From Falsiroseomonas algicola (GTDB taxonomy: Bacteria > Pseudomonadota > Alphaproteobacteria > Acetobacterales > Acetobacteraceae), in the NCBI RefSeq assembly GCF_011040385.1, contig NZ_JAAIKB010000008.1:1-64000 (forward strand): a stretch of DNA of 64,000 nucleotides, written 5' to 3'. Positions within the stretch are counted from its first letter, which is position 1; each line of letters opens with the position of its first letter. Below the pieces are notes generated by a model. The model did no database searches. It saw nothing but the letters and a program-made list of their open reading frames with translations, and was not told the DNA's origin. The position numbers and the translations under genes were made by a program. Positions 1 through 64,000 of this stretch are shown here, in pieces.

Positions 1-77
1 GTCTTCCCATGGTCCACGTGCCCGATCGTGCCGATGTTGCAGTGCGGCTTCGTCCGCTCGAATTTCGCCTTGGCCAT
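1..77 (-). CDS. tuf: Elongation factor Tu, N-terminal fragment
   Basis: Only the first 25 codons lie in the window; the gene runs off the left edge. Read on the minus strand the peptide begins [16 protein letters not shown] and continues into GHVDHGK, the EF-Tu N-terminus and the G1 (P-loop) GTP-binding motif. EF-Tu delivers aminoacyl-tRNA to the ribosome. A purine-rich AGGGCAG sits directly before the ATG at 75-77. tRNA-Gly and tRNA-Tyr lie upstream on the same strand, an arrangement known for tufB-type operons, so co-transcription is likely. Identity is certain; the length cannot be judged. Confidence 0.95.
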
Positions 78-162
78 CTGCCCTGTTCCCGCTCTCGACC
101 GGGGTTTCCCCGGGATAAGTTGCCGTCCCGCGCGCAGACCTGTGCCCGCTCGCCCGCGCGCG

Positions 163-236
163 TGGAGCGGGTGAGGGGAATCGAACCCCCGTAGCCAGCT
201 TGGAAGGCTGGTGCTCTACCATTGAGCTACACCCGC
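163..236 (-). tRNA. tRNA-Gly (anticodon TCC)
   Basis: Minus-strand cloverleaf starting GCGGGTG and ending CACCCGCT followed by an encoded CCA. The anticodon loop reads CTTCCAA, giving TCC, and the T-loop contains GGTTCGATTCC. It lies 85 bp upstream of tuf and 78 bp downstream of tRNA-Tyr, all on the minus strand. Confidence 0.95.
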
Positions 237-314
237 GCCGCGACGCCGGTATGCGGCGCTGCGCCGCCCGGTGGTTCCGGGTTGCGCCTCATGCGCGGCG
301 GGCCTGGGGAGATA

Positions 315-396
315 TGGAGGGGGTTGGATTCGAACCAACGTAGGCTGAGCCAGCGGATTTACAGTCCGCCCCCTTTAGCCACTCGGGCACCCCTCC
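315..396 (-). tRNA. tRNA-Tyr (anticodon GTA)
   Basis: Minus-strand class II tRNA with a long variable arm; it starts GGAGGGG, pairs with CCCCTCC, and ends with discriminator A. The anticodon loop CTGTAAA gives GTA. CCA is not encoded: the next bases are TAT. It is the first gene of a likely tRNA-Tyr, tRNA-Gly, tuf transcript. Confidence 0.95.
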
Positions 397-456
397 GCAG
401 TCCGTCCCGGACCTGCCAGCTTGAGCGGGCGGGGCTTTGCCCGGTCGCGGCCCCGC

Positions 457-462
457 TGTCAA
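457..462 (-). promoter_or_regulatory. Candidate -35 element for the tRNA-Tyr/tRNA-Gly/tuf transcript
   Basis: A perfect TTGACA on the minus strand lies 61 bp before the first base of tRNA-Tyr. The hexamer at the expected -10 distance (CAAAGC) is poor, so this is only a candidate. The space is shared with the 5' end of divergent rlmB. Confidence 0.35.
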
Positions 463-527
463 CGGCAGGCTGCGCGAAGAAGCGCGCGAATGCTGGACAG
501 GGGTGGGCTGGCGCGCGACATGGGGCC

Positions 528-1772
528 ATGCCCCGCACCCCCCCTGCCCCGCCCCGCCCGCCGCGCCGACCGGCCCCCAAGGGGGGCGCCAAGCCTGGCA
601 CGGGCAGCCGCCCGCCCCGCATGGAAGGCGCGCCGACCGGGGATCGCCCCACCCGCTTCGGGCCTCGCCCGCTGGTCGGCAAGCCGCATCGCCAGAAGGG
701 CGGCGGCGAAGCCGGTGCGGAGCGCCCGCGGCCCCCGCGGGACGAATCGTCCCGCGGCGAGGCTCCCCGGCCGGCGAGGCCCGACGCCGGCCGCCCGTCG
801 CGGGAGGGCGCTGGCCGTCCCTTCCCGCCCCGCCCGGCGCGGGAGGAGCCCGAGGCGCCGGCCCCTGCCCCGCGCGGCCGCGACCGCCGCGGCATGGGCG
901 ATGCCAAGCCCCGCGCCCTGGAACCTGCCACGCCCGTGAAGGCGCCCCGCCCCTCCCAGGCCGCCATCGCAAGGGATGCGGCACCGGGGGGCACCATCTG
1001 GCTGCATGGGCTGCATGCCGTCGCCGCCGCGCTGGCCAATCCCCGCCGCCGCCCGCGCCGCCTGCTGCTGACGGTGGAGGCCGAGGCCGCGCTGGCCGAC
1101 ACACTCCCGAAGCCCTGGCGCATCACTGCCGAGCGGGTGGAGAAGAACCGCTTCCAGACCTTCCTCCCGGAGGATTCCGTCCACCAGGGCGCCGCCCTGC
1201 TGACGGAGCCCCTGCCGCCCCTGCCGCTGGAGGATTGCATCACGACGCGCCCCGGCCCGGTGCTGGTGCTGGACCAGGTGACGGATCCCCGCAATGTCGG
1301 CGCCATCCTGCGCTCCGCCGCCGCCTTCGGCGCCGCCTGCGTCGTCATGCAGGATCGCCATGCGCCGCCGGAGACGGGTGCGCTCGCCCGCGCGGCTTCC
1401 GGCGCGCTGGAACTCGTGCCCATCGCGCGGGAGGTGAACCTCTCCCGCGCCATCGTCGCGCTGCAGAAGGCGGGGTTCTGGGTGCTGGGCCTGGCTGGCG
1501 AGGGCAAGCGGACGCTGGCGGAGGGCGTCGCGAGGGACCGGCGCATGGTGCTGGTGCTGGGGGCGGAGGATGCCGGCCTGCGCCGCCTGCAGCGGGAGAC
1601 CTGCGACGAGCTGGTGCGCCTGCCGATGGCGCCCGGTGTCGAAAGCCTGAACGTCGCCGCCGCCGCGGCCGTGGCACTCTACGAGATCGCGCGCGGCGCA
1701 CCGGAACCGGCGGCTGCCGTCGTGGAAGGCGGGCCGTCGGATGCCGGGGATAAGGAGGAGAGCGAGGAATGA
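528..1772 (+). CDS. rlmB: 23S rRNA 2'-O-ribose methyltransferase, TrmH/RlmB family (SpoU)
   Basis: 414 aa. The SPOUT domain occupies roughly residues 150-405: substrate-binding part starting GTIWLHGLHAV, then knot motifs DQVTDPRNVGAILRSAAAFG, VLGAEDAGLR and LPMAPGVESLNVAAAAAV, which match RlmB-type Gm methyltransferases acting on 23S rRNA. Residues 1-150 are a Pro/Arg/Gly-rich low-complexity tail, much longer than in E. coli RlmB (about 243 aa). The open frame extends upstream through tRNA-Tyr, so the ATG at 528 was chosen as the first start outside that gene; a later start cannot be excluded. The stop overlaps the next gene by ATGA. Confidence 0.88.
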   Translation: MPRTPPAPPRPPRRPAPKGGAKPGTGSRPPRMEGAPTGDRPTRFGPRPLVGKPHRQKGGGEAGAERPRPPRDESSRGEAPRPARPDAGRPSREGAGRPFPPRPAREEPEAPAPAPRGRDRRGMGDAKPRALEPATPVKAPRPSQAAIARDAAPGGTIWLHGLHAVAAALANPRRRPRRLLLTVEAEAALADTLPKPWRITAERVEKNRFQTFLPEDSVHQGAALLTEPLPPLPLEDCITTRPGPVLVLDQVTDPRNVGAILRSAAAFGAACVVMQDRHAPPETGALARAASGALELVPIAREVNLSRAIVALQKAGFWVLGLAGEGKRTLAEGVARDRRMVLVLGAEDAGLRRLQRETCDELVRLPMAPGVESLNVAAAAAVALYEIARGAPEPAAAVVEGGPSDAGDKEESEE

Positions 1773-2536
1773 CCAGCAGAGCCGCCACCGCCATCCTGGA
1801 AGCCCGCCGGGGCCGGCGCCTGCTCGTGCCGCTTGGCGATGCCGCGCCGGCGGATGCGGCGGCCGGCTATGCCGCGCAGCGGGAGGTTGCGGCCGCACTC
1901 GGCGCCGTGCCGCCCGCGGGCTTCAAGATCGGCGCGACGACGAAGCAGATGCAGGCCTATCTCGGCCTGACCGGCCCCGCCGCCGGCTTCGTGCCCGCAG
2001 CCGGGGTCCATGCCACGCCGGCGCGGCTGCGCTTCGCCGATTTCGTTGCCCCCGGCGTGGAATGCGAGGTCGGTCTGCGGCTCGGCGCCGACCTGCCCTT
2101 CGGCCCCTGCACGCGCGAACAGGCGGCGGCGGCGGTGGCGGAGGTCTTCCCCGCCATCGAGATCGTCGAGAAGCGCTATGGCGACCTCGGCACGCTCGGC
2201 ACGCCGACGCTGATCGCGGACCAGGTCTTCCACGCCGGCGGCGTGCTGGGCGAGGCCCGCGCGGATTGGCGGGACATCGACCTCGGCGCCACGCGCGGGC
2301 GGATGACGGTGGGCGGGAGCCTCTATGGCGAGGGGGTGGGCGCCGACCTGCTCGGCCATCCGCTGGAGGCGCTGGCCTGGCTGGCCGGGTCCGGGGCCGC
2401 GCAGGCCTTTGGCGGGCTGAAGGCGGGGCAGGTCGTGTTCCTCGGCTCCGTCACCCCGCCGGCCTGGATCGAGGGGCCGACCAGCGTGGTGGTGGAGTTC
2501 GACACGTTGGGGACGGTCACGCTCGACTTCACGTGA
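1769..2536 (+). CDS. 2-keto-4-pentenoate hydratase / fumarylacetoacetate hydrolase-family protein
   Basis: 255 aa, translationally coupled to rlmB by an ATGA overlap. The protein resembles MhpD/DmpE-type hydratases: GFKIGATTKQMQAYLGL near residue 50, the metal-ligand stretch PGVECEVGLRLGADLP near 95, AIEIVEKRYGD near 130 and the C-terminal VVFLGSVTPPAWI. Known members hydrate 2-hydroxypenta-2,4-dienoate or decarboxylate related oxo-acids in meta-cleavage pathways. No other aromatic-degradation gene is adjacent, so the substrate is unknown; the family call is firm, the reaction is inferred. Confidence 0.8.
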   Translation: MTSRAATAILEARRGRRLLVPLGDAAPADAAAGYAAQREVAAALGAVPPAGFKIGATTKQMQAYLGLTGPAAGFVPAAGVHATPARLRFADFVAPGVECEVGLRLGADLPFGPCTREQAAAAVAEVFPAIEIVEKRYGDLGTLGTPTLIADQVFHAGGVLGEARADWRDIDLGATRGRMTVGGSLYGEGVGADLLGHPLEALAWLAGSGAAQAFGGLKAGQVVFLGSVTPPAWIEGPTSVVVEFDTLGTVTLDFT

Positions 2537-2648
2537 CCGCGCGGGCTTCCGCGCATTCATCATCGCGCAACCCGAATCGGGCATTCTGCCCCTGCCGCAG
2601 CAATCCGGGCGGCGACTCGCCAGAAAGGCATCCTCTCACGGGAAAGCC

Positions 2649-2876
2649 ATGCGAATCGCCAACTGGAACAACCTGCCCGAGGACCTGCAGCTGGTGCTGT
2701 CGCGGGAGGCGCTGCGGCGCGCGGCGGAAACCCTCGCCGAGCATGCGGAAATGCTGGCCGAGGAGATGGAGAGCGGCACGCTCTCCGACCGCGGCGGCCC
2801 GGACGCGCTACGGCTCTTCGCCGCGGTGGTGCGCGCGACCAATGACGATGCCTTCGGGCAGGTCGGCCACGCCTGA
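2649..2876 (+). CDS. Small hypothetical protein (75 aa)
   Basis: 75 aa, mostly helical and acidic in the middle (ETLAEHAEMLAEEMESG), with no membrane segment or signal peptide. I do not recognise a family. The start is supported by GGGAAAG seven bases before the ATG. Its last 69 bp overlap the 3' end of the convergent glycosyltransferase gene. Codon third positions are strongly G/C, as in neighbouring genes, which supports coding. Confidence 0.55.
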   Translation: MRIANWNNLPEDLQLVLSREALRRAAETLAEHAEMLAEEMESGTLSDRGGPDALRLFAAVVRATNDDAFGQVGHA

Positions 2877-4454
2877 GGTGGTGCCCGGCGCAGCCTCGAA
2901 GAGATGCGCCGCGAAGCCACGCCGCGCGTCACGCCACGGGGTGCCCGCATCCCGCCAGGCGGGGTCGGCCCGCAGCGCCGCCAGCGCGGCCTCCGCCTGG
3001 CGGGCGCCGTCGCGATCCGTGATGCCCAGCACCACCAGGCGGCGATAGGCGGTGAGGGAGGGCGGCAGCGCAACGCCGTCCCGCAGCAGCAGCATGGGCT
3101 GGTCGGACGGCGCCTCCCGCAGCGTGGCGACGACGATGCCGACGCCGTCATTGCCGCGCGGCACCAGCAGTAGCGTCTCCGGCCCCAGCGCGGGCGACAG
3201 CGTGGCGATCGCATCCCGGTAGGCCTGGCGCGTCGCGGAGTGCAGCGCCATGCCGGCGATGCCGGCACCCTGCACGGCGAGCAGCAGCGCGAGGCCCGCC
3301 AGCGCCGCGCGCGGATGGCGCAGCGCGACGGCGCCCGCCGCGCCCGCCAGCAGCAGCGCCGCGAAGGGCGCGGCGAAGGCGAGGTAGCGGAGTTCGACCG
3401 GCGTGTTCCCAGCCATGGCGCCCAGCAGCAGCAGCCCCGCGGAGGGGGCGGCGAAGCCGCCGAGCCACAGCCAGCGCGTCGGCCCCAGGCCGCGCCAGCG
3501 CCAGGCCACCACCGCCGCACCCGCCAGCAGCAGCCCCGCCAGCGCCGCACCCAGCGCCAGCCTTCCCAGCCCCTCGGCATAGAGAGGCAGACCACCAAAG
3601 ATGTTCGCGGCGTTGAATTGGCCGAGCAGCTTCAGCGCCGGGAGGATGGCGAAGGCCTCGAACTGCTCCGGCCGGCTGCCACGCTGCGGCAGGAAGTAGG
3701 AGAGATTGGCGGCTTGCATCGCCAGGAACGGCACCGCGGCCGCCGCCAGCAGCCGCAGACGCGCCCAGCCGAGCCCCGGCGCGATCAGCAGCCACCCCAG
3801 CAGCGCCGCCGCCGGGAAGGCCGCGAGGTAGTTGGTGAAGGAGGCAAGGCCCGCCGCGAGCCCTGCGGCGAAGGCCGCCACCAGCCCCGAAGGGGCGCGG
3901 CCGCGCCGCCACGCCAGCACCACCGCCAGCGCAGCGAGCCCCAGCAGCAGATGCGAAACCGCGAAGCCGCGCGCCACGCCGCCGGTATAGGCGAAGCCGT
4001 AGGACAGCGCCGTCAGCAGCCCGGCCGCCAAGGGCGGGATCCCCGCCAGATGCGCCGCGCCCATGAAGGCCGCAACCGCACCAATGGCGCAGAGCACGGA
4101 GAAGGTGCGCAGCGCGCCGAGGCTCGTGAATCCGGCCTCCCGCAGCAGCCCGGCCGCCCAGAAGTAGAGCGGCGGATGCACATCCGTCTCCCGCAACTGG
4201 CGGGAGATGTCGGGGGGCGGCACCACGGCCTCGAGCACCGGCGCGACCTCCCGCGGCGTGAAGGGCCCCTCCGGCCAGGCGGGGCGCGGCTCGGGCGAGG
4301 TGACGAGGCTCGTATAGCCCTCGTCATATTCGGCCGACCGCAGCAGCGCGCCCGCGCCCACCGCCAGCAGGGCGACGAGCAGGACGATGGCCAGGCCGGC
4401 GCGCGTGCCGCCCGGGCGCAGAAAGGCCGGAACCATGTGGCGAAATCCCCGCAA
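2808..4454 (-). CDS. Multi-pass GT-C glycosyltransferase, GT39/ArnT-like
   Basis: 548 aa membrane protein with one N-terminal transmembrane segment, a periplasmic loop and about ten further hydrophobic segments. The first loop carries EYDEGYTS (acidic DE pair) and DVHPPLYFW near residue 90, the signature of PMT/ArnT-type GT-C enzymes that move a sugar from a polyprenyl-phosphate donor at the periplasmic face. Acceptor and sugar are unknown. An internal ATG at codon 7 is an alternative start. Its 3' end overlaps the convergent small gene by 69 bp. Confidence 0.75.
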   Translation of the reverse strand: MRGFRHMVPAFLRPGGTRAGLAIVLLVALLAVGAGALLRSAEYDEGYTSLVTSPEPRPAWPEGPFTPREVAPVLEAVVPPPDISRQLRETDVHPPLYFWAAGLLREAGFTSLGALRTFSVLCAIGAVAAFMGAAHLAGIPPLAAGLLTALSYGFAYTGGVARGFAVSHLLLGLAALAVVLAWRRGRAPSGLVAAFAAGLAAGLASFTNYLAAFPAAALLGWLLIAPGLGWARLRLLAAAAVPFLAMQAANLSYFLPQRGSRPEQFEAFAILPALKLLGQFNAANIFGGLPLYAEGLGRLALGAALAGLLLAGAAVVAWRWRGLGPTRWLWLGGFAAPSAGLLLLGAMAGNTPVELRYLAFAAPFAALLLAGAAGAVALRHPRAALAGLALLLAVQGAGIAGMALHSATRQAYRDAIATLSPALGPETLLLVPRGNDGVGIVVATLREAPSDQPMLLLRDGVALPPSLTAYRRLVVLGITDRDGARQAEAALAALRADPAWRDAGTPWRDARRGFAAHLFEAAPGTTSGVADLPEGIVIGRAHHRGEEP

Positions 4455-4569
4455 TACCGTCGCGCAAGACGCGGCAGCGGCGGCGCCGATGCGGCGCGGG
4501 CGGACAAGATGCCGTGACCATGCACCCGATTCGGGGGTGGCGCGTCCGTGCGGTAGCGGTTGAGTGGGC

Positions 4570-4598
4570 GCCGCCGCCGCGCTAGTTCTGCGGCGGCG

Positions 4599-4600
<2 letters not shown>
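4570..4600 (+). other. Perfect hairpin abutting the tRNA-Thr 5' end
   Basis: GCCGCCGCCGC (4570-4580), a 9-nt loop, and GCGGCGGCGGC (4590-4600) form an 11-bp all-G/C stem. The right arm takes in the first two bases of tRNA-Thr, so the hairpin competes with the acceptor stem or marks the RNase P leader. Confidence 0.5.
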
Positions 4601-4673
<73 letters not shown>

Positions 4674-4676
4674 GCC

Positions 4677-6683
4677 TCATCCCAGCATCGCGATGGGCAT
4701 CGCATCGATGGCGGCGGCGGGCCCCGGGCGGGGGAAGCGCAGGTGCCAGCGCAGGCCCTCGGGTCGCATCTCCCGCGTCGCCTGGCCGCGCAGGTCATGC
4801 GCCACGCAACGCTCGATCAGGCGGCCACCGAAGCCGCGGCGGGTGGGCTCCGCGACGGGGGCCGCCGCCGTTTCCGTCCAGTCCAGCAGCACCTGCCCGT
4901 CCTCCGACAGGCGCCAGGCGATCGTCACGCCGCCACCGGCGCCGGGACGCAGCGCGCCGTGCTTGGCGGCGTTGGTCGCCATCTCATGCAGCACCAGCGC
5001 CATGGCCAGGGTCTGCTTGGCCGGCAGCGGCAGGGCGGGCCCCTCCCAGCGCACGATCTCCCCGAAGGGCGCGAGGGTGGAGGACACGAGGGCCGAAAGC
5101 TCCACCGTGCCGTCGGCGGATTCGAACAGCGCATCCTGCGCCCGCGCCAGGTGGGTCAGCCGGCCGGAGAAGTTCTGCTTGAACTCCGCCAGCGTCTCGC
5201 TCTGCGCCAGGGTCTGCGCGGCCACGGCCTGCACCACCGCCAGCGCGTTCTTCACGCGGTGGCGGAGCTCCGCCGTCAGCAGCGCCTGCTGGCGTTCGGC
5301 ATGGCGGCGCGCGCCGATGTCGAGGAAGGCGGCAACCGCCATCCTCTCCCCGCCCGCCGCCGCGACGGCGGCCGCGCTGACGGAGAGGAAGGTCTCCGTG
5401 CCATCGGCGCGTCGCAGTGGCAGTTCCAATCCCTCGGTCGCCACACCCTCCGTGATGGCGCGCCGCAGTGGCTCGGCCAGCGGGTCGGTCATGGCGCAGG
5501 CGCCCTGCGGCGGCAGCAGGGCCCCGGCGCGGGCATTGCGGTAGGTTTCGCGGCCCGAGGGGATCTCCGCCAGGACCACGGCGACCGGCATCTGGTCCAG
5601 CACGGCGCGGAGCCGTGTCTCCTCCTGCCGGAGCCGTTCCTCGCGCAGTTGCACCGCCTCCGCCATGGCGTTGAAGCCGGCGGCGAGGCGCCCGACCTCC
5701 CAGCCCTGCGTCGCCTCCGTCCGCGCGCCACGGTCGCCCGCCGTCCAGCGCCGCATCGTGTCGAGCAGCCGGTCCACCGGGTCCCGCAGCGCCAGGCGGC
5801 CGAAGACCCAGGCGGCGGCCAGGGCGGAGGCGAGCCCCGCCAGGATCATCAGCACGGCGCGCCGGGTGGCGAGGTCGATCTCCGCGAAGGCGGCCGCCGT
5901 GCCATAGCCCGCGCTGATATAGAGGCCCTGCAGCGGCGGCTGTTCGGCGGGCATATAGGCCAGGATGCGATGCGTCCCGTCCTGGCTGGTCACCTGCATC
6001 ACGCCGGGTGCCGGGGCACCGACCAGGTGCCGGAAGGCCGGCGGGATCGGCGTGGCAATGAAGCGTTCGGGTTGGGGATGGCGCGCCACGATCACGCCAT
6101 CCCGGTCCGCGACGGTGACAGACCCGTCCGGCGGCAGGGCGCCATCGGCGACCAGATTGGCGGAAAGCCAGGCACTGTCGAAGGCGGCGATCGCCACGAG
6201 CACCGGCCTCCCACCTTCCAGGATGGGGAGCGCGATCGGAAGGAAGGGCGCGCGGCCCTGCATCTGGCTGAGGCGACCGACCTCGAACTTCCCGCTCTCG
6301 ATCGCGGCCCGGAAGAAGTCGCGGTCCGCGATGCTGTGCGGCGGGCCCTCGCCGTTCGAACTGCAGAGGATGTTTCCCTGCGCGTCGGCGATGCCGATGG
6401 AGAGGTACCGTTCCATCCGGCCCCGCAGGGCCGCCAGGCCATCGGAGCAGCCGGGGAAGGAGCCACTGCGGAGATGCGCCTCCCCCACTGCGGCCAGCAG
6501 GCTGCGCGCGCCCTCCAGCAGGCGGTTCACCTCGGAGGCTGATTGCAGGGCGAAGCGGCGGGCTTCCTGCTCGACGGCGGCGATTCGCGCTTCGCGCAAC
6601 GCCACCTCATGCCAGGCCTGGATGGCCAAGGCAGGCAGGACGGCAGCGGCACAAAGCGCGATGATGCGCGTCGAAAGGCGCAT
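4677..6683 (-). CDS. HWE-family sensor histidine kinase with periplasmic sensor, HAMP and PAS
   Basis: 668 aa. Transmembrane segment at about 5-25, a dCache-like extracytoplasmic domain to about 270, a second segment near 285-303, HAMP to about 350, a PAS-like domain (365-460), then the kinase. The phospho-acceptor is His475 in ELRHRVKNALAVVQ; the N-box is HEMATNAAKHGAL, and the WTE near 603 marks the HWE class, as does the lack of a classical F-box. No response regulator is adjacent. HWE kinases often feed general stress or light responses in alphaproteobacteria, but the signal here is unknown. The start MRLSTRIIAL gives a clean membrane anchor. Confidence 0.85.
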   Translation of the reverse strand: MRLSTRIIALCAAAVLPALAIQAWHEVALREARIAAVEQEARRFALQSASEVNRLLEGARSLLAAVGEAHLRSGSFPGCSDGLAALRGRMERYLSIGIADAQGNILCSSNGEGPPHSIADRDFFRAAIESGKFEVGRLSQMQGRAPFLPIALPILEGGRPVLVAIAAFDSAWLSANLVADGALPPDGSVTVADRDGVIVARHPQPERFIATPIPPAFRHLVGAPAPGVMQVTSQDGTHRILAYMPAEQPPLQGLYISAGYGTAAAFAEIDLATRRAVLMILAGLASALAAAWVFGRLALRDPVDRLLDTMRRWTAGDRGARTEATQGWEVGRLAAGFNAMAEAVQLREERLRQEETRLRAVLDQMPVAVVLAEIPSGRETYRNARAGALLPPQGACAMTDPLAEPLRRAITEGVATEGLELPLRRADGTETFLSVSAAAVAAAGGERMAVAAFLDIGARRHAERQQALLTAELRHRVKNALAVVQAVAAQTLAQSETLAEFKQNFSGRLTHLARAQDALFESADGTVELSALVSSTLAPFGEIVRWEGPALPLPAKQTLAMALVLHEMATNAAKHGALRPGAGGGVTIAWRLSEDGQVLLDWTETAAAPVAEPTRRGFGGRLIERCVAHDLRGQATREMRPEGLRWHLRFPRPGPAAAIDAMPIAMLG

Positions 6684-6776
6684 GCGGCGCCGGCACTCCC
6701 CCTGGGCGCGAATCCGGCACGCCCTGATGCCCTGACCTTCCCACAGGGAACCGGTTCTGTTGCGTCACAAATGCGT

Positions 6777-6804
6777 GGCCCCGGGCCTTGCAGGACCCGG
6801 GGCC
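6777..6804 (-). terminator. Hairpin terminator after the YflT-like gene
   Basis: GGCCCCGGG (6777-6785) pairs with CCCGGGGCC (6796-6804) around a short loop. It lies 45 bp past the stop of the minus-strand gene ending at 6849 and is followed in that direction by ATTTGT, a weak T-rich tail. The plus strand has no gene here. Confidence 0.55.
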
Positions 6805-6848
6805 AGTTCAACCCACGGCGGCGACCCGCGTCACGGGCCGCCAATGGA

Positions 6849-7541
6849 TCAGGCGACGTCGCCGCGGCGTGTGCGCGCCGGGTCGTTCGCGCCCGGGACG
6901 GTATCCGCCATCCGCACCCCGGTCGGGTGCACCACGCCGGCGGTCGTGCCGGTGGTCGCGGCGCCCAGCATCGGATCGGCGGGCACGCCGCCGGTCCAGC
7001 CACCCTCGCGCCACTCGGCCTCGCGGCGCTCCATGTCGACGGGGTTGTGGCTCTCGAGGATCCGCTCGGCCTCCGCCGCGCGCACGTCATCCGTGCGGAC
7101 CACGACGAGGTGGCCGCCGCGCCGGACGCCCTCGCTGTAGGTGGTGGCGCTTTCCTCGGACAGGCCGGAGGTCGTCAGCGCCCCGAGCAGTCCGCCTGCC
7201 GCCGCGCCGACGCCGGCGCCGGTCAGCGCCGCGATCAGCCAGCCCGCCGCCACCACGGGGCCGATGCCGGGGATCGCGATGGCGCCGAGGCCGGCGAGCA
7301 GGCCAGCGCCGCCACCGACGACGGTGCCGAGCGTGGCGCCGGTGCCGGCGCCGCTGGTCGAATCGGCGCCGGTGACACTGTCGGCGCGGCCGCCGGCGAT
7401 GCTGTCATTCGCGACGGCGGCGTCCTGGTTGCCCATGTAGGTGACGTCGTCATGGGGGAAGCCCGCGGCTTCCAGGTCCTGCACCGCGGCATGCGCGGTG
7501 GAGGAGGTGTCGAACATGCGGGCGACGGTACGTGATGCCAT
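6849..7541 (-). CDS. General stress protein 17M/YflT-like protein with glycine-zipper core
   Basis: 230 aa. Residues 1-40 (TVARMFDTSSTAHAAVQDLE, then GFPHDDVTYMG) match the YflT/GSP17M-type fold. Residues 60-125 are a Gly/Ala-rich hydrophobic stretch of the glycine-zipper kind (GTVVGGGAGLLAGLGAIAIP), and HLVVVRTDD follows near 145, a second half of the same alpha/beta fold. The C-terminus is hydrophilic. The protein is probably membrane-associated and stress-linked, but its function is unknown. It follows the secreted protein gene at 7569-8384 after 27 bp and is likely in the same operon. Confidence 0.7.
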   Translation of the reverse strand: MASRTVARMFDTSSTAHAAVQDLEAAGFPHDDVTYMGNQDAAVANDSIAGGRADSVTGADSTSGAGTGATLGTVVGGGAGLLAGLGAIAIPGIGPVVAAGWLIAALTGAGVGAAAGGLLGALTTSGLSEESATTYSEGVRRGGHLVVVRTDDVRAAEAERILESHNPVDMERREAEWREGGWTGGVPADPMLGAATTGTTAGVVHPTGVRMADTVPGANDPARTRRGDVA

Positions 7542-7568
7542 GGTCAGGTTTCCTTGTTCTGGTTGCGC

Positions 7569-8384
7569 TTACGGGGTGGCGACGACGCTGCCCTGGTAGT
7601 CCAGGGCGACGCCGGTCTGCTGGCCGTTGCGCATGGCGCGACCGCGCCAGATGCCCTGCTCGTCCAGGCGCAGTTCCTGGACATCGTTGAAGCCGGCATC
7701 GCCGATCCGGCTCCGCGCCTGGCCTTCCGTGAAGGAATTGGCGCCGGCGACCGGCGCGGCATTGGTGCGCGGTTCCGTGTGCTGGGTGGTCGCGGCGGGC
7801 GGGGCCGTGCTGGCGCCGCCGCCCTGGGTGGCGGAGCCGGTGCCGGGCGTCGTGGTGCCGGTGGCCGTGCCGGTCGTGCCCGGGGAGGCGGGGTCGGCCG
7901 GCCGGGCCGGCGTGCTGCCCGGCGGGTCGTTCTGCGCGCGGACGGCAGGCGCTGCCCCCGGCGTCATGCCCGGCGCCGTGCCACCCGGCACGCCGGTGCC
8001 CTGCGCCGTCGTGCCGGGGCGCGGGGTGGAGGGATCGGCCGGGGAGGTGCTGCCGGGCAGCGCACCGCCGGACTGGGACTGCACTGCGCGGTCGACCTCG
8101 GTGTTGGTCGCGCCCATGCCGGGGGCCTGGTTGGCGCGGCTGCCGGGCACCATCGGGCTCGGGTTCACCTGCTGGGCCGTGGTGCCCTGGCCGGCGCTGC
8201 CGGTGTTGCCCGGGTTCATGCCGGGCGCTTCGCCGGCGCGGCTCCCCTGCGGCATGGAGGACGGGTTGCCGCGCTGCGGCGTATCCGGCGTGGCCGGGGT
8301 GACGGACTGGGCGAGGGCCCCGGCGGTGGCGAATCCCAGCGACGCGATGATCGCGCCCGCGATGACGGTCTGCCTGTTGCGCAT
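7569..8384 (-). CDS. Secreted Pro/Gly/Thr-rich repeat protein
   Basis: 271 aa. N-terminal signal peptide (MRNRQTVIAGAIIASLGF, cleavage after ALAQ). Residues 35-200 are low complexity, with an imperfectly repeated motif of the form PGSRANQAPGM or QGSRAGEAPGM. A C-terminal globular piece of about 60 residues (SFTEGQARSRIGDAGFNDV onward to WRGRAM) looks like a PepSY/YjfA-type periplasmic module. The ATG at 8384 was chosen because GAGGAGG precedes it and it opens the signal peptide. Function unknown; it sits before a stress-type gene behind a possible EcfG promoter. Confidence 0.65.
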   Translation of the reverse strand: MRNRQTVIAGAIIASLGFATAGALAQSVTPATPDTPQRGNPSSMPQGSRAGEAPGMNPGNTGSAGQGTTAQQVNPSPMVPGSRANQAPGMGATNTEVDRAVQSQSGGALPGSTSPADPSTPRPGTTAQGTGVPGGTAPGMTPGAAPAVRAQNDPPGSTPARPADPASPGTTGTATGTTTPGTGSATQGGGASTAPPAATTQHTEPRTNAAPVAGANSFTEGQARSRIGDAGFNDVQELRLDEQGIWRGRAMRNGQQTGVALDYQGSVVATP

Positions 8385-8428
8385 GGTCTTGTTCCTCCTC
8401 TGGCGCGCAATGCGCCCTGCGGGGGAAC

Positions 8429-8453
8429 AACGGCAGCGCACCGCGATTGTTCG
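8429..8453 (-). promoter_or_regulatory. Candidate EcfG-type (general stress) promoter
   Basis: Minus strand reads CGAAC, 16 bases, CGTT, one base from the alphaproteobacterial EcfG consensus GGAAC-N16/17-CGTT. It lies about 45 bp before the ATG at 8384, and the operon includes a YflT-like stress gene. Inference only. Confidence 0.35.
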
Positions 8454-8504
8454 TCGCGGAAGCGGCACGAGGCCGCACAGCGCCGCGAGCGGAAGGATTT
8501 TCCG

Positions 8505-8978
8505 TCAGTCGGGCACGCCGTCCCGGATGAGCGCGGCATTGGCGTATCGCCCGTCATCGGTGACTTCGCGGCCCAGCCAGGACGGCAGCGCGGGATCGGT
8601 CTCCGCCGAATCGAGTTCGACCTCCGCCAGCACCAGCCCGGCCAGGTTCGCCGGTGCCTCGAAGACATCGACGGTCCAGAGGTGGCCGGCATGGGGGACG
8701 GACCAGCGCGCCTTGGCGAGCGGCGGGGTAGTGCAGAGCGCCAGCATGGCCTCCGCCTCCTCCGGCGGGATCGGGTATTCGAATTCGGCGCGCACCAGGC
8801 CACCCGGACCCTTGATGGTCAGGAAGGCCTCGGCGCCGGCCCGGCGGATGCGGATGGTGGCGCCGGCGGCGCCGGGATTGGCCAGGTAGCCCTGGCGGAT
8901 CGGGACCGGCGGGCCTTCCGCCGCCTGGCTCCAGCCATCACCCGCCACCAGGAACTTCCGCTCGATCTCGATGCCCAT
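8505..8978 (-). CDS. CYTH-domain protein (triphosphate tunnel metalloenzyme)
   Basis: 157 aa, a stand-alone CYTH domain. The diagnostic EIERKFLV (ExExK) opens the protein, followed by the basic and acidic strands [33 protein letters not shown] and LAEVELDS that line the tunnel. Such proteins hydrolyse tripolyphosphate or related triphosphates; the physiological substrate is unclear. The ATG at 8978 is preferred because it places ExExK at residues 4-8. It is divergent from uvrB with a 64-bp gap. Confidence 0.85.
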
Positions 8979-9042
8979 GAACCGTCCCGGCCTGACGAAG
9001 AGGCTACCGGACCGGCAGCCAAGCGCCCACATTAGGGGGGCC

Positions 9043-11265
9043 ATGAACGTCATGTCCCCCGTCCAGTTCTTCCCCCAGAAGCGCCCGGTGCCCGAATCGG
9101 GCATCCCGCTGAAGGTCGTCTCCCCCTATGAGCCCGCGGGCGACCAGCCCACGGCCATCGCGACGCTGGTCGATGGCCTGCGGAAGGGGGAGCGCGACCA
9201 GGTCCTGCTCGGCGTCACGGGGTCCGGCAAGACCTTCACCATGGCCAAGGTGATCGAGCATCTGCAGCGGCCGACGCTGATCCTGGCGCCCAACAAGACG
9301 CTGGCGGCGCAGCTCTACGGGGAGATGAAGAGCTTCTTCCCCGACAATGCGGTGGAATACTTCGTCAGCTACTACGACTACTACCAGCCCGAAGCCTATG
9401 TCCCGCGCACCGACACCTATATCGAGAAGGATGCGCAGATCAACGAGCAGATCGACCGCATGCGGCATTCCGCCACGCAGTCGCTGCTCGAACGCTCCGA
9501 CGTCGTGATCGTCGCCTCCGTCTCCTGCATCTACGGCATCGGGTCGGTCGAGACCTATTCGCGCATGGTGGTGAAGCTGGAGCGCGGCGGGCGGATCGAG
9601 CGCGACCAGCTCATCAAGGGGCTGGTGGAGCAGCAGTACCGCCGCAACGACAGCGCCTTCCAGCGCGGCACCTTCCGCATCCGCGGCGAGACGGTGGACA
9701 TCTGGCCCTCGCACCTCGAGGACCGCGCCTGGCGCGTGAACCTCTTCGGCGACGAGATCGACGGGCTGAAGGAATTCGACCCGCTGACCGGCGAGATCAG
9801 CGCGGAGATGGACCGCGTCTCCATCTACGCCAACAGCCACTACGTCACGCCGCGGCCGACGATGCAGCAGGCCATCCTCAGCATCAAGGCGGAGCTGAAG
9901 GAGCGGCTGGCGGAGCTGACGGCGCAGGGACGGCTGCTGGAAGCCCAGCGCCTGGACCAGCGCACCACCTTCGACATCGAGATGCTGGAGACGACCGGCA
10001 GCTGCAAGGGGATCGAGAACTACAGCCGCTACCTCACGGGCCGCGCGCCGGGCGACCCGCCGCCTACGCTGTTCGAATACCTGCCGGAGAATGCGCTGCT
10101 GATCGTGGACGAAAGCCACGTCACCGTGCCGCAGATCGGCGGCATGTATCGCGGCGACTTCGCGCGCAAGTCGATCCTGGACGAGTTCGGCTTCCGCCTG
10201 CCGAGCTGCAAGGACAACCGCCCGCTGAAGTTCGAGGAGTGGGAGGCCTATCGCCCCGACACGGTCTTCGTCAGCGCCACCCCCGGCCCCTGGGAGATGG
10301 AGCGCACCGGCGGCGCCTTCGCCGAGCAGGTGATCCGCCCGACCGGCCTCGTCGATCCCGTCACGGAGATCCGGCCCGTGGAGGGCCAGGTCGACGATTT
10401 GCTGGCGGAGTGCAAGGAGGTGGCGAAGAAGGGTGGCCGCGTCCTCGTCACCACGCTGACCAAGCGGATGGCGGAGGATCTGACCGACTACATGACGGAG
10501 ACCGGCATCCGCTGCCGCTACCTGCACAGCGACGTCGATACGCTGGAGCGGATCGAGATCATCCGCGATCTCCGCCGCGGCGTCTTCGACGTGCTGATCG
10601 GCATCAACCTGCTGCGGGAGGGCCTCGACATTCCGGAATGCGCGCTGGTCGCGATCCTGGACGCCGACAAGGAAGGCTTCCTGCGGTCCACCACCAGCCT
10701 GATCCAGACCATCGGCCGCGCCGCGCGCAACGCGGAAGGGCGCGTCGTGCTCTATGCCGATGTCATGACCGACAGCCTCACCAAGGCACTCGGCGAGACG
10801 GCGCGGCGGCGCGCGCGGCAGCAGGAATGGAACGAGGCGCACGGGATCACGCCGCAGACCATCCGCCGCGACATCTCCGACGTGCTGCAGTCGGTGTACG
10901 AGCAGGACTACGTCACCGTGGAGGCGGTGGAGGGCGACAGCACCGCGGAATTCGTCGGCAAGGACCTCGGCGCCGCGATCCAGGAGTTGGAGAAGCGCAT
11001 GCGCGCCGCGGCCGCCGATTTGGAATTCGAGGAAGCCGCCCGCATCCGCGACGAGATCAAGCGGCTGGAGGCGCTGGAGCTCGGCCTGCAGCCGAACCTG
11101 GCCGGGCGGTCCCTGCAGGACAGCGCGCCGACCGGCGCCAACGGATCGGCCAGCACGGGCAAGGGCCGCAGCAAGCAGGATTGGAAGCCGAAGCCGCTCG
11201 GCCCCGGTGGTGGCGGCTACGATCCGGAGAAGGGCCGGGGCGGAAAGGGCCGGAAGCGGCGCTGA
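9043..11265 (+). CDS. uvrB: UvrABC excinuclease subunit B
   Basis: 740 aa, usual for alphaproteobacterial UvrB. Walker [13 protein letters not shown] (about 60-70), the beta-hairpin [12 protein letters not shown], the DEAD-like VDESHV, the helicase motif VSATPGPWE, motif VI-like QTIGRAARN, and the C-terminal UVR domain ([25 protein letters not shown], in two parts) that binds UvrC. It verifies DNA damage and hands it to UvrC. The C-terminal 45 residues are a basic Gly/Lys-rich tail. The ATG at 9043 follows a G-run; ATG 9052 is an alternative. No clear LexA box is visible upstream. Confidence 0.97.
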
Positions 11266-11392
11266 AGGCGCACCGTTCCGGTCGCCAAGGCGTGATCGTC
11301 CATGGCGCTGAAAAGGCAGGCGTTGCCGTATCCCCGCCGCAACCCGGCGCTGTATTGCGCGTCACCCCGATCACCACATGGGAGAATACGCA

Positions 11393-11623
11393 ATGCAGTC
11401 CCTCACCTTCCGCTCCGCCTCCCGCATCGCGCTGGCGCTGCTCCTGATCCTGCCGATGGCCGCGTGCTCCGGCATGAACCGCACGCAGCAGCGCGCCCTG
11501 TCGGGCGGTGCGATCGGCGCGGCGGGCGGTGCGGCGGTCGGCGCCCTGACGGGTGGCTCGGCCGTGACCGGCGCGCTGATCGGCGGCGCGGGCGGCGCCG
11601 CGCTGGGCGCCATCACGCGCTGA
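11393..11623 (+). CDS. Small glycine-zipper lipoprotein
   Basis: 76 aa. Signal sequence with lipobox PMAAC near residue 25, then a Gly/Ala zipper (GGAIGAAGGAAVGALTGG, and GALIGGAGGAALG). Such YMGG/OsmB-like lipoproteins insert in or coat the outer membrane. The ATG at 11393 follows GGGAG at good spacing; an in-frame ATG 15 bp upstream lacks one. A strong hairpin follows the stop. Confidence 0.75.
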   Translation: MQSLTFRSASRIALALLLILPMAACSGMNRTQQRALSGGAIGAAGGAAVGALTGGSAVTGALIGGAGGAALGAITR

Positions 11624-11628
11624 AGCGT

Positions 11629-11661
11629 CGCCGCCGCGCATCACGGCGATGCGTGGCGGCG
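11629..11661 (+). terminator. Hairpin terminator after the glycine-zipper gene
   Basis: A 14-bp stem (one G-T pair) joins CGCCGCCGCGCATC and GATGCGTGGCGGCG around ACGGC, starting 5 bp past the stop codon. It lacks a long T run but is the clear end-of-gene structure. Confidence 0.6.
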
Positions 11662-11731
11662 TTCGGCTTGCGCCATCCCCTGGGACGGCTACGCTTCCTG
11701 GAGACAGGAGGCCCTCGGGGGAACAACAGCG

Positions 11732-12706
11732 ATGAAGCGCCGCCTGGTCCTGGCGGCCACGGCCGGGACCATCGGGGGGCTGACCCTTGGCGCGCCCGGC
11801 GTGCTTCGGGCCCAGGCCTTTCCCCGCATCATCATCGGCATGTCCGGCTGGCCGGGCTTCGCGCCGCTGACGCTGGCCGAGCAGGCCGGGCTCTTCCTGG
11901 CCCAGGGGCTGGAGGTGGAAACGCGCTTCGTCCCGCAGCGCGACCGCGCCGCCGCGCTGGCCGCGGGCACGCTGACCGGCGTGGTCACCACCCTTGATGT
12001 CCTGCTGGGCTGGGCGGCCAGCACGCCGCTTCAGCAGGTCCTGGTCCTGGACCGGTCGCGCGGGAGCGACGGCGTCGCGGCCAGGCCCGGCATTGACCGC
12101 TGGGCCGATCTTCGAGGCAAGCGCGTGGCGGTGGACCGCCCTGGCACCACGCCCTTCTTCGTGCTCGCCTCCCTGCTGCGGGAGCATGGCGTCCCGCTCG
12201 ACTCACTCCGGCTCGAAACCCGCAACCCCCGCCTGGCCGCTCAGGCGCTGCTGGAGGGCGAGGTGGAAGCCGCGGTGACGACCGAGCCCCACCTGACCCA
12301 ACTGCGGGACCACAGCCCTGGCAAGGCGCGCATCCTGGCCACGACCCAGGACCATCCCGTGGTGGTGGATACCCTCGCCTTCCCGCCCGCCTTCGTGGAG
12401 CGCAACGGGGAGGCCGTGCAGCGCGTGGTGCGCGCCTGGTTCGCGGCAGTGGCGATGATCCGGCGGGAGCCCGACCGCGCGCATGAGATCATGGGCCAGC
12501 GCACCCGCCAGAGTGCCGCGGAATTCGCCCGCAGCGCGCGGCACTTCGACTGGCTCGACCTGCCGCGCAACCGCGCCTTCGTGGCGGAGGCGCTGCGCCC
12601 CCTTGCCGCCCGCTCCGTCACCATCCTGCGGGATGCGGGGGTGCTGCAGGCGGATATCGACCTCGACGCCCTGCTGACCGACCGCTTCATCCGCGGGATG
12701 GGCTGA
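11732..12706 (+). CDS. ABC-type substrate-binding protein, NMT1/THI5/SsuA-like
   Basis: 324 aa periplasmic protein. Twin-Arg-free signal MKRRLVLAATAGT ending at RAQA. The mature part has SGWPGFAPLTLAEQAGLF (about 35-55), LTGVVTTLDVLL, ADLRGKRVAVDRPGTTPF and EAAVTTEPH, typical of the nitrate/sulfonate/thiamine-precursor binding family. No permease or ATPase is adjacent, so it is an orphan. No thi-box riboswitch is seen upstream, so a thiamine role is not supported. Substrate unknown. Confidence 0.82.
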   Translation: MKRRLVLAATAGTIGGLTLGAPGVLRAQAFPRIIIGMSGWPGFAPLTLAEQAGLFLAQGLEVETRFVPQRDRAAALAAGTLTGVVTTLDVLLGWAASTPLQQVLVLDRSRGSDGVAARPGIDRWADLRGKRVAVDRPGTTPFFVLASLLREHGVPLDSLRLETRNPRLAAQALLEGEVEAAVTTEPHLTQLRDHSPGKARILATTQDHPVVVDTLAFPPAFVERNGEAVQRVVRAWFAAVAMIRREPDRAHEIMGQRTRQSAAEFARSARHFDWLDLPRNRAFVAEALRPLAARSVTILRDAGVLQADIDLDALLTDRFIRGMG

Positions 12707-12712
12707 GCCGCC

Positions 12713-13126
12713 CTACCGCCCGCCGAGGCCGCATTCCGACAGCAGGGCGGAGGGGTTGCCGCGGGCGGTATTGGCGATGCGGGCCACGCGGGCCGAATCC
12801 TCCCCGGGCAGGCTGCGGATCAGGCAGCTGCCAAGCGCCGTCATGTCCAGCGTCAGCCCGCATTGCCGCGCCGCGCCGGCGACGCGGGTGCAGAAGGCAC
12901 GTTTCTGCTCCGGCGTCTGCTGCCCGAAGACGCCCTGCAGGGCGGACAAGGTCGCGGGGCTGTGGCCGCTGGAGCCGCCCTGGCCCTGGCCCCCGCCCAG
13001 CGCGCCGCCCAGGGCACCGCCCAGCCCGCCGCCCTGGCTGCCGCCGAGATTCGGCAGGCTCAGCCCCTGCGCCAGCGCCGGCCCCGCCGCCAGCAGGCCG
13101 ATCGTCACCATCAATACCTTGCGCAT
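12713..13126 (-). CDS. Secreted Gly-rich protein with conserved cysteines, unknown function
   Basis: 137 aa. Signal peptide MRKVLMVTIGLLAAGPALAQ, then a Gly-rich linker (residues 28-50) and a C-terminal domain of about 85 residues with four cysteines (FCTRVAG, QCGLTL, SCLIRS, ECGLGG) that could form two periplasmic disulfides. I do not recognise the family. The ATG at 13126 follows GGAAGG; the GTG one codon upstream is less likely. It ends 6 bp from the convergent binding-protein gene. Confidence 0.65.
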   Translation of the reverse strand: MRKVLMVTIGLLAAGPALAQGLSLPNLGGSQGGGLGGALGGALGGGQGQGGSSGHSPATLSALQGVFGQQTPEQKRAFCTRVAGAARQCGLTLDMTALGSCLIRSLPGEDSARVARIANTARGNPSALLSECGLGGR

Positions 13127-13222
13127 CACGCCTTCCCCCCAAGCTCGTGCGGACTTCGGCCCCTTGCGACGCCGGGGTCAAGATTGGCCATCCCCCGCGC
13201 CGCGGGCTATCAGCGAGGCTCC

Positions 13223-14011
13223 ATGCTCCTCTCCGACTTCATCCCGCGGTCCATCCCGCGCACCGCCTTCGTGACCGGGGGGGCGAAGCGGCTGGGCCAG
13301 GCAACGGCGATCGCGCTGGCCGAGGCGGGGTTCGACATCGCCATCCACTACGCGACCTCCGCGGCGGAGGCGGCGGAGACGGTGGCGCGGATCCAGGCGC
13401 TGGGCCGCCGCGCCACCGCGCTGCAGGCCGACCTGGCGGTGGAGTCCGAGGTGACGGGGCTGATCCCGGCGGCGGAAGCGGCACTCGGCCCGATCGGCGT
13501 GCTGGTGAACAACGCCTCCACCTTCGAGCGCGACGAATGGGACGATGCGACGCGGGAGAGCTGGGACCGTCACCTGGAGCCCAACCTGCGCGCGCCCTTC
13601 GTGCTGGCGCAGGCGGTCGCGAAGCGGCTGCCGAAGGGGGCGGAGGGTGTAGTGGTGAACCTGCTGGACCAGCGGGTCTGGTCCCTGACGCCGCATTTCG
13701 TCTCCTACACCGTCTCCAAGGCCGCGCTCTGGACCCTGACGCAGACGCTGGCGCTGGCGCTGGCGCCGCGCATCCGGGTGAATGGCGTGGGCCCCGGCCC
13801 CGCCATGCCCTCGCCCCGGCAGAGCCAGGCGCAGTTCGACCGGCAATGCGCCTCCGTGCCACTGCGGCATGGGACGAGTGCCGAGGAGGTGGCGCGCGCG
13901 GTGCTCGCCATCCTGGCCCTGCCCGCCATGACCGGGCAGATGATCGCGCTCGATGGCGGTCAGCACCTGCAATGGGCGCCGACAGCGGGCGCCGCGGAGA
14001 TCGCCGAATGA
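13223..14011 (+). CDS. SDR oxidoreductase, pteridine reductase (PTR1/FolM-like)
   Basis: 262 aa Rossmann-fold reductase. The dinucleotide motif is TGGAKRLGQA, close to the TGAAKRLG of PTR1. The catalytic triad reads Asp in LLDQRVW, then Tyr 13 residues later in SYTVSKAAL, then Lys four further on; Asp in place of Ser is the PTR1/FolM pattern. NNAST supplies the fourth residue. Such enzymes reduce dihydrobiopterin, dihydromonapterin or dihydrofolate with NADPH. It overlaps folB by ATGA, which supports a pterin substrate. Assigning folM specifically is inference. Confidence 0.75.
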   Translation: MLLSDFIPRSIPRTAFVTGGAKRLGQATAIALAEAGFDIAIHYATSAAEAAETVARIQALGRRATALQADLAVESEVTGLIPAAEAALGPIGVLVNNASTFERDEWDDATRESWDRHLEPNLRAPFVLAQAVAKRLPKGAEGVVVNLLDQRVWSLTPHFVSYTVSKAALWTLTQTLALALAPRIRVNGVGPGPAMPSPRQSQAQFDRQCASVPLRHGTSAEEVARAVLAILALPAMTGQMIALDGGQHLQWAPTAGAAEIAE

Positions 14012-14403
14012 TCTATGCCCCCCAGGCCGAATCCGGACGCCGCGTGGTCTTCGTCCGGGGGCTGGAGCTGATGGCGCGGCTCGGCATCCATGCGCATGAG
14101 AAGGCCGGGCCGCAGCGCATCGTGCTGGGGGTGGAGTTGGTGGTGCAGGACGATGCCGCGCCGGCGGCGGTCGGCCCGGATGATTTCCGCCGGGTGGTGG
14201 ACTACGCCCGCCTGGTCGAGACGGCGCGGGAGGTGGTGGCGGCGGGCCATGTCCTGCTGGTGGAGACCCTGGCGGAGCGGGTCGCCCTGGCGGCGCTGGC
14301 CGATGCCCGGGTGGAGCGCGCCCGGGTGACGGTAGAGAAGCCCGACGCCTTCCCCGACGTCGCCTCAGTCGGCGTCGTGGTGGAGCGGGTGCGGGGCGCC
14401 TGA
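14008..14403 (+). CDS. folB: Dihydroneopterin aldolase-family protein
   Basis: 131 aa, the size of FolB. It has RGLELMARLGIHAHEKAGPQ, whose glutamate-containing loop binds the pterin, and the conserved lysine in VTVEKPDAFP near residue 111. FolB converts dihydroneopterin to hydroxymethyl-dihydropterin in folate synthesis. It is coupled by ATGA overlap to the pteridine-reductase-like gene. The long AT-rich gap follows. Confidence 0.85.
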   Translation: MIYAPQAESGRRVVFVRGLELMARLGIHAHEKAGPQRIVLGVELVVQDDAAPAAVGPDDFRRVVDYARLVETAREVVAAGHVLLVETLAERVALAALADARVERARVTVEKPDAFPDVASVGVVVERVRGA

Positions 14404-14746
14404 TCGAATCTTTGTCGCCTGCGCAAGGGTTTGTCGCGTGACTTTTCCACTGCGCTCACGACCGCGCGAGTTCCGATTTCCGTGTCAATGCAGAAGATGG
14501 GCTTGACGGCGTCCACTGCAGCGCTGCAATCCTTAAAATATGGTAAATCAATAACTTAACAAAAACGCCCAGAAACTAGGCAATGCTATGTGACTGGCGG
14601 ATGACGGCCATTTCCGCCCCTCTCGGCGCCACTCTTCCACAGAGTTCTCCACAGGATCGGTGGACAAGCTGGCGCGGCCTTCAGGGGTGCTTCACCCATC
14701 GTCGCAAGCCCTGCCCATCCCCATCTGAACGCCCTAGCCGAACGCC
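14404..14746. other. 343-bp intergenic region, AT-rich, with DnaA-box-like sites
   Basis: No gene is seen. 14531-14565 is conspicuously A/T-rich for this window (CCTTAAAATATGG onward). Three degenerate DnaA-box-like 9-mers follow: TCTTCCACA 14633-14641, TTCTCCACA 14645-14653 (one mismatch to TTATCCACA) and TTGTCCACC on the minus strand at 14659-14667. A 12-bp palindrome TGCAGCGCTGCA is at 14517-14528, and TTAA-N7-TAAA at 14533-14547 resembles a CtrA site. It must also hold the uvrC promoter. GTTCTCCACAGGATC (14644-14658) is one base from a GTTC-N7-GTTC LexA box. Confidence 0.5.
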
Positions 14747-16696
14747 ATGAACGAGCCCGAAGACCCTCCCGCACCGGACATCGAGGAGACCACCGCCACC
14801 CCCGTCATGCAGGGCGTGGAGGTGATCGAGGCGACGCTGCGCACCCTGCCGCTGGCGCCGGGCGTCTACCGAATGCTCGATGCCAAGGGCGATGCCCTCT
14901 ATGTCGGCAAAGCGCGCAGCCTGAAGAAGCGCGTGGTGGCCTATACCCAAGTGGCCCGCCTGCCCGAACGCCTGCGCCGCATGGTGTTCGAGACGCGGCG
15001 CATGGAGGTCATCACCACCGCGAGCGAGGCCGAGGCCCTGCTGCTCGAGGCCAACCTCATCAAGAAGTTGCGGCCGCGCTTCAACATCGTGCTGCGGGAC
15101 GACAAATCCTACCCCTGGCTGGTCATGACGGAGGACCACCCCTACCCCCAGATCGCCAAGCATCGCGGGGAGAGGCGGAAGGGCGCGAGCTACTGGGGTC
15201 CCTTCGCCAGCGTCTGGGCGGTGAACCAGACGCTGACCGCGCTGCAGCGCGTGTTCCTGCTGCGCTCCTGCCGCGACACGGTCTTCGACAGCCGGTCCCG
15301 CCCCTGCCTGCTGCACCAGATCAAGCGCTGCTCCGCCCCCTGCGTGGAGCGGGTGAGCCGGGAGGATTACGGCGCCCTGGTGCGGGAGGCGAAGGAGTTC
15401 CTCTCCGGCGGCATCCCCTCCATCCAGAAGCGCCTGGCCAGGGAGATGGAGGAGGCGGCGGAACGGCTGGAGTTCGAGCGCGCGGCCAGCATCCGCGACC
15501 GCATCCGGGGCCTGACCCATGTGCAGGGCAAGGACCGCATCAACCTCGATGGCGTGAACGACGCCGATGTGGTGGCGCTGCACCAGATGGCGGGGCAGTC
15601 CTGCGTCCAGGTCTTCTTCTTCCGGGGCGGCCGCAACAACGGCAACCGGCCCTTCTTCCTGTCCCACGCCAAGTCGGAACAGCCACCGGAGGAGCTGCTG
15701 GGCGCCTTCCTCGGCCAGCTCTATGACGACCTGCCCCCGCCGCCCCTCGTGCTGGTCAGCCACGATCCCGCGGATGAGGCGCTGCTGACGGAGGCCCTCA
15801 GCCTCAAGGCCGGCCGCAAGGTGGAGATCCACCGCCCGCAGCGCGGCGAGAAGAAATCGGCCGTGGACCACGCCGCCACCAATGCGCGGGAGGCGATCGA
15901 GCGCCGCATGGCGGAAGGTGCGGCCCAGGCCGACCTGCTCTCCGGCGTCGCGCGGGTCTTCGACCTGCCGGACACGCCGGAGCGGATCGAGATCTACGAC
16001 AACAGCCACACCATGGGCACCAACGCCTATGGCGTCATGGTCGCGGCCGGACCCTCGGGTTTCCTGAAATCGGCCTACCGGAAATACGGCATCAAGGGTC
16101 CGGCGGCGGGCACTCCGGGCGTGACCCCCACCGGGGGCGACGACTTCGCCATGATGCGGGAGGTCTTCGAGCGCCGCTTCGGTCGTGCGCTGAAGGAGGA
16201 TCCGGGGCGGGAAGGCGAGGGCTGGCCCGACCTGGTGCTGATCGATGGCGGCGCCGGGCAGCTTTCCGCGGCGCGCGACATCCTCAACGAGATGGGGCTG
16301 CACGACATCCCGCTGGTCGGCATCGCCAAGGGGCCGGACCGCGATGCCGGGCGGGAATGGTTCCACCAGACCGGCAAGGCGCCCTTCCAGCTGCCGCCGC
16401 GCGATGCCGTCCTCTATTACCTGCAACGCCTGCGGGACGAGGCCCACCGCTTCGCCATCACCACCCACCGTGCCGGCCGGTCCAAGGCCATGGTGCGGTC
16501 GGAACTGGATGACGTGCCGGGGGTGGGTGCGGCCATCAAGCGGAAGCTGCTCAACCATTTCGGCTCGGCCCGCGGGGTGCGCATGGCGGGGCTCGAGGAT
16601 CTGGAGAACTGCCCGGGAATCGGCCCCGCCGTGGCGCGCCGCATCCATGGGCATTTCCACCCGGGCGCCGGGACGGGTAGGATGGGGAACGCATGA
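14747..16696 (+). CDS. uvrC: UvrABC excinuclease subunit C
   Basis: 649 aa. GIY-YIG nuclease at the N-terminus ([19 protein letters not shown], near 40-58), the cysteine motif [13 protein letters not shown], a UVR domain near 225-260 ([19 protein letters not shown]) that pairs with UvrB, an RNase H-like endonuclease domain ([24 protein letters not shown]), and a C-terminal helix-hairpin-helix pair ([28 protein letters not shown]). It makes both incisions in nucleotide excision repair. First gene after the AT-rich gap. Confidence 0.97.
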
Positions 16697-16753
16697 CCCC
16701 TCGCCCCGTCTCTCCCCCCCTGCACTGCACCCCTCCAGGGGCTGGATGATCGC

Positions 16754-17398
16754 GTGCCGACAGACCTGCCCAACCTGCTGACGCTGTCGCGCATCGCGGC
16801 GATCCCGCTGCTGGTGATCTTCGCCGCCATCCGCGAACCCTGGGCGGACCTGGCGGCCTGCGTGATCTTCTCCGCGGCCGCCATCACCGATTATTTCGAC
16901 GGCAAGCTGGCACGGTCCCGCAAGCAGATCAGCGATTTCGGCCGCATGCTGGACCCGATCGCGGACAAGCTGCTGGTCGGCGCCGCGCTGATGCTGCTGG
17001 CCGGCATGGGGCGGCTGACCGATTTCGGCCTCTTCCCCGCCATCGTCATCATGCTGCGGGAGATCCTGGTCAGCGGGCTGCGCGAATACCTGGCGGGCCT
17101 GTCGCTCGGCCTGCCGGTGACCAAGCTCGCGAAATGGAAGACCGGCTTCCAGATGGGCGCGCTCGGCACCCTGCTGGCCGGCGATTCGGCGGCGCCGCTG
17201 GTCTGGCTGGGCTGGCTGCCGGTCTCCCTCATCGGCGAACTCATGCTCTGGACCGCCGCCGTTCTGACCTTGTTGACGGGTTGGGACTACCTTCAGGCCG
17301 GGCTGCGTCATGTCACGGGGGGCGCCGCACCGCGGGAGGCGCCCCGCGATATCCATGCCGAAGCTGGCGCCCAGCCCGCGCAGACGCCGTTGCACTGA
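16754..17398 (+). CDS. pgsA: CDP-diacylglycerol-glycerol-3-phosphate 3-phosphatidyltransferase
   Basis: 214 aa membrane enzyme; first step of phosphatidylglycerol synthesis. The CDP-alcohol phosphotransferase signature is exact: DGKLARSRKQISDFG then RMLDPIAD (DG-x2-AR-x8-G-x3-D-x3-D). About five hydrophobic segments follow. The start is GTG at 16754, giving the usual PTDLPNLLTLSRI opening; the ribosome site is weak. The C-terminal 40 residues are polar and unusual. The uvrC-pgsA order is common in alphaproteobacteria. Confidence 0.93.
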   Translation: MPTDLPNLLTLSRIAAIPLLVIFAAIREPWADLAACVIFSAAAITDYFDGKLARSRKQISDFGRMLDPIADKLLVGAALMLLAGMGRLTDFGLFPAIVIMLREILVSGLREYLAGLSLGLPVTKLAKWKTGFQMGALGTLLAGDSAAPLVWLGWLPVSLIGELMLWTAAVLTLLTGWDYLQAGLRHVTGGAAPREAPRDIHAEAGAQPAQTPLH

Positions 17399-17486
17399 TG
17401 GTCCTCGCCCCCAGGTGGCTTGCCCCTTGAGGCTTGGCATGGTGCAGCGCATCTTCGCCCCGAACACCGCGATCACGGGAGCCGTC

Positions 17487-18182
17487 ATGGCCGCCGCCCC
17501 TTCGACCACCCTCCCCGCCGCACCCCGCCGGCGGCTGCCCTCCCCCATGCTGGGGCTGGCGCTGCTGGCCACGGCCTGCTCGGGCGACCTCTCCTCGGTC
17601 GGCTCCAGCCTCTCGGCCGGCTTCGACAGCCTCTGGTCCCCCTTCATGGGGCCGACCAACGTCGTCGCCTCCGACAGCCTGACGGTGCAGCGCGTGCGCG
17701 GCGGCAACCCGGCCGTGGAGCCGCTGGTGCCGGAGGCCGGCAATGTCTGGCCGGCCGAGGAAGCGCCGCGCCCGACGCTGCTCGGCGGCCCTGATGAGGC
17801 GATGCGCAACATCCCGGCCTATCGCCCCGCCCTGATCGACGGGGCGGCGCCGGCAACCTCCCCGGTGCCGACGCCGGGCGACCAGCCGCGGCCGACTCGG
17901 CGCGGCTCCTCCACCCCGCCCGGCAGCCTCGGCGCCCCCGGCGATTTCGCCCGCAGCCCGGCGACGCCGGCCGCGCCTGGCGCGCTCTCCTCGCCCCCGC
18001 CCCGCGTCGAGGGCCGGGCGCTGACCACGCCCTCCGGCCAGGCGGTCACCGGCACGGCCGGCACCCCGCGCGTCCAGGGCTATACCGGCCCGCAGGGCGG
18101 TGGCGCCGTGGTGCGGGACGGCAATGTGGAGACCTGGATCGGCCCGGATGGCCGCACCAGCACCCGCATCGTGCCGAATTGA
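17487..18182 (+). CDS. Pro-rich lipoprotein, unknown function
   Basis: 231 aa. Signal with Arg-rich N-region and lipobox LLATAC near residue 32, so likely outer-membrane attached. Most of the remainder is Pro/Ala/Gly/Thr-rich and disordered, ending in a short ordered tail with GNVETWIGPDGRTSTRIV. The ATG at 17487 follows CGGGAG at five bases; in-frame starts upstream (17439) have weaker sites. It lies between pgsA and moaD in the same direction. No family recognised. Confidence 0.7.
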   Translation: MAAAPSTTLPAAPRRRLPSPMLGLALLATACSGDLSSVGSSLSAGFDSLWSPFMGPTNVVASDSLTVQRVRGGNPAVEPLVPEAGNVWPAEEAPRPTLLGGPDEAMRNIPAYRPALIDGAAPATSPVPTPGDQPRPTRRGSSTPPGSLGAPGDFARSPATPAAPGALSSPPPRVEGRALTTPSGQAVTGTAGTPRVQGYTGPQGGGAVVRDGNVETWIGPDGRTSTRIVPN

Positions 18183-18198
18183 GGGACAGGGTGGCGGA

Positions 18199-18450
18199 TT
18201 GAAGATCCTCTACTTCGCCTGGGTGCGGCAGCGGATCGGGCTGGCGGAGGAGGAGGTCTCCCCGCCCGCCGAGGTGCGCGACGTGGCCGGGCTGGTCGCC
18301 TGGCTGGCGACGCGCGGCCCCGGCCACGCGACGGCCTTCGCCGATCCGCGCCAGGTGCGCGCGGCGGTGAACCAGGACTTCGCGCCGCCCGACGCGCCGG
18401 TGGCGCCGGGCGACGAGGTCGCCTTCTTCCCGCCCGTGACCGGCGGCTGA
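18199..18450 (+). CDS. moaD: Molybdopterin synthase sulfur-carrier subunit
   Basis: 83 aa ubiquitin-fold protein starting at TTG (KILYFAWVRQRIG), with the C-terminal Gly-Gly (FFPPVTGG) that is thiocarboxylated and donates sulfur to precursor Z. Central stretch AVNQDF and PGDEVAFFPPV are typical. Two bases separate it from moaE. The TTG start is chosen because no ATG or GTG gives a MoaD-like N-terminus. Confidence 0.9.
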   Translation: MKILYFAWVRQRIGLAEEEVSPPAEVRDVAGLVAWLATRGPGHATAFADPRQVRAAVNQDFAPPDAPVAPGDEVAFFPPVTGG

Positions 18451-18452
18451 GC

Positions 18453-18920
18453 ATGGACGCCGTGACCCCGCTGGTCAGGGTGCAGGAGGCGGGCTTCGAC
18501 CTGGCGGCGGAAACCGCGCGCCTGTCCGAGGGCCGCGTCGATGTCGGCGGCATCGCCAGCTTCGTGGGCGTCTGCCGGGGCGATGACGGCCTTTCTGCCC
18601 TGGTACTGGAACACTACCCCGGCATGACGGAGCGGGCTCTCACGAAGATCGCCGCCGAGGCCTGCGCCCGCTGGCCGCTGACGGGCTGCACCGTGATCCA
18701 CCGCGTCGGCCGAATCCTGCCAGGCGAGGGCATCGTGCTGGTGCTCACGGCCTCCGCCCACCGCGCCGCGGCGCTCGAATCCTGCGCCTTCCTGATCGAC
18801 TGGCTGAAGACCGGCGCCCCCTTCTGGAAGCGGGAGGAATTCACCGGCGGCGGGTCCCGCTGGGTGGAGGCCAAGGCCAGCGACGACGCGGCCAGCGCCC
18901 GCTGGCAGCTGGGGCGTTGA
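18453..18920 (+). CDS. moaE: Molybdopterin synthase catalytic subunit
   Basis: 155 aa. It has GGIASFVGVCRG near residue 35, HRVGRILPGEGIVLVLTASAHR and the active-site region KTGAPFWKREEF, where the lysines act. With MoaD it converts precursor Z to molybdopterin. It overlaps the downstream membrane-protein gene at its stop (TTGA). Confidence 0.95.
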   Translation: MDAVTPLVRVQEAGFDLAAETARLSEGRVDVGGIASFVGVCRGDDGLSALVLEHYPGMTERALTKIAAEACARWPLTGCTVIHRVGRILPGEGIVLVLTASAHRAAALESCAFLIDWLKTGAPFWKREEFTGGGSRWVEAKASDDAASARWQLGR

Positions 18921-20260
18921 CCGGCCGCCTGGCTGGCCTCGCCTGGCTGATGCTGGGTGCCCTGCTGCTGGTCTGGCCCGCCTTCCTCAATGGTTATCCG
19001 CTGGTCTTCAGCGACACCGGCGCCTTCCTGCACCAGACCGCGCCGCCGCCTTCCGGCCCGCTGGTGATCTGGGACAAGCCGCATGTCTACGGGCCGCTGC
19101 TCCACCTCTTCCATTGGCGCATCTCGCTCTGGGGCCCGGTGCTGGCGCAGGGGCTGCTGCTGTCCCACCTGCTCTGGCTGGCGCAGCGTGCGCTGCGCGG
19201 GGCGGCATCCGGCGGCGTGCACCTGCTGGCCTGCGCGGGCGCGGCGGCGTTGACCACGGCGCCCTTCACCATCGCGCTGCTGATGCCGGATGTCTTCGCC
19301 CCCGCCGTGCTGCTGGCCCTGCTGCTGCTCGGTTTCGCGCGGGACCGGCTTTCGGGGGCGGAGGCGATCTGGCTCGGCCTGGTCGCGGCGCTGGGCATCG
19401 CCGCCCACCTGTCGCATCTGCCACTGGCCGCCGCGATCGTGGTGCTGGTGGCGCTGGTCGCGCGGCGGGTCGTGCCGGTCCTGCGCGTGGCGGCGCCCAT
19501 CGCCGTGGCGGTTCTGGTGCTCATGGCCAGCAATGCCGTGCTGCATGGCAAGGCGGCGCTGTCGCCGCATGGTGCCACCTTCGCGCTGGCGCGCTTGCAG
19601 GCCGATGGCCCGGCCGCCGCCGTCATCCGGGACCGCTGCCCGGAGTCCGGCTGGTATCTCTGCGCCTTCGCCGACCGCCTGCCGATGGACAGCGACGCCT
19701 TCCTCTGGGAGGTCGACAGCCCCGTGAACCGCGCGCCGGACGGCACGCCCCGCTTCCTCGGCGGGGCACTGCTTTCCGCGGAGGCCGGCGCGATCGTGGG
19801 GGAGACGCTGCGGACCCGCCCCCTCGAGGTCGCGGTCGCCATGATCGGCAACACGTTCCGCCAGTTCACGCTCGCCCTGGCCGGCGACACGCTGGTGGAC
19901 AGCCACCTCGCGGCTGCGGTCCGGCCGCGCATCGCGGAGGCCTTCCCGGCCCGCGAACTCGCCGCCTATGACGGCGCGCTGCAATCGCGTGGCCTGCTGC
20001 CAGCGGCCGCTGCCCCCTTCCTGCTGCCGCATGCCCCCGTGCTGCTGCTGGGGGCGGCGCTGGCGCTGCTGGCCTGGTGGCGGGCGGCGCGGGCGGGCGA
20101 GTTGCGCCGCCTCGGCCTGGTGCTCGGCGTCCTCGTCGGCGTCTCCGCCAATGCCTTCGCGACCGGCGCGCTGTCCAAGCCGCATCTGCGCTACGAGGCG
20201 CGGATCCTCTGGCTCATGCCGGTCATCGCGGGGCTGGCGCTGCTGCCGAGGCGCGCGTGA
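18917..20260 (+). CDS. Multi-pass membrane protein, tandem paralog A, unknown function
   Basis: 447 aa with about nine transmembrane segments. Start TTG overlaps the moaE stop. Shared features with the next gene: FLNGYPLVFSDTG after the first segment, YGPLLHLFHW near residue 60, LLMPDVFAP, AAHLSHLP, ALARLQADGPAAAVIRDRCP, AFADRLPMDSD and GALSKPHLRYEARI. The loop holding RDRCPESGWYLCAF carries two cysteines that could form a disulfide. The topology with an early acidic loop recalls GT-C proteins, but there is no clear match. Neighbouring moaDE is probably coincidental. Confidence 0.8.
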   Translation: MTGRLAGLAWLMLGALLLVWPAFLNGYPLVFSDTGAFLHQTAPPPSGPLVIWDKPHVYGPLLHLFHWRISLWGPVLAQGLLLSHLLWLAQRALRGAASGGVHLLACAGAAALTTAPFTIALLMPDVFAPAVLLALLLLGFARDRLSGAEAIWLGLVAALGIAAHLSHLPLAAAIVVLVALVARRVVPVLRVAAPIAVAVLVLMASNAVLHGKAALSPHGATFALARLQADGPAAAVIRDRCPESGWYLCAFADRLPMDSDAFLWEVDSPVNRAPDGTPRFLGGALLSAEAGAIVGETLRTRPLEVAVAMIGNTFRQFTLALAGDTLVDSHLAAAVRPRIAEAFPARELAAYDGALQSRGLLPAAAAPFLLPHAPVLLLGAALALLAWWRAARAGELRRLGLVLGVLVGVSANAFATGALSKPHLRYEARILWLMPVIAGLALLPRRA

Positions 20261-21585
20261 TCGCGCTGATCGCCGTGCTGCTGGGCGGCGCGGCACTGGT
20301 CTGGCCGGCGGCGCTGAACCACTACCCGCTCGTCTTCATCGACACCGTCTCCTACCTTCTGCACACCACGGCACCTGAGGTGCCCTGGGACAAGACCCAG
20401 GCCTATGGCCCCTTCCTGCACCTGTTCCACTGGGAGCGGTCTCTCTGGGGCCCCATGGTCGCGCAGGGGCTGATCGCCTCCCACCTGGTCTGGCTGGCGC
20501 AGCGGGCGGTGCGCGGGCGGGCGGGGATGGGCTGGCACCTGCTGGTCTGCGCGGGGATTGCGGGGCTGACCTCGGCACCTTGGTTCCTGGCGACGCTGAT
20601 GCCGGATGCCTTCACGGCGCTGGTGCCGCTGGCGCTGTTCCTGCTGGGCTTCGGCGGGCTTTCGGTTCGCGAATCGCTGTGGGTGGGTGGCATCGCCACG
20701 CTTGGGATCGCTGCCCACCTGTCACACCTGCCGACCGTAGCGGCGGTGCTGGTGGTGATGGCGATCCTGGCTTGGCGGATCGGGCCGGTGATCCGGGCCA
20801 CCGTGCCGGCGGTGCTGGCGGTGCTGCTGCTGTGCCTGGCGAACCTGGTCGCCTTCGACCGCTTCACGCCTTCACCCCATGGCGCGGCCTTCCTGCTGGC
20901 GCGCCTGCAGGCGGATGGGCCGGCGGCCGCCGTGATCCGCGATCGCTGCCCGGAGGCAGGGTGGCATCTCTGCGCCTTCGCGGACCGGCTGCCGATCGAC
21001 AGCGATGAGTTCCTCTGGGACCCCGGCAGCCCGTTGAACACCGAGCCCGACGGCACGCCGAGGCCCATGGGCGCCATGCAGGGCGCCCGGGAAGCCCAGG
21101 CCATCATCGCCGAGACCCTCGCCACCCACCCGGGAGAGGTCGCTCTGGCCGCGATGCGGAATGCGGTCGCGCAGCTTCTGAAGACGGCGGTGGGCGACAC
21201 GCTGGTGGATGACCACCTCGTGCTCTCCGCCCGCCGCGCCATCGCCGGCTATTTCCCGCCGGAGGAACTGGCCGCCTTCGATGCCGGCGCGCAGATGCGC
21301 AGCACGCTGCCGGCCCTGGCCGAGCCCTTCCTGCTGCCGCATCTGCCCGTGCTGGCTGCCGCGTTCCTGCTGGCGCCGTGGCTGATCTGGCGCCGCGGCC
21401 TGCGCCGGGGCGGCGCGGGGTCGGCGCTGCTGGCCGTCGCATTGGTGGCGCTGCTGGCCAATGCAGTGGCGACTGGCGCGCTCTCCAAGCCGCACCACCG
21501 CTACCAGGCGCGCATCGCCTGGCTGTTGCCGTTGGCCGTGGGGCTGGCGCTGCTGCCCCGCCGGCCTGCCGGCCAGGCTCAGTAG
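20257..21585 (+). CDS. Multi-pass membrane protein, tandem paralog B, unknown function
   Basis: 442 aa, GTG start overlapping the preceding stop (GTGA). It is a clear duplicate of the gene at 18917, keeping ALNHYPLVFIDTVSYL, YGPFLHLFHWERSLWGP, LMPDAFTALVPLALFLLG, AAHLSHLP, LLARLQADGPAAAVIRDRCP, CAFADRLPIDSDEFLWD and GALSKPHHRYQARIAWLLP. Both copies look intact. They may form a heterodimer or act on related substrates. The end overlaps the convergent NTF2-like gene by 7 bp. Confidence 0.8.
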   Translation: MIALIAVLLGGAALVWPAALNHYPLVFIDTVSYLLHTTAPEVPWDKTQAYGPFLHLFHWERSLWGPMVAQGLIASHLVWLAQRAVRGRAGMGWHLLVCAGIAGLTSAPWFLATLMPDAFTALVPLALFLLGFGGLSVRESLWVGGIATLGIAAHLSHLPTVAAVLVVMAILAWRIGPVIRATVPAVLAVLLLCLANLVAFDRFTPSPHGAAFLLARLQADGPAAAVIRDRCPEAGWHLCAFADRLPIDSDEFLWDPGSPLNTEPDGTPRPMGAMQGAREAQAIIAETLATHPGEVALAAMRNAVAQLLKTAVGDTLVDDHLVLSARRAIAGYFPPEELAAFDAGAQMRSTLPALAEPFLLPHLPVLAAAFLLAPWLIWRRGLRRGGAGSALLAVALVALLANAVATGALSKPHHRYQARIAWLLPLAVGLALLPRRPAGQAQ

Positions 21586-21932
21586 AAGAAGCGCTCCTCC
21601 ACCACCTTGCCATCGGCCACGGTGTAGAGGCCGATTTCCGTCGCCTTGATGCGCTGGCCGCTGTCCCGCGCCGTGATGTCCATGGTGAAGCGCAGCGCGA
21701 ACTGGTCGCCATGGATGAAGGGGCCCTCCGTCGTGACCTCATGCACCTCATGGTTCGCGTACCACCAGTCGGACTTGGCCTTCACCGCGGCGCGGCCGCT
21801 CAGCATGGCCATGGGGCCCTCCATGGCTTCACGGCTCACCACCGTCTCCGCCCAGAATCGCTCCCCGGCTTCCTCATGCCGGCCCTCCCGGCAGAGCTGT
21901 GCGAAGGCCTCGGCAACGTCGCGGATGGACAT
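21579..21932 (-). CDS. NTF2-like / SnoaL-type protein, unknown function
   Basis: 117 aa. It starts MSIRDVAEAFAQLCREG and shows WYANHEVHEVTTEGPFIHGD followed by FALRFTMDIT and ATEIGLYTVADGKVVEERFFY, the cone-shaped NTF2-like fold seen in SnoaL-type proteins. Such small proteins can be enzymes or ligand binders; nothing here fixes the role. It stands alone on the minus strand, overlapping the membrane-protein gene at its end. Confidence 0.75.
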   Translation of the reverse strand: MSIRDVAEAFAQLCREGRHEEAGERFWAETVVSREAMEGPMAMLSGRAAVKAKSDWWYANHEVHEVTTEGPFIHGDQFALRFTMDITARDSGQRIKATEIGLYTVADGKVVEERFFY

Positions 21933-21997
21933 GAATGTTCCCTTAATGTTCCGGGCCGGACGATAGCCGGGCCTGCCGTCTGCCGGCAAGCACGCTT

Positions 21998-22501
21998 TCA
22001 GCCCGCCGCGGCCAACGCCTCCAGATCGTCGACATGGAGGCGGAGCAGTCGCACGGGATGCCCCGCGACCTCGCCTGTCTCCTCTGCGACAGGTCGGGCG
22101 CCGAGGCGCTCGTAGAAGCGCATCGCGCCCGCATTCCCCTCGATCACGCGCAGCGCCGCCCGCCTTGCACCGGCGGCGATGGCCTCCCGCATCGCGGCCG
22201 CCAGCAGATGCCGGCCGAGGCCGCCCCCGCGGCCGCCCGGCGCGACATGCAGGCTGTCGAGATAGGCTTCCTCGCCCCGAAGCCAGATGGCCGCCACGCC
22301 GAGCGGCTCCCCGTCCTTCTCCGCCAGCAGGACGATCCCCGGCGGTGCGGCGAGCAATGCCTGCCATTCCGGCAGGATTCTCTCCGCCATCCTGTCCAGC
22401 ACCGCCGCCGGCAGCAGGGCGGCGTAGGCATCCTGCCAGGACGCCGCCAGCAGCGCGGCGACCGCGGGCGCGTCCTCCGGACCAGCGGGCCGGATCCTCA
22501 C
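21998..22501 (-). CDS. GNAT-family N-acetyltransferase
   Basis: 167 aa. N-terminal MRIRPAGPEDAPAVAALL, the acetyl-CoA loop VAPGGRGGGLGRHLL (motif A, Q/R-x-x-G-x-G/A-like) near residue 95, and AMRFYERLGARPV (motif B). Substrate unknown. It overlaps the upstream acetyltransferase gene by 4 bp (ATGA), so the two are co-translated. Confidence 0.85.
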   Translation of the reverse strand: MRIRPAGPEDAPAVAALLAASWQDAYAALLPAAVLDRMAERILPEWQALLAAPPGIVLLAEKDGEPLGVAAIWLRGEEAYLDSLHVAPGGRGGGLGRHLLAAAMREAIAAGARRAALRVIEGNAGAMRFYERLGARPVAEETGEVAGHPVRLLRLHVDDLEALAAAG

Positions 22502-23022
22502 CGCGCGCAGGCGGCGATCAGCGCGCTGATGCTGGGCCAGTACATCCGGCGTTCGGTCACCGTCTGGCCGTAGGTCTCCCGCGCCACCGGCGCCTCCACC
22601 TCGGCACCGAGCGACAGGTAGAATCGCGCCGCCCCCTGGTTGGCCGCGAAGACCCAGAGGTCGGCGGATACCGCCCCCTGGTCCTGCAGCCGCTGCGCGG
22701 CGAAGCCCAGCAGGGCACGGCCGATGCCGGCATTCCGCATGCCGGGGCGCACATGCAGGTTGTCCACGTGGCAGTTCACGCCTTCCCGCCAGGCTGCCGT
22801 GAAGCCGGCGAGGTGGCGGCCCGCCATGGCCACGACCACCGCGCCCGGACGGCGGCGGCCGGTGAGCGCCGCCTGCCAGTGGGTGTTGAATTCAGTCTCG
22901 ATGCTCGTCGCCAGGAAATCGGGGGAAAGAACGCCCCGGTAGGCGTCACGCCATGACGCGATGTGAAGTTCCGCGATCGCTACCGCATCACTCGTTCGCG
23001 CGCTCCGCAACCTCAGCGCCAT
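22498..23022 (-). CDS. GNAT-family N-acetyltransferase
   Basis: 174 aa, a second acetyltransferase and first gene of the pair. LRLRSARTSDAVAIAELH at the start, the CoA-binding loop RPGMRNAGIGRALLGFA, and ARFYLSLGAEVEAPV. It resembles its neighbour (IASWRDAYRGVLSP here, AASWQDAYAALLPA there), so the pair may be an old tandem duplication. Substrate unknown. Confidence 0.85.
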   Translation of the reverse strand: MALRLRSARTSDAVAIAELHIASWRDAYRGVLSPDFLATSIETEFNTHWQAALTGRRRPGAVVVAMAGRHLAGFTAAWREGVNCHVDNLHVRPGMRNAGIGRALLGFAAQRLQDQGAVSADLWVFAANQGAARFYLSLGAEVEAPVARETYGQTVTERRMYWPSISALIAACAR

Positions 23023-23362
23023 TCCGGCCAGTTCCCTTGCAACGCCGGCGCCTTGCTTGCCGGTAACGCAAATATCACGACAATCGCGGGATGATCACGC
23101 AATTGTTAATAATGTCGCTGAGATTGGTCCGGATGTGAAGGGCCCTATGCATCGCGACGGTGGCTGATGGTGGCGGCATGCCGCCCCGACCGTGCCATTA
23201 TGGGCAGGTCGTGCAATGGGCAAGATTGACAGCTCCTCCATCGCTACTCCCCGCGCGTCCCTTGCCCTATATCGCGTGGGGAATGCCGCGCGACGGAATC
23301 GCTGTCCCGCCATGCCGGGATCCGCGACCGGATAGCGGGGCTGAGGGGAACGCTGACCACCC
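23023..23362. other. 340-bp divergent promoter region
   Basis: No gene seen. It separates the minus-strand acetyltransferase pair from the plus-strand regulator trio. 23060-23125 is relatively A/T-rich. A perfect TTGACA lies at 23226-23231, but no good -10 follows at 16-18 bp. The regulator-proximal part has a dyad at 23315-23338. Confidence 0.5.
23315..23338. promoter_or_regulatory. Dyad, candidate MarR-family operator
   Basis: ATCCG-CGAC-CGGAT (23320-23333) flanked by CCG and CGG at equal distance gives a 24-bp imperfect palindrome, 24 bp before the ATG of the MarR-like gene. Position and form suit autoregulation. Inference. Confidence 0.4.
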
Positions 23363-23914
23363 ATGCCGCTGGATCCTGAGATCGCCGCACGCGGATCACC
23401 CGAAGGACATCCGGGGAGCGGGCCGCCCGCCGGGCGCAACCTGCTGTTCCTGCGGGAGGAGGAGTTGCGCCTGGCGCAGGATCTCCTCTTCTTCGGCTAC
23501 CGGGATTTCACCGCGGGCGCCGATGCGATCCTGGCGGGGCTCGACATGGGCCGCGCCCATCACCGCGTGCTGCACTTCGTGGGCCGCCGCCCCGGCATCA
23601 CGGTGGGCGACCTGCTCGGCATCCTCGGCATCACCAAGCAGTCGCTCGGCCGCGTGCTGACGCCGCTGGTGGAGGATGGCTTCGTCACCCAGAGCCCCGG
23701 CCGCAGCGACCGGCGCCAGCGCCTGCTTTCCCTGACCGAGAAAGGCGCGGCGCTGGAACGCCAGCTTTTCGAACGGCAGCGGGACACGGTCATGCGCGCC
23801 TACCGGGAGGCCGGCCCCCAGGCGGTGGAGGGTTTCCGGCGCGTCATGCGGGGATTGATGGGCGCCGATGCCCGGGCTGCGCTCGAGAGGCTGGAGTCCG
23901 ATCCTTCACGATGA
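23363..23914 (+). CDS. MarR-family transcriptional regulator (PetP-like context)
   Basis: 183 aa winged helix. Dimer helices at both ends; recognition helix region DLLGILGITKQSLGRVLTPL (about 95-115) and wing SPGRSDRRQRLLSLTEKG. The N-terminal 25 residues are unstructured. Its stop overlaps the following OmpR-type regulator (ATGA), and a sensor kinase follows. A MarR-type gene fused in operon with an OmpR-type gene recalls petP-petR of Rhodobacter, needed for bc1 gene expression; that parallel is only an inference. Confidence 0.85.
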   Translation: MPLDPEIAARGSPEGHPGSGPPAGRNLLFLREEELRLAQDLLFFGYRDFTAGADAILAGLDMGRAHHRVLHFVGRRPGITVGDLLGILGITKQSLGRVLTPLVEDGFVTQSPGRSDRRQRLLSLTEKGAALERQLFERQRDTVMRAYREAGPQAVEGFRRVMRGLMGADARAALERLESDPSR

Positions 23915-24621
23915 GCGCCGCGACGGATGCCCCTCATCTCCTCGTCGTCGATGACGATGCGCGGCTGCGCGCGTTGCTGCAGCGCTTCCTGACCGAACAG
24001 GGCTTCCGCGTGACCGCCGCGGCCGATGCCGCCGCGGCCCGCCGGGCGCTCGCCGCCGTCAGCTTCGACCTGATGGTGCTGGACGTGATGATGCCCGGCG
24101 AAAGCGGGCTCGAACTCACGGAAAGCCTGCGCCGCGACGGCCCCGAAGTGCCGATCCTGATGCTGACCGCCCGCGGCGCGCCGGATGACCGCGTGGCGGG
24201 CTTCGAGACCGGCGTCGACGACTACCTGGCGAAGCCCTTCGACCCGCGCGAGCTGGCGCTGCGCATCCGCACCATCCTCCGCCGCGCCGCGCCCCCGCCG
24301 CCGCCGCCCGAATCGAGCACGGGCCCCATCCAGATCGGCAGCCGCTGGTTCGATGTGCAGCGCGCCGAGCTCCGGGGGCCGGAAGGCGTGGTCCGCCTGA
24401 CCGGCGGCGAACAGGCCCTGCTGCTCGCCCTCGCGCAGCGTCCGAACGAGGTGCTGAGCCGGGAGGAGATCGCCACCGCGCTCGGCACCCCCGAAGCCGG
24501 CGAGCGGGCGATCGACGTGCAGGTAACGCGACTGCGTCGCAAGATCGAACCGGACCCGCGGGAGCCGCGCTTCGTGCAGACGGTGCGCCACCGCGGCTAC
24601 GTGCTGCGGCCCGGCCTGTGA
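23911..24621 (+). CDS. OmpR/PhoB-family response regulator
   Basis: 236 aa. Receiver domain with acidic pocket DDD (14-16), phospho-acceptor Asp58 in LMVLDVMMPG, Thr86 and Lys108 (LAKPFD). After a Pro-rich linker (PPPPPPES) comes a winged-helix DNA-binding domain with TGGEQALLLALAQ, VTRLRRKIEPDP and VRHRGYVLRP. Partner kinase is almost certainly the next gene. Confidence 0.93.
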   Translation: MSAATDAPHLLVVDDDARLRALLQRFLTEQGFRVTAAADAAAARRALAAVSFDLMVLDVMMPGESGLELTESLRRDGPEVPILMLTARGAPDDRVAGFETGVDDYLAKPFDPRELALRIRTILRRAAPPPPPPESSTGPIQIGSRWFDVQRAELRGPEGVVRLTGGEQALLLALAQRPNEVLSREEIATALGTPEAGERAIDVQVTRLRRKIEPDPREPRFVQTVRHRGYVLRPGL

Positions 24622-24645
24622 GCCCCCGCCTGTGAGCCCCGGCCG

Positions 24646-26034
24646 GTGAGCGAGGGTGCGATCGGCAGCGGGACCGTGAAGGCCAGGCCGGCCGCGCCGC
24701 TCGGCCGCCTGTTCCGCGCGCTGGTGCCGCGTGGGCTGCTCGGCCGGTCGCTGCTGATCATCCTGCTGCCGCTGCTGATCCTGCAGGGCGTCGCCTTGCA
24801 GCTCTTCTATGGCGGGCACCTCGACGTCATCTCCCGCCGCCTGGCCAGCGGCGTCGCCGGCGAGATCGGCATGGTGATCGAGCAGATGCAGCGCCATCCG
24901 GAGCCGGAGGAGCGCGCCTGGCTGTTCCGGGAAAGCGCCTGGCGGCTCGACCTGAACATGGCCTTCGAGGCCGGCGCCAGTCTCGGCCGCACGCCGGACC
25001 GCGGCGCCTCCCTCCCCCTGCTGCCGCTGGAGGAGGACCTGGCCCATGCGATGGCGGAGCGCGTGCGGCGGCCCTTCGACGCCGACTGGCAGTCGGACCG
25101 CCGCAGCGTGATCATCCGCATCCAGCTGCCCGACGGCGTCCTGCATGTGGAGGCACCGCGCAAGCGGCTCTTCACCGGCACGCTCTACCTCTTCTTCATC
25201 TGGCTGGTCGGCTCCTCCCTGCTGCTGTTCGGCGTGGCGGCGCTGTTCATGAAGAACCAGGTGCGCGCCATCCGTCGGCTAGCCGGCGCGGCGGAGGCTT
25301 TCGGGCTCGGCCGCGACATCGGGCCCATGAAGCCGGAGGGCGCGGCGGAGGTCCGCCAGGCCGCGGCCGCCTTCAACCGCATGCAGGAACGCATCCGCCG
25401 CTTCGTCGCCCAGCGCACGGACATGCTGGCCGGCATCAGCCACGACCTGCGGACGCCGCTGACCCGCATGCGCCTCGGCCTCGCCGTGCTGCCGCGGACG
25501 GAGGAGGAGGAGGAGGACATCGCCGCGCTGACGGAGGATCTGGAGGAGATGGAGCGCATGGTCGCCTCCTACCTCGCCTTCGCGCGTGGCGAGGGGCAGG
25601 AGCAGGCCAAGCCCACCGACCTCGCCGGCATCGTCCGGGACGTCGCGCAGAAGGCGCGGCGGGACGGGGCGGAGGTGGCGGTGGAGGCGCCGTCGGAACT
25701 CATCGTGCCGCTCCGCCAGGATGCGCTGCGCCGCTGCCTCGCCAACCTGCTGGACAATGCGCGCAAGCATGCGCGCCGCATCGCCGTCAGCGTCGCCGCC
25801 CTGCCGCGGGCGGAGGCCGGGCTCTGGGCGCAGGTCACGGTGGATGACGATGGGCCGGGCATCCCGGAGGCGCAGCGGGAGGAAGCCTTCCGGCCGTTTG
25901 CCACGCTGTCGGCGGGCGGCACGGGGCTCGGCTTGGCCATCGCACGGGACATCGCGCGGGCGCATGGCGGCGACATCGTGCTGGAGGACAGCCCCCTAGG
26001 CGGGTTGCGCGCGCGCGTCAGGCTGCCGGTCTGA
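24646..26034 (+). CDS. EnvZ-like sensor histidine kinase
   Basis: 462 aa. Transmembrane segments near 33-54 and 177-202 flank a 120-residue periplasmic sensor. HAMP follows, then His266 in GISHDLRTPLTRMRLGL, the N-box NLLDNARKHA, DDDGPGIP and GGTGLGLAIA. Start is GTG at 24646, 24 bp after the regulator's stop; the junction holds three spaced GTGAGC copies. Together with the MarR and OmpR genes it forms one operon. Signal unknown. Confidence 0.92.
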   Translation: MSEGAIGSGTVKARPAAPLGRLFRALVPRGLLGRSLLIILLPLLILQGVALQLFYGGHLDVISRRLASGVAGEIGMVIEQMQRHPEPEERAWLFRESAWRLDLNMAFEAGASLGRTPDRGASLPLLPLEEDLAHAMAERVRRPFDADWQSDRRSVIIRIQLPDGVLHVEAPRKRLFTGTLYLFFIWLVGSSLLLFGVAALFMKNQVRAIRRLAGAAEAFGLGRDIGPMKPEGAAEVRQAAAAFNRMQERIRRFVAQRTDMLAGISHDLRTPLTRMRLGLAVLPRTEEEEEDIAALTEDLEEMERMVASYLAFARGEGQEQAKPTDLAGIVRDVAQKARRDGAEVAVEAPSELIVPLRQDALRRCLANLLDNARKHARRIAVSVAALPRAEAGLWAQVTVDDDGPGIPEAQREEAFRPFATLSAGGTGLGLAIARDIARAHGGDIVLEDSPLGGLRARVRLPV

Positions 26035-26082
26035 CACCTCACGCCGGCGTGAAAACTTGCGTTGGCATCGGCCGATTGACGT

Positions 26083-27039
26083 ATGAGCATCATTTCAGCA
26101 CTCATAAATCTATCGCAACAATCTACCCAACAGTGGACTCGATCGCCCATGTCGCTCGCCAGCCGGACCGGCCTGCCTGTCATCGAAGATGTCGTGTGGT
26201 GGGGACCGGGCGGTACCGTCATCCAGTGGTTCATGAATGGCGCTTCCGTGCTCGGCACGGGCAATCCGGTGACGGGGCTTATCCAGACGGGTAATTTCTT
26301 CACGCCACTGATGACCGGCGATTTCAACGGCGACGGGCAGGATGACATCGTCGGCCGGCGGGTGGACGGATCAGTCGAGATCCGCGGCCTGACCGGCGGG
26401 GCCTTCGGCGGCGGTGGGACGCTTGGCGCCGTGTCGCTGGACTGGACGATCAGTCTGACCGCGGACTTCAACGGCAATGGCCAGGATGACCTGCTCTGGC
26501 GCAACGCCGATGGCGGTGTGGTGATATGGACGATCGAAGCCGGGCGCGTGGCCGGCGGCGGCTTCGTGGGCAATCCCGGCACCGCTTGGCAGATCGCGGG
26601 CGCCGGCGACTTCAACGGGGATGGGCGCGCCGACATCATCTGGCGCAACATCGACAGTTCGGTCGCCATCTGGACGATGGACGGCAGCGCCGTGACGGGC
26701 GGCGGCCTGGTCACCAATCCAGGTCCCGACTGGCAGATCCGCGGCACTGGCGACTTCAACGGTGATGGCCGCGATGACATCCTGTGGCGCGGCGCGGATG
26801 GCAGCCTGGTCTTCTGGTACATGAACGGCACCAGCGTCGCCGGCGGTGGCTTCGTCGGCAATCCCGGCAATGCATGGACCGTTGATCACACCGATGACTA
26901 CAACGGCGATGGCCGTGACGACCTGATGTGGCGCGGCAGCGATGGCAGCGTCGTGCTCTGGCTGATGAACGGAACCTCCGTCATCGGCGGCGGCTCCCTC
27001 GGCAATCCCGGCACGAGTTGGAGCATTCTCGACATCTGA
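26083..27039 (+). CDS. VCBS/FG-GAP-type repeat protein, predicted calcium-binding propeller
   Basis: 318 aa. Five calcium loops of the form DFNGDGRDDI start at residues 80, 128, 176, 224 and 272, an exact 48-residue period. Each repeat continues LWRNADGGVVIW and GGGFVGNPGTAW. Residues 35-65 look like a sixth copy with the loop lost. This predicts a six-bladed beta-propeller. There is no obvious signal peptide, so export may be by another route or it may be truncated. The start is uncertain: no good ribosome site is seen before ATG 26083; ATG 26149 is possible. A two-way terminator follows. Confidence 0.75.
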   Translation: MSIISALINLSQQSTQQWTRSPMSLASRTGLPVIEDVVWWGPGGTVIQWFMNGASVLGTGNPVTGLIQTGNFFTPLMTGDFNGDGQDDIVGRRVDGSVEIRGLTGGAFGGGGTLGAVSLDWTISLTADFNGNGQDDLLWRNADGGVVIWTIEAGRVAGGGFVGNPGTAWQIAGAGDFNGDGRADIIWRNIDSSVAIWTMDGSAVTGGGLVTNPGPDWQIRGTGDFNGDGRDDILWRGADGSLVFWYMNGTSVAGGGFVGNPGNAWTVDHTDDYNGDGRDDLMWRGSDGSVVLWLMNGTSVIGGGSLGNPGTSWSILDI

Positions 27040-27074
27040 TCGAGCCACCGCCTCACTCGATGCAGTGGCTTGGT

Positions 27075-27112
27075 CGGCCGGGGGGGGATGCTGCGATCTC
27101 CCGCCCCGGCCG
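27075..27112. terminator. Bidirectional hairpin terminator
   Basis: CGGCCGGGG (27075-27083) pairs with CCCCGGCCG (27104-27112), extended inside by GGGA/TCCC after one mismatch, loop of ten. It sits between the convergent propeller gene and the phasin gene. Confidence 0.55.
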
Positions 27113-27150
27113 CCAGGGCCCGCCGGCCCCGGATCATCGTCAGGCGAGAG

Positions 27151-27585
27151 TTACTTCCCCGCGCCCTTGGCGACGAGCGACTTCACCTCATCCATCGCCT
27201 CGGCGAAGCGCTTGTTCAGCAGGCCAAGCGCCTCGGCATTGCTGTTCTGGATGAGGTCCGCGACCTCCTTCATGTTCGCCACGGCCTTCTCATAGGCGGC
27301 CTTCAGCATCTCGGCCTGCTTGGCGGCGCGGGCCTGCGGGCTTTCATTGCCCGCCATGGCGCGCATGGCATCCGTCATCTCGGCCATGGAGGACTGCATG
27401 ATCTCCATGTGGCGGCGGGCGACGGCCTGCGCGCCTTCCAGCGCCACGCGGTTGGCGGCGGAGAGCGCCTCCAGGTTACGGCGCTGGGCCTGGGCCAGGC
27501 CCTCCAGGTCCGGCATGGCGGGCAGGCGGAACTCCGCCAGCATCTTCATCATCTCGTCGGGCTTCATGCCAAAGCGATCGGACAT
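27151..27585 (-). CDS. Phasin-family protein
   Basis: 144 aa, all helical and amphipathic, with the phasin pattern: NLEALSAANRVALEGAQAVA (about 37-56), RRHMEIMQSSMAEM, then AAKQAEMLKAAYEKAVANM and ALGLLNKRFAEAMDEV. Phasins coat polyhydroxyalkanoate granules. GAGGAGC precedes the ATG at 27585. Upstream are a good promoter and two palindromes. No PHA synthase gene is in the window. Confidence 0.9.
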   Translation of the reverse strand: MSDRFGMKPDEMMKMLAEFRLPAMPDLEGLAQAQRRNLEALSAANRVALEGAQAVARRHMEIMQSSMAEMTDAMRAMAGNESPQARAAKQAEMLKAAYEKAVANMKEVADLIQNSNAEALGLLNKRFAEAMDEVKSLVAKGAGK

Positions 27586-27620
27586 GGGACGCGCTCCTCA
27601 CGGTTGGTTCGATGGGCGGT

Positions 27621-27648
27621 TCTATAGTCCACACGCCGTGCGTGTAAC
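27621..27648 (-). promoter_or_regulatory. Phasin promoter (-35 GTTACA, -10 TATAGA)
   Basis: On the minus strand GTTACA (27643-27648) and TATAGA (27621-27626) are separated by 16 bp. The -10 lies 36 bp before the phasin ATG. The palindrome at 27631-27645 fills the spacer. Confidence 0.55.
27631..27645. promoter_or_regulatory. Operator palindrome inside the phasin promoter
   Basis: ACACGC-CGT-GCGTGT, a perfect 6-3-6 palindrome between -35 and -10. A bound protein would block the polymerase. A TGC/GCA-type core is known for PhaR sites in alphaproteobacteria (CTGC-N3-GCAG form); here the match is partial. Confidence 0.5.
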
Positions 27649-27653
27649 AGCGT

Positions 27654-27674
27654 TTTTTGTGCAGTGCACAAAAA
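27654..27674. promoter_or_regulatory. Perfect 21-bp palindrome upstream of the phasin promoter
   Basis: TTTTTGTGC-AGT-GCACAAAAA: 9-bp arms with a 3-base centre; the TGC-N3-GCA core is PhaR-like. It starts 6 bp upstream of the -35 box and ends 12 bp before the stop of the TetR-like gene. Confidence 0.6.
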
Positions 27675-27686
27675 TGGCAGGGTTGG

Positions 27687-28313
27687 TCAGGTGAAGCTGT
27701 CCGGTGAGGCGCCGTCGGCCGATGGCGGGGCCAGGTCGCCGGCCTCCAGATTCAGGCTGCGCGCGGTCTGCTCCGCGCGGTCCAGTGCCTTGTCCAGCGC
27801 CGCCATGGTGGCGGCCATGTCCGTGGTCTCGTCCTTGGACCAGGCGCGGATGGTGGCGAACCAGACGCCGGTGAGGCCGGCGGCGCGGAGGTTGCCCTGC
27901 ACCCCGGTCGAATCGAGTTCCGCCGCATCCAGGAAGCGCTTCATGGTCCCGTGCAGGACCGGCCCCATGGCGACGGCCAGCACCGGGTCCGTCCACATGT
28001 CGTTGGCCAGGCGCAGCATGCCGGCGCGATGCGGGACCAGCGCATCGATGCCCCGCATCACCACGTCGAACAGCCGGTCCCGTGGCGTGCCGCCCTGCCC
28101 CGGCACCGTGCCGGTCGCCACGGTGTCGGCGACGGTATCGGCGTGCAGCCGCAGCAGGTCGAGGCGGGAGGGAAAGCGTCGCGCCAACTCCCCGGCGCGA
28201 AGGCCGGAGGCGGTGGCCAGGCGGCCAAGGGTGACGCCCCGCCAGCCGTGATCCGCGATCACGGCGAAGAGGCCATCGAGAAGGCGGGAGTCAGGAGTGC
28301 CGGGCGTGTCCAT
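27687..28313 (-). CDS. TetR/COQ9-like regulatory protein
   Basis: 208 aa. N-terminal helix-turn-helix: DGLFAVIADHGWRGVTLGRL then ATASGLRAGELARRFPSR (about 12-48). The C-terminal part with NLRAAGLTGVWFATIRAW and ATMAALDKALDRAEQ resembles TetR proteins of the COQ9-related type. It could therefore be a repressor or a lipid-binding COQ9 homolog. The ATG at 28313 is used; a TTG 36 bp upstream is also open. It lies just upstream of the phasin palindromes, so it is a candidate binder. Confidence 0.65.
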   Translation of the reverse strand: MDTPGTPDSRLLDGLFAVIADHGWRGVTLGRLATASGLRAGELARRFPSRLDLLRLHADTVADTVATGTVPGQGGTPRDRLFDVVMRGIDALVPHRAGMLRLANDMWTDPVLAVAMGPVLHGTMKRFLDAAELDSTGVQGNLRAAGLTGVWFATIRAWSKDETTDMAATMAALDKALDRAEQTARSLNLEAGDLAPPSADGASPDSFT

Positions 28314-28356
28314 GCCCCTGATGGTGGGGGCGCCGGGCGCGCTCGCCAATGGGAAT

Positions 28357-29157
28357 CTAGCCCGCGAGTTCGCGTGACCGCGCCGTGGCGGCCGCGATGG
28401 CGCGGGAGATGTGGCCGGGCCAGGCCGCCTCCTCCATCAGCACCGCCAGCGCGCGCTCCGTCGTGCCCTTGGGGCTGGTGACGTTCTTGCGGAGCTGCGC
28501 CGCATCCTCCGTACTGGCCGCCAGCAGCGCGCCCGATCCCGCGACGGTGCTGCGGGCCATGCGGCGGGCGAGGTCGGCCGGGATGCCCTGCTCGATCGCC
28601 GCGCGCTCCAGCAGCTCCGCCAGCAGGAAGACATAGGCCGGGCCGCCGCCCGACACCGCCGTGACGGGGTCGAGCAGCCCTTCCTCCTCCACCCAGGCGA
28701 TCTCCCCGGTCGCGGCCAGCAGCGTATCGGCGAGCGCCCGCTGCGTGGCGGAGACGGCAGGCGCCGCAAAGGCCACGGTGAAGCCCTGCCGCACGGCGGC
28801 CGGCGTGTTCGGCATGGCGCGGACCACCGCCGCCCCCTGCCCCAGCAGCCCCTGCATGAAGGCGACCGTCTTGCCGGCCATGATGGAGACGAAGACGGCC
28901 GAGCCCGCGAAGCGCGCCTGCAGCGGCAGGGTCGCGGCCGCTTCCTGCGGCTTGGTGGCCAGGATCACGGCGGCGGGGGCGAAGCCTGCCGGGATCTCCG
29001 CCACGTCCCGCAGCAGGGTCGCGCCCGGGAAGGGGCCGGTGGCGAAGGGATCGACGATGATCGTCTCGCCGAGCCCCTTCTCTCGCCAGCCCGCGAGCAT
29101 GGCGCCGCCCATCTTGCCGCAGCCGATGAGGAGGAGGGGGGGAAGGGTCTCGGTCAT
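28357..29157 (-). CDS. proC: Pyrroline-5-carboxylate reductase
   Basis: 266 aa, normal length. NAD(P)-binding LLIGCGKMGGAMLAGW at the start, VILATKP near 65, RAMPNTPAAVRQG near 115, and the signature VSGGGPAYVFLLAELLE near 165 with the C-terminal RKNVTSPKGTTERAL. It catalyses the last step of proline synthesis. A 6-bp hairpin containing the only purine-rich site sits directly before the ATG. Confidence 0.96.
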   Translation of the reverse strand: MTETLPPLLLIGCGKMGGAMLAGWREKGLGETIIVDPFATGPFPGATLLRDVAEIPAGFAPAAVILATKPQEAAATLPLQARFAGSAVFVSIMAGKTVAFMQGLLGQGAAVVRAMPNTPAAVRQGFTVAFAAPAVSATQRALADTLLAATGEIAWVEEEGLLDPVTAVSGGGPAYVFLLAELLERAAIEQGIPADLARRMARSTVAGSGALLAASTEDAAQLRKNVTSPKGTTERALAVLMEEAAWPGHISRAIAAATARSRELAG

Positions 29158-29173
29158 GGGGGATTTGTCCCCC
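29158..29173 (-). promoter_or_regulatory. Hairpin directly before the proC start codon
   Basis: In the transcript GGGGGA-CAAA-TCCCCC folds into a 6-bp stem touching the ATG. It buries the likely ribosome-binding purines. Confidence 0.45.
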
Positions 29174-29217
29174 GCCGCGCCCTGCCCCGCAAGAGTCAGG
29201 CCCGCAAGAGTCCGGCC

Positions 29218-29724
29218 CTACGCCTCTCCCACGCAGTCCAGCATCGCCGCCTGCAGCGCATCCGCCGGCGCCTTGCCGCCCCAGAGGACGAACTGGAAGG
29301 CCGGGAAGAAGCGCTCGCATTCCGTGATGGCGATGTCGACCATGTCCTCCAGGCTCTCGGCGGAGGCACCGGGCGCACCGCGGAGCAGCACGGAATGGCG
29401 GAAGACCGGCACGCCATCGTCGCTGTCGATGCCGAAATGGCCGATCCACAGCTTCTCATTGGCCAGGGCCAGCAATTCGAACAGCCTCTCCCGCTTTCCC
29501 GCCGGCACCTTCATGTCGAAGGTGCAGGAGAAATGCATGGCGCTGATCTCATGCGACCAGGAGAAATAGAGGCCATAGTCGCACCATTTGCCGGGCGCCT
29601 CGGCGGCCATCTCGCTGTCGGAGCGGCGGTCGAAGGCCCATTCATTGGCCGCGACGATCTGCTCCAGCACATCGAGGGGATTGGCGGCCCGGTCGCGTTC
29701 CTCGTAACCGAGATAGGCGGACAT
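29218..29724 (-). CDS. YbjN-domain protein
   Basis: 168 aa. It has NPLDVLEQIVAANEWAFDRR, DYGLYFSWSHEISAMHF, LFELLALANEKLWIGHFGID and the C-terminal CERFFPAFQFVLWGGK, typical of alphaproteobacterial YbjN proteins related to secretion-chaperone folds. YbjN affects motility and stress in enterobacteria; the role here is unknown. ATG 29724 opens the conserved N-terminus. It runs towards proC with a 60-bp gap on the same strand. Confidence 0.82.
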   Translation of the reverse strand: MSAYLGYEERDRAANPLDVLEQIVAANEWAFDRRSDSEMAAEAPGKWCDYGLYFSWSHEISAMHFSCTFDMKVPAGKRERLFELLALANEKLWIGHFGIDSDDGVPVFRHSVLLRGAPGASAESLEDMVDIAITECERFFPAFQFVLWGGKAPADALQAAMLDCVGEA

Positions 29725-29874
29725 CGCGGCACCTCCTTCGTCCGATCGGCAGCGCCGACCCCCAAGGTATAGGGGGTCAGGCACCCCGAATCGCCACTAG
29801 GGGTAGACTACGCAACCGCAAAACGCGGCTGCAAGCGTCGGTTCCGCGAAGCCGGCCAAAGAGTTGTGGACGAA

Positions 29875-29905
29875 TCCGGGCATGGCATCGAAGCCATGGC
29901 CCGGA
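29875..29905 (-). terminator. Hairpin terminator after ubiK-like gene
   Basis: TCCGGGCATGGC (29875-29886) pairs with GCCATGGCCCGGA (29893-29905) with one bulged base and loop ATCGAA. It begins 9 bp beyond the stop of the minus-strand gene. Confidence 0.6.
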
Positions 29906-29914
29906 ACCCGGCGC

Positions 29915-30304
29915 TCACTCGCCGTTCGCCGCGCCGGTCGGGTCGTTTGCCGGCGGATGGGGGTGGGCGGTGCGCGTCTCGATCTCCGCCAGGCGGGCTT
30001 CGAGCCCCGACATCGCCTCGATCCGTGCTTCCAGCGCGACCACCTTGGCCTCCAGCGCCTCCGCCTGTTCCCGTGCCCGACGAGCCACTTCCAACGCCGC
30101 GTCCAGGTCTTCCCGCTTCACCAGGTCCAGGCGCTGGACCATGGCGTCGAGCTGCGCGCGGCCCATCGCCTCGGCTTCCTGCCGCGCGCCGGCCAGCACG
30201 CTGAAGGCACCACCCGCCATGCCGGCCAGATCGTCGAACAGCCCCCGCTTGCCGCCACCAGATCCGCCCGCGGCACCACCACCCGACCCCGTTCCGCTGT
30301 TCAT
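29915..30304 (-). CDS. ubiK: Accessory ubiquinone biosynthesis factor, UbiK/BMFP family
   Basis: 129 aa. After a Gly/Ser-rich start comes GLFDDLAGMAGGAFSVL, then VQRLDLVKREDLDAALEVAR and a coiled coil ALEAKVVALEARIEA to LEARLAEIE, the BMFP (brucella membrane fusogenic protein) pattern. E. coli UbiK is a shorter trimeric coiled coil helping ubiquinone synthesis. Symbol assignment rests on family only. Divergent from the heptose epimerase gene. Confidence 0.75.
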   Translation of the reverse strand: MNSGTGSGGGAAGGSGGGKRGLFDDLAGMAGGAFSVLAGARQEAEAMGRAQLDAMVQRLDLVKREDLDAALEVARRAREQAEALEAKVVALEARIEAMSGLEARLAEIETRTAHPHPPANDPTGAANGE

Positions 30305-30482
30305 CACGACACTCCCAACCGGTGAAACCGCTTCTGTCCCGCGCGCGTCATCGCGGCCTATACGCAGCCCGAAGCCGCAGCCTATACCCGCCCCCGACCG
30401 CGGCCCCAACCGCGACCCGGCGCCCGGCCCATGCCGTGCCCGGACCCATCGATCAAGCCGCGAGGCGAGAGGACAACCGCCG

Positions 30483-31475
30483 ATGTATCTGGTCACGGGC
30501 GGCGCCGGTTTCATCGGCTCCAACCTCGTCGCCGCGCTCTGTGACCGGGGCGAGGAGGTGATGGTCGTGGACCGCCTCCGCCATGGCGATCCGGGGCGGG
30601 AGAAGTGGCGCAACATCGCCAAGCACCCGATCGCCGGCATCCTGCCGCCGGAGGAGCTGGAGGATTTCTGGTCCGAGGACCCGGATGTGGAGGCGGTGCT
30701 CCACATGGGCGCCATCAGCGCCACTACCGCGACCGATGGCGACCTGGTGGCGGCCACCAACTTCACCCTGCCGCTCTGGCTCTGGGCCGTCTGCGCGGAA
30801 CGCGGCGTGCCGCTGATCTACGCCTCCTCCGCCGCCACCTATGGCGACGGCGCGCAGGGCTTCGCGGATGACGAGGCGCAGGCCGCGCTGGCCGGGCTCC
30901 GGCCGCTCAACCTCTATGGCTGGTCGAAGCTGGCCTTCGATCGCCGGGTCGCGGATATGCTGGAACGCGGCGTGCCCGCGCCGCCGCAATGGGCGGGGCT
31001 GCGCTTCTTCAACGTCTACGGCCCCAACGAATACCACAAGGGCCGCATGGCAAGCGTCGTCTTCCACAAGTTCCATGAGGCCCGCGGCGGCGCCCCTGCG
31101 CGCCTGTTCCGGTCCGACCGCGACGGCGTCGCGGATGGGGAGCAGATGCGCGACTTCGTGCATGTGGATGACTGCGTCGCCGCCATGCTCTGGCTGATCG
31201 ACAACCCGCAGGTCAGCGGGTTGTTCAATGTCGGCTCCGGCCAGGCGCGCAGCTTCCTCGACCTGGTGCGCGCCATGTTCGCAGGCATGGGGGAGCAGGA
31301 GCGGATCGAGTTCATCGACATGCCCGCCGACCTCCGCGGCAAGTACCAGTATTTCACCGAGGCTCCGATGGAGAAGCTGCGCGCGGCAGGCTTCGACCGG
31401 CCGGCGACCTCGCTCGAGGACGGCGTCGGCCGCTATGTCCGCGACTTCCTCATGCAATCCGACCCGCACCGCTGA
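30483..31475 (+). CDS. rfaD: ADP-L-glycero-D-manno-heptose-6-epimerase
   Basis: 330 aa NAD(P)-dependent epimerase (also called hldD). MYLVTGGAGFIGSNLVAAL at the start, ASSAATYGDG with the Ser/Thr site, NLYGWSKLAFD (YxxxK), and FFNVYGPNEYHKGRMAS, a hallmark of this enzyme. It makes the heptose precursor of the lipopolysaccharide inner core. 7 bp before lgt in the same direction. Confidence 0.93.
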   Translation: MYLVTGGAGFIGSNLVAALCDRGEEVMVVDRLRHGDPGREKWRNIAKHPIAGILPPEELEDFWSEDPDVEAVLHMGAISATTATDGDLVAATNFTLPLWLWAVCAERGVPLIYASSAATYGDGAQGFADDEAQAALAGLRPLNLYGWSKLAFDRRVADMLERGVPAPPQWAGLRFFNVYGPNEYHKGRMASVVFHKFHEARGGAPARLFRSDRDGVADGEQMRDFVHVDDCVAAMLWLIDNPQVSGLFNVGSGQARSFLDLVRAMFAGMGEQERIEFIDMPADLRGKYQYFTEAPMEKLRAAGFDRPATSLEDGVGRYVRDFLMQSDPHR

Positions 31476-31482
31476 GGGCTTG

Positions 31483-32283
31483 ATGCTGTTCGCCCTTCCC
31501 TTCCCGATGATCGACCCCGTGCTGGTCGAGATCGGTCCCTTCGCCCTCCGCTGGTATGCGCTCGCCTATATCGCCGGCATCGTGCTGGGCTGGCTGCTGG
31601 CGCGGCGCATGGTGGCGCTGGCGCCGCGCGTCGCGACGCAGGAACAGGTGGATGATTTCGTCACCTGGGCGACGCTCGGCGTCATCCTGGGCGGGCGGCT
31701 CGGCTATGTCCTGTTCTACCGCCCCGGCTACTACCTGACCGCGCCGCATGAGGCGCTCTATGTCTGGCAGGGCGGCATGTCCTTCCACGGCGGCATGCTC
31801 GGCGTCATCGTCGCCGCGCTGTGGTTCTGCCGCCGCCAGGGCCTGAACCCGCTGGCCTTCGGGGACCGCATCGCGCCGGTGGTGCCGATCGGCCTGTTCT
31901 TCGGGCGGCTGGCCAACTTCATCAATGGCGAGCTCTGGGGCCGCGTCTCCGACGTGCCCTGGGCCATGGTCTTCCCGACCGGCGGGCCGGATCCGCGGCA
32001 CCCGAGCCAGCTCTACCAGGCGGGGATGGAGGGCATCGTCCTCTTCATCCTGCTGCAGATCCTGGTCCGCCAGCCCGCGCTGCGGGACCGGCCGGGCTTC
32101 CTCACCGGCACCTTCCTGGCGGGCTATGGCGTGGCGCGTTTCATCGGCGAGTTCTTCCGCCAGCCCGACGCGCATCTCGGCTTCCTCTTCGCCGGCGCCA
32201 CCATGGGGCAGTTGCTGTCGCTGCCGATGATCGCGGCGGGGCTGTTCCTCATCGCCCGCTCGCGCCGCGCCGCCGCAGTTTGA
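31483..32283 (+). CDS. lgt: Prolipoprotein diacylglyceryl transferase
   Basis: 266 aa, seven transmembrane segments. The signature GLFFGRLANFINGELWGR is at about 130-147; RWYALAYIAGI and HPSQLYQAGMEG are also diagnostic. It attaches diacylglycerol to lipobox cysteines of prolipoproteins, several of which are encoded in this window. Start ATG at 31483; stop overlaps the methyltransferase start (TGATG). Confidence 0.96.
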   Translation: MLFALPFPMIDPVLVEIGPFALRWYALAYIAGIVLGWLLARRMVALAPRVATQEQVDDFVTWATLGVILGGRLGYVLFYRPGYYLTAPHEALYVWQGGMSFHGGMLGVIVAALWFCRRQGLNPLAFGDRIAPVVPIGLFFGRLANFINGELWGRVSDVPWAMVFPTGGPDPRHPSQLYQAGMEGIVLFILLQILVRQPALRDRPGFLTGTFLAGYGVARFIGEFFRQPDAHLGFLFAGATMGQLLSLPMIAAGLFLIARSRRAAAV

Positions 32284-33284
32284 TGGAGCGTCTCGACCGC
32301 TTCATGGCCCGGGCGGTCGCGGCCTACTACGCTCGCCCCGCGACGCCCTTCGGCCGGGGCGGCGACTTCACCACCGCGCCCGAGATCAGCCAGGCCTTCG
32401 GGGAGGTCTTGGGCGCCTGGGCCGCCGTGGTGTGGGAGAAGATGGGTCGTCCCGATCCCGTGCTGCTGGTGGAATGCGGCCCGGGGCGCGGCACGCTGAT
32501 GGCCGATGCGCTGCGCGCCGCGGCCGACGTGGCCCCCGCCTTCCGCGCCGCGCTGCGTCTGCATCTGGTGGAAACCTCTCCCGCCCTGCGGGAGGCGCAG
32601 CGCCGCGCGCTGGGCGATGCCGTCACGGCCTGGCACGACGACCTCGCCGCCCTCCCCCCCGGCCCGATGCTGCTGCTGGCCAATGAGTTCCTGGACGCGC
32701 TGCCGATCCGGCAATTCGTCCGCCGCGGGGCTGGCTGGGCGGAGCGCCATGTCGAGGCCGGCGCCTTCGTCGAGCAACCTACCTCGGACGCCCCCCGCTG
32801 GCCCGCCGAGGCGCCGGAAGGCGCGGTGCGGGAGGTTTCCGATGCTGCCGAGGGCATCGTCGTCTCCCTTGCCACGCGCCTGGCCACCCAGGGCGGCGCG
32901 GCGCTGTTCATCGACTACGGCCCGGCCTCCTCCTGCCTGGGCGAGAGCCTGCAGGCCGTCTCCGGCCAGCGCGGCGGCCTCGATCCGCTCGCCGATCCCG
33001 GCTCCGTGGACCTGACCGCCCATGTCGATTTCGCCGCGCTCGCCGCCGTGGCGCGGGAGGCCGGCGCCGCCGCGCAGGGCCCGCTGCCGCAGGGCCTGCT
33101 GCTCCAGCGCCTCGGCCTCATGACCCGCGCCGCCATGCTCGCCCAGTCCCGCCCGCGCCTGGCCGGCGACATCCTGAGTGGCGCGGAACGGCTGGTCGCG
33201 GCGGAGGGGATGGGTCGCCTGTTCAAGGCCCTGGCCCTCTGCGACCCTGCCCTCGCCCCCCTGCCTGGATTCGAGACGCCATGA
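32283..33284 (+). CDS. SAM-dependent methyltransferase, MidA/NDUFAF7 family
   Basis: 333 aa. The family opening FGRGGDFTTAPEISQAFGE (about 20-38), the SAM motif LVECGPGRGTLMADALRA, LLANEFLDALPIRQFV, and the ALFIDYGPA stretch. The mitochondrial homolog NDUFAF7 dimethylates an arginine of complex I subunit NDUFS2; the bacterial target is presumed similar. Fits tightly between lgt and pgeF, an order seen across alphaproteobacteria. Confidence 0.88.
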   Translation: MERLDRFMARAVAAYYARPATPFGRGGDFTTAPEISQAFGEVLGAWAAVVWEKMGRPDPVLLVECGPGRGTLMADALRAAADVAPAFRAALRLHLVETSPALREAQRRALGDAVTAWHDDLAALPPGPMLLLANEFLDALPIRQFVRRGAGWAERHVEAGAFVEQPTSDAPRWPAEAPEGAVREVSDAAEGIVVSLATRLATQGGAALFIDYGPASSCLGESLQAVSGQRGGLDPLADPGSVDLTAHVDFAALAAVAREAGAAAQGPLPQGLLLQRLGLMTRAAMLAQSRPRLAGDILSGAERLVAAEGMGRLFKALALCDPALAPLPGFETP

Positions 33285-34045
33285 ACCCCGGCTACCTGAC
33301 CGGCTCCCTTTCCGTGCCGCATGCCTTCTTCACCCGCCAGGGCGGCGTTTCCTCCGGCGCCTTCGCCTCGCTCAACTGCTCCCTCTCATCCCCCGACGAT
33401 CCGGAGGCGGTGCGCCGCAACCGCGCCGCGGCGGCTGCGGTGCTGGGGGGCGGGCCGGGCGACCTGCTCGGCCTCTACCAGGTGCATGGCGTGGCGGTGG
33501 CGGATGGGCGCCAGCCCTGGGACGATGGCAGCCGCCCCCGGGCCGATGCGGTGGTGACGGACCGGCCGGGCCAGGTGCTTTCCGTGGTGACGGCGGATTG
33601 CGCGCCCGTCCTTTTCGCCGATGCCGAGGCCGGCGTCGTCGCCGCCGCCCATGCGGGCTGGCGCGGTGCCGTGGCGGGGGTGCTGGAAGCGACCCTCGAC
33701 GCCATGGAAGCGCTCGGCGCCAACCGCGCGCGGATCGCGGCCCTGGTCGGCCCCTGCATCGGCCAGGCGAGCTACGAGGTCGGCCCCGATCTGCGGGAGG
33801 AGGTGCTGGCGCATGACGCCGCCGATGCCCGCTTCTTCGCCGACGGCGCGCGTCAGGACCGGTGGCAGTTCGACCTCGCGGGGTATTGCGTGGCCCGGCT
33901 TGCCGCCGCCGGGGCGGGGGAGTCCCGGGCGCTGATGGTGGATACGCTGGCGGCGGAGGATCGCTTCTTCAGCCATCGCCGGCGGACGCTGGCTGGCGGC
34001 GGGCCGATCGGGCACCAACTCTCCGCCATCGCGCTACCTCGGTGA
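33281..34045 (+). CDS. pgeF: Purine nucleoside phosphorylase/laccase-domain protein (YfiH family)
   Basis: 254 aa. HAFFTRQGGVSSGAFASLN near residue 13, LGLYQVHGVAV, VVTADCAPVLFADA (catalytic Cys), AAHAGWRGAVAG (metal-binding His) and VGPCIGQASYEVG. The family (DUF152) acts on purine nucleosides and, in E. coli, edits peptidoglycan precursors. ATGA overlap with the preceding methyltransferase. Confidence 0.9.
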   Translation: MNPGYLTGSLSVPHAFFTRQGGVSSGAFASLNCSLSSPDDPEAVRRNRAAAAAVLGGGPGDLLGLYQVHGVAVADGRQPWDDGSRPRADAVVTDRPGQVLSVVTADCAPVLFADAEAGVVAAAHAGWRGAVAGVLEATLDAMEALGANRARIAALVGPCIGQASYEVGPDLREEVLAHDAADARFFADGARQDRWQFDLAGYCVARLAAAGAGESRALMVDTLAAEDRFFSHRRRTLAGGGPIGHQLSAIALPR

Positions 34046-34049
34046 TGCC

Positions 34050-34118
34050 ATGCCCTACGTCGTCATGTTCATGGTGCTGATGATGCTGACCCTGATGGTT
34101 TCCTGTGTCATCGCGTAG
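34050..34118 (+). CDS. Possible 22-residue hydrophobic leader or membrane peptide
   Basis: ATG 34050 to TAG 34118 encodes [20 protein letters not shown] plus IA. It fills the pgeF-lipoprotein gap and overlaps the GTG start of the lipoprotein gene by 14 bp. That GTG lacks a ribosome site, so translation may be coupled. Could equally be chance; no homolog recognised. Confidence 0.35.
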   Translation: MPYVVMFMVLMMLTLMVSCVIA

Positions 34119-35085
34119 CGGGCGCCGCGCCCTTCTCGCGGCGCTGGCGCCGATCGCGCTGGCCGCCTGCGGCGACCTGCCGCAGCCCTTCCGCGGCCGG
34201 CCAGGCCAGGTGGCGCGGCAGCTCCGCCGGCCGCCGGGCTACCGCGTGGCGATTCCCCCCTCCGCCCAGGCCATGCTGACGGATGGCGATTCCGCCGCCT
34301 TCGCCCGTGCCATGGCCGAAGCCCTGGTGGCGCAGGAAGTCCCCGCCGTGGCCGCGGACCCGCTGCCGCTGGACTGGCAGCTGATCGTGGGGGCGGAGCG
34401 CGACGGCGCGGTGGTCACGCCCCGCTTCGCCCTGACCAACGGCGATGGCGTGGCGCTCGGCATGCTGGTCGGCCGCCCGGTGCCGGCCCGCGAATGGGCG
34501 GATGGCAATGCCCAGCTTTTCACCCGCGTGGCCACCGAAGCCGCGCCCCGCCTGGCCGACCTGCTCTCCCGCATCGAGGCCCAGGCCCGCACCGGCGACG
34601 AGCGCGCCGCCGGGTCCGGCGCGCCGGTCATGCGCCTGCTGCCGGTGCGGGGCGCGCCGGGCGATGGCAACCGCAGCCTGACCGCGAAGATGAAGGACAG
34701 CCTGGCCGCGCTGGGCTTCCAGGTGCAGGACCAGGCGGAGGGCGCCGACTTCGCCGTCTCCGGCGAGGTCACCATGACCGCCGTCGGGCGCGGCCTGCAG
34801 CGCGTGGAGATCGTCTGGACGGTGTCGCGCCGTGATGGCCAGGATCTCGGCCGCGTCGCGCAGCTCAATGAGGTGCCGGCCGGCACGCTGAACGGCCTCT
34901 GGGGCGATGTCGCCTTCGTGGTGGCGGAGGAAGCGGCGGGCGGCGTGCGCGACGTCGTCTTCAATGCCGGCGGGATCGGCGAAAGGTCCGCCCCGCCGCC
35001 GACTGCCGCCGCACCCGGCCCGCCGGCGGCGACGCCCGCGTCCACGGCCAGGCCCCGCCGACCGGCGCGCCCCGCCCCTGGCTGA
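34105..35085 (+). CDS. Lipoprotein, unknown function
   Basis: 326 aa starting at GTG. Lipobox LAAC near residue 21. The mature part begins [18 protein letters not shown] and has [20 protein letters not shown] and a repeated two-part layout: residues 50-160 and 175-290 ([30 protein letters not shown]). A Pro/Ala tail closes it. No family recognised. No ATG gives the signal peptide, which supports GTG. Confidence 0.75.
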
Positions 35086-35212
35086 AGGGCGGCCATGCGC
35101 CCCCGTCATCGGCGCGCGATGGACACCCAACCGTCACGTTGCTACCAACCCGCCCGTCGCGGCGGGCGTTCTCCGGCGCGGCACCCTCCCTTCCCCCCGG
35201 GGTTCGTGTCGC

Positions 35213-36145
35213 ATGAAGATCATCGCCTGCAACAGCAACCGCCCCCTCGCCGAGGCGGTGGCATCGGCGCTGGGCATCCCGCTGACCCAGGCTTCCGTGC
35301 GGCGCTTCGCCGACATGGAGATCTTCTGCGAGATCCATGAGAATGTTCGTGGCGAGGATGTCTTCGTGGTGCAGTCCACGAGCTACCCCGCCAATGACAA
35401 CCTGATGGAGCTGCTGATCATGCTGGACGCGCTGAAGCGCGGCAGCGCGCGGCGCATCACGGCGGTCATCCCCTATTTCGGCTATGCGCGGCAGGACCGG
35501 AAATCGGGCCCCCGCACGCCGATCTCCGCCAAGCTGGTGGCGAACCTGATCACCGCGGCCGGCGCCAACCGCGTGCTGACGATGGATCTTCACGCCGCGC
35601 AGATCCAGGGCTTCTTCGACATCCCCGTCGACAACCTCTTCGCCGCGCCGCTGTTTGCCCGCGACATCCAGGAGCGTTTCGCGGGCCGCGACCTGATGGT
35701 GGTCTCGCCGGATGTCGGCGGCGTGGTCCGCGCCCGCGCCATCGCCGCGCGCATCCACACCGACCTCGCCATCATCGACAAGCGCCGCCCCCGCGCCGGC
35801 GTCTCCGAAGTGATGAACGTGATCGGCGAGGTCGAAGGCCGGCACTGCATCCTGGTGGACGACATCGTCGATAGCGGCGGCACGCTCTGCAACGCGGCGG
35901 AGGCGCTGCTGAAGAACGGCGCCAAGTCGGCCAGCGTCTACGTCACGCATGGCGTCTTCTCCGGCGGTGCGGTGGCGCGCGTCGGCGCCGCGGCGATCGA
36001 GCACATGATCGTCACGGACAGCATCCTGGCGACCGAGGCCGTGCGCGTCAGCCGCAACATCAAGCAGCTGACCATCGCGCCCCTGCTGGCCGAGGCGATG
36101 AAGCGCATCAGCGAGGAAAGCTCGGTCTCCACGCTGTTCAACTGA
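35213..36145 (+). CDS. prs: Ribose-phosphate pyrophosphokinase
   Basis: 310 aa, standard length. PFADMEIF-like [12 protein letters not shown] near 28-39, ATP/ribose-binding [18 protein letters not shown], the metal-binding [15 protein letters not shown], and the PRPP loop [19 protein letters not shown]. It forms PRPP for nucleotides, His, Trp and NAD. A weak hairpin (35149-35166) lies upstream. Followed by two small genes. Confidence 0.97.
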
Positions 36146-36156
36146 GGAGGACCGCC

Positions 36157-36309
36157 ATGCGGCCGTGGTTCATGCTGCTGGCGCTGCTCGCCCTCGGGGC
36201 CTGCACCGCGGAGCAGATCGGGCGCACTGCCCAGAACGCCTGCCGTGCAAATCCGGCGTCCTGCACGGACAGCACAGCGCTGCAAGCAACCCGCACCCCG
36301 GGTCTGTAA
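36157..36309 (+). CDS. Small entericidin-like lipoprotein (50 aa)
   Basis: 50 aa: MRPWFMLLALLALGACTAEQ with lipobox LGAC; the mature peptide of about 35 residues has two more cysteines (NACRAN and SCTDS). A very strong ribosome site GAGGAGG lies six bases before the ATG and 11 bp after the prs stop. Small secreted lipoproteins of this size are often entericidin-like, but the two extra cysteines are unusual. Function unknown. Confidence 0.65.
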   Translation: MRPWFMLLALLALGACTAEQIGRTAQNACRANPASCTDSTALQATRTPGL

Positions 36310-36380
36310 CCCCCACAGGCGTGATGCGACCACGCCGCCGCTGATGCGTTGCGTGACCTCCATGGCCTGGGGGTGGCGTG

Positions 36381-36647
36381 ATGTATTGGGTGGTGGTGGG
36401 GCTGATGACGGCTGCGTCCTGGTATCGCAGCGATGGTCATCACATCCGCAACCGTGCGGCCGTCGCGGCGCTGAGCCTGCTTGGCGCCCTGCTGCTGGGG
36501 ATGCCGGTGGTGCTCGCCATGGTGCTGGCCGCTGCCACCTGGATCTGGGCGATGATCCCGATGCAATGGCCACGCGCGAGCGCCGCCGCGGGGATCGCGG
36601 CGGGCATCGGCTTCATGGGCTGGGCGCTGGACGTCTCGCTGTTCTGA
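36381..36647 (+). CDS. Small membrane protein (88 aa), unknown
   Basis: 88 aa with two or three hydrophobic segments: LSLLGALLLGMPVVLAMVLA and GIAAGIGFMGWALDV. An N-terminal segment MYWVVVGLMTAASW may be a third. ATG 36381 is preceded by a G-rich stretch; a GTG one codon upstream is equally possible. It ends 6 bp from the convergent DUF35 gene. No family recognised. Confidence 0.6.
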   Translation: MYWVVVGLMTAASWYRSDGHHIRNRAAVAALSLLGALLLGMPVVLAMVLAAATWIWAMIPMQWPRASAAAGIAAGIGFMGWALDVSLF

Positions 36648-36653
36648 TCCCGC

Positions 36654-37040
36654 TCAGGCCAGCGTGAAGCAGGGCACCGGCGCGCCTTCGCCCTCGGTCG
36701 CCTTGAAGACCAGCCTCACCTTCGCGCCGATGCGGACCTCCGCCAGGTCGCAATCCACGATGTTGGTGAAGAGCCGCGGGCCCTCCGCCAGTTCCACATA
36801 GGCCGCGCAGGTCGGGCCGCCGGCGCGGAGGATGGTGTAGCTGTACACCGTGCCCTGCCCGCTCGCCTCGACCAGATCGACATTCGGCGACAGCGTGAAG
36901 GGCGAGACGCCGCGCGGATACCAGAAGTGCTTGCCGGTGTCCTTGCACAGGCCGATCAGCAGCCGCCCCTGACGGGCGGCGTCCCAGACGGCCTGGCTGG
37001 TGGGGTCCGCGACGGGGGCGGCGAAGAGCTTCTCGCTCAT
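36654..37040 (-). CDS. DUF35 OB-fold / zinc-ribbon-type acyl-CoA-associated protein
   Basis: 128 aa. WDAARQGRLLIGLCKDTGKHFWYPRG opening (in two parts) corresponds to the degenerate zinc ribbon, then the OB fold with GQGTVYSYTIL and AYVELAEGPRLFTNIV. Such proteins pair with non-decarboxylating thiolases or aldolases (ChsH2 type). Only one Cys of the ribbon remains (LCK), so metal binding is doubtful. It lies 5 bp after the thiolase gene. Confidence 0.82.
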   Translation of the reverse strand: MSEKLFAAPVADPTSQAVWDAARQGRLLIGLCKDTGKHFWYPRGVSPFTLSPNVDLVEASGQGTVYSYTILRAGGPTCAAYVELAEGPRLFTNIVDCDLAEVRIGAKVRLVFKATEGEGAPVPCFTLA

Positions 37041-37045
37041 GATGG

Positions 37046-38218
37046 TCACTCCCGTTCCAGGATGAGGGTTGCGCTGCCGTGGCGGTGGCCGAGCAGCCCG
37101 CCCGTGCCATGCGCCAGCGCCAGGGTGCAGCCCGGCACCTGCACCGCCGGGTGCGCTTCGCCGCGCAATTGCCGCACCGCCTCGATCACCTTGGTCATGC
37201 CGCCGCGATTGGCGGGGTGGTTGTTGCAGAGCCCGCCGCCATCCGTGTTGAAGGGCAGCCTGCCGACGCCGCTGATCAGGTTGCCGTCGCTGACGAATTT
37301 TCCACCCTCGCCCTTGGCGCAGAAGCCGAGGTCCTCCAGCTGCATCAGCACGGTGATGGTGAAGCTGTCATAGATGCTGGCGTATTGGATGTCGGCGGGC
37401 GTGACGCCGGCCTCGCCGAAGGCGCGCGCGCCGGTCAACTGCGCGCCACTGCTCGTCAGGTCCCGGTAGCCGCCGAATTCGCCCTGCGCCGTCTCCCCGG
37501 TGCCGCGCACCGTGACCACGGGTCGCTTCAGGCTGCGCGCGATCTCCGGCCGCGCCACGATCAGCGCGCCGCCACCATCGCTGATGACGCAGCAATCCAG
37601 CCGATGCAGCGGGTCCGACACCATCGGCGAATTCACCACATCCTCCACCGTCACCACCTTCTTCAGCATGGCGTGGGGGTTGTGCTGGGCGTGGTGGCTG
37701 GCGGCGACCTTGATCCAGGCCAGCTGTTCGCTGGTGGTGCCGTAGTCGTGCATGTGCCGCATGGCGCAGAGCGCGTAGCTGGTGCCCGTCGTCTTGGTGA
37801 AGGGCACCTCGAACTGGTCGTCCGGCACGTTCGGGTTCTGCGCCCGCGCGCCGGTGCCGACGGCCTGGCCCTCGCTGCGCGGCCGCCCGGCCAGCGTCAC
37901 CAGCACGACATTGGCGCGACCGAGCTTGATGGCCGCCGCGGCATGCGCGACATGGGCGATGTAGGAGCAGCCGCCGAGATCGGTGCTGTCCGCATAGCGC
38001 AGCCGGTCGAGGCCCATGTAGTCGATCATCGACAGCGGCCCGAGCCCCGGCGCATCGCCGGCGCAGACATAGCCGTCGATATCGTCCTTCGAGAGGCCCG
38101 CATCCTGCAGCGCGCCCCAGGCGACCTCCGCATGCAGCTGCGCGACGGATTTGTCCTCCGCCTTGCGGGTGGGGTGTTCATAGGCGCCGACGATGCAGGC
38201 GCTGCCGCGGAGGCTCAT
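37046..38218 (-). CDS. Thiolase-fold protein, lipid-transfer/SCP-x-like
   Basis: 390 aa. ACIVGAYEHPTRKAEDKSVAQ start, DGYVCAGDAPG near 65, YADSTDLGGCSYIAHVAHAA near 95 with the catalytic-type Cys, CCVISDGGGALIVARPE near 235, and NTDGGGLCNNHPANRGG with GGLLGHR at the end. It is of the acetyl-CoA acetyltransferase class that works with a DUF35 partner, encoded next. Substrate unknown; beta-oxidation or aldol cleavage of a branched acyl-CoA is plausible. Confidence 0.85.
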   Translation of the reverse strand: MSLRGSACIVGAYEHPTRKAEDKSVAQLHAEVAWGALQDAGLSKDDIDGYVCAGDAPGLGPLSMIDYMGLDRLRYADSTDLGGCSYIAHVAHAAAAIKLGRANVVLVTLAGRPRSEGQAVGTGARAQNPNVPDDQFEVPFTKTTGTSYALCAMRHMHDYGTTSEQLAWIKVAASHHAQHNPHAMLKKVVTVEDVVNSPMVSDPLHRLDCCVISDGGGALIVARPEIARSLKRPVVTVRGTGETAQGEFGGYRDLTSSGAQLTGARAFGEAGVTPADIQYASIYDSFTITVLMQLEDLGFCAKGEGGKFVSDGNLISGVGRLPFNTDGGGLCNNHPANRGGMTKVIEAVRQLRGEAHPAVQVPGCTLALAHGTGGLLGHRHGSATLILERE

Positions 38219-38340
38219 GGCGGGGATCCGGACGCTGTTGGGGCGCACCGTGGCAAGGGATGGCGCGGCGGGCAAGACGGGCGGTCTTCACGGGATGGCC
38301 GGGCTGTGCTGCCCTTCACGGGATTGGATGGGGAACGACC

Positions 38341-39645
38341 ATGGCACTCGACGACACGCATGATCCGGCACGGCGGTCCTTCGTGGACAGCGCCAATGGC
38401 CACGCCGATTTCCCCATCCAGAACCTGCCCTTGGGCGTCTTCTCACCCCCCGGTGGCACGCCGCGCGCCGGCGTCGCGATCGGCGACATGATCCTGGACC
38501 TGGAAGCGGCGGCGGCGGCGGGGCTGTTCTGCGAGGAAGCGGCCGCGGCAGCCCGCGCCGCGACGGGCGGCGCGCTGAACGCGATGCTGGCGCTGGGCAC
38601 CGGGCCCCGCAGCGCGCTGCGGGCGCAGCTCTCGACGCTGCTGGAAGCGGGATCGCGGTTCGAGGCGCAGGTGACGCCGATGCTGCACGCCGCGGCGGAT
38701 TGCACGATGCACCTGCCCGCGCGCATCGGCGACTACACGGATTTCTTCGCGGGCATCCAGCACGCCATGAATGCCGGCGCCATGTTCCGGCCCGACAATC
38801 CGCTGCTGCCGAACTACAAATACGTCCCCATCGGCTATCACGGCCGCGCTTCCTCCGTCGTGCCCTCCGGCCATCCGGTGCGGCGGCCGAACGGCCAGCG
38901 GAAGCCGGCGAGCGAGACGGTGCCGAGCGTCGGCCCCTCCCGCAATCTCGACTACGAACTCGAACTCGGCATCTGGATCGGCCCGGGCAACAGGCTGGGC
39001 GAGCCGATCCCGATCGGCCAGGCCGGCGACCACATCGCGGGCTTCTGCCTGCTGAACGACTGGTCGGCGCGGGACATCCAGGGCTGGGAATACCAGCCGC
39101 TGGGGCCGTTCCTGGCGAAGAGCTTCTGCTCGACCATCAGCCCCTGGATCATCACGCCGGAGGCCATGGCGCCCTTCCGCGTGCCGCAGGCGAAGCGGCC
39201 GGAGGGTGATCCCGCGCCGCTCCCGTATCTCTGGGACGAGGCCGACCAGGCAGGCGGCGCCATGGCGCTGGAGCTGGAAGTGCTGCTGATGACGCCGGGC
39301 CTGGGGGCGAAGGGGCTGGCCCCGCACCGCCTCGGCCTGTCGGATGCCCGCGCGCTCTACTGGACGCCCGCGCAGTTGGTCGCGCACCACGCCAGCGGCG
39401 GCTGCAACCTCAACCCCGGTGACCTCTGCGGCACCGGCACCATCTCCACCACGGAGGTCTCGGGCTACGGATCCCTGCTGGAGATCACCAAGGGCGGGCG
39501 GGAGCCGCTGACGCTGGAATCGGGCGAGACGCGCCGCTTCCTGGAGGATGGCGATACCGTGACGCTGCTGGCCCGCGCCAGCCGCGAAGGATTCGTGGGC
39601 ATCGGCTTCGGGGCCTGCAGCGGAACCATCCTGCCGGCGCCTTGA
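38341..39645 (+). CDS. fahA: Fumarylacetoacetase
   Basis: 434 aa, the usual length. N-terminal domain with HADFPIQNLPLGVFSPP; catalytic domain with DYTDFFAGIQHAMNAGAMFR, LPNYKYVPIGYHGRASSVV, the metal ligands in LDYELELGIWIG and DWSARDIQGWEYQPLGPF. It hydrolyses fumarylacetoacetate in tyrosine breakdown. The other tyrosine genes are not in the window. 53 bp before the lyase gene. Confidence 0.94.
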   Translation: MALDDTHDPARRSFVDSANGHADFPIQNLPLGVFSPPGGTPRAGVAIGDMILDLEAAAAAGLFCEEAAAAARAATGGALNAMLALGTGPRSALRAQLSTLLEAGSRFEAQVTPMLHAAADCTMHLPARIGDYTDFFAGIQHAMNAGAMFRPDNPLLPNYKYVPIGYHGRASSVVPSGHPVRRPNGQRKPASETVPSVGPSRNLDYELELGIWIGPGNRLGEPIPIGQAGDHIAGFCLLNDWSARDIQGWEYQPLGPFLAKSFCSTISPWIITPEAMAPFRVPQAKRPEGDPAPLPYLWDEADQAGGAMALELEVLLMTPGLGAKGLAPHRLGLSDARALYWTPAQLVAHHASGGCNLNPGDLCGTGTISTTEVSGYGSLLEITKGGREPLTLESGETRRFLEDGDTVTLLARASREGFVGIGFGACSGTILPAP

Positions 39646-39698
39646 ACCCCGCGCCGAACGGCGCGACGATACCGGCCAGTAGCACGGAGGAAATGGCC

Positions 39699-40670
39699 AT
39701 GGCTGACCGGCCGAAGCGCGTGGAGTTCCGCGAGGAAGGGCCACGCGAGGGCTTCCAGATCGAGAAGACCATCTTCCCCCTGGAACAGCGCGTCCAGCTG
39801 GTGGAAGCGCTGGCCGAGACCGGCCTGCACCACATCCAGGTCGCGAGCTTCGTCAGCCCGAAGCACGTCCCCCAGATGGCGGACAGCGAGGCCTTCTTCG
39901 CCGCCATCCGCAAGAAGCAAGGCGTCCACTACGCCGGCCTCTGGCTGAACGAGCAGGGTTTCCACCGCGCCAAGGCCACGCCCGGCGTCGATCTCTCCGG
40001 CAAGATCTCGCTCTATGCGTCGAACGCCTTCGCGCAGAAGAACAATGGCTGCACGGCGCAGGAGATGGCGGAGCGCCAGCGGCGCTGGCTGGAGCTGTAT
40101 GACGAGGCCGGCATCAAGCCCGACTTCGCCATCATCATGGCCGCCTTCGGCTGCAACTACGAGGGCGAGATCCCGCCTGACCGCGTGGTCGGCATGGCGA
40201 AGTTTGCCCACAGCATCTGCGCCGAACGCGGCCACAAGCTGCCGGCGGTATTCCTGGCGGACACGATGGGCTGGGGCAATCCGGACCAGACGCGCCGCCT
40301 GGTGGGCATGGTGCGCGATGCGCTGCCGGATGTGCGGATCGGCCTGCACCTGCACGACACGCGCGGCATCGGCACGGCGAACGTCATGGCCGCGCTCGAC
40401 ATGGGTGTCGATTTCTTCGACAGCAGCGTGGCGGGGCTGGGCGGCTGCCCCTTCGCGGCCCATGGCGATGCCGGTGCGGCCGGCAATGTCTGCACGGAGG
40501 ATCTGGTCTTCCTCTGCCACGAACTCGGCATCGAGACCGGCATCGACCTGGAGGCGCTGGTGGAATGCGCGCGCATGGCGGAGCGCATCATCGGCCGCCG
40601 CCTCAATGGCCGCGTGATGCATGCAGGCAGCCTCGCGAAGTACCGCGCGCCGAAGCGGGAGGCCGCGTGA
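39699..40670 (+). CDS. HMG-CoA lyase-family (DRE-TIM) enzyme
   Basis: 323 aa. EFREEGPREGFQIEKT start, VASFVSPKHVPQMAD, LHLHDTRGIGTANVMAAL, and VAGLGGCPFAAHGDAGAAGN, the signature loop with its catalytic Cys. It cleaves 3-hydroxy-3-methylglutaryl-CoA or a related 3-hydroxyacyl-CoA such as citramalyl-CoA. ATG 39699 was chosen for GGAGG at eight bases; ATG 39693 is too close. The stop touches the TctC gene start. Confidence 0.9.
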   Translation: MADRPKRVEFREEGPREGFQIEKTIFPLEQRVQLVEALAETGLHHIQVASFVSPKHVPQMADSEAFFAAIRKKQGVHYAGLWLNEQGFHRAKATPGVDLSGKISLYASNAFAQKNNGCTAQEMAERQRRWLELYDEAGIKPDFAIIMAAFGCNYEGEIPPDRVVGMAKFAHSICAERGHKLPAVFLADTMGWGNPDQTRRLVGMVRDALPDVRIGLHLHDTRGIGTANVMAALDMGVDFFDSSVAGLGGCPFAAHGDAGAAGNVCTEDLVFLCHELGIETGIDLEALVECARMAERIIGRRLNGRVMHAGSLAKYRAPKREAA

Positions 40671-41632
40671 TGATCGCGCGCCGCTCGCTGCTGGCGCTGC
40701 CGCTGCTGGCCGCCGCGCCCACCCTGGCGCAGGAACGCTACCCGTCGCGCCCCATCCGCCTCATCGTCCCCTTCGCCGCCGGCGCCGCCACCGACCTCCG
40801 CGCGCGCATCTTCGCGGAGCGCATGGCGCAGGATTGGGGGCAGCCCGTGGTGGTGGACAATCGCGGCGGTGCCAATGGCTTCATCGCGGCGGAGGCCGTG
40901 GCGCGCGCCCGCGGCGATGGCTACACGCTGCTCTTCACCTCCAACACCACGCATGGATCGAACCCCGCGCTGTTCCGCCGGCTGCCCTATGATCCGATCA
41001 AGGATTTCGAGCCGGTGGCGCTGCTCGGCGTCTCCACCATGCTGGTCGTGGTGAACAACGAGACGGGCATCCGCAGCATCGCCGACCTCATCGCCTATGG
41101 GCGCGCGAATCCGGGCAAGCTCAGCTTCGGCAGCGGCAGCCAGTCCAGCCGCATGGCGGGCGAGATGTTCAAGGCGATGACGCGCATCGAGATGGAGAAC
41201 GTCTCCTACCGCGCCAATCCGCAGGCCATGACCGACGTCATCTCCGGCACGCTGCCGCTGATGTTCTGCGACACCACCACCGCGATCCCGCAGGTGCGGG
41301 AAGGCCGCGTCCGCGCCCTGGCCGTCACCGCGGGCAGCCGCATCTCGGCGATGCCGGAGCTGCCGACGGTGGCGGAGGCCGGCAATTTGCCGGGCTACGA
41401 ACTCGGCACCTGGACGGCGGTGTACGCGACTGCCGGCACGCCGCGGGAGATCGTGGAGCAGTTGAACGCGAAGCTGCGGGAGATCCTGGCCCTCCCCGCC
41501 GTCGCCGAACGCCTGCGCGCCGATGCCACGGAACCGCTGACCGGAAGCCCCGACCACCTCCGCGACTTCACACTCGCGGAAATCGAGAAATGGACGCGCG
41601 TCGCGCGCCAGGCGGGGATCCAGCCGGAGTGA
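40670..41632 (+). CDS. TctC/Bug-family tripartite tricarboxylate transporter binding protein
   Basis: 320 aa. Signal MIARRSLLALPLLAAAPTLA, then the Bug opening ERYPSRPIRLIVPFAAGAAT, VVVDNRGGANGFIAAE, and GTLPLMFCDTTTAIPQVREG. Bug proteins bind carboxylates or amides in the periplasm. No TctA or TctB membrane genes are here, which is common for Bug genes. GGGAGG precedes the ATG. Sits between lyase and CoA-transferase genes, suggesting a carboxylate they both handle. Confidence 0.92.
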   Translation: MIARRSLLALPLLAAAPTLAQERYPSRPIRLIVPFAAGAATDLRARIFAERMAQDWGQPVVVDNRGGANGFIAAEAVARARGDGYTLLFTSNTTHGSNPALFRRLPYDPIKDFEPVALLGVSTMLVVVNNETGIRSIADLIAYGRANPGKLSFGSGSQSSRMAGEMFKAMTRIEMENVSYRANPQAMTDVISGTLPLMFCDTTTAIPQVREGRVRALAVTAGSRISAMPELPTVAEAGNLPGYELGTWTAVYATAGTPREIVEQLNAKLREILALPAVAERLRADATEPLTGSPDHLRDFTLAEIEKWTRVARQAGIQPE

Positions 41633-42756
41633 GCGCGCCCCTTCACGGCATCAAGGTCATCGAGATCGGCCAAGTCCTGTCCGGCCCCTTCGCCGGTGCC
41701 ATCCTCGCCGATCTCGGCGCGGACGTGATCAAGGTGGAGAAGCCGGAGGGCGGCGACGATGCCCGCCAGATGGGCGTCGCCTTCCGCCACGGGGACGCCT
41801 TCAATTTTCACGAATTCAACCGCGGCAAGCGGAGCATCGCGCTGGATTTGAAGTCGGAAGCGGGGATGGCGGCGCTGCATGCGCTGCTCGCCGAAGCCGA
41901 CATCCTCGTCCACAACATGCGCCCCGGCGTGCCGGAGGCGCTGGGCCTCGACCCCTACGCCACCACCGCGCGGCATCCGCGGCTGATCTACTGCAACATG
42001 GGCGCCTTCGGCCATAAGGGACCGCTGAAGGACCGCCCGGGCTATGAGCCGCTGCTGCAGGCCTTCGCCGGCCTCAACAGCATCACCGGCGAACCGGATG
42101 GCCCGCCCGTGCGCATGGGCGCCTCCGTCGTCGATCAGGGCACGGGGATGTGGACCGTGATCGGCGCGCTGTCGGCGCTGCAACAGCGTGCGCGGACGGG
42201 GCGCGGCTGCGTGGTGAACACATCCCTGTTCGAGACGGCCTTCCTCTGGGCCGGGCAGAAGGTCGGTGCCTATGTGAACCAGGGCAAGCTGCCGGAGCGC
42301 CATGCCAGCGGCCATCCCGGCTTCGTGCCCTATGAATCCTTCGACGCCGCCGACGGCCCCCTGCTGGTGTGCTGCGGCAATGACCGCCTGTTCCGCAAAT
42401 TCGCGGCGGAACTTGGCCATCCCGAATGGCCGGAGGATCCGCGCTTCGCGACCAACCGCCTGCGCCTGGCGAACAAGGCCGAATGCCTGGCGCTGGTGCG
42501 CGATGCCATGCGCCAGCGGCCGCGCGCGGAGTGGCTGGAGCGGCTGGTCGCCGCCGGCGTGCCCTGCGCGCCGATCAACACCATTCCGGAGATGCTGGAG
42601 GAGCCGCAGGCCAAGGCCATCGGCATGCTGGTCACGCCACCCGGCGAGGATTTCTCCGTCACCGCCCTGCCCGTCTCCTTCGATGGCGAACGCCCTCAGC
42701 CGAAGGCGGGCGCGCCGCGGCTGGACGGCCACAAGGGCGCGCGGTTCAGCCCGTAG
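41629..42756 (+). CDS. CaiB/BaiF family III CoA-transferase
   Basis: 375 aa, GTG start with GTGA overlap. LHGIKVIEIGQVLSGPFAGA, ADVIKVEKPEGGDDAR, EFNRGKRSIALDLKSE, the catalytic Asp in RMGASVVDQGTGMW, and AHHAS-equivalent HASGHPGFVPYE. It moves CoA between carboxylates. Placed with a lyase and carboxylate-binding protein, it probably activates the acid that the lyase cleaves. Its end overlaps the convergent DUF6285 gene by 11 bp. Confidence 0.92.
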   Translation: MSAPLHGIKVIEIGQVLSGPFAGAILADLGADVIKVEKPEGGDDARQMGVAFRHGDAFNFHEFNRGKRSIALDLKSEAGMAALHALLAEADILVHNMRPGVPEALGLDPYATTARHPRLIYCNMGAFGHKGPLKDRPGYEPLLQAFAGLNSITGEPDGPPVRMGASVVDQGTGMWTVIGALSALQQRARTGRGCVVNTSLFETAFLWAGQKVGAYVNQGKLPERHASGHPGFVPYESFDAADGPLLVCCGNDRLFRKFAAELGHPEWPEDPRFATNRLRLANKAECLALVRDAMRQRPRAEWLERLVAAGVPCAPINTIPEMLEEPQAKAIGMLVTPPGEDFSVTALPVSFDGERPQPKAGAPRLDGHKGARFSP

Positions 42757-43060
42757 CGCCCAGCGCCTTCGGCGCGCTCACCGCCGCCCGCGCGCGGGCA
42801 TGGTCCCGCAGCAGCGTGGCGGTGGCGGCATGCGTTGGCGTGCCTGGGTCATGCGCGCCCGCGCGGATCTCGGCAGCCAGCGCGGCGAGGTCCGGCATCG
42901 CCGGCACCACCGCTGCCCGCTCCCGCAGCGCCAGCGCGATCGCGGCGGCCACCATCCGCGCCGCCATAGCCTTCTCCGGCGGCAGCGCAGGCAGCAATTC
43001 GTTCAGCACCACGTCGCGTGCGGTCGCCAGCAGGTCGGCGCCGTCCGGCTTCTCCAGCAT
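42746..43060 (-). CDS. DUF6285 protein, LvaB-like kinase partner
   Basis: 104 aa. Starts MLEKPDGADLLATARDVVL and continues NELLPALPPEKAMAARMVA, a small helical protein. Its ATG overlaps the stop of the APH-type kinase gene. In Pseudomonas putida the small LvaB protein is needed by the kinase LvaA; this gene has the same position and size. Homology to LvaB is inferred from context and size rather than a motif. Confidence 0.7.
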   Translation of the reverse strand: MLEKPDGADLLATARDVVLNELLPALPPEKAMAARMVAAAIALALRERAAVVPAMPDLAALAAEIRAGAHDPGTPTHAATATLLRDHARARAAVSAPKALGATG

Positions 43061-44046
43061 CACAGCGCCTCCGTCATCGCCAGCACGTCCAGTTCCAGCT
43101 CCGGCACGATGTGCCCCGTCAGCGCCAGTTCCAGGCTGCGTTCCTGGCCGGAGAGGTGCCGCGCCGCCTGGTCGGCCGCGATGACGGCCCAACGGATCGT
43201 CGCCATCAGCTCCCACCACGGCATGCGCGCGCGGTCGATGCGCGTGCCGGCCTCGCTCTCATAACCCGCATAGAATGCCTCCCGCGCCCCGATGCCACCG
43301 GCTTCGCGAGCATGCGCGCCGAAGCGCCAGCACTTGGCGCAGAACCAGCCGAGATCGGCATGGGGATCGCCCCAGGCCGCGAATTCCCAGTCCAGCACGG
43401 CGGCAACGCGCGCGCCGTCGATCATCACGTTGCCGGTGCGGAAGTCGTGATGGCAGAGCACGGGTGCCACCGGCGGCGGCGCCGTGCGTTCCAGCGCGCG
43501 CAGCCCCCATTCCAGCACCGGCCGCGGCGTGCCGGCCTCATCCAGCCGCGCCCGCATCGCCGCGATCATCGCCCGCGCCGCATCGGCCGGCGGATCGCCC
43601 AGGAACGTCAGGTCGGCGCGCGGCGGGCGAATGCGATGGATGCGCGCCAACTCGCGACCCAGCGCGGCCACCACCTCATCGCCGTGAGGCGCCGCCTGCT
43701 TCACGACGCGATGCGCGGCAGCAATGCCCTCCACGCGGCCCATGACGAAGAAGGGCCGCCCGATCACGCCCATGTCCTCGCAGAGGAAGATCGGCTCCGC
43801 CACCGTCACCCCCGCCTCCCGCGCCGCACGCAGCAGCGCGAATTCCGCGGCGCGGGGCAGCGACACGGCCAGCACGGCCGGCGCATCCGTGCGCAGCACC
43901 CAGCGCCGCGCGCCTTCGGCCGTCTCCACATCCAGCGCCCAGTTCTGCTGGATCGCACCGCCCGACAGCCGCGTCAGCGCGGTGATGCGCAGCGCCTCAT
44001 CGCCGGTGGCGCGCCTCAGCCAGCCGCAAAGCGCCGCCTCATCCAT
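43060..44046 (-). CDS. APH-family phosphotransferase, LvaA/ACAD11-kinase-like
   Basis: 328 aa aminoglycoside-phosphotransferase fold. ITALTRLSGGAIQQNWAL (P-loop-like), catalytic loop LCHHDFRTGNVMID, metal site AVLDWEFAAWGDPHADL. Homologs LvaA (bacteria) and the N-terminal domain of mammalian ACAD10/11 phosphorylate 4-hydroxyacyl-CoA so the paired dehydrogenase can remove the phosphate. The pairing with an acyl-CoA dehydrogenase (8-bp overlap) supports that function over antibiotic resistance. Confidence 0.82.
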   Translation of the reverse strand: MDEAALCGWLRRATGDEALRITALTRLSGGAIQQNWALDVETAEGARRWVLRTDAPAVLAVSLPRAAEFALLRAAREAGVTVAEPIFLCEDMGVIGRPFFVMGRVEGIAAAHRVVKQAAPHGDEVVAALGRELARIHRIRPPRADLTFLGDPPADAARAMIAAMRARLDEAGTPRPVLEWGLRALERTAPPPVAPVLCHHDFRTGNVMIDGARVAAVLDWEFAAWGDPHADLGWFCAKCWRFGAHAREAGGIGAREAFYAGYESEAGTRIDRARMPWWELMATIRWAVIAADQAARHLSGQERSLELALTGHIVPELELDVLAMTEAL

Positions 44047-45244
44047 GCGCGCCCCACTCGAAGAAGTCGCGCCCCTCGCGCCGCAGGAAATTCGCCAGCA
44101 CCATGCGGTGCACCTCGCTCGCGCCATCCACCAGGCGCGCCTGGCGGGCGTAGCGGTACATCCACTCCACCACCGTGTCCTTGGAATAGCCGCGCGCGCC
44201 GAGCAGTTGCAGCGACGTGTCCACGGCCTTGTGCAGCGCATCGGCCACGACGATCTTCGCCATGGAGACCTCCTTCCGCGCGAAGCCGCCCTGGTCCAGC
44301 ACCCAGGCCGCCTTCATCGTCAGCAGCCGCCCGATCTCCAGCTCCATCGCCGCCTGGCCGACCAGGCCCTGCACGCTTTCCCGGTCGATCAGCTTCTGGC
44401 CGAAGCTCTGCCGTTCCGCGATGCGCGCCATCGCGATCTCCAGCGCCCGGCGCCCCATGCCGAGCCAGCGCATGCAATGCGTGAGGCGCGCGGGGCCCAA
44501 GCGGATCTGCGTCACCTTCAGCCCGTCGCCCACGCCCATCAGCAGGTTCTCGTCGGGAATCTCCAGGCCATCGAAGCGAAGTTCGCAATGCCCGCCATGC
44601 TCCTCCGGCCCCATGATCGGGATGCGGCGCACGATCTCCCAGCCCGGCTGGTCCGCATGGAACAGGAAGCAGGTCAGGCCCTTGCGGTCGTCATCGCTGG
44701 TGCGGGCAATCAGCAGGAAGTGCTTCGCCTCGCCGGCGCCGGTGATGTAGTGCTTGCGCCCCGTGATGCGCCAGCGGTCGTTGCCGACGCGCTCGGCCTT
44801 CGTGTAGGTCAGGCCGGGATCGCTGCCGCAGCCATCGGGCTCCGTCATCGCAAAGGCGGATTGCACGGCGCCATCGACGATGGGTTGCAGCCAGCGCGTC
44901 TTCTGCGCCTCCGTCGCCACCTTCTCCAGCACCTGCATGTTGCCGTCATCGGGCGCCGCGCTGTTGAAGACGACGGGGCCGAAGATGGAGCGGTTCATCT
45001 CCTCGTAGCACGCCGCCATGCCGACCTTGCTGAGCCCCCCGCCGCCGCGATGCTTCGGCATCTGCAGCGCCCAGAGGCCCTGCGCCTTGGCCTCCGCCCG
45101 CATGCGCTTCAGCACATCCGGGTGGATGTTCTCATGCTCGTCGTAGTTGGCGCGGTCGGCCTCCAGCGGGATCAGCCGCTCATCCACGAAGGCGCGGACG
45201 CGCTGCTGCACTTCGACAATGTCGGGCGGCAGGCGGAAATCCAT
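44039..45244 (-). CDS. Acyl-CoA dehydrogenase, ACAD10/11 (LvaC)-like
   Basis: 401 aa. FAD/substrate motif AFAMTEPDGCGSDP, KHYITGAGEAKHFL, LGPARLTHCMRWLGMGRRAL and the C-terminal QLLGARGYSKDTVVEWMYR with DGASEVHRMVLANF. The GARGYS stretch and length agree with the ACAD10/11 subgroup. Function in a 4-phospho-hydroxyacyl-CoA pathway is inferred from the neighbour kinase. 14 bp after the SDR gene. Confidence 0.88.
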   Translation of the reverse strand: MDFRLPPDIVEVQQRVRAFVDERLIPLEADRANYDEHENIHPDVLKRMRAEAKAQGLWALQMPKHRGGGGLSKVGMAACYEEMNRSIFGPVVFNSAAPDDGNMQVLEKVATEAQKTRWLQPIVDGAVQSAFAMTEPDGCGSDPGLTYTKAERVGNDRWRITGRKHYITGAGEAKHFLLIARTSDDDRKGLTCFLFHADQPGWEIVRRIPIMGPEEHGGHCELRFDGLEIPDENLLMGVGDGLKVTQIRLGPARLTHCMRWLGMGRRALEIAMARIAERQSFGQKLIDRESVQGLVGQAAMELEIGRLLTMKAAWVLDQGGFARKEVSMAKIVVADALHKAVDTSLQLLGARGYSKDTVVEWMYRYARQARLVDGASEVHRMVLANFLRREGRDFFEWGAHG

Positions 45245-45258
45245 TGCGGGTGCTCCAG

Positions 45259-46041
45259 TCAGAGGCTGTTGACGGAATGGCCGCCATCGATGGTGACGAC
45301 GCTGCCGGTCATGTGGGCGCCGGCCTCGCTGGCCAGCAGCAGCAGCGGCCCGGTCAGGTCATCGACCTGGCCCAGGCGCCGCTGCGGGATGCGCTTCACC
45401 ATGGCCTGGCCGGCCTCGCTGGCGAAGAAGTCGCGGTTGATCTCGGTGGCGATGTAGCCGGGCGCGATCGCGTTCACGCGGATACGGTGGCGCGCCAGTT
45501 CCACCGCCATCTGCCGCGTCAGATGCACCAGCGCGGCCTTGGCGGCGGAATAGCCGGCGACACCGGGGATCACGCGCTCCGCCAGGATGGAGGCGATGTT
45601 GACGATGCTGCCGGGCTTCTGCGCGGCCACCATCCGCTGCGCCACCGCCTGCCCCACCGCGAAGGCGCCGCGGAGGTCCACCGCCATCACCTGGTCCCAG
45701 TCTTCCGCCGTGTGGTCCAGGAAAGGCCGCGTCGCCGCGATGCCGGCATTGTTCACCAGGATGTCGACCGGTCCGAAGGCGCGTTCCGTGGCCGACAGCG
45801 CATCGGCAATGGAGGCGGCCTCCGTCACGTCAAGCGCGACCGCCCGCGCGCCCTGCCCCAGCTCCTCCGCCAGGCCGCGCAGGCTGGCGGGCTTCCGCGC
45901 GCCCATCGCGACGCAGGCCCCCGCCCCATGCAGGACACGAACGAAATGCCGGCCGAGCACACCGGATGCGCCCGTCACCAGCGCCACCCGTCCGGCCAGG
46001 GAGAATGCCGCGAAGGGCGATCCCGGCCCGTGATCCGCCAT
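45259..46041 (-). CDS. Short-chain dehydrogenase (likely 3-hydroxyacyl-CoA type)
   Basis: 260 aa. NAD(P) motif LVTGASGVLGRHFV, NNAG, catalytic Ser-Tyr-Lys in NIASILAERVIPGV and YSAAKAALVHL, and the typical IRVNAIAPGYIATE. As first gene of the operon it would oxidise the 3-hydroxyacyl product made by the kinase/dehydrogenase pair; inference. GGGGAGG precedes the ATG. Confidence 0.88.
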   Translation of the reverse strand: MADHGPGSPFAAFSLAGRVALVTGASGVLGRHFVRVLHGAGACVAMGARKPASLRGLAEELGQGARAVALDVTEAASIADALSATERAFGPVDILVNNAGIAATRPFLDHTAEDWDQVMAVDLRGAFAVGQAVAQRMVAAQKPGSIVNIASILAERVIPGVAGYSAAKAALVHLTRQMAVELARHRIRVNAIAPGYIATEINRDFFASEAGQAMVKRIPQRRLGQVDDLTGPLLLLASEAGAHMTGSVVTIDGGHSVNSL

Positions 46042-46094
46042 GTGCTACCTCCCCGCCCCTGCCCCGCTGGCTTCGCATCCACCGGGCGGCGCGG

Positions 46095-46472
46095 TCAACC
46101 GGGCAGCAGGCGCCGCAACTCCGCCAGGACCGCATCCATGTCGAGCGGCTTGGAGAAGAGGCTCACCGGCGCCTCCCCCTCCCGCCGGAAGGCATCCTGC
46201 CCGCCCGCCGGCGCATAGCCCGTCATGACCACGACCGGCAGGTCCGGCCTCGCCGCGCGCAGCGCGCGGATCAGGCCGGCGCCATCCAGCCGGGGCATCC
46301 GGAGGTCCGTCAGCAGCAGGTCCGGCGGCTGGCGCGCCGCCAGTTCCATCGCCGCCTGGCCATCCGGGGCCAGCACCACCTCATAGCCATGGGAGAGGAG
46401 TTCATCCTCGATCGCCATGGCGGCGAGCCCTTCATCCTCCGCCACGAGTATGCGGTGCGCCATGGAGGCCAT
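46095..46472 (-). CDS. Single-domain response regulator
   Basis: 125 aa receiver only. Acidic pair in LVAEDEGLA, phospho-acceptor in LLLTDLRMPRLDG, Thr in VVMTGYAPAG and Lys in LFSKPLD. No output domain, so it acts by protein contact or as a phosphate relay. ATG 46472 overlaps the stop of the sensor kinase; ATG 46463 is an alternative. Confidence 0.9.
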   Translation of the reverse strand: MASMAHRILVAEDEGLAAMAIEDELLSHGYEVVLAPDGQAAMELAARQPPDLLLTDLRMPRLDGAGLIRALRAARPDLPVVVMTGYAPAGGQDAFRREGEAPVSLFSKPLDMDAVLAELRRLLPG

Positions 46473-48007
46473 CAGCAGGCGACGGCCAGGGGCATCAGCC
46501 CCTGGGCGGTGGGCTCGGACAGGACCAGGGTCATGGTGAAGCAGGCGCCCCCCTCCGGCGGGTTGGACACGGCGATGCCACCGCCCATCCCGCGTGCCAC
46601 CGCCGCGGCCAGGGACAGGCCGAGCCCGCTGCCATGGCCCGGATCCTTGGTGGTGAAGAAGGGATCGAAGATGGATTGGCGCAAGGCGTCCGGCACACCC
46701 GGTCCGCTGTCCCGCACCTCGATCACCACGCGCCCTCCCTGCTCGCGCAGCGCGACGCCGATGCGCGCGGGGGCGGCCGGGTCCGTGGCCCGGGCTTCCA
46801 GCACCGCGTCCCGTGCGTTGGAGAGCAGGTGCAGCACGGCCTCTTCCAGCCTGGCGGGGCTGCCGGTCACGGGCAGCGGACCCGATGGCGCGGTGAAGGA
46901 CAGGGCGATGTCATCCGGCGCATATTGTCCATCCGCGATCCGCACGGCGGCGCGCGCCACCCGGGCAGCGTCGAAGGTCTCGGCCTCGCCCGTTTCCGTC
47001 GCCAGGCCGCGGATGCGGCTCACCAGGTCGCCTGCCCGGCGCAACTGGCTGTCGATGACGTTCAGCGCCGCCATCAGCCGCGCCCCCTGTTCGGTCATGA
47101 GCCCCGTGGCCGCGTTGCGGGCGTGGCGCAGCCAGAGCGCGGCCGCGTTCAGCGGCTGGCTCGTCTCATGCGCCAGCCCGGCGCACATGGTGCCGATGGT
47201 CGCGAGCCGCGCGGATTCGACGATGCCGGCCTGCAGCCGCCGCGTTTCCGTCACGTCCCGCGCGCTGCCCAGCAGCCGGTCCACCTCGCCCGCCGCATTG
47301 CGCATCGGCACCAGCACGGTCTGCCACAGGCGATGGCCATGCGGCGTCTCGGCCTCCACCTCGTAGCGCTGGACCTCCCCGGTCGCGACGGCGCGCTGCC
47401 AGTTGGGCAGCACGCGTTCCGTGACTCCGGGGATGAAGCCCGTCTGCGCGTCCTTTCCCACGACCTGCGACGCCGGCAGGCCGAACAGCCTTTCATAGGC
47501 GGGATTCACGGTTTCCGTGACGAAGCGGGTACCGCCCTGGTCCACCCGCAGGACGAACAGCGCCTCCGCCAGGTTGGCGATGAAGGCGGCGGTCCGCGCC
47601 TCGCTGTCCAGCGCGCGGCGCTCCGCCAGGCGGCGCTCCTCCACCTCCCGCGCCAGGGCCGCCGGGCTCGGCAGGGCCAGCAGGCGGGGCAGCAGGGGCC
47701 AGAGGGTGATGGCGGTGGCGATCGACACCGCGGCGCAGAAGGCCTTGATCAGCCCTTCCAACAGCGGATTCGGGTAGAACATGGCCCAGGCATGGGCGAA
47801 ATGCGTGGCGCCGCAGGCGATGATGAACAGCGCGAAAAGGCCGAAGATCCAGGGATAGGCCAGGTCCCGCCGCCGCAGCGCGAAGACGACCAGCGCCGCC
47901 GGGATGGAGAAATAGGCAAGCCCCGTCCCGATATCGGACAGCAGATGCAGCCAGGCCAGGTCAGGCTCCAGCAGCATGCAGACGCCGGGGGGCGCGAGGT
48001 TCGGCAT
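46472..48007 (-). CDS. Sensor histidine kinase with ethylene-receptor-type membrane domain
   Basis: 511 aa from ATG 48007 (515 if the upstream TTG is used). Three transmembrane helices carry LLSDIGTGLAYFSIPAAL and LFIIACGATHFAHAW. With the ATG start the residues are Asp25, Tyr32, Pro36, Cys65 and His69, the same numbers as in Arabidopsis ETR1, where Cys65 and His69 bind the copper cofactor for ethylene. Then a PAS domain (about 133-255), His280 in AGLAHETSQPLNAAAL, the N-box HLLSNARDAV and FDPFFTTKDPGHGSGLGL. The ligand is inferred, not shown. Confidence 0.88.
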   Translation of the reverse strand: MPNLAPPGVCMLLEPDLAWLHLLSDIGTGLAYFSIPAALVVFALRRRDLAYPWIFGLFALFIIACGATHFAHAWAMFYPNPLLEGLIKAFCAAVSIATAITLWPLLPRLLALPSPAALAREVEERRLAERRALDSEARTAAFIANLAEALFVLRVDQGGTRFVTETVNPAYERLFGLPASQVVGKDAQTGFIPGVTERVLPNWQRAVATGEVQRYEVEAETPHGHRLWQTVLVPMRNAAGEVDRLLGSARDVTETRRLQAGIVESARLATIGTMCAGLAHETSQPLNAAALWLRHARNAATGLMTEQGARLMAALNVIDSQLRRAGDLVSRIRGLATETGEAETFDAARVARAAVRIADGQYAPDDIALSFTAPSGPLPVTGSPARLEEAVLHLLSNARDAVLEARATDPAAPARIGVALREQGGRVVIEVRDSGPGVPDALRQSIFDPFFTTKDPGHGSGLGLSLAAAVARGMGGGIAVSNPPEGGACFTMTLVLSEPTAQGLMPLAVAC

Positions 48008-48199
48008 GATACTGCTCAAGGGGCCGGACTCTCGAGGATGGGTGGGCGTGGAGTTCTTCCACCCCCCTCCATATCAGCACAGGACGCCCCCTGCCCCCCG
48101 CCAAGGCTGAATTGAGGCGCCGCATCACGCTCGATTGAACGGAACGACCGTGCCCCATCGACATTGCGCGCGATGATCCAGCCTTCCGCGCCAATCGCC

Positions 48200-48577
48200 T
48201 CAGGCTTCGGCAGGCATCAGGGAGACGTGGGCGGCAACCACGCGCCACCCCTCCGGCATCCGCACCCAGGTCTGGCTCTGCCGGCCGAGCCGACCATTGC
48301 GCGAAAAGGTCGTATTCGCGGTGGCGAAGTCCCGGCCATGGGTGGTGATCACGGTCCGCACCAGATCCCGCGCCAAGCCGACCGAGGGGCGGGATGCGCG
48401 GAAGGCCATGATCTCCTCATAGCCATGCAGGATCTCGGTCGCGCCGTAGCGGATGGTGCGCGGGTCGTTCCAGAACAGCTCGTCCAGCACCGCCACGTCA
48501 TTCGTCACCAGCGCGACCTCGTAGCGCTGGAAGGCGGCGGTGACCTCGGCCACGACCTCCGGGATGTCGATCTCCAT
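48200..48577 (-). CDS. AtzH/HpxZ-like NTF2-fold protein (DUF3225)
   Basis: 125 aa. [40 protein letters not shown] and the [13 protein letters not shown] segment are those of HpxZ/AtzH proteins, linked to oxalurate or carboxybiuret breakdown. Last gene of an operon with an amidase and a small GatC-like subunit, overlapping the amidase stop by ATGA. Function by context. Confidence 0.82.
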
Positions 48578-49980
48578 CAGGCATTCTCCTTCACATGCTG
48601 GGCAGCGACGGGGGGACAGCCGGCGAGCCCGGCCTCGACCAGGGCGGCGGCGGCGCGGAACAGCAGATCCTCCCGCCAGGGGGCGGCGACGAGTTGCACC
48701 CCGACAGGCAGGGAGGCACCGGCGCGGGCGGGATCAGCCAGCGGCACGGCCATGGCCGGCAGGCCGATGGCCGAGAAGGGCTGGGTATAGACGCCGAGAT
48801 GCGGCCGCGCCGGCACGGTCGCGCCATCCACCTCGATCATCGCCGTGCCGATGGGCGGCGCGACATAGGGCAGCAGCGGCGCCACCAGCACGTCGCATGC
48901 CTCGAAGATGCGCGACGCGGCGCGTGCCCAGGCCGCGCGGACACGCTGGGCCTGGGTGATCCAGTGCGCGGGCAGCAGGGCACCGGCCAGGAAGCGGTCG
49001 CGGGTCAGCGGGTCGAAGTCGTCCGCCCGGAGGCGGAGGTTCGGCAGGTGCAGGTTCGCCCCCTCCGCCAGCGTCACCAGCAGCGCGGCGGCCCGCCCCT
49101 CCGCCACGAGGTCGGGTGCAATGCGGGTGGTGGCACCGAGCGCCTGCGCCGCCAGCGCGACCGGCGCCAGCGCCTCCGGCTGCCCGCCGCGCTCGAAATA
49201 CCCGGCCGCGATGCCGATGCGGAGGCCGCCCAGTCCCGCCAGGCCGCTGACCGGCTCGAACTCCCGCGGCACCTGGGCGGGATCGGCCGGGTCCTCCCCC
49301 TGCATCGCCTCATAGACCAGGGCCAGGTCGTCAAGGCTGCGGGCGAAGGGGCCGACATGGTCGAAGCTGCCGGCAAAGAGATGCGCGCCGCGCCGGGACA
49401 ACCGCCCATAGGTCGGCTTCAGCCCCCAGATGCCGCAGAGCCCGGCCGGCACGCGGATGGAGCCATTGGTGTCGCTGCCGATGGCGATCGGCACGAGCCC
49501 CGCCGCCACGGCGGCCGCGGAACCGCCGGAGGAACCGCCCGCGATGCGCGCCGGGTCATGCGGGTTGCGCGTCGGCCCCTCATGGCTGTTCTCGGTCGAG
49601 AAGCCGAAGGCGAATTCATCCATGTTGGTGGCGCCGACCACCACCGCCCCGGCGGCGCGCAGCAGCTGCACCGCGAAGGCATCCTGCGCGGCCGCCGGGG
49701 CGTCCCGCCGGATCTTCGACCCCGCCAGCGTCCGCAGCCCTTCGAGGTCGAAGAGGTTCTTCACCGCCAGCGGCACGCCGGCGAGCGGCCCGGGATCGCG
49801 CCCCGCGGCGATGGCGGCATCCACCGCCGCCGCCTCCGCCCGCGCACGATCGGCGGTGACGGCGGTAAAGCAGTTGAGCGCGCCGTCGCGCGCGGCGATG
49901 TCGGCCAGCGCCGCCTCGACCACGGCGGAGGCGGTGGTGCGACGGGCGCGGATGGCGGCGACGGTGGCGGCGATGCTCAT
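48577..49980 (-). CDS. AtzE/HpxY-family amidase
   Basis: 467 aa amidase-signature enzyme. Catalytic Lys74 in [14 protein letters not shown], cis-Ser in [17 protein letters not shown] (about 150), and nucleophile Ser174 in [14 protein letters not shown]. With the AtzG-like subunit the complex resembles AtzE-AtzG (1-carboxybiuret hydrolase) or the HpxXY oxalurate hydrolase. The precise substrate cannot be read from sequence. Confidence 0.88.
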
Positions 49981-50159
49981 GGCCGGAACACCGGCGCGGC
50001 CTCATCCGCTTCCGTCAGCGGCACACGCTCGATCAGCGCGGCCGCCGCGGCGGCGACCTTCAGACCCGCGATCACGCCAGGCATCTGGTGCGGCGCGATG
50101 GGCAGGCCGATGAGCGCGGCGGTGGCGCGGGCATGGGCCTCGATCTCTGCATCACTCAT
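49977..50159 (-). CDS. AtzG/HpxX-like small amidase subunit
   Basis: 60 aa. It starts MSDAEIEAHARATAALIGLP and has IAPHQMPGVIAGLKVAAAAA, the GatC-like pattern of small subunits that wrap the AtzE-type amidase. It overlaps the amidase start by 4 bp. Divergent from the stress-protein gene. Confidence 0.78.
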   Translation of the reverse strand: MSDAEIEAHARATAALIGLPIAPHQMPGVIAGLKVAAAAAALIERVPLTEADEAAPVFRP

Positions 50160-50207
50160 GCGCCGGCTCCAGGCAAGGGACGTGCCGCACGCGTGATGGC
50201 GCGCCGC

Positions 50208-50221
50208 TTGATGCCGATCAA
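50208..50221. promoter_or_regulatory. Perfect FNR/FixK-type box
   Basis: TTGAT-GCCG-ATCAA matches the FNR/ANR/FixK consensus exactly, with flanking C and G extending the palindrome. It is about 58 bp before the GTG of the stress protein and 49 bp before the divergent AtzG-like start. No promoter hexamers are assigned. Confidence 0.65.
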
Positions 50222-50278
50222 GGCCCGAAGCCACGCCCGCGCGCAACCTGCCTGCGTGATGGGCGAAGGAGCCGTGAC

Positions 50279-51124
50279 GTGGCATTCAAGGACGTGCTGG
50301 TGCATCTCGATGGCTCGGACCGGGCGATGGCGCGGCTGGACTACGCCGCGGGCCTGGCGGCCCGGCACGGCGCGCATCTGGTCGGGCTGCATGCGGTGGA
50401 AGGGGGCCTCCCGGCGGGATTGACCTCCGACATGGGCGGAGCCTCGCTCGGCATCCTGCTGGCGCAGCTGCGCGATACGGCAGAGGCCGATGCGAAGCGC
50501 ATGCGCCAGGCCTTCGAGGACCGTGTCCGTCGCGACGGGCTGCGTGGGGAGTGGCGCGAATCGATGGACATGCCGCCGGAAGCCGTGGCCCTGCATGCGC
50601 GCTACGCGGATCTGGCCGTGCTGGGCCAGCCGGAGCCTGGCGGCGCGCTGGCCTCCATCAACGAGATGATCCTGGAATCGGTCCTGTTCACCGCCGGCCG
50701 GCCCGTGCTGATGCTGCCCTATGTCGGGCAGTTCACGCCGACGCCGCAGACGGTGCTGGTCGGCTGGAATGCGAGCAAGGAGGCCGCGCGCGCGGTGCAT
50801 GACGCGCTGCCGATGATGCAGGCAGCGACGCAGGTGCGGGTGCTGGCCGTCAACCCCCGGCTCGGCATCGGTGGCCATGGCGATGTGCCGGCCGCCGACA
50901 TCGCGCTGCACCTGGCGCGGCACGGCGTGGCGGCGACGGCCCAGCACGCGACGGCCAACGAGATCCGCGAATCCGACGTGCTGCTGAACAGCGCCGCCGA
51001 CCTCGGCGCCGAATTGCTGGTGATGGGCGCCTATGGCCATTCCCGGCTGCGGGAGATGGTGCTGGGCGGCGTCACGCGCGGCATCCTGGGCCGCATGACG
51101 CTGCCCGTGCTGCTCTCACACTAG
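50279..51124 (+). CDS. Universal stress protein, tandem UspA domains
   Basis: 281 aa. First UspA domain FKDVLVHLDGSDRAMARLDY to about 140; second from TVLVGWNASKEAARAVHDAL with the ATP-type motif LVMGAYGHSRLREMVLGG and VTRGILGRMTLPVLLSH. AAGGAG lies at good distance before the GTG start. The FNR-type box suggests induction at low oxygen. Ends sharing a CTAG stop site with the next gene. Confidence 0.9.
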   Translation: MAFKDVLVHLDGSDRAMARLDYAAGLAARHGAHLVGLHAVEGGLPAGLTSDMGGASLGILLAQLRDTAEADAKRMRQAFEDRVRRDGLRGEWRESMDMPPEAVALHARYADLAVLGQPEPGGALASINEMILESVLFTAGRPVLMLPYVGQFTPTPQTVLVGWNASKEAARAVHDALPMMQAATQVRVLAVNPRLGIGGHGDVPAADIALHLARHGVAATAQHATANEIRESDVLLNSAADLGAELLVMGAYGHSRLREMVLGGVTRGILGRMTLPVLLSH

Positions 51125-52029
51125 TCGATGCCGAACAGCGCCGCGGGGTTGGTGGAGGTCATCCGCCGCAGCTCCGCGTCGCTGAACCCCTCGCTCTGCA
51201 CGAGGAGAAGGTATTCGCGGAAGGCCTCGGCCGGCGGCGGCAGAAGGAAGACGCCGGCGTCGGAAGACAGGATGCAGCGATCCCCCGCGGCGCGGATGCG
51301 CGGCGCGAAATCCTGGATGGTGCTGGCGGAGGAGATCTTGTGCTTCTCCTCATCCACATGCGTCAGCCCGACCTGCGTCGCGTGGGTCAGGATGAAGAAG
51401 CTGAGCTCCACATAGCCGCCCAGCGCCACGATCGCCTTGATCTGGTCCGTCGTGTAGCGCGACCCATGGGTGCGGATGCGCGTGACGCCACGCTTCTTCG
51501 CTTCTTCCGCCAGCGCCACCGCTTCCCGCCCGGAGACATGGCCGCAATCGAAGACGACATCCTTCTCCGCACAGAGATCCATGATGGCGCGGACGACGTC
51601 GGGGACGACGTTGTTCTCCGGCACCTGGAAGGTGGTCTCCAGGAAGGCGGGGCTGCGGCCCTCCCGTTCCGCGATGTAGCGGGTGTGGTGCGTGGGCAGG
51701 GAGACGAAGCGCGCGCCGGTGCCCGGGCCGTAGCCATAGCCGATGGCGGCCTTCGCGACTTCCAGCGTCACGCCGCCCGCGGTCGGCTGCATGATGACGC
51801 CGCCGAAGGCATGGCAGCCGAGATGGCCGAGTTCGTCATTGGCGAGCGCGGCGAAGCCGGAGGTGTTCTGGAAGTTGCACATGATGCCGATGGCCTTCAT
51901 GCCCGCGGCCGCAGCCTGGCGCACGGCCTCGAACACATTGACGCTGCGGCCATTCAGGTGCGGCGCGCAATGCACGTGGCAATCGATGGCGCCCTTCAGC
52001 AGGTGGGAGCCGGGCGGGACGTAGGGCAT
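51121..52029 (-). CDS. DUF6282 amidohydrolase-like protein
   Basis: 302 aa. Metal-site-like start KGAIDCHVHCAPHLNG, then FQNTSGFAALANDE, FVSLPTHHTRYIAE, FDCGHVSGREAVALAE and RCILSSDAGVFLLPPP (a late Asp). These fit the amidohydrolase superfamily. ATGA overlap with the second permease gene, so it is the last gene of a transporter operon and may act on the transported compound. Confidence 0.75.
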   Translation of the reverse strand: MPYVPPGSHLLKGAIDCHVHCAPHLNGRSVNVFEAVRQAAAAGMKAIGIMCNFQNTSGFAALANDELGHLGCHAFGGVIMQPTAGGVTLEVAKAAIGYGYGPGTGARFVSLPTHHTRYIAEREGRSPAFLETTFQVPENNVVPDVVRAIMDLCAEKDVVFDCGHVSGREAVALAEEAKKRGVTRIRTHGSRYTTDQIKAIVALGGYVELSFFILTHATQVGLTHVDEEKHKISSASTIQDFAPRIRAAGDRCILSSDAGVFLLPPPAEAFREYLLLVQSEGFSDAELRRMTSTNPAALFGID

Positions 52030-52730
52030 CAGGGCATTCCTTGTCGAACAGGGCGGGTGGCGAGGCGACGTTCCAGCCGCTCTCCCACATGCTTGGTGGG
52101 CCAGCAGATCAGGAAATACAGCAGCAGGATGGTGCCGAAGCAGAGCAGCGCGGAGAAGCCCCGCGTGTTCAGGATCTTCGCGGCGTAGGTCAGTTCCATC
52201 ACGCCGATCTGGCTGGCGATGGAGGTCGACTTGATGAAGCCGACGGTGTAGCCGAAGAGCGGCGGCAGCACGACGCGCCAGGATTGCGGCAGCACGATCG
52301 TCCAGAGCACGCGCCAGCGCCCGAAATTCATCGCCTCCGCCGCGTCCCATTGCGGCGCGGGGATGGATTCGAGCCCCGCCCGCGCAATCTCCGCCGCGAA
52401 GGCCGCGGCCGACAGCACCACGGTGACGAGCGCCATGGTGAACAGGCTGACCTGCGCGCCGCTGAGCTGGAAGGCGAAGAAGACGCACATCAGCTTCACA
52501 AGGAAGGGGATGCGCCGGAACAGCTCCACATAGGTCGTCGCCAGGATGCGCAGCGGCAGCACGCCGAACAGCCGCGGATGCCGGCAGATCGCGAAGAGGA
52601 AGCCGAAGGCGAAGCCGATGGTGGCGCCAAGCCAGGAGAGGAGCAGCGTGTTGACCAGCGCCTCGCCCAGGAACATCAGGTTCCAGTAGCCGAAGAAGCG
52701 GGGGGCTTCCTCCGTGATCTGCGCCCACAT
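52029..52730 (-). CDS. Amino-acid ABC transporter permease (HisM/GlnP-like)
   Basis: 233 aa, about five membrane helices. FLGEALVNTLLLSWLGATIG start and the EAA loop EIARAGLESIPAPQWDAAEA, then VLPQSWRVVLPPLFGYTVG. Second of two permeases. Overlap with DUF6282 by ATGA; 2 bp from the upstream permease. Confidence 0.9.
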   Translation of the reverse strand: MWAQITEEAPRFFGYWNLMFLGEALVNTLLLSWLGATIGFAFGFLFAICRHPRLFGVLPLRILATTYVELFRRIPFLVKLMCVFFAFQLSGAQVSLFTMALVTVVLSAAAFAAEIARAGLESIPAPQWDAAEAMNFGRWRVLWTIVLPQSWRVVLPPLFGYTVGFIKSTSIASQIGVMELTYAAKILNTRGFSALLCFGTILLLYFLICWPTKHVGERLERRLATRPVRQGMP

Positions 52731-52732
52731 CG

Positions 52733-53407
52733 TCAGATCACCTTCGCCTGGACGCGGAACAGCCAGCGGCCGATCAGCGCCAGCGCCAGGCTGCAGACCA
52801 GCGTCAGCGCGATGTAGATGACGGCCGTGATGGAGAAGACTTCGAGCGAGCGGAAGGTCAGGCTGTTGACGTTGTAGGCACGGCCGGTCAGTTCCTCCAC
52901 CGCGAAGATGGCGGCGATGGAGGTCGTCATCACCTGGATGATGAACTGGTTCGCCAGCGGCGGATACAGCGCCTTCGCGATGTGCGGCACGATCACGTAC
53001 CAGACCATCTGGGGCAGCGAGAACCCCATCGCCGTCGCCGCATCGATCTCCGCCCGGCGGAGGGAAGCGAAGCCGGCGCGCTGGATTTCCGTCAGGTAGG
53101 CGCCGGCGTTCAGCGACATGCCGATGGCGACGGCCGCATAGGGCGAGAGCAGGATGCCCGCCTCCGGCAGCACGAAGAAGATGAAGAAGACCTGCACCAG
53201 CAGCGGCGTGTTGATGAAGAAGGTGACATAGCCCTGCACGAACCATCGCGCGCCGCGTGGGCCGTAGGAGAGGATGGTCGCGTTGAACAACCCGATCACC
53301 CAGCCCACGACGAAGGAAATCGCCGCGAGCTGCAGCGTCAGCCAGGCCCCGGCCAGCAGATAGGGTATGTGGCCGGTGACCTGCGAATAGATGAGCGAAT
53401 AGCTCAT
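52733..53407 (-). CDS. Amino-acid ABC transporter permease
   Basis: 224 aa. TPLLVQVFFIFFVLPEAG, the EAA loop LTEIQRAGFASLRRAEIDAA and VVPHIAK-like VIVPHIAKALYPPLANQF. First permease of this transporter, starting 1 bp after the binding-protein stop. Confidence 0.9.
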   Translation of the reverse strand: MSYSLIYSQVTGHIPYLLAGAWLTLQLAAISFVVGWVIGLFNATILSYGPRGARWFVQGYVTFFINTPLLVQVFFIFFVLPEAGILLSPYAAVAIGMSLNAGAYLTEIQRAGFASLRRAEIDAATAMGFSLPQMVWYVIVPHIAKALYPPLANQFIIQVMTTSIAAIFAVEELTGRAYNVNSLTFRSLEVFSITAVIYIALTLVCSLALALIGRWLFRVQAKVI

Positions 53408-53408
53408 C

Positions 53409-54233
53409 TCAGAAGAACGGGCTGTGCGGCACCTTGGTCAGCATCGGCCCGTCGAACCACTTCTCCCACAGCCGCTCGATCGTGCCGTCATTGTGCAACT
53501 CATACAGCGCGATGTTCAGCCAGTTGCGGAGCGAGTGGTTGTTCTTCGCGACGCCGAGGCCCGAATAGGTCACGCCGAATTCCGGCACTGCCGTCACGTC
53601 CCACTGCACCTGGTTGAAGGGCCGGAGCGCGAAACGGACGGCATCGACGCCATCGAAGCTCGCCTGCGCGCGCCCCTGGGCGATGGCGCGGTTGCGGTCG
53701 GGATAGTTGTCGAGCAGCAGCACCTGCGCGCGCGGGATGACGCGGGCGATGTAGGGAATGGCGGTGGTGCCGCGCACCTGCGCCAGCGTGACCTCCGGCC
53801 GGTTCAACGCCTCGAGGGTCGTGAGCCCCCGCCCTGCGACGGAAAGGATACCGTAATTCTCGGAATGCACGGGCACGGTGTAGTCGATGATCTTGGCGCG
53901 CTCGCTGGTGCGGCTCATGGCGCCCATCACGAAGTCGATGCGGCCGGAGGCCACCATCGGGATGCGATCCGGCGATCCCACCGCCTGCAGCGCGAGGCGC
54001 ACGCCGAGCTTCTGCGCGATGGCCGCCGCCAACTCGGGCTCGAAGCCGTCGATCTGGTTGCGTTCGTTGAACAGCGCCCGCGGCGGCAGCGTCGGGTTCA
54101 CGCCGACGCGCAGTTCCTGGGATCGCAACACATCCTCGAGCGGCCGCGCGGAGGCGGCTGTCGGGGTGACGAGCGCGGCGCCGGCGGCAGCCGCGGCGGC
54201 GCCCCCGACGAAGAGGCGACGACGATCGGTCAT
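53409..54233 (-). CDS. Amino-acid ABC transporter binding protein
   Basis: 274 aa. Twin-arginine-like MTDRRRLFVGGAAAAAAG signal, then LRVGVNPTLPPRALFNERNQ and IDGFEPELAAAIAQ. PDRIPMVASGRIDFVMGAMS and TYSGLGVAKNNHSL are typical of family 3 solute-binding proteins. Closely parallels the protein at 60331. Confidence 0.9.
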   Translation of the reverse strand: MTDRRRLFVGGAAAAAAGAALVTPTAASARPLEDVLRSQELRVGVNPTLPPRALFNERNQIDGFEPELAAAIAQKLGVRLALQAVGSPDRIPMVASGRIDFVMGAMSRTSERAKIIDYTVPVHSENYGILSVAGRGLTTLEALNRPEVTLAQVRGTTAIPYIARVIPRAQVLLLDNYPDRNRAIAQGRAQASFDGVDAVRFALRPFNQVQWDVTAVPEFGVTYSGLGVAKNNHSLRNWLNIALYELHNDGTIERLWEKWFDGPMLTKVPHSPFF

Positions 54234-54256
54234 GCAGGCTCTCCCGGTTGGCGGCG

Positions 54257-54997
<741 letters not shown>

Positions 54998-55137
54998 GCC
55001 CGCACTCCCAACCCGGTTCCGTTGCGGGGGAGTGTCCTTGGCGGATCGCACCGGCGTCAAGCGAGATAGAGGGCATGGACGTGATCGCACGCCGCGATAT
55101 GCTCACAAGCGTGGCAGATGATCTTCGCATCGCGGGC

Positions 55138-55389
55138 ATGACGCGCCCCGCACCCGTCGCCTTCACCTTCGATGGCGCGACGTTCAGCGCACCGGAAGGC
55201 GAAAGCCTCGCCGCCGCCTTGATCGCATGCGGTATACGTCGATTGGGCGATGGTCTCGATCCCGCGCGCCCGCGCGCCGCGCTCTGCATGATGGGCGTGT
55301 GCCAGCAATGCCTGTTGCGCGTCGACGGGCGGCTCGCGCAGGCCTGCCTGGTGCTGGTGCGCGCGGGCATGGTGGTAACGCCGGCATGA
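55138..55389 (+). CDS. [2Fe-2S] small subunit of a flavin dehydrogenase
   Basis: 83 aa from ATG 55138 (longer ATG at 55075 is in frame but codon usage there is not typical). PVAFTFDGATFSAPEGESLA, then Cys50-x4-Cys55-x2-Cys58-x11-Cys70 in ALCMMGVCQQC and AQACLVL: a plant-type ferredoxin cluster. This is the gamma subunit found beside two flavoprotein subunits in opine or D-hydroxyproline dehydrogenases. Repeats of GATCGCAC at 55044 and 55083 precede it. ATGA overlap with the next gene. Confidence 0.82.
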   Translation: MTRPAPVAFTFDGATFSAPEGESLAAALIACGIRRLGDGLDPARPRAALCMMGVCQQCLLRVDGRLAQACLVLVRAGMVVTPA

Positions 55390-56816
55390 TCGATGTCGCT
55401 GTCATTGGCGCAGGGCCCGCCGGCATGGCCGCGGCGACGGAGGCCGCACAGCGCGGCGCCTCCGTCGTTGTCTTCGACGAAAGCCCCGCGCCCGGCGGCC
55501 AGGTCTACCGCGCGCCACCCGCGGGCTATGCCATGCCCGCCGATCCCGACAGGCTGGAAGGCGATGCGCTACGCGCCGCCCTCGCCGCGAGCGGCGCCGT
55601 CGTGAAGACGGGCCATCGCGTCTGGGGTGTCGGCGGCGGGCCTCTCGTGCCGCTCGGCGAGGATGCCGCGCCGTTCCGCATCGATGCGCTGGCGCCGGAT
55701 GGCAGCAACAGCGTGACGGAGGCGCGTGCGCTGGTGCTCGCCACCGGCACGCATGAACGCATCATCCCCTTCCCCGGCTGGACGCTGCCCGGCGTGCTCG
55801 GCCTGGCCGCGGCGACGATCCTGCTGAAGGCAAATGGCGTGCTGCCGGGACGACGCGTGGTGGTCGCCGGCGCGGGCCCGCTGCTCTACGCCGTCGCGGC
55901 CAAGGTGGCGAAGGCGGGCGCGACGGTCGCCGCGGTGGTGGACCTCGCTGCGACCAGCGAATGGCTGGCCGCGCTGCCCGCGCTGATGGCGCGGCCGGAC
56001 CTTCTGACGCGCGGCGCCGCCTGGCGCGCGAGCCTGACGCTGAAGGGCGTGCCCATCCTGCCCGCGCATCGCATCGTCGCCGCGGAGGGTGACAAGGTGC
56101 TGCGCCGCGTCCGCGTCGCACCGCTCGGCGGCGGCGAGGAACGCGTCATCGATTGCGATGCGCTCACCATCGGCCATGGCCTGGTGCCGGCCACGGAAGC
56201 CACGCGCGCCTTCCGCGCCGCGCATCGCTACGAGGCCACGGCCGGCGGCTGGGTGCCGGTGCTGGACGAGGACCGCCGCACTTCGATCGCGCGGCTCTAT
56301 GCCTGCGGCGATGGATCGGGCGTGCGCGGTGCCGCCGCCGCGCCGGCCTCCGGCCGCCTCGCCGCGCTGGCCGCGCTGCGCGACCTCGGCCTGATTGATT
56401 CAACCACGCATGCCACGGCGCGCAGCGCCCCCGCCGCCAATTTCGCCCGCGCCGCGCGCGCCGGCGGCGCCATGGCGCGGATGATGGCGCTGCGCCCGGC
56501 GCTGGTCGCCGCCATCCCTCCCGACACCATCATCTGCCGTTGCGAGGGCGTGACACGCGCACAGATCGAGGCCGCTGTCACCGATGGCGCGACGGCGATG
56601 AACCAGGTGAAGCAGTTCACGCGCTGCGGGATGGGCCCCTGCCAGGGACGGATGTGCGGGGAGGCCGCGGCGGAACTCGTCGCCGCGAAGGTCGGCGGGC
56701 GCGAGAAGGCCGGCTTCGCCACCGGCCGCGTGCCGCTGCGCCCCGTGGCGATGGACGCGCTGCTCGGCGATTTCGACTATGCCGACATCCCCGTGCCGAG
56801 GCCCGCGCCGATATGA
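55386..56816 (+). CDS. FAD/NAD-binding alpha subunit with C-terminal BFD-type [2Fe-2S] domain
   Basis: 476 aa. MIDVAVIGAGPAGMAAATEA (FAD), ESPAPGGQVYRAP, ATGTHERIIPFPGW, RRVVVAGAGPLLYAVAAKVA (NAD site). C-terminal cysteines in IICRCEGVTRAQI and FTRCGMGPCQGRMCGEAAAE bind a BFD-like cluster. The layout equals the HcnB/OoxA/LhpF-type subunit. Confidence 0.88.
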   Translation: MIDVAVIGAGPAGMAAATEAAQRGASVVVFDESPAPGGQVYRAPPAGYAMPADPDRLEGDALRAALAASGAVVKTGHRVWGVGGGPLVPLGEDAAPFRIDALAPDGSNSVTEARALVLATGTHERIIPFPGWTLPGVLGLAAATILLKANGVLPGRRVVVAGAGPLLYAVAAKVAKAGATVAAVVDLAATSEWLAALPALMARPDLLTRGAAWRASLTLKGVPILPAHRIVAAEGDKVLRRVRVAPLGGGEERVIDCDALTIGHGLVPATEATRAFRAAHRYEATAGGWVPVLDEDRRTSIARLYACGDGSGVRGAAAAPASGRLAALAALRDLGLIDSTTHATARSAPAANFARAARAGGAMARMMALRPALVAAIPPDTIICRCEGVTRAQIEAAVTDGATAMNQVKQFTRCGMGPCQGRMCGEAAAELVAAKVGGREKAGFATGRVPLRPVAMDALLGDFDYADIPVPRPAPI

Positions 56817-57922
56817 CCGCGCCCTATGATGTCGCCGTGATCGGCGCCGGCGTGATGGGCTGCAGCACCGCGCTGCACCTGGCCCGCGCCGGCATGAAAG
56901 TCGTGCTGCTCGACCGCGGCGAGATCTGCCGGGAGGCGTCGGGCGTGAATGCCGGCACGCTGACCATGCAGATGACGCGCGCCGCCCTCATCCCCTACGC
57001 GCTGCGCGCGCATGCGATGTGGATGCGCATGGGCGAATGGTGCGATGGCGGCCATGTGCAGGCCGTGGATTGCCCCGGCCTCTCCGTCGCCTTCACCGAG
57101 CATGAGGTGGCGATGCTGGAGGAGCGCGCGCATTTCCGCCGCCAGGCCGGCGCGCCCATCGAGATCGTCTCCACCGCGCGGGCGCGGGAGATCGAGCCCG
57201 GCCTCTCCGACAAGGCGCTGCTCGCCGGCCATTGCCCCATCGATGGATTCACCAGCGCCTACCTCACGGGCCGCGCCTTCCGCCCCGCGCTGCTCAATGC
57301 CGGCGTCGATCTGCGGGAGCGCTGCGCCGTACGCGGCGTGCAGCCCGGCTTCTCCATCGACACGGAAGAAGGCGAGATCCGCGCCACGCGACTCGTGCTG
57401 GCCGGCGGCGTCTGGCTGCAGGACATGGCCGCCTGGCTCGGCATCACACTGCCGATCAAGGTGCTGATCAACCAGCTCGTCGTCACGGAACGCCTGCCGC
57501 CGGTGATGCGCACGGTGCTCGGCGTCGCCTCCGGACTTCTGAGCCTGAAGCAATACGCGAACGGCACGGTGCTGATCGGCGGCGGCTGGCAGGGCATCGG
57601 GGACCGGCAGCGCGGCGGCCTCGCCGTGAAGCCGGACAGCTTCCTCGGCAATGTGCGCCTCGCCGCCCACACCATCCCCGCGCTGCGCGATGCCCGCGTC
57701 GTGCGGTCCTGGCTGGGGCTGGAGGCCGAGACGGCGGACGCCCTGCCCGCCATCGGCCCGATCCCCGGCGTGGCGGATGCCTGGATCATCGGCAGCGTCC
57801 ATTCCGGCTACACCAGCGGCCCCTACATGGGGAAACTCCTGGCCCAGGCCATCTGCGGCCAGGCGCCCGAACTCCCGCTGTTCCCCATCGACCGCCTGCT
57901 GGCGAAGGACCAGGCCGCATGA
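56813..57922 (+). CDS. FAD-dependent D-amino-acid-type oxidoreductase, beta subunit
   Basis: 369 aa DAO-family. YDVAVIGAGVMGCSTALHLA, DRGEICREASGVNAGTLTMQ, TRLVLAGGVWLQDMA, and the C-terminal IIGSVHSGYTSGPYMGKLLA. This is the subunit that oxidises the imino or amino substrate in HcnC/OoxB/D-hydroxyproline dehydrogenase complexes. Overlaps at both ends. Confidence 0.88.
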   Translation: MTAPYDVAVIGAGVMGCSTALHLARAGMKVVLLDRGEICREASGVNAGTLTMQMTRAALIPYALRAHAMWMRMGEWCDGGHVQAVDCPGLSVAFTEHEVAMLEERAHFRRQAGAPIEIVSTARAREIEPGLSDKALLAGHCPIDGFTSAYLTGRAFRPALLNAGVDLRERCAVRGVQPGFSIDTEEGEIRATRLVLAGGVWLQDMAAWLGITLPIKVLINQLVVTERLPPVMRTVLGVASGLLSLKQYANGTVLIGGGWQGIGDRQRGGLAVKPDSFLGNVRLAAHTIPALRDARVVRSWLGLEAETADALPAIGPIPGVADAWIIGSVHSGYTSGPYMGKLLAQAICGQAPELPLFPIDRLLAKDQAA

Positions 57923-58851
57923 TTCCCGAAGGCCCGACGCGCTTCCACGGCATCTATCCCTCCACCGTCCTGCCGATGCGCGCGGATTTCTCGCCGGACT
58001 GGGACGCCTATGCGAAGCACACCGCGCATTGCACGCTGCGCGACGGCATCGCCGGCGTGCTGATGAACGGCCATGCGGGCGAGAACTTCGTCATGTCCCG
58101 CGCGGAGAAGAAGCGCGCGGTGGAGGTCACGGTCGCGACCGTCGGCGCCTCCCGCATCGTCGTCGCCGGCGTGAATGCGGAGAGCAGCCTGGAAGCGGCG
58201 GCCGAGGCGCGCGACGCCCGGGAGGCCGGCGCCGACGCCATCATGGTCTTCCTGCCCAATAGCTTCGCGCTCGCCCATTCCACCGCGCAGTCGGTCCTGC
58301 ACCACCGCACCATCCGCGATGCCGTGCCCGGCATGCCGATCTGGCTCTTCCAGGCCCACCACGCCGCCGGCCGCATGGGGTTCACGCCCGCAACCCTGGA
58401 CGCACTCCTCGACATCCCCGAAGTGGTGGGCATCAAGGAAGGCGGGTGGGAGGTCGATGGCTATGACGCGCTGCGCCGCCAGCTGCGCGGGAAGCGCCCC
58501 GATGTCGCGGTCTGCGCCAGCGGCGACGAACACCTCTTCGCCTGCTACGTGCATGGCTCCGACGGATCGCTGGTCTCGCTGGCGGACCTCATGCCGGATG
58601 AGATCGTGGCGCTCGACGCTGCCGTGCGCGCCGACGACCTGCCCCGCGCCCGCGCGCTGCACGAGCAGCTGGAACCGCTGGCGGAGGCGATCTATGGCGC
58701 GCCGCCCGGTGGCCGCGCCACCGCCCGCCTGAAATTCTGCCTGGTCGAGATGGGCATCATCCCCTGCCCCGCCATCCGCCCGCCCCAGCCGCCGGTGGAG
58801 GGCGAGGAAGCCGCTATGCTGCGGGCAGCGATGAAGGCTTCCGGGCTGTGA
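57919..58851 (+). CDS. Dihydrodipicolinate synthase-family lyase/deaminase
   Basis: 310 aa TIM barrel. GIAGVLMNGHAGENFVMS, VVAGVNAESSLEAAAEARDA, and the catalytic-type Lys in VVGIKEGGWEVDG. With the three dehydrogenase subunits this matches pyrroline-4-hydroxy-2-carboxylate deaminase of hydroxyproline catabolism, but other DapA-family activities are possible. Its end overlaps the convergent permease gene by 38 bp. Confidence 0.85.
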   Translation: MIPEGPTRFHGIYPSTVLPMRADFSPDWDAYAKHTAHCTLRDGIAGVLMNGHAGENFVMSRAEKKRAVEVTVATVGASRIVVAGVNAESSLEAAAEARDAREAGADAIMVFLPNSFALAHSTAQSVLHHRTIRDAVPGMPIWLFQAHHAAGRMGFTPATLDALLDIPEVVGIKEGGWEVDGYDALRRQLRGKRPDVAVCASGDEHLFACYVHGSDGSLVSLADLMPDEIVALDAAVRADDLPRARALHEQLEPLAEAIYGAPPGGRATARLKFCLVEMGIIPCPAIRPPQPPVEGEEAAMLRAAMKASGL

Positions 58852-59524
58852 GGCGGCGCTCCGCATAGCGGCCGAGATTCGCCAGCACGAAGCTCACGCA
58901 GAAATACAGCACCAGCGCCGTGCCATAGGTCAGCAGCGCGGAGAAGCCGCGCTGCGTCAGCATCTTCGCGGCAAACGTCACCTCGATGAAGCCGATCTGG
59001 CTGACCAGCGACGTCTCCTTCACCATCGACAGGATGTGGACGATGGAGGGCGGCAGGATCACGCGCCAGCTCTGCGGCAGCACCACGCGCCACAGCGTCG
59101 TCAGCGCGCCGATATTCATCGTCAGCGCGGCCTCCCACTGCGTGCGCTTCACCGTCTCGAACCCCGCGCGGATATTCTCCGCGGCCAGCGCCGACATGCG
59201 CAGCGCGACGGCCGTGACGGCGATGACCCAGAGCGGCGCCTCCAGCTTCGCGAACTGGCTGAGGAAGAAGACCAGCAGCAGCAGCACCAGGAAGGGGATG
59301 CGGCGGAAGATTTCCACCCAGAGGATGGCCGCCGCCCGCACCGGCGCCACCGGCATCACCTGCGGCAGCCGCAGCACCGCCATGACGAAGCCGATGGCGT
59401 AGCCGATCGCGCAGCCCGCGACGGAGGCCAGCAGCGTGTTGCCCAGCGCCTCCGCCAGGAACTTCAGGTTCCACCAGGTGAAGAACCGGGGGGCCTCCAT
59501 CAGGATGATGTCCCAGGCCGACAT
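58814..59524 (-). CDS. Amino-acid ABC transporter permease (second system)
   Basis: 236 aa. WNLKFLAEALGNTLLASVAG start, RRIPFLVLLLLVFFLSQ, EAA loop ENIRAGFETVKRTQWEAAL, SWRVILPPSIVHILSMVKET. Paralog of the gene at 52029. ATGA overlap with its partner permease. Confidence 0.9.
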   Translation of the reverse strand: MSAWDIILMEAPRFFTWWNLKFLAEALGNTLLASVAGCAIGYAIGFVMAVLRLPQVMPVAPVRAAAILWVEIFRRIPFLVLLLLVFFLSQFAKLEAPLWVIAVTAVALRMSALAAENIRAGFETVKRTQWEAALTMNIGALTTLWRVVLPQSWRVILPPSIVHILSMVKETSLVSQIGFIEVTFAAKMLTQRGFSALLTYGTALVLYFCVSFVLANLGRYAERRLTARKPSSLPAA

Positions 59525-60192
59525 CAGAAGGCCTTCGCCTTCACGCGGAACAGCCAGCGCCCGACCAGCCATAGCAGGGTGGAGGCGATGATCGTCAGCA
59601 CGACATAGATCACGGCGACGACGGAGAAGATTTCCACCGATCGGAAGCTGATCGCATTCGCGTTCAGCGCGCGGCCGGTCAGCTCCTCCACCCCGAAGAT
59701 CGCGGCCATGGAGGTGCCGAGCGTCATGATGATGTAGTGGCTGGACAGCGCCGGATACAGCGCGCGGACGACATGCGGCGCGATGACGTACCAGACGGTC
59801 TGCGCGCGGCTGAAGCCCAGCGTCTCCGCCGCATCCAGCTCCGCGCGCGGCACGCTCTCGAACCCCGCGCGCTCGATCTCCGTCAGGTAGGCGCCGGCAT
59901 TCAGCGTCATGCCGATCAGCACGGCGGCGACGGGGGAGAGCGTGATGCCGGCCTCGGGCAGCGCGAAGAACAGGAAGAAGATCTGCACCAACTGCGGCGT
60001 GTAGGTGAAGAAGCGGACATAGGCGATGACGGGGATGCGCGCCGCGCGCGGGCCGAAGCTCAGCACCGCGGCGCCGACGAGCCCGATCAGCAGCCCGCCC
60101 GCAAAGGCCACGGCCGCGATCCACAGCGCCGTCAGCGCGCCGAGCAGGAAGTCCGGCAGGTATTGGACGATCTGGCCGTATTGCAACGTCAT
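59524..60192 (-). CDS. Amino-acid ABC transporter permease (second system)
   Basis: 222 aa. TPQLVQIFFLFFALPEAG, LTEIERAGFESVPRAELDAA, YVIAPHVVRALYPALSSHY. Paralog of the gene at 52733. The 138-bp gap to the binding protein contains two hairpins. Confidence 0.9.
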   Translation of the reverse strand: MTLQYGQIVQYLPDFLLGALTALWIAAVAFAGGLLIGLVGAAVLSFGPRAARIPVIAYVRFFTYTPQLVQIFFLFFALPEAGITLSPVAAVLIGMTLNAGAYLTEIERAGFESVPRAELDAAETLGFSRAQTVWYVIAPHVVRALYPALSSHYIIMTLGTSMAAIFGVEELTGRALNANAISFRSVEIFSVVAVIYVVLTIIASTLLWLVGRWLFRVKAKAF

Positions 60193-60232
60193 GCGGAACG
60201 CCGTGCCTCAGCCACTCGCCGCCCCCCGCAAG

Positions 60233-60257
60233 CCTGCCGAGGCTTTGCCTCGGCAGG
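60233..60257 (-). other. Perfect intercistronic hairpin
   Basis: CCTGCCGAGGC-TTT-GCCTCGGCAGG, an 11-bp perfect stem with 3-base loop between the binding protein and permease genes. No T-run follows on the minus strand, so it is more likely a partial stop or an RNA-stability element. Confidence 0.6.
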
Positions 60258-60295
60258 GCATACCATCCTTCGAGAAGAAGCAACCATCACGGGGC

Positions 60296-60326
60296 CCCCG
60301 CGGCAACGCGGAGCGTTGTCGTGGGG
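60296..60326. other. Second intercistronic hairpin
   Basis: CCCCGCGGCAACGC and GCGTTGTCGTGGGG around GGA pair over 14 positions; two pairs are G-T on the plus strand and A-C on the minus strand. It starts 4 bp past the binding-protein stop. Confidence 0.4.
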
Positions 60327-60330
60327 AGAA

Positions 60331-61140
60331 TCAGAACATGGGATTGAACGGGATCGGCGTCGTCATCGGCACGCCGAAATACTTCTCCCAGGTCGTGTTC
60401 ACGAAGCCCGAGCGGTGCAGTTCGAACAGAATCACGTTCAGCACGTCCCGCAGCCCGTAATTGCCCTTCTGCATACCGATGCCGACCCAGAAGCTCGCCA
60501 GCACCTGGTCCAGGATCTTCCACTGCACCGGGAAGTTCCGCATCGGGATGACGATGGATTCCGCCACATCCACCATCGCATCCGCCCGCCCCTGTGCCAG
60601 GGCGCGGAAGCAGTCGGGATAGTTGTCCAGCAGCGTGACCTGCGCCTGCGCCGCATTGGCCTGGATCCAGGGCACGCCGACCGTGCCGCGCACCTGCACC
60701 AGCCGCACCGCGCGGTTGTTGAGGTCGGCCGGCGTATTGATCGGCACCGCCGTGCCGCTCTGCTTGGTCAGCACCACCATGGACTGCGTGTGCAGCGGCA
60801 CCGTGTAGTCGATGACCAGCGCGCGCTCGATGGTGCGGGTGATGGAGCCCAGCACGATGTCGATGCGGTCCGACTGCAGGAAGGGGATGCGGTCGGGGCT
60901 GCCGACCTGCACGATCTCCAGCTCCACATTCATCCGCCGCGCGATCTCCCGCGCGATATCGGCGTCGAAGCCGTCGATCTGGTTGCGCTCGTTGAACAGG
61001 CCCATCGGCGGCAGCGTCGGGTTGATGCCGGCGCGGAGCCGCCGCGTGGACAGGATCTGGTCGAGCGGCCGTGCCTGGGCGCCCAGCACGGGCAGCGCGG
61101 CGGCGCCGGCGGCAAGACCGAAGATATGGCGGCGGTTCAT
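60331..61140 (-). CDS. Amino-acid ABC transporter binding protein (second system)
   Basis: 269 aa. Signal MNRRHIFGLAAGAAALPVLG, LRAGINPTLPPMGLFNERNQ, IDGFDADIAREIARRMNV, SPDRIPFLQSDRIDIVLGS. Close parallel to the protein at 53409. The operon has no ATPase gene. AAGGGATCC precedes the ATG. Confidence 0.9.
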   Translation of the reverse strand: MNRRHIFGLAAGAAALPVLGAQARPLDQILSTRRLRAGINPTLPPMGLFNERNQIDGFDADIAREIARRMNVELEIVQVGSPDRIPFLQSDRIDIVLGSITRTIERALVIDYTVPLHTQSMVVLTKQSGTAVPINTPADLNNRAVRLVQVRGTVGVPWIQANAAQAQVTLLDNYPDCFRALAQGRADAMVDVAESIVIPMRNFPVQWKILDQVLASFWVGIGMQKGNYGLRDVLNVILFELHRSGFVNTTWEKYFGVPMTTPIPFNPMF

Positions 61141-61223
61141 GCTGGATCCCTTCGCGGATGATCGGCGCTGGCGCGAAGGCTATGCCGCGCCCGCACCGAC
61201 GAAAAGGCCCGCGCGGCGTATAC

Positions 61224-62372
61224 TCAGCGCCCCAGCGCGCGCCCTGCCAGCGCGGCGAGCAGCCCTGCCGCCAGCAGGGGCAGCGCGGCCAGCGGCCAGG
61301 CGATACCGGCCAGCGCGCCGATCGCCGGCGGCGCCAGCAGCTGCGCCAGGTTGTTCCCCTGCATGACGAGCCCGACCGCCGGCGCCACCAGCGCGGGCGC
61401 CGGCACGGCCCGCGGCAGGATCGCGAAGCAGGAAGCCGGCACCAGCCCACCGACCCCGCAGGCCAGCACCGCCAGCGCCGTCGCCGCGACCGCCGAGGGC
61501 ACCAGATAGACGGACGCCGCCGTGACGGACATGGCCATCGCCCCCGCCACGACCAGCCGCTCCGCCGCCACGCCCTGCGCCATCAGCGCGCCCGCGCCGA
61601 TATTCCCCCCCGCATTGGCCAGCGCCGCGACGGCCGCCGCCACCCCCGCCACGCCCGTGCCGGCACCGAGGCTCTCCAGCCGTGCCGGCAGGAAGGCCGC
61701 GATGCCGAGATACATGATGTTGTAGGTGGCGAAGGCCGCCGCGACCTGCAGCGGCCGCCTGGCTGCGACCAGCGCCCGCACCTGCTGACCCATGGGCCGG
61801 AAGGCGCCGGTGGGTGCCACGGGCGCGGGCGGCACCATCCGCCAGCACGCGATGCCGGCCATCGCCAGCAAGACGGCCAGCCCGCCCCAGGCCGCCCGCC
61901 AACCGAAGCCCGCCACCACCGGCGCGCTCGCCAGTCCGATCGCGACGCCGAGCGGCATATAGGCCCCCCAGATCGCCATGGCCGTCGGCCGGTCCTTCGG
62001 CGTGGCGAGCCCCGCGATCAGCCCCGGCGCCGCGACCGTCAGCAGAAGGAAGCCGGCTCCCTCCGCCACCCGCGCCGCCAGCAGCGCGACCGGCCCCGGC
62101 GCCAGCGCGGCGCCCGTCGCGGCGACGGCGCCCAGCGCCAGGCCCGAGACCAGCGCCCGGTTCGGCCCGATCCGCGCCGCCGCCAGCCCGATCGCGAGCC
62201 CGCCCAGCGCCGCCATCAACGCGAACAACGACACCAGCAGCGCCGCGCCCGCCAGGCCGAGCCCGAATTCGGCGCCGATGGTCGTCATCGCCGCCGGCAC
62301 CTTGCCGATCTGCGCGGCGCCCAGGATGCCGCCGGCCAGGATCGCCAGGATGGGCGGCCAGCGCGTGGTCAT
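61224..62372 (-). CDS. MFS transporter (CynX/NimT-like)
   Basis: 382 aa, about twelve membrane segments. Opening ILAGGILGAAQIGKVPAA, the loop GLAAARIGPNRALVSGLALG, and RVAEGAGFLLLTVAAPGLIA with RPTAMAIWGAYMPLGVAIGL are typical of this branch. Substrate unknown. 13 bp after the VOC gene, likely one operon. Confidence 0.85.
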   Translation of the reverse strand: MTTRWPPILAILAGGILGAAQIGKVPAAMTTIGAEFGLGLAGAALLVSLFALMAALGGLAIGLAAARIGPNRALVSGLALGAVAATGAALAPGPVALLAARVAEGAGFLLLTVAAPGLIAGLATPKDRPTAMAIWGAYMPLGVAIGLASAPVVAGFGWRAAWGGLAVLLAMAGIACWRMVPPAPVAPTGAFRPMGQQVRALVAARRPLQVAAAFATYNIMYLGIAAFLPARLESLGAGTGVAGVAAAVAALANAGGNIGAGALMAQGVAAERLVVAGAMAMSVTAASVYLVPSAVAATALAVLACGVGGLVPASCFAILPRAVPAPALVAPAVGLVMQGNNLAQLLAPPAIGALAGIAWPLAALPLLAAGLLAALAGRALGR

Positions 62373-62385
62373 GGCGCGGCGGGCG

Positions 62386-62772
62386 TCAGCCCTTGCGCTC
62401 GATCAGCTCCACCTGCACGCCATCCGGCGCGCCGAAGAAGGCGATGCGGACGCCGGGCCGGGCCTCCCGCGGGCCATCCAGCAGGGGCACGCCCTTGGCG
62501 GCCAGGGCCGCGACCGCCACGTCCATGTCCTGCACCGTCAGCCCGATATGCTCGATGCCGAGGAAGGGGGGCTTGGGCGGCGCATGGGTGTCCGCCGGCA
62601 CCTGTTCGATGAAGACCGGCACGCCGTGCAGGTCCAGCACCACGCGCAGCTTGCCGCCGGGCGTCATGCGGGCCTTGATGGTCGCGTCGAAGGCCGAGAC
62701 ATAGAAGGCGGCGGCCGCCTCCGGGTCCGGGCTGCGGAGATGGAGATGGTCGAAGCTGTAGGGGCTGCTCAT
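62386..62772 (-). CDS. VOC (glyoxalase/dioxygenase) family protein
   Basis: 128 aa, two beta-alpha-beta-beta-beta units. FDHLHLRSPDPEAAAAFYVS, the His and Glu metal-site candidates in DHLHL and LGIEHIGLTVQDMD, and DGVQVELIERK. Function unknown; paired with the MFS gene. Confidence 0.85.
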   Translation of the reverse strand: MSSPYSFDHLHLRSPDPEAAAAFYVSAFDATIKARMTPGGKLRVVLDLHGVPVFIEQVPADTHAPPKPPFLGIEHIGLTVQDMDVAVAALAAKGVPLLDGPREARPGVRIAFFGAPDGVQVELIERKG

Positions 62773-62838
62773 GCCGGCAGTCTCGCGCGACCAGCGCGAC
62801 CTGGAAAGACGGCAGCAGGAGGCTGGTAATTTTATGAC

Positions 62839-62860
62839 TGACGATATACGTTATCCGTCA
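62839..62860. promoter_or_regulatory. 22-bp dyad, candidate TetR operator 1
   Basis: TGACGATATACGTTATCCGTCA; its last base is the A of the tetR ATG. TGACG and CGTCA arms. Matches the length and outer bases of the site at 63498. It also lies upstream of the divergent VOC gene. Confidence 0.65.
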
Positions 62861-63486
62861 TGAATACGACCGCCCAACCCCTGCGCCGCGGCGCCACGCC
62901 AGAAGAGACCCGCCGCCGGATCGAGGACACCGCCGAGGCGCTGTTCCGCTCCATGGGCTACCAAAAGACCGCGGTGGCCGACATCGCCCGCGAACTCGGC
63001 ATGTCGCCGGCCAATATCTATCGCTTCTACGCCTCCAAATCCGCGATCAACGAGGCGATCGCGGCCCGCATGCTGACGGGGGTGGAGGGCGACATCTGGA
63101 CCATCGCCCGTGGCCGCGAACCCGCCAGCGAACGCCTGCGCCTGCTGCTCCGCACCCTGCACCAGCGCCACATGGCCCTGTTCTTCAGCGAAAGACGGCT
63201 GCACGACATGGTGACGGCCGCGATGAGCGAGCATTGGGGCGTGGTCGAGCGCTTCATCCACAGCATCCAGACCGCCATCCGCCATGTCCTGATGGATGGC
63301 CTGGCCAGCGGCGAGTTCGGTGGGATCGAGGCCGAGAGGACGGCGGAATCCATCAAGCAGGCGACCCTGCCCTTCACCCATCCCGGGCTGATCGCGGAAT
63401 GCATGGCCAACATCAAGTCGGACACCGAACTCGCCCAGGACCTGGAAGCGATGGTGGACCTGCTGCTGCGGGCGCTCCGCCCGTGA
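62860..63486 (+). CDS. TetR/AcrR-family repressor
   Basis: 208 aa. HTH in RRRIEDTAEALFRSMGYQKT then AVADIARELGMSPANIYRFY (about 19-58), recognition helix MSPANIYRF. C-terminal ligand domain RLHDMVTAAMSEHWGVVERF. Looks like regulators of RND pumps. No ribosome site before the ATG, which lies in the operator dyad, so the message may be leaderless or autorepressed. Confidence 0.9.
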   Translation: MNTTAQPLRRGATPEETRRRIEDTAEALFRSMGYQKTAVADIARELGMSPANIYRFYASKSAINEAIAARMLTGVEGDIWTIARGREPASERLRLLLRTLHQRHMALFFSERRLHDMVTAAMSEHWGVVERFIHSIQTAIRHVLMDGLASGEFGGIEAERTAESIKQATLPFTHPGLIAECMANIKSDTELAQDLEAMVDLLLRALRP

Positions 63487-63497
63487 CGCATGCCGAC

Positions 63498-63519
63498 TGA
63501 CGATTATTGACTTTCGTCA
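63498..63519. promoter_or_regulatory. 22-bp dyad, candidate TetR operator 2
   Basis: TGACGATTATTGACTTTCGTCA; shares TGACGAT and CGTCA with operator 1 at identical spacing. It is 42 bp before the RND adaptor ATG, where a promoter is expected. Confidence 0.65.
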
Positions 63520-63561
63520 CTTCGTAGCCATACTGGACCTGTCCCGATCGGGAGAGGTCCC

Positions 63562-64000
63562 ATGCCCGCATTCCCCCGCCGCTCCGCCGCCCTGCTGCTC
63601 CTGCTGCCGCTTGCCGCCTGCAAGGGGGAGGCCTCCGCCACCGATTCGCCCGCGCCGCAGCCCCGCGCCGTCCAGGTCGCCGAAGTCCGGCTTTCGGGCG
63701 CGGAGGCCGTCACGGCCCATACCGGCGTCGTCCGCGCGCGGCGGGAGGTCGATGTGGGCTTCCGCACCGGCGGCCGGATCGCGACCCGCCTGGTGGAGGT
63801 CGGCCAGCTGGTCGAGGCCGGTCAGGTGCTGGCGACCCTCGACCCCGCCGACCTGGCGCTGAGCCTGCGCGCGGCGGAGGCCGACCTCGCCTCGGCGGCG
63901 GCACAGTCCCGCCAGGCCGCCAATGACGCGGCGCGCGGCCGCCAGCTGCTCGCCGCCGGCCATGTCTCCCAGGCCGTGGACGACCAGCGCCAGGCGGCGG
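63562..64000 (+). CDS. RND efflux periplasmic adaptor (partial, runs off the edge)
   Basis: First 146 codons. Signal with lipobox LPLAACKG, then QVAEVRLSGAEAVTAHTGVV, RARREVDVGFRTGGRIATRL, VEVGQLVEAGQVLATLDPAD (lipoyl-like hairpin) and a coiled-coil start [19 protein letters not shown]. Membrane-fusion protein of an RND pump. GGGAGAGG precedes the ATG. Presumably followed by the inner-membrane pump gene. Confidence 0.92.
   Translation, partial: MPAFPRRSAALLLLLPLAACKGEASATDSPAPQPRAVQVAEVRLSGAEAVTAHTGVVRARREVDVGFRTGGRIATRLVEVGQLVEAGQVLATLDPADLALSLRAAEADLASAAAQSRQAANDAARGRQLLAAGHVSQAVDDQRQAA

Follow-up and report, generated by a model that had tools for sequence, protein, structure and literature searches.

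The 64,000-nucleotide stretch of DNA analysed here (the window) carries on its minus strand an open frame of 511 codons at 46472-48007, in whose translation the two N-terminal segments highlighted by the original prediction, LLSDIGTGLAYFSIP and ACGATHFAHAW, are both present. Directly behind it lies a receiver-only gene, whose start codon shares one base with the stop codon of the kinase (TGATG). The features of the pair, all on the minus strand, are:

46472..48007 (-), ethylene-receptor-type histidine kinase, 511 aa, putative start ATG 48007
47672..47959 (-), ETR1_N ethylene-binding domain, residues 17-112 (Pfam, 116 bits; AlphaFold2 mean pLDDT 89.6)
47801..47815 (-), codons 65-69, Cys65 to His69, predicted copper ligands in predicted helix 2 (alignment with C75/H79 of AzoEtr1 and C65/H69 of ETR1)
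47237..47521 (-), PAS_4 domain, residues 163-257 (Pfam, above cut-off)
47000..47191 (-), HisKA domain, residues 273-336, with H280 in HETSQPL (Pfam, below curated cut-off)
46520..46861 (-), HATPase_c domain, residues 383-496 (Pfam, above cut-off)
46095..46472 (-), receiver-only response regulator, 125 aa, predicted phospho-acceptor Asp56 (Response_reg, 67.5 bits)

Alternative in-frame starts for the kinase are TTG 48019 and ATG 47977, and no clear ribosome-binding site was seen by eye upstream of the gene. The Pfam search gave the order ethylene-binding domain (EBD), PAS, HisKA and HATPase, with no GAF family found up to an E-value of 0.01. HisKA reached 18 bits against a cut-off of 26.9; its H-box motif HETSQPL is still there at H280, alongside the further kinase motifs LLSNARDAV, DSGPGV, FDPFFTTK and GSGLGLS. 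The architecture proposed originally, PAS, HisKA and HATPase without GAF and with a partner receiver, is thus borne out, with PAS_4 and HATPase_c above their cut-offs, HisKA as a sub-threshold match and a Response_reg gene overlapping the kinase end.

The ethylene-binding domain and its predicted site

The HMM search suggested as a check of the prediction returned the ETR1_N family over residues 17-112 with an E-value of 9.5e-34 and 116 bits, against a cut-off of 27, and the same profile matched none of 14 control genomes, which rules out a chance match. Alignment with the N-terminus of Arabidopsis ETR1 places all seven ethylene-binding residues in the window kinase (D25, Y32, I35, P36, I62, C65 and H69), and K88 aligns with the helix-3 lysine K91 of ETR1. 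Cys10 of the window kinase aligns with the ETR1 Cys that forms the dimer disulphide. Unlike the window kinase, ETR1 contains a GAF domain and has its receiver fused to it. PMC11819568 puts the number of binding residues at seven and names D25, C65 and H69.

Counted from ATG 48007, D25, Y32, P36, C65 and H69 do stand at the positions given in the original prediction. Their number-for-number equality with ETR1 is partly coincidental, since the start is putative, the ETR1 sequence has a 6-residue insertion relative to the window protein, and the numbers in AzoEtr1 are 35, 42, 46, 75 and 79. It is the spacing and alignment of the binding residues that matter, not the absolute numbers.

For residues 1-134, AlphaFold2 with an alignment of 50 sequences (mean pLDDT 89.6, pTM 0.70) predicted three long helices (15-45, 52-75 and 81-111), preceded by a short one (7-13) and followed by a fourth (115-133). 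In this model the first long helix carries D25, Y32 and P36, the second carries C65 and H69, and the third carries K88, in line with the three-helix N-terminus that had been proposed; because C65 and H69 fall in predicted helix 2, the Cys/His pair would not lie outside the membrane site. A profile search of PDB chains for a solved ethylene-binding domain found none (E up to 0.1), the best stretches of all 39 structure matches to the window kinase begin at residue 155 or later, and no PDB fold matched the predicted domain at E <= 0.001 (best E, 0.35).

AzoEtr1 as the nearest characterised system, and the wider distribution

In the plasmid collection, the seven records covering at least 80% of the window kinase all belong to Azospirillum, with 39.5-41.0% identity over 97-98%. 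The copy of A. brasilense Sp7 lies in NZ_CP012915, within an unannotated stretch, as a 525-aa frame with D35, C75, H79 and K98, followed by a 135-aa receiver whose start overlaps the kinase end by 8 bases; the upstream frames, read by eye as release factor 3 and aspartate-semialdehyde dehydrogenase, match the description in PMC11819568. Based on frame length, these four residues, the overlapping receiver and the upstream genes, we take the Sp7 locus to be AzoEtr1 of that paper.

The window kinase and AzoEtr1 are 41% identical (211/516 positions), nearly end to end, and their receivers 47% (54/116 positions). The two kinases are of similar length (511 vs 525 aa) and share the EBD-PAS-HisKA-HATPase order with no GAF found, the seven binding residues and the lysine, as well as the gene order, with a receiver-only gene directly downstream and overlapping ends. 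They differ in that HisKA of AzoEtr1 passes the Pfam cut-off whereas that of the window kinase falls below it, and in the overlap with the receiver (8 bases in Azospirillum vs 1 base in the window pair).

According to PMC11819568, AzoEtr1(1-130) in yeast and Sp7 cells bind ethylene saturably, binding by Sp7 cells is largely or wholly lost upon disruption, and rescue tests showed proteins with D35A or C75A to behave as non-functional, with a caveat stated there on the two-plasmid set-up; phosphotransfer from AzoEtr1 to the receiver is a prediction of that paper. Ethylene binding has thus been measured for AzoEtr1, whereas the window protein is known from its sequence and predicted fold. The original prediction, which named only ETR1 and SynEtr1, overstated the surprise: the same paper describes in Azospirillum a receptor of EBD-PAS-HK order with a receiver gene. 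The window receptor is therefore not new in kind, the AzoEtr1 type having already been characterised experimentally, and the pair is a good further example of that type. SynEtr1 of Synechocystis, as described in PMC11819568, is alike in carrying an EBD on a bacterial histidine kinase with phosphotransfer to a response regulator, and unlike in that it doubles as a light receptor and has another output regulator. Plant ethylene receptors, by the same source, signal mostly in a kinase-independent manner.

By profile search, ETR1_N occurs in 21 of 59 relatives and 74 of 397 family genomes (72 above cut-off); of 398 genomes sampled across the phylum, 29 have it (28 above cut-off). A scan of named genomes yielded 208 candidate stretches, 178 of which encode a relative; among the best 80 of these 178, the loci closest in this domain come from an Acetobacteraceae pond MAG (93%), Roseomonas ponticola (92%) and Falsiroseomonas stagni (91%), which would place the window in or near Falsiroseomonas; other matches are from Azospirillum, Belnapia, Skermanella, Methylobacterium and many Nostoc. 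All 136 scanned loci have a single domain-bearing frame, and eight of the loci were dropped (copies of the two genes of the window's genome, and truncated or short frames including the weak match L022). Among the remaining 128, which may include duplicates between collections and were picked by similarity, so that the figures are biased upwards, C65 and H69 are each kept in 127, D25 in 126, Lys88 in 125, Cys10 in 122 and all seven binding residues in 118.

A frame resembling the window receiver (E < 1e-15) lies close behind the kinase at 58 of the 128 loci; some of these receivers run off the end of the locus, and part of the other 70 loci stop too early to tell. A tree was built from 46 receiver-paired kinases (exact duplicates removed) and 11 other EBD kinases chosen by hand, all stripped of the ethylene domain (roughly the first 130 residues). 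It unites the 46 in a single clade to the exclusion of the 11 (support 95/80), with several of the outside rows on long branches that drew a program warning. AzoEtr1 and the window kinase both belong to this clade, the former in its Azospirillaceae half (90/70) and the latter in its Acetobacteraceae/Roseomonadaceae half (100/99). The record L102, named Roseomonas genomospecies 6 ATCC 49961, groups among Azospirillum brasilense in the tree and may therefore be misnamed.

Most or all of ten other tested window neighbours are present in the same order at L030, L031 and L032, and part of them at L039, L042 and L046, so that a recent arrival on a mobile element is not suggested; beside the Azospirillum loci L063 and L082, none of the other tested neighbours was found. 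Directly upstream of the window kinase (48200-49980) lie HpxZ and AtzE-family amidohydrolase genes, in an order shared with L030-L032.

Altered ethylene domains and second kinases in the genus

The kinase is present in 14 of 15 genus genomes, neither it nor the ethylene domain being found in G005 at the thresholds used, and all seven binding residues are kept in 12 of the 14, the window's included. In the other two, G010 (L021) has changes at Y32, I35, P36 and I62 and keeps D25, C65, H69 and Lys88, while G012 (L023) is changed at Y32, I35, P36, I62, C65 and Lys88, thus losing the copper Cys, and keeps D25 and H69. Measured as mean identity to the 12 canonical genus members, the ethylene domain stands at 41% in G010 and 34% in G012, against 62-76% for the canonical members themselves. 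The corresponding values are 55% and 49% for PAS (canonical, 52-64%) and 57% and 61% for the kinase domain (58-69%); PAS in G012 and the kinase domain in G010 thus sit slightly under the canonical ranges, a much smaller drop than that of the ethylene domain. Both proteins have intact H-boxes, and the visible part of each adjoining receiver, cut by the locus end, keeps the Asp motif. A tree joining G010 and G012 was not rejected (p-AU 0.149), so two independent losses of the site are not established.

Beside the non-functional C75A form of AzoEtr1, the G010 and G012 variants suggest either a new input or a slow loss of function. Since these two counterparts keep the kinase after decay of the ethylene site, ethylene may account for only part of what the system does. 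A tentative reading, on balance somewhat doubtful, is that the kinase and receiver serve a function in the genus that outlives ethylene sensing, with at least two descendants, one without the copper Cys, being ethylene-blind and retaining PAS, kinase and receiver under another input. If true, the genus would hold natural loss-of-ligand variants beside intact receptors.

A second EBD kinase is encoded in the window's own genome (G000:C77:232512; L154:3965-5617). It is 49% identical in the ethylene domain, has all seven binding residues and the lysine together with PAS_3, HisKA and HATPase_c, and falls outside the receiver-paired clade on a long branch. No receiver was found close behind it at L154, where the neighbours, read by eye, are ssb-like upstream and methyltransferase-like downstream on the other strand. 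Second EBD kinases with fused receivers also lie some 12 kb away from the canonical gene, on its contig, at L027 (G008), where Asn replaces the His ligand, and L025 (G003), where Gly replaces D25.

A probable ethylene-sensing two-component pair

The residues, the family match, the predicted fold and the similarity to AzoEtr1 together make an ETR1-type copper/ethylene site on this bacterial kinase a well-supported prediction, and the copper-based sensing of ethylene (or another small ligand) proposed originally is upheld at that strength. The gene pair is very probably an ethylene-sensing two-component system, the counterpart of AzoEtr1-AzoRRetr1, in which we infer the roles of copper and ethylene and the direction of signalling from work on Azospirillum and plants. 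Against this reading weigh the HisKA score under the Pfam cut-off and an identity to AzoEtr1 of no more than 41%. In the membrane domain, probably a dimer, Cys65 and His69 of helix 2 would coordinate Cu(I), and ethylene would bind at this site; ethylene would change autophosphorylation of His280, lowering it if ETR1 is a guide; and phosphate would move from His280 to Asp56 of the receiver-only partner, which, having no recognisable output domain, probably acts on another protein.

That the domain binds copper and mainly senses copper, redox or another small ligand, with ethylene incidental, fits the prediction of a Cu(I) site, and this analysis came across no ethylene response for the genus. 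ACC deaminase gave no match in the source genome, which thus offers no extra hint of an ethylene-linked lifestyle. We nevertheless regard this alternative as unlikely, as all seven ethylene-binding residues are kept, beyond the metal ligands, and AzoEtr1, the nearest relative with experimental characterisation, binds ethylene and responds to it. It is still less probable that the kinase is driven mainly by PAS, with the membrane domain as a residual anchor that the genus is losing: the decay of the ethylene domain in G010 and G012, next to intact H-boxes and better-kept PAS and kinase domains, is what such a loss would look like, yet the site is complete in the 12 canonical members, and in the window kinase's clade of four the ethylene domain (mean identity, 74-76%) is, if anything, better conserved than PAS (62-64%) or the kinase domain (67-69%).

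The pair, for which ethylene sensing is the reading we prefer, extends the characterised Azospirillum type of receptor to the Falsiroseomonas/Belnapia group; among open-licence PMC papers, none was found on an ethylene receptor in Roseomonas. The conserved receiver-only partner offers a handle on the downstream pathway. For the role of the kinase without ethylene, the two relatives with decayed ethylene domains provide natural controls. If this reading is true, ethylene of plant or microbial origin could steer these bacteria, as in Azospirillum.
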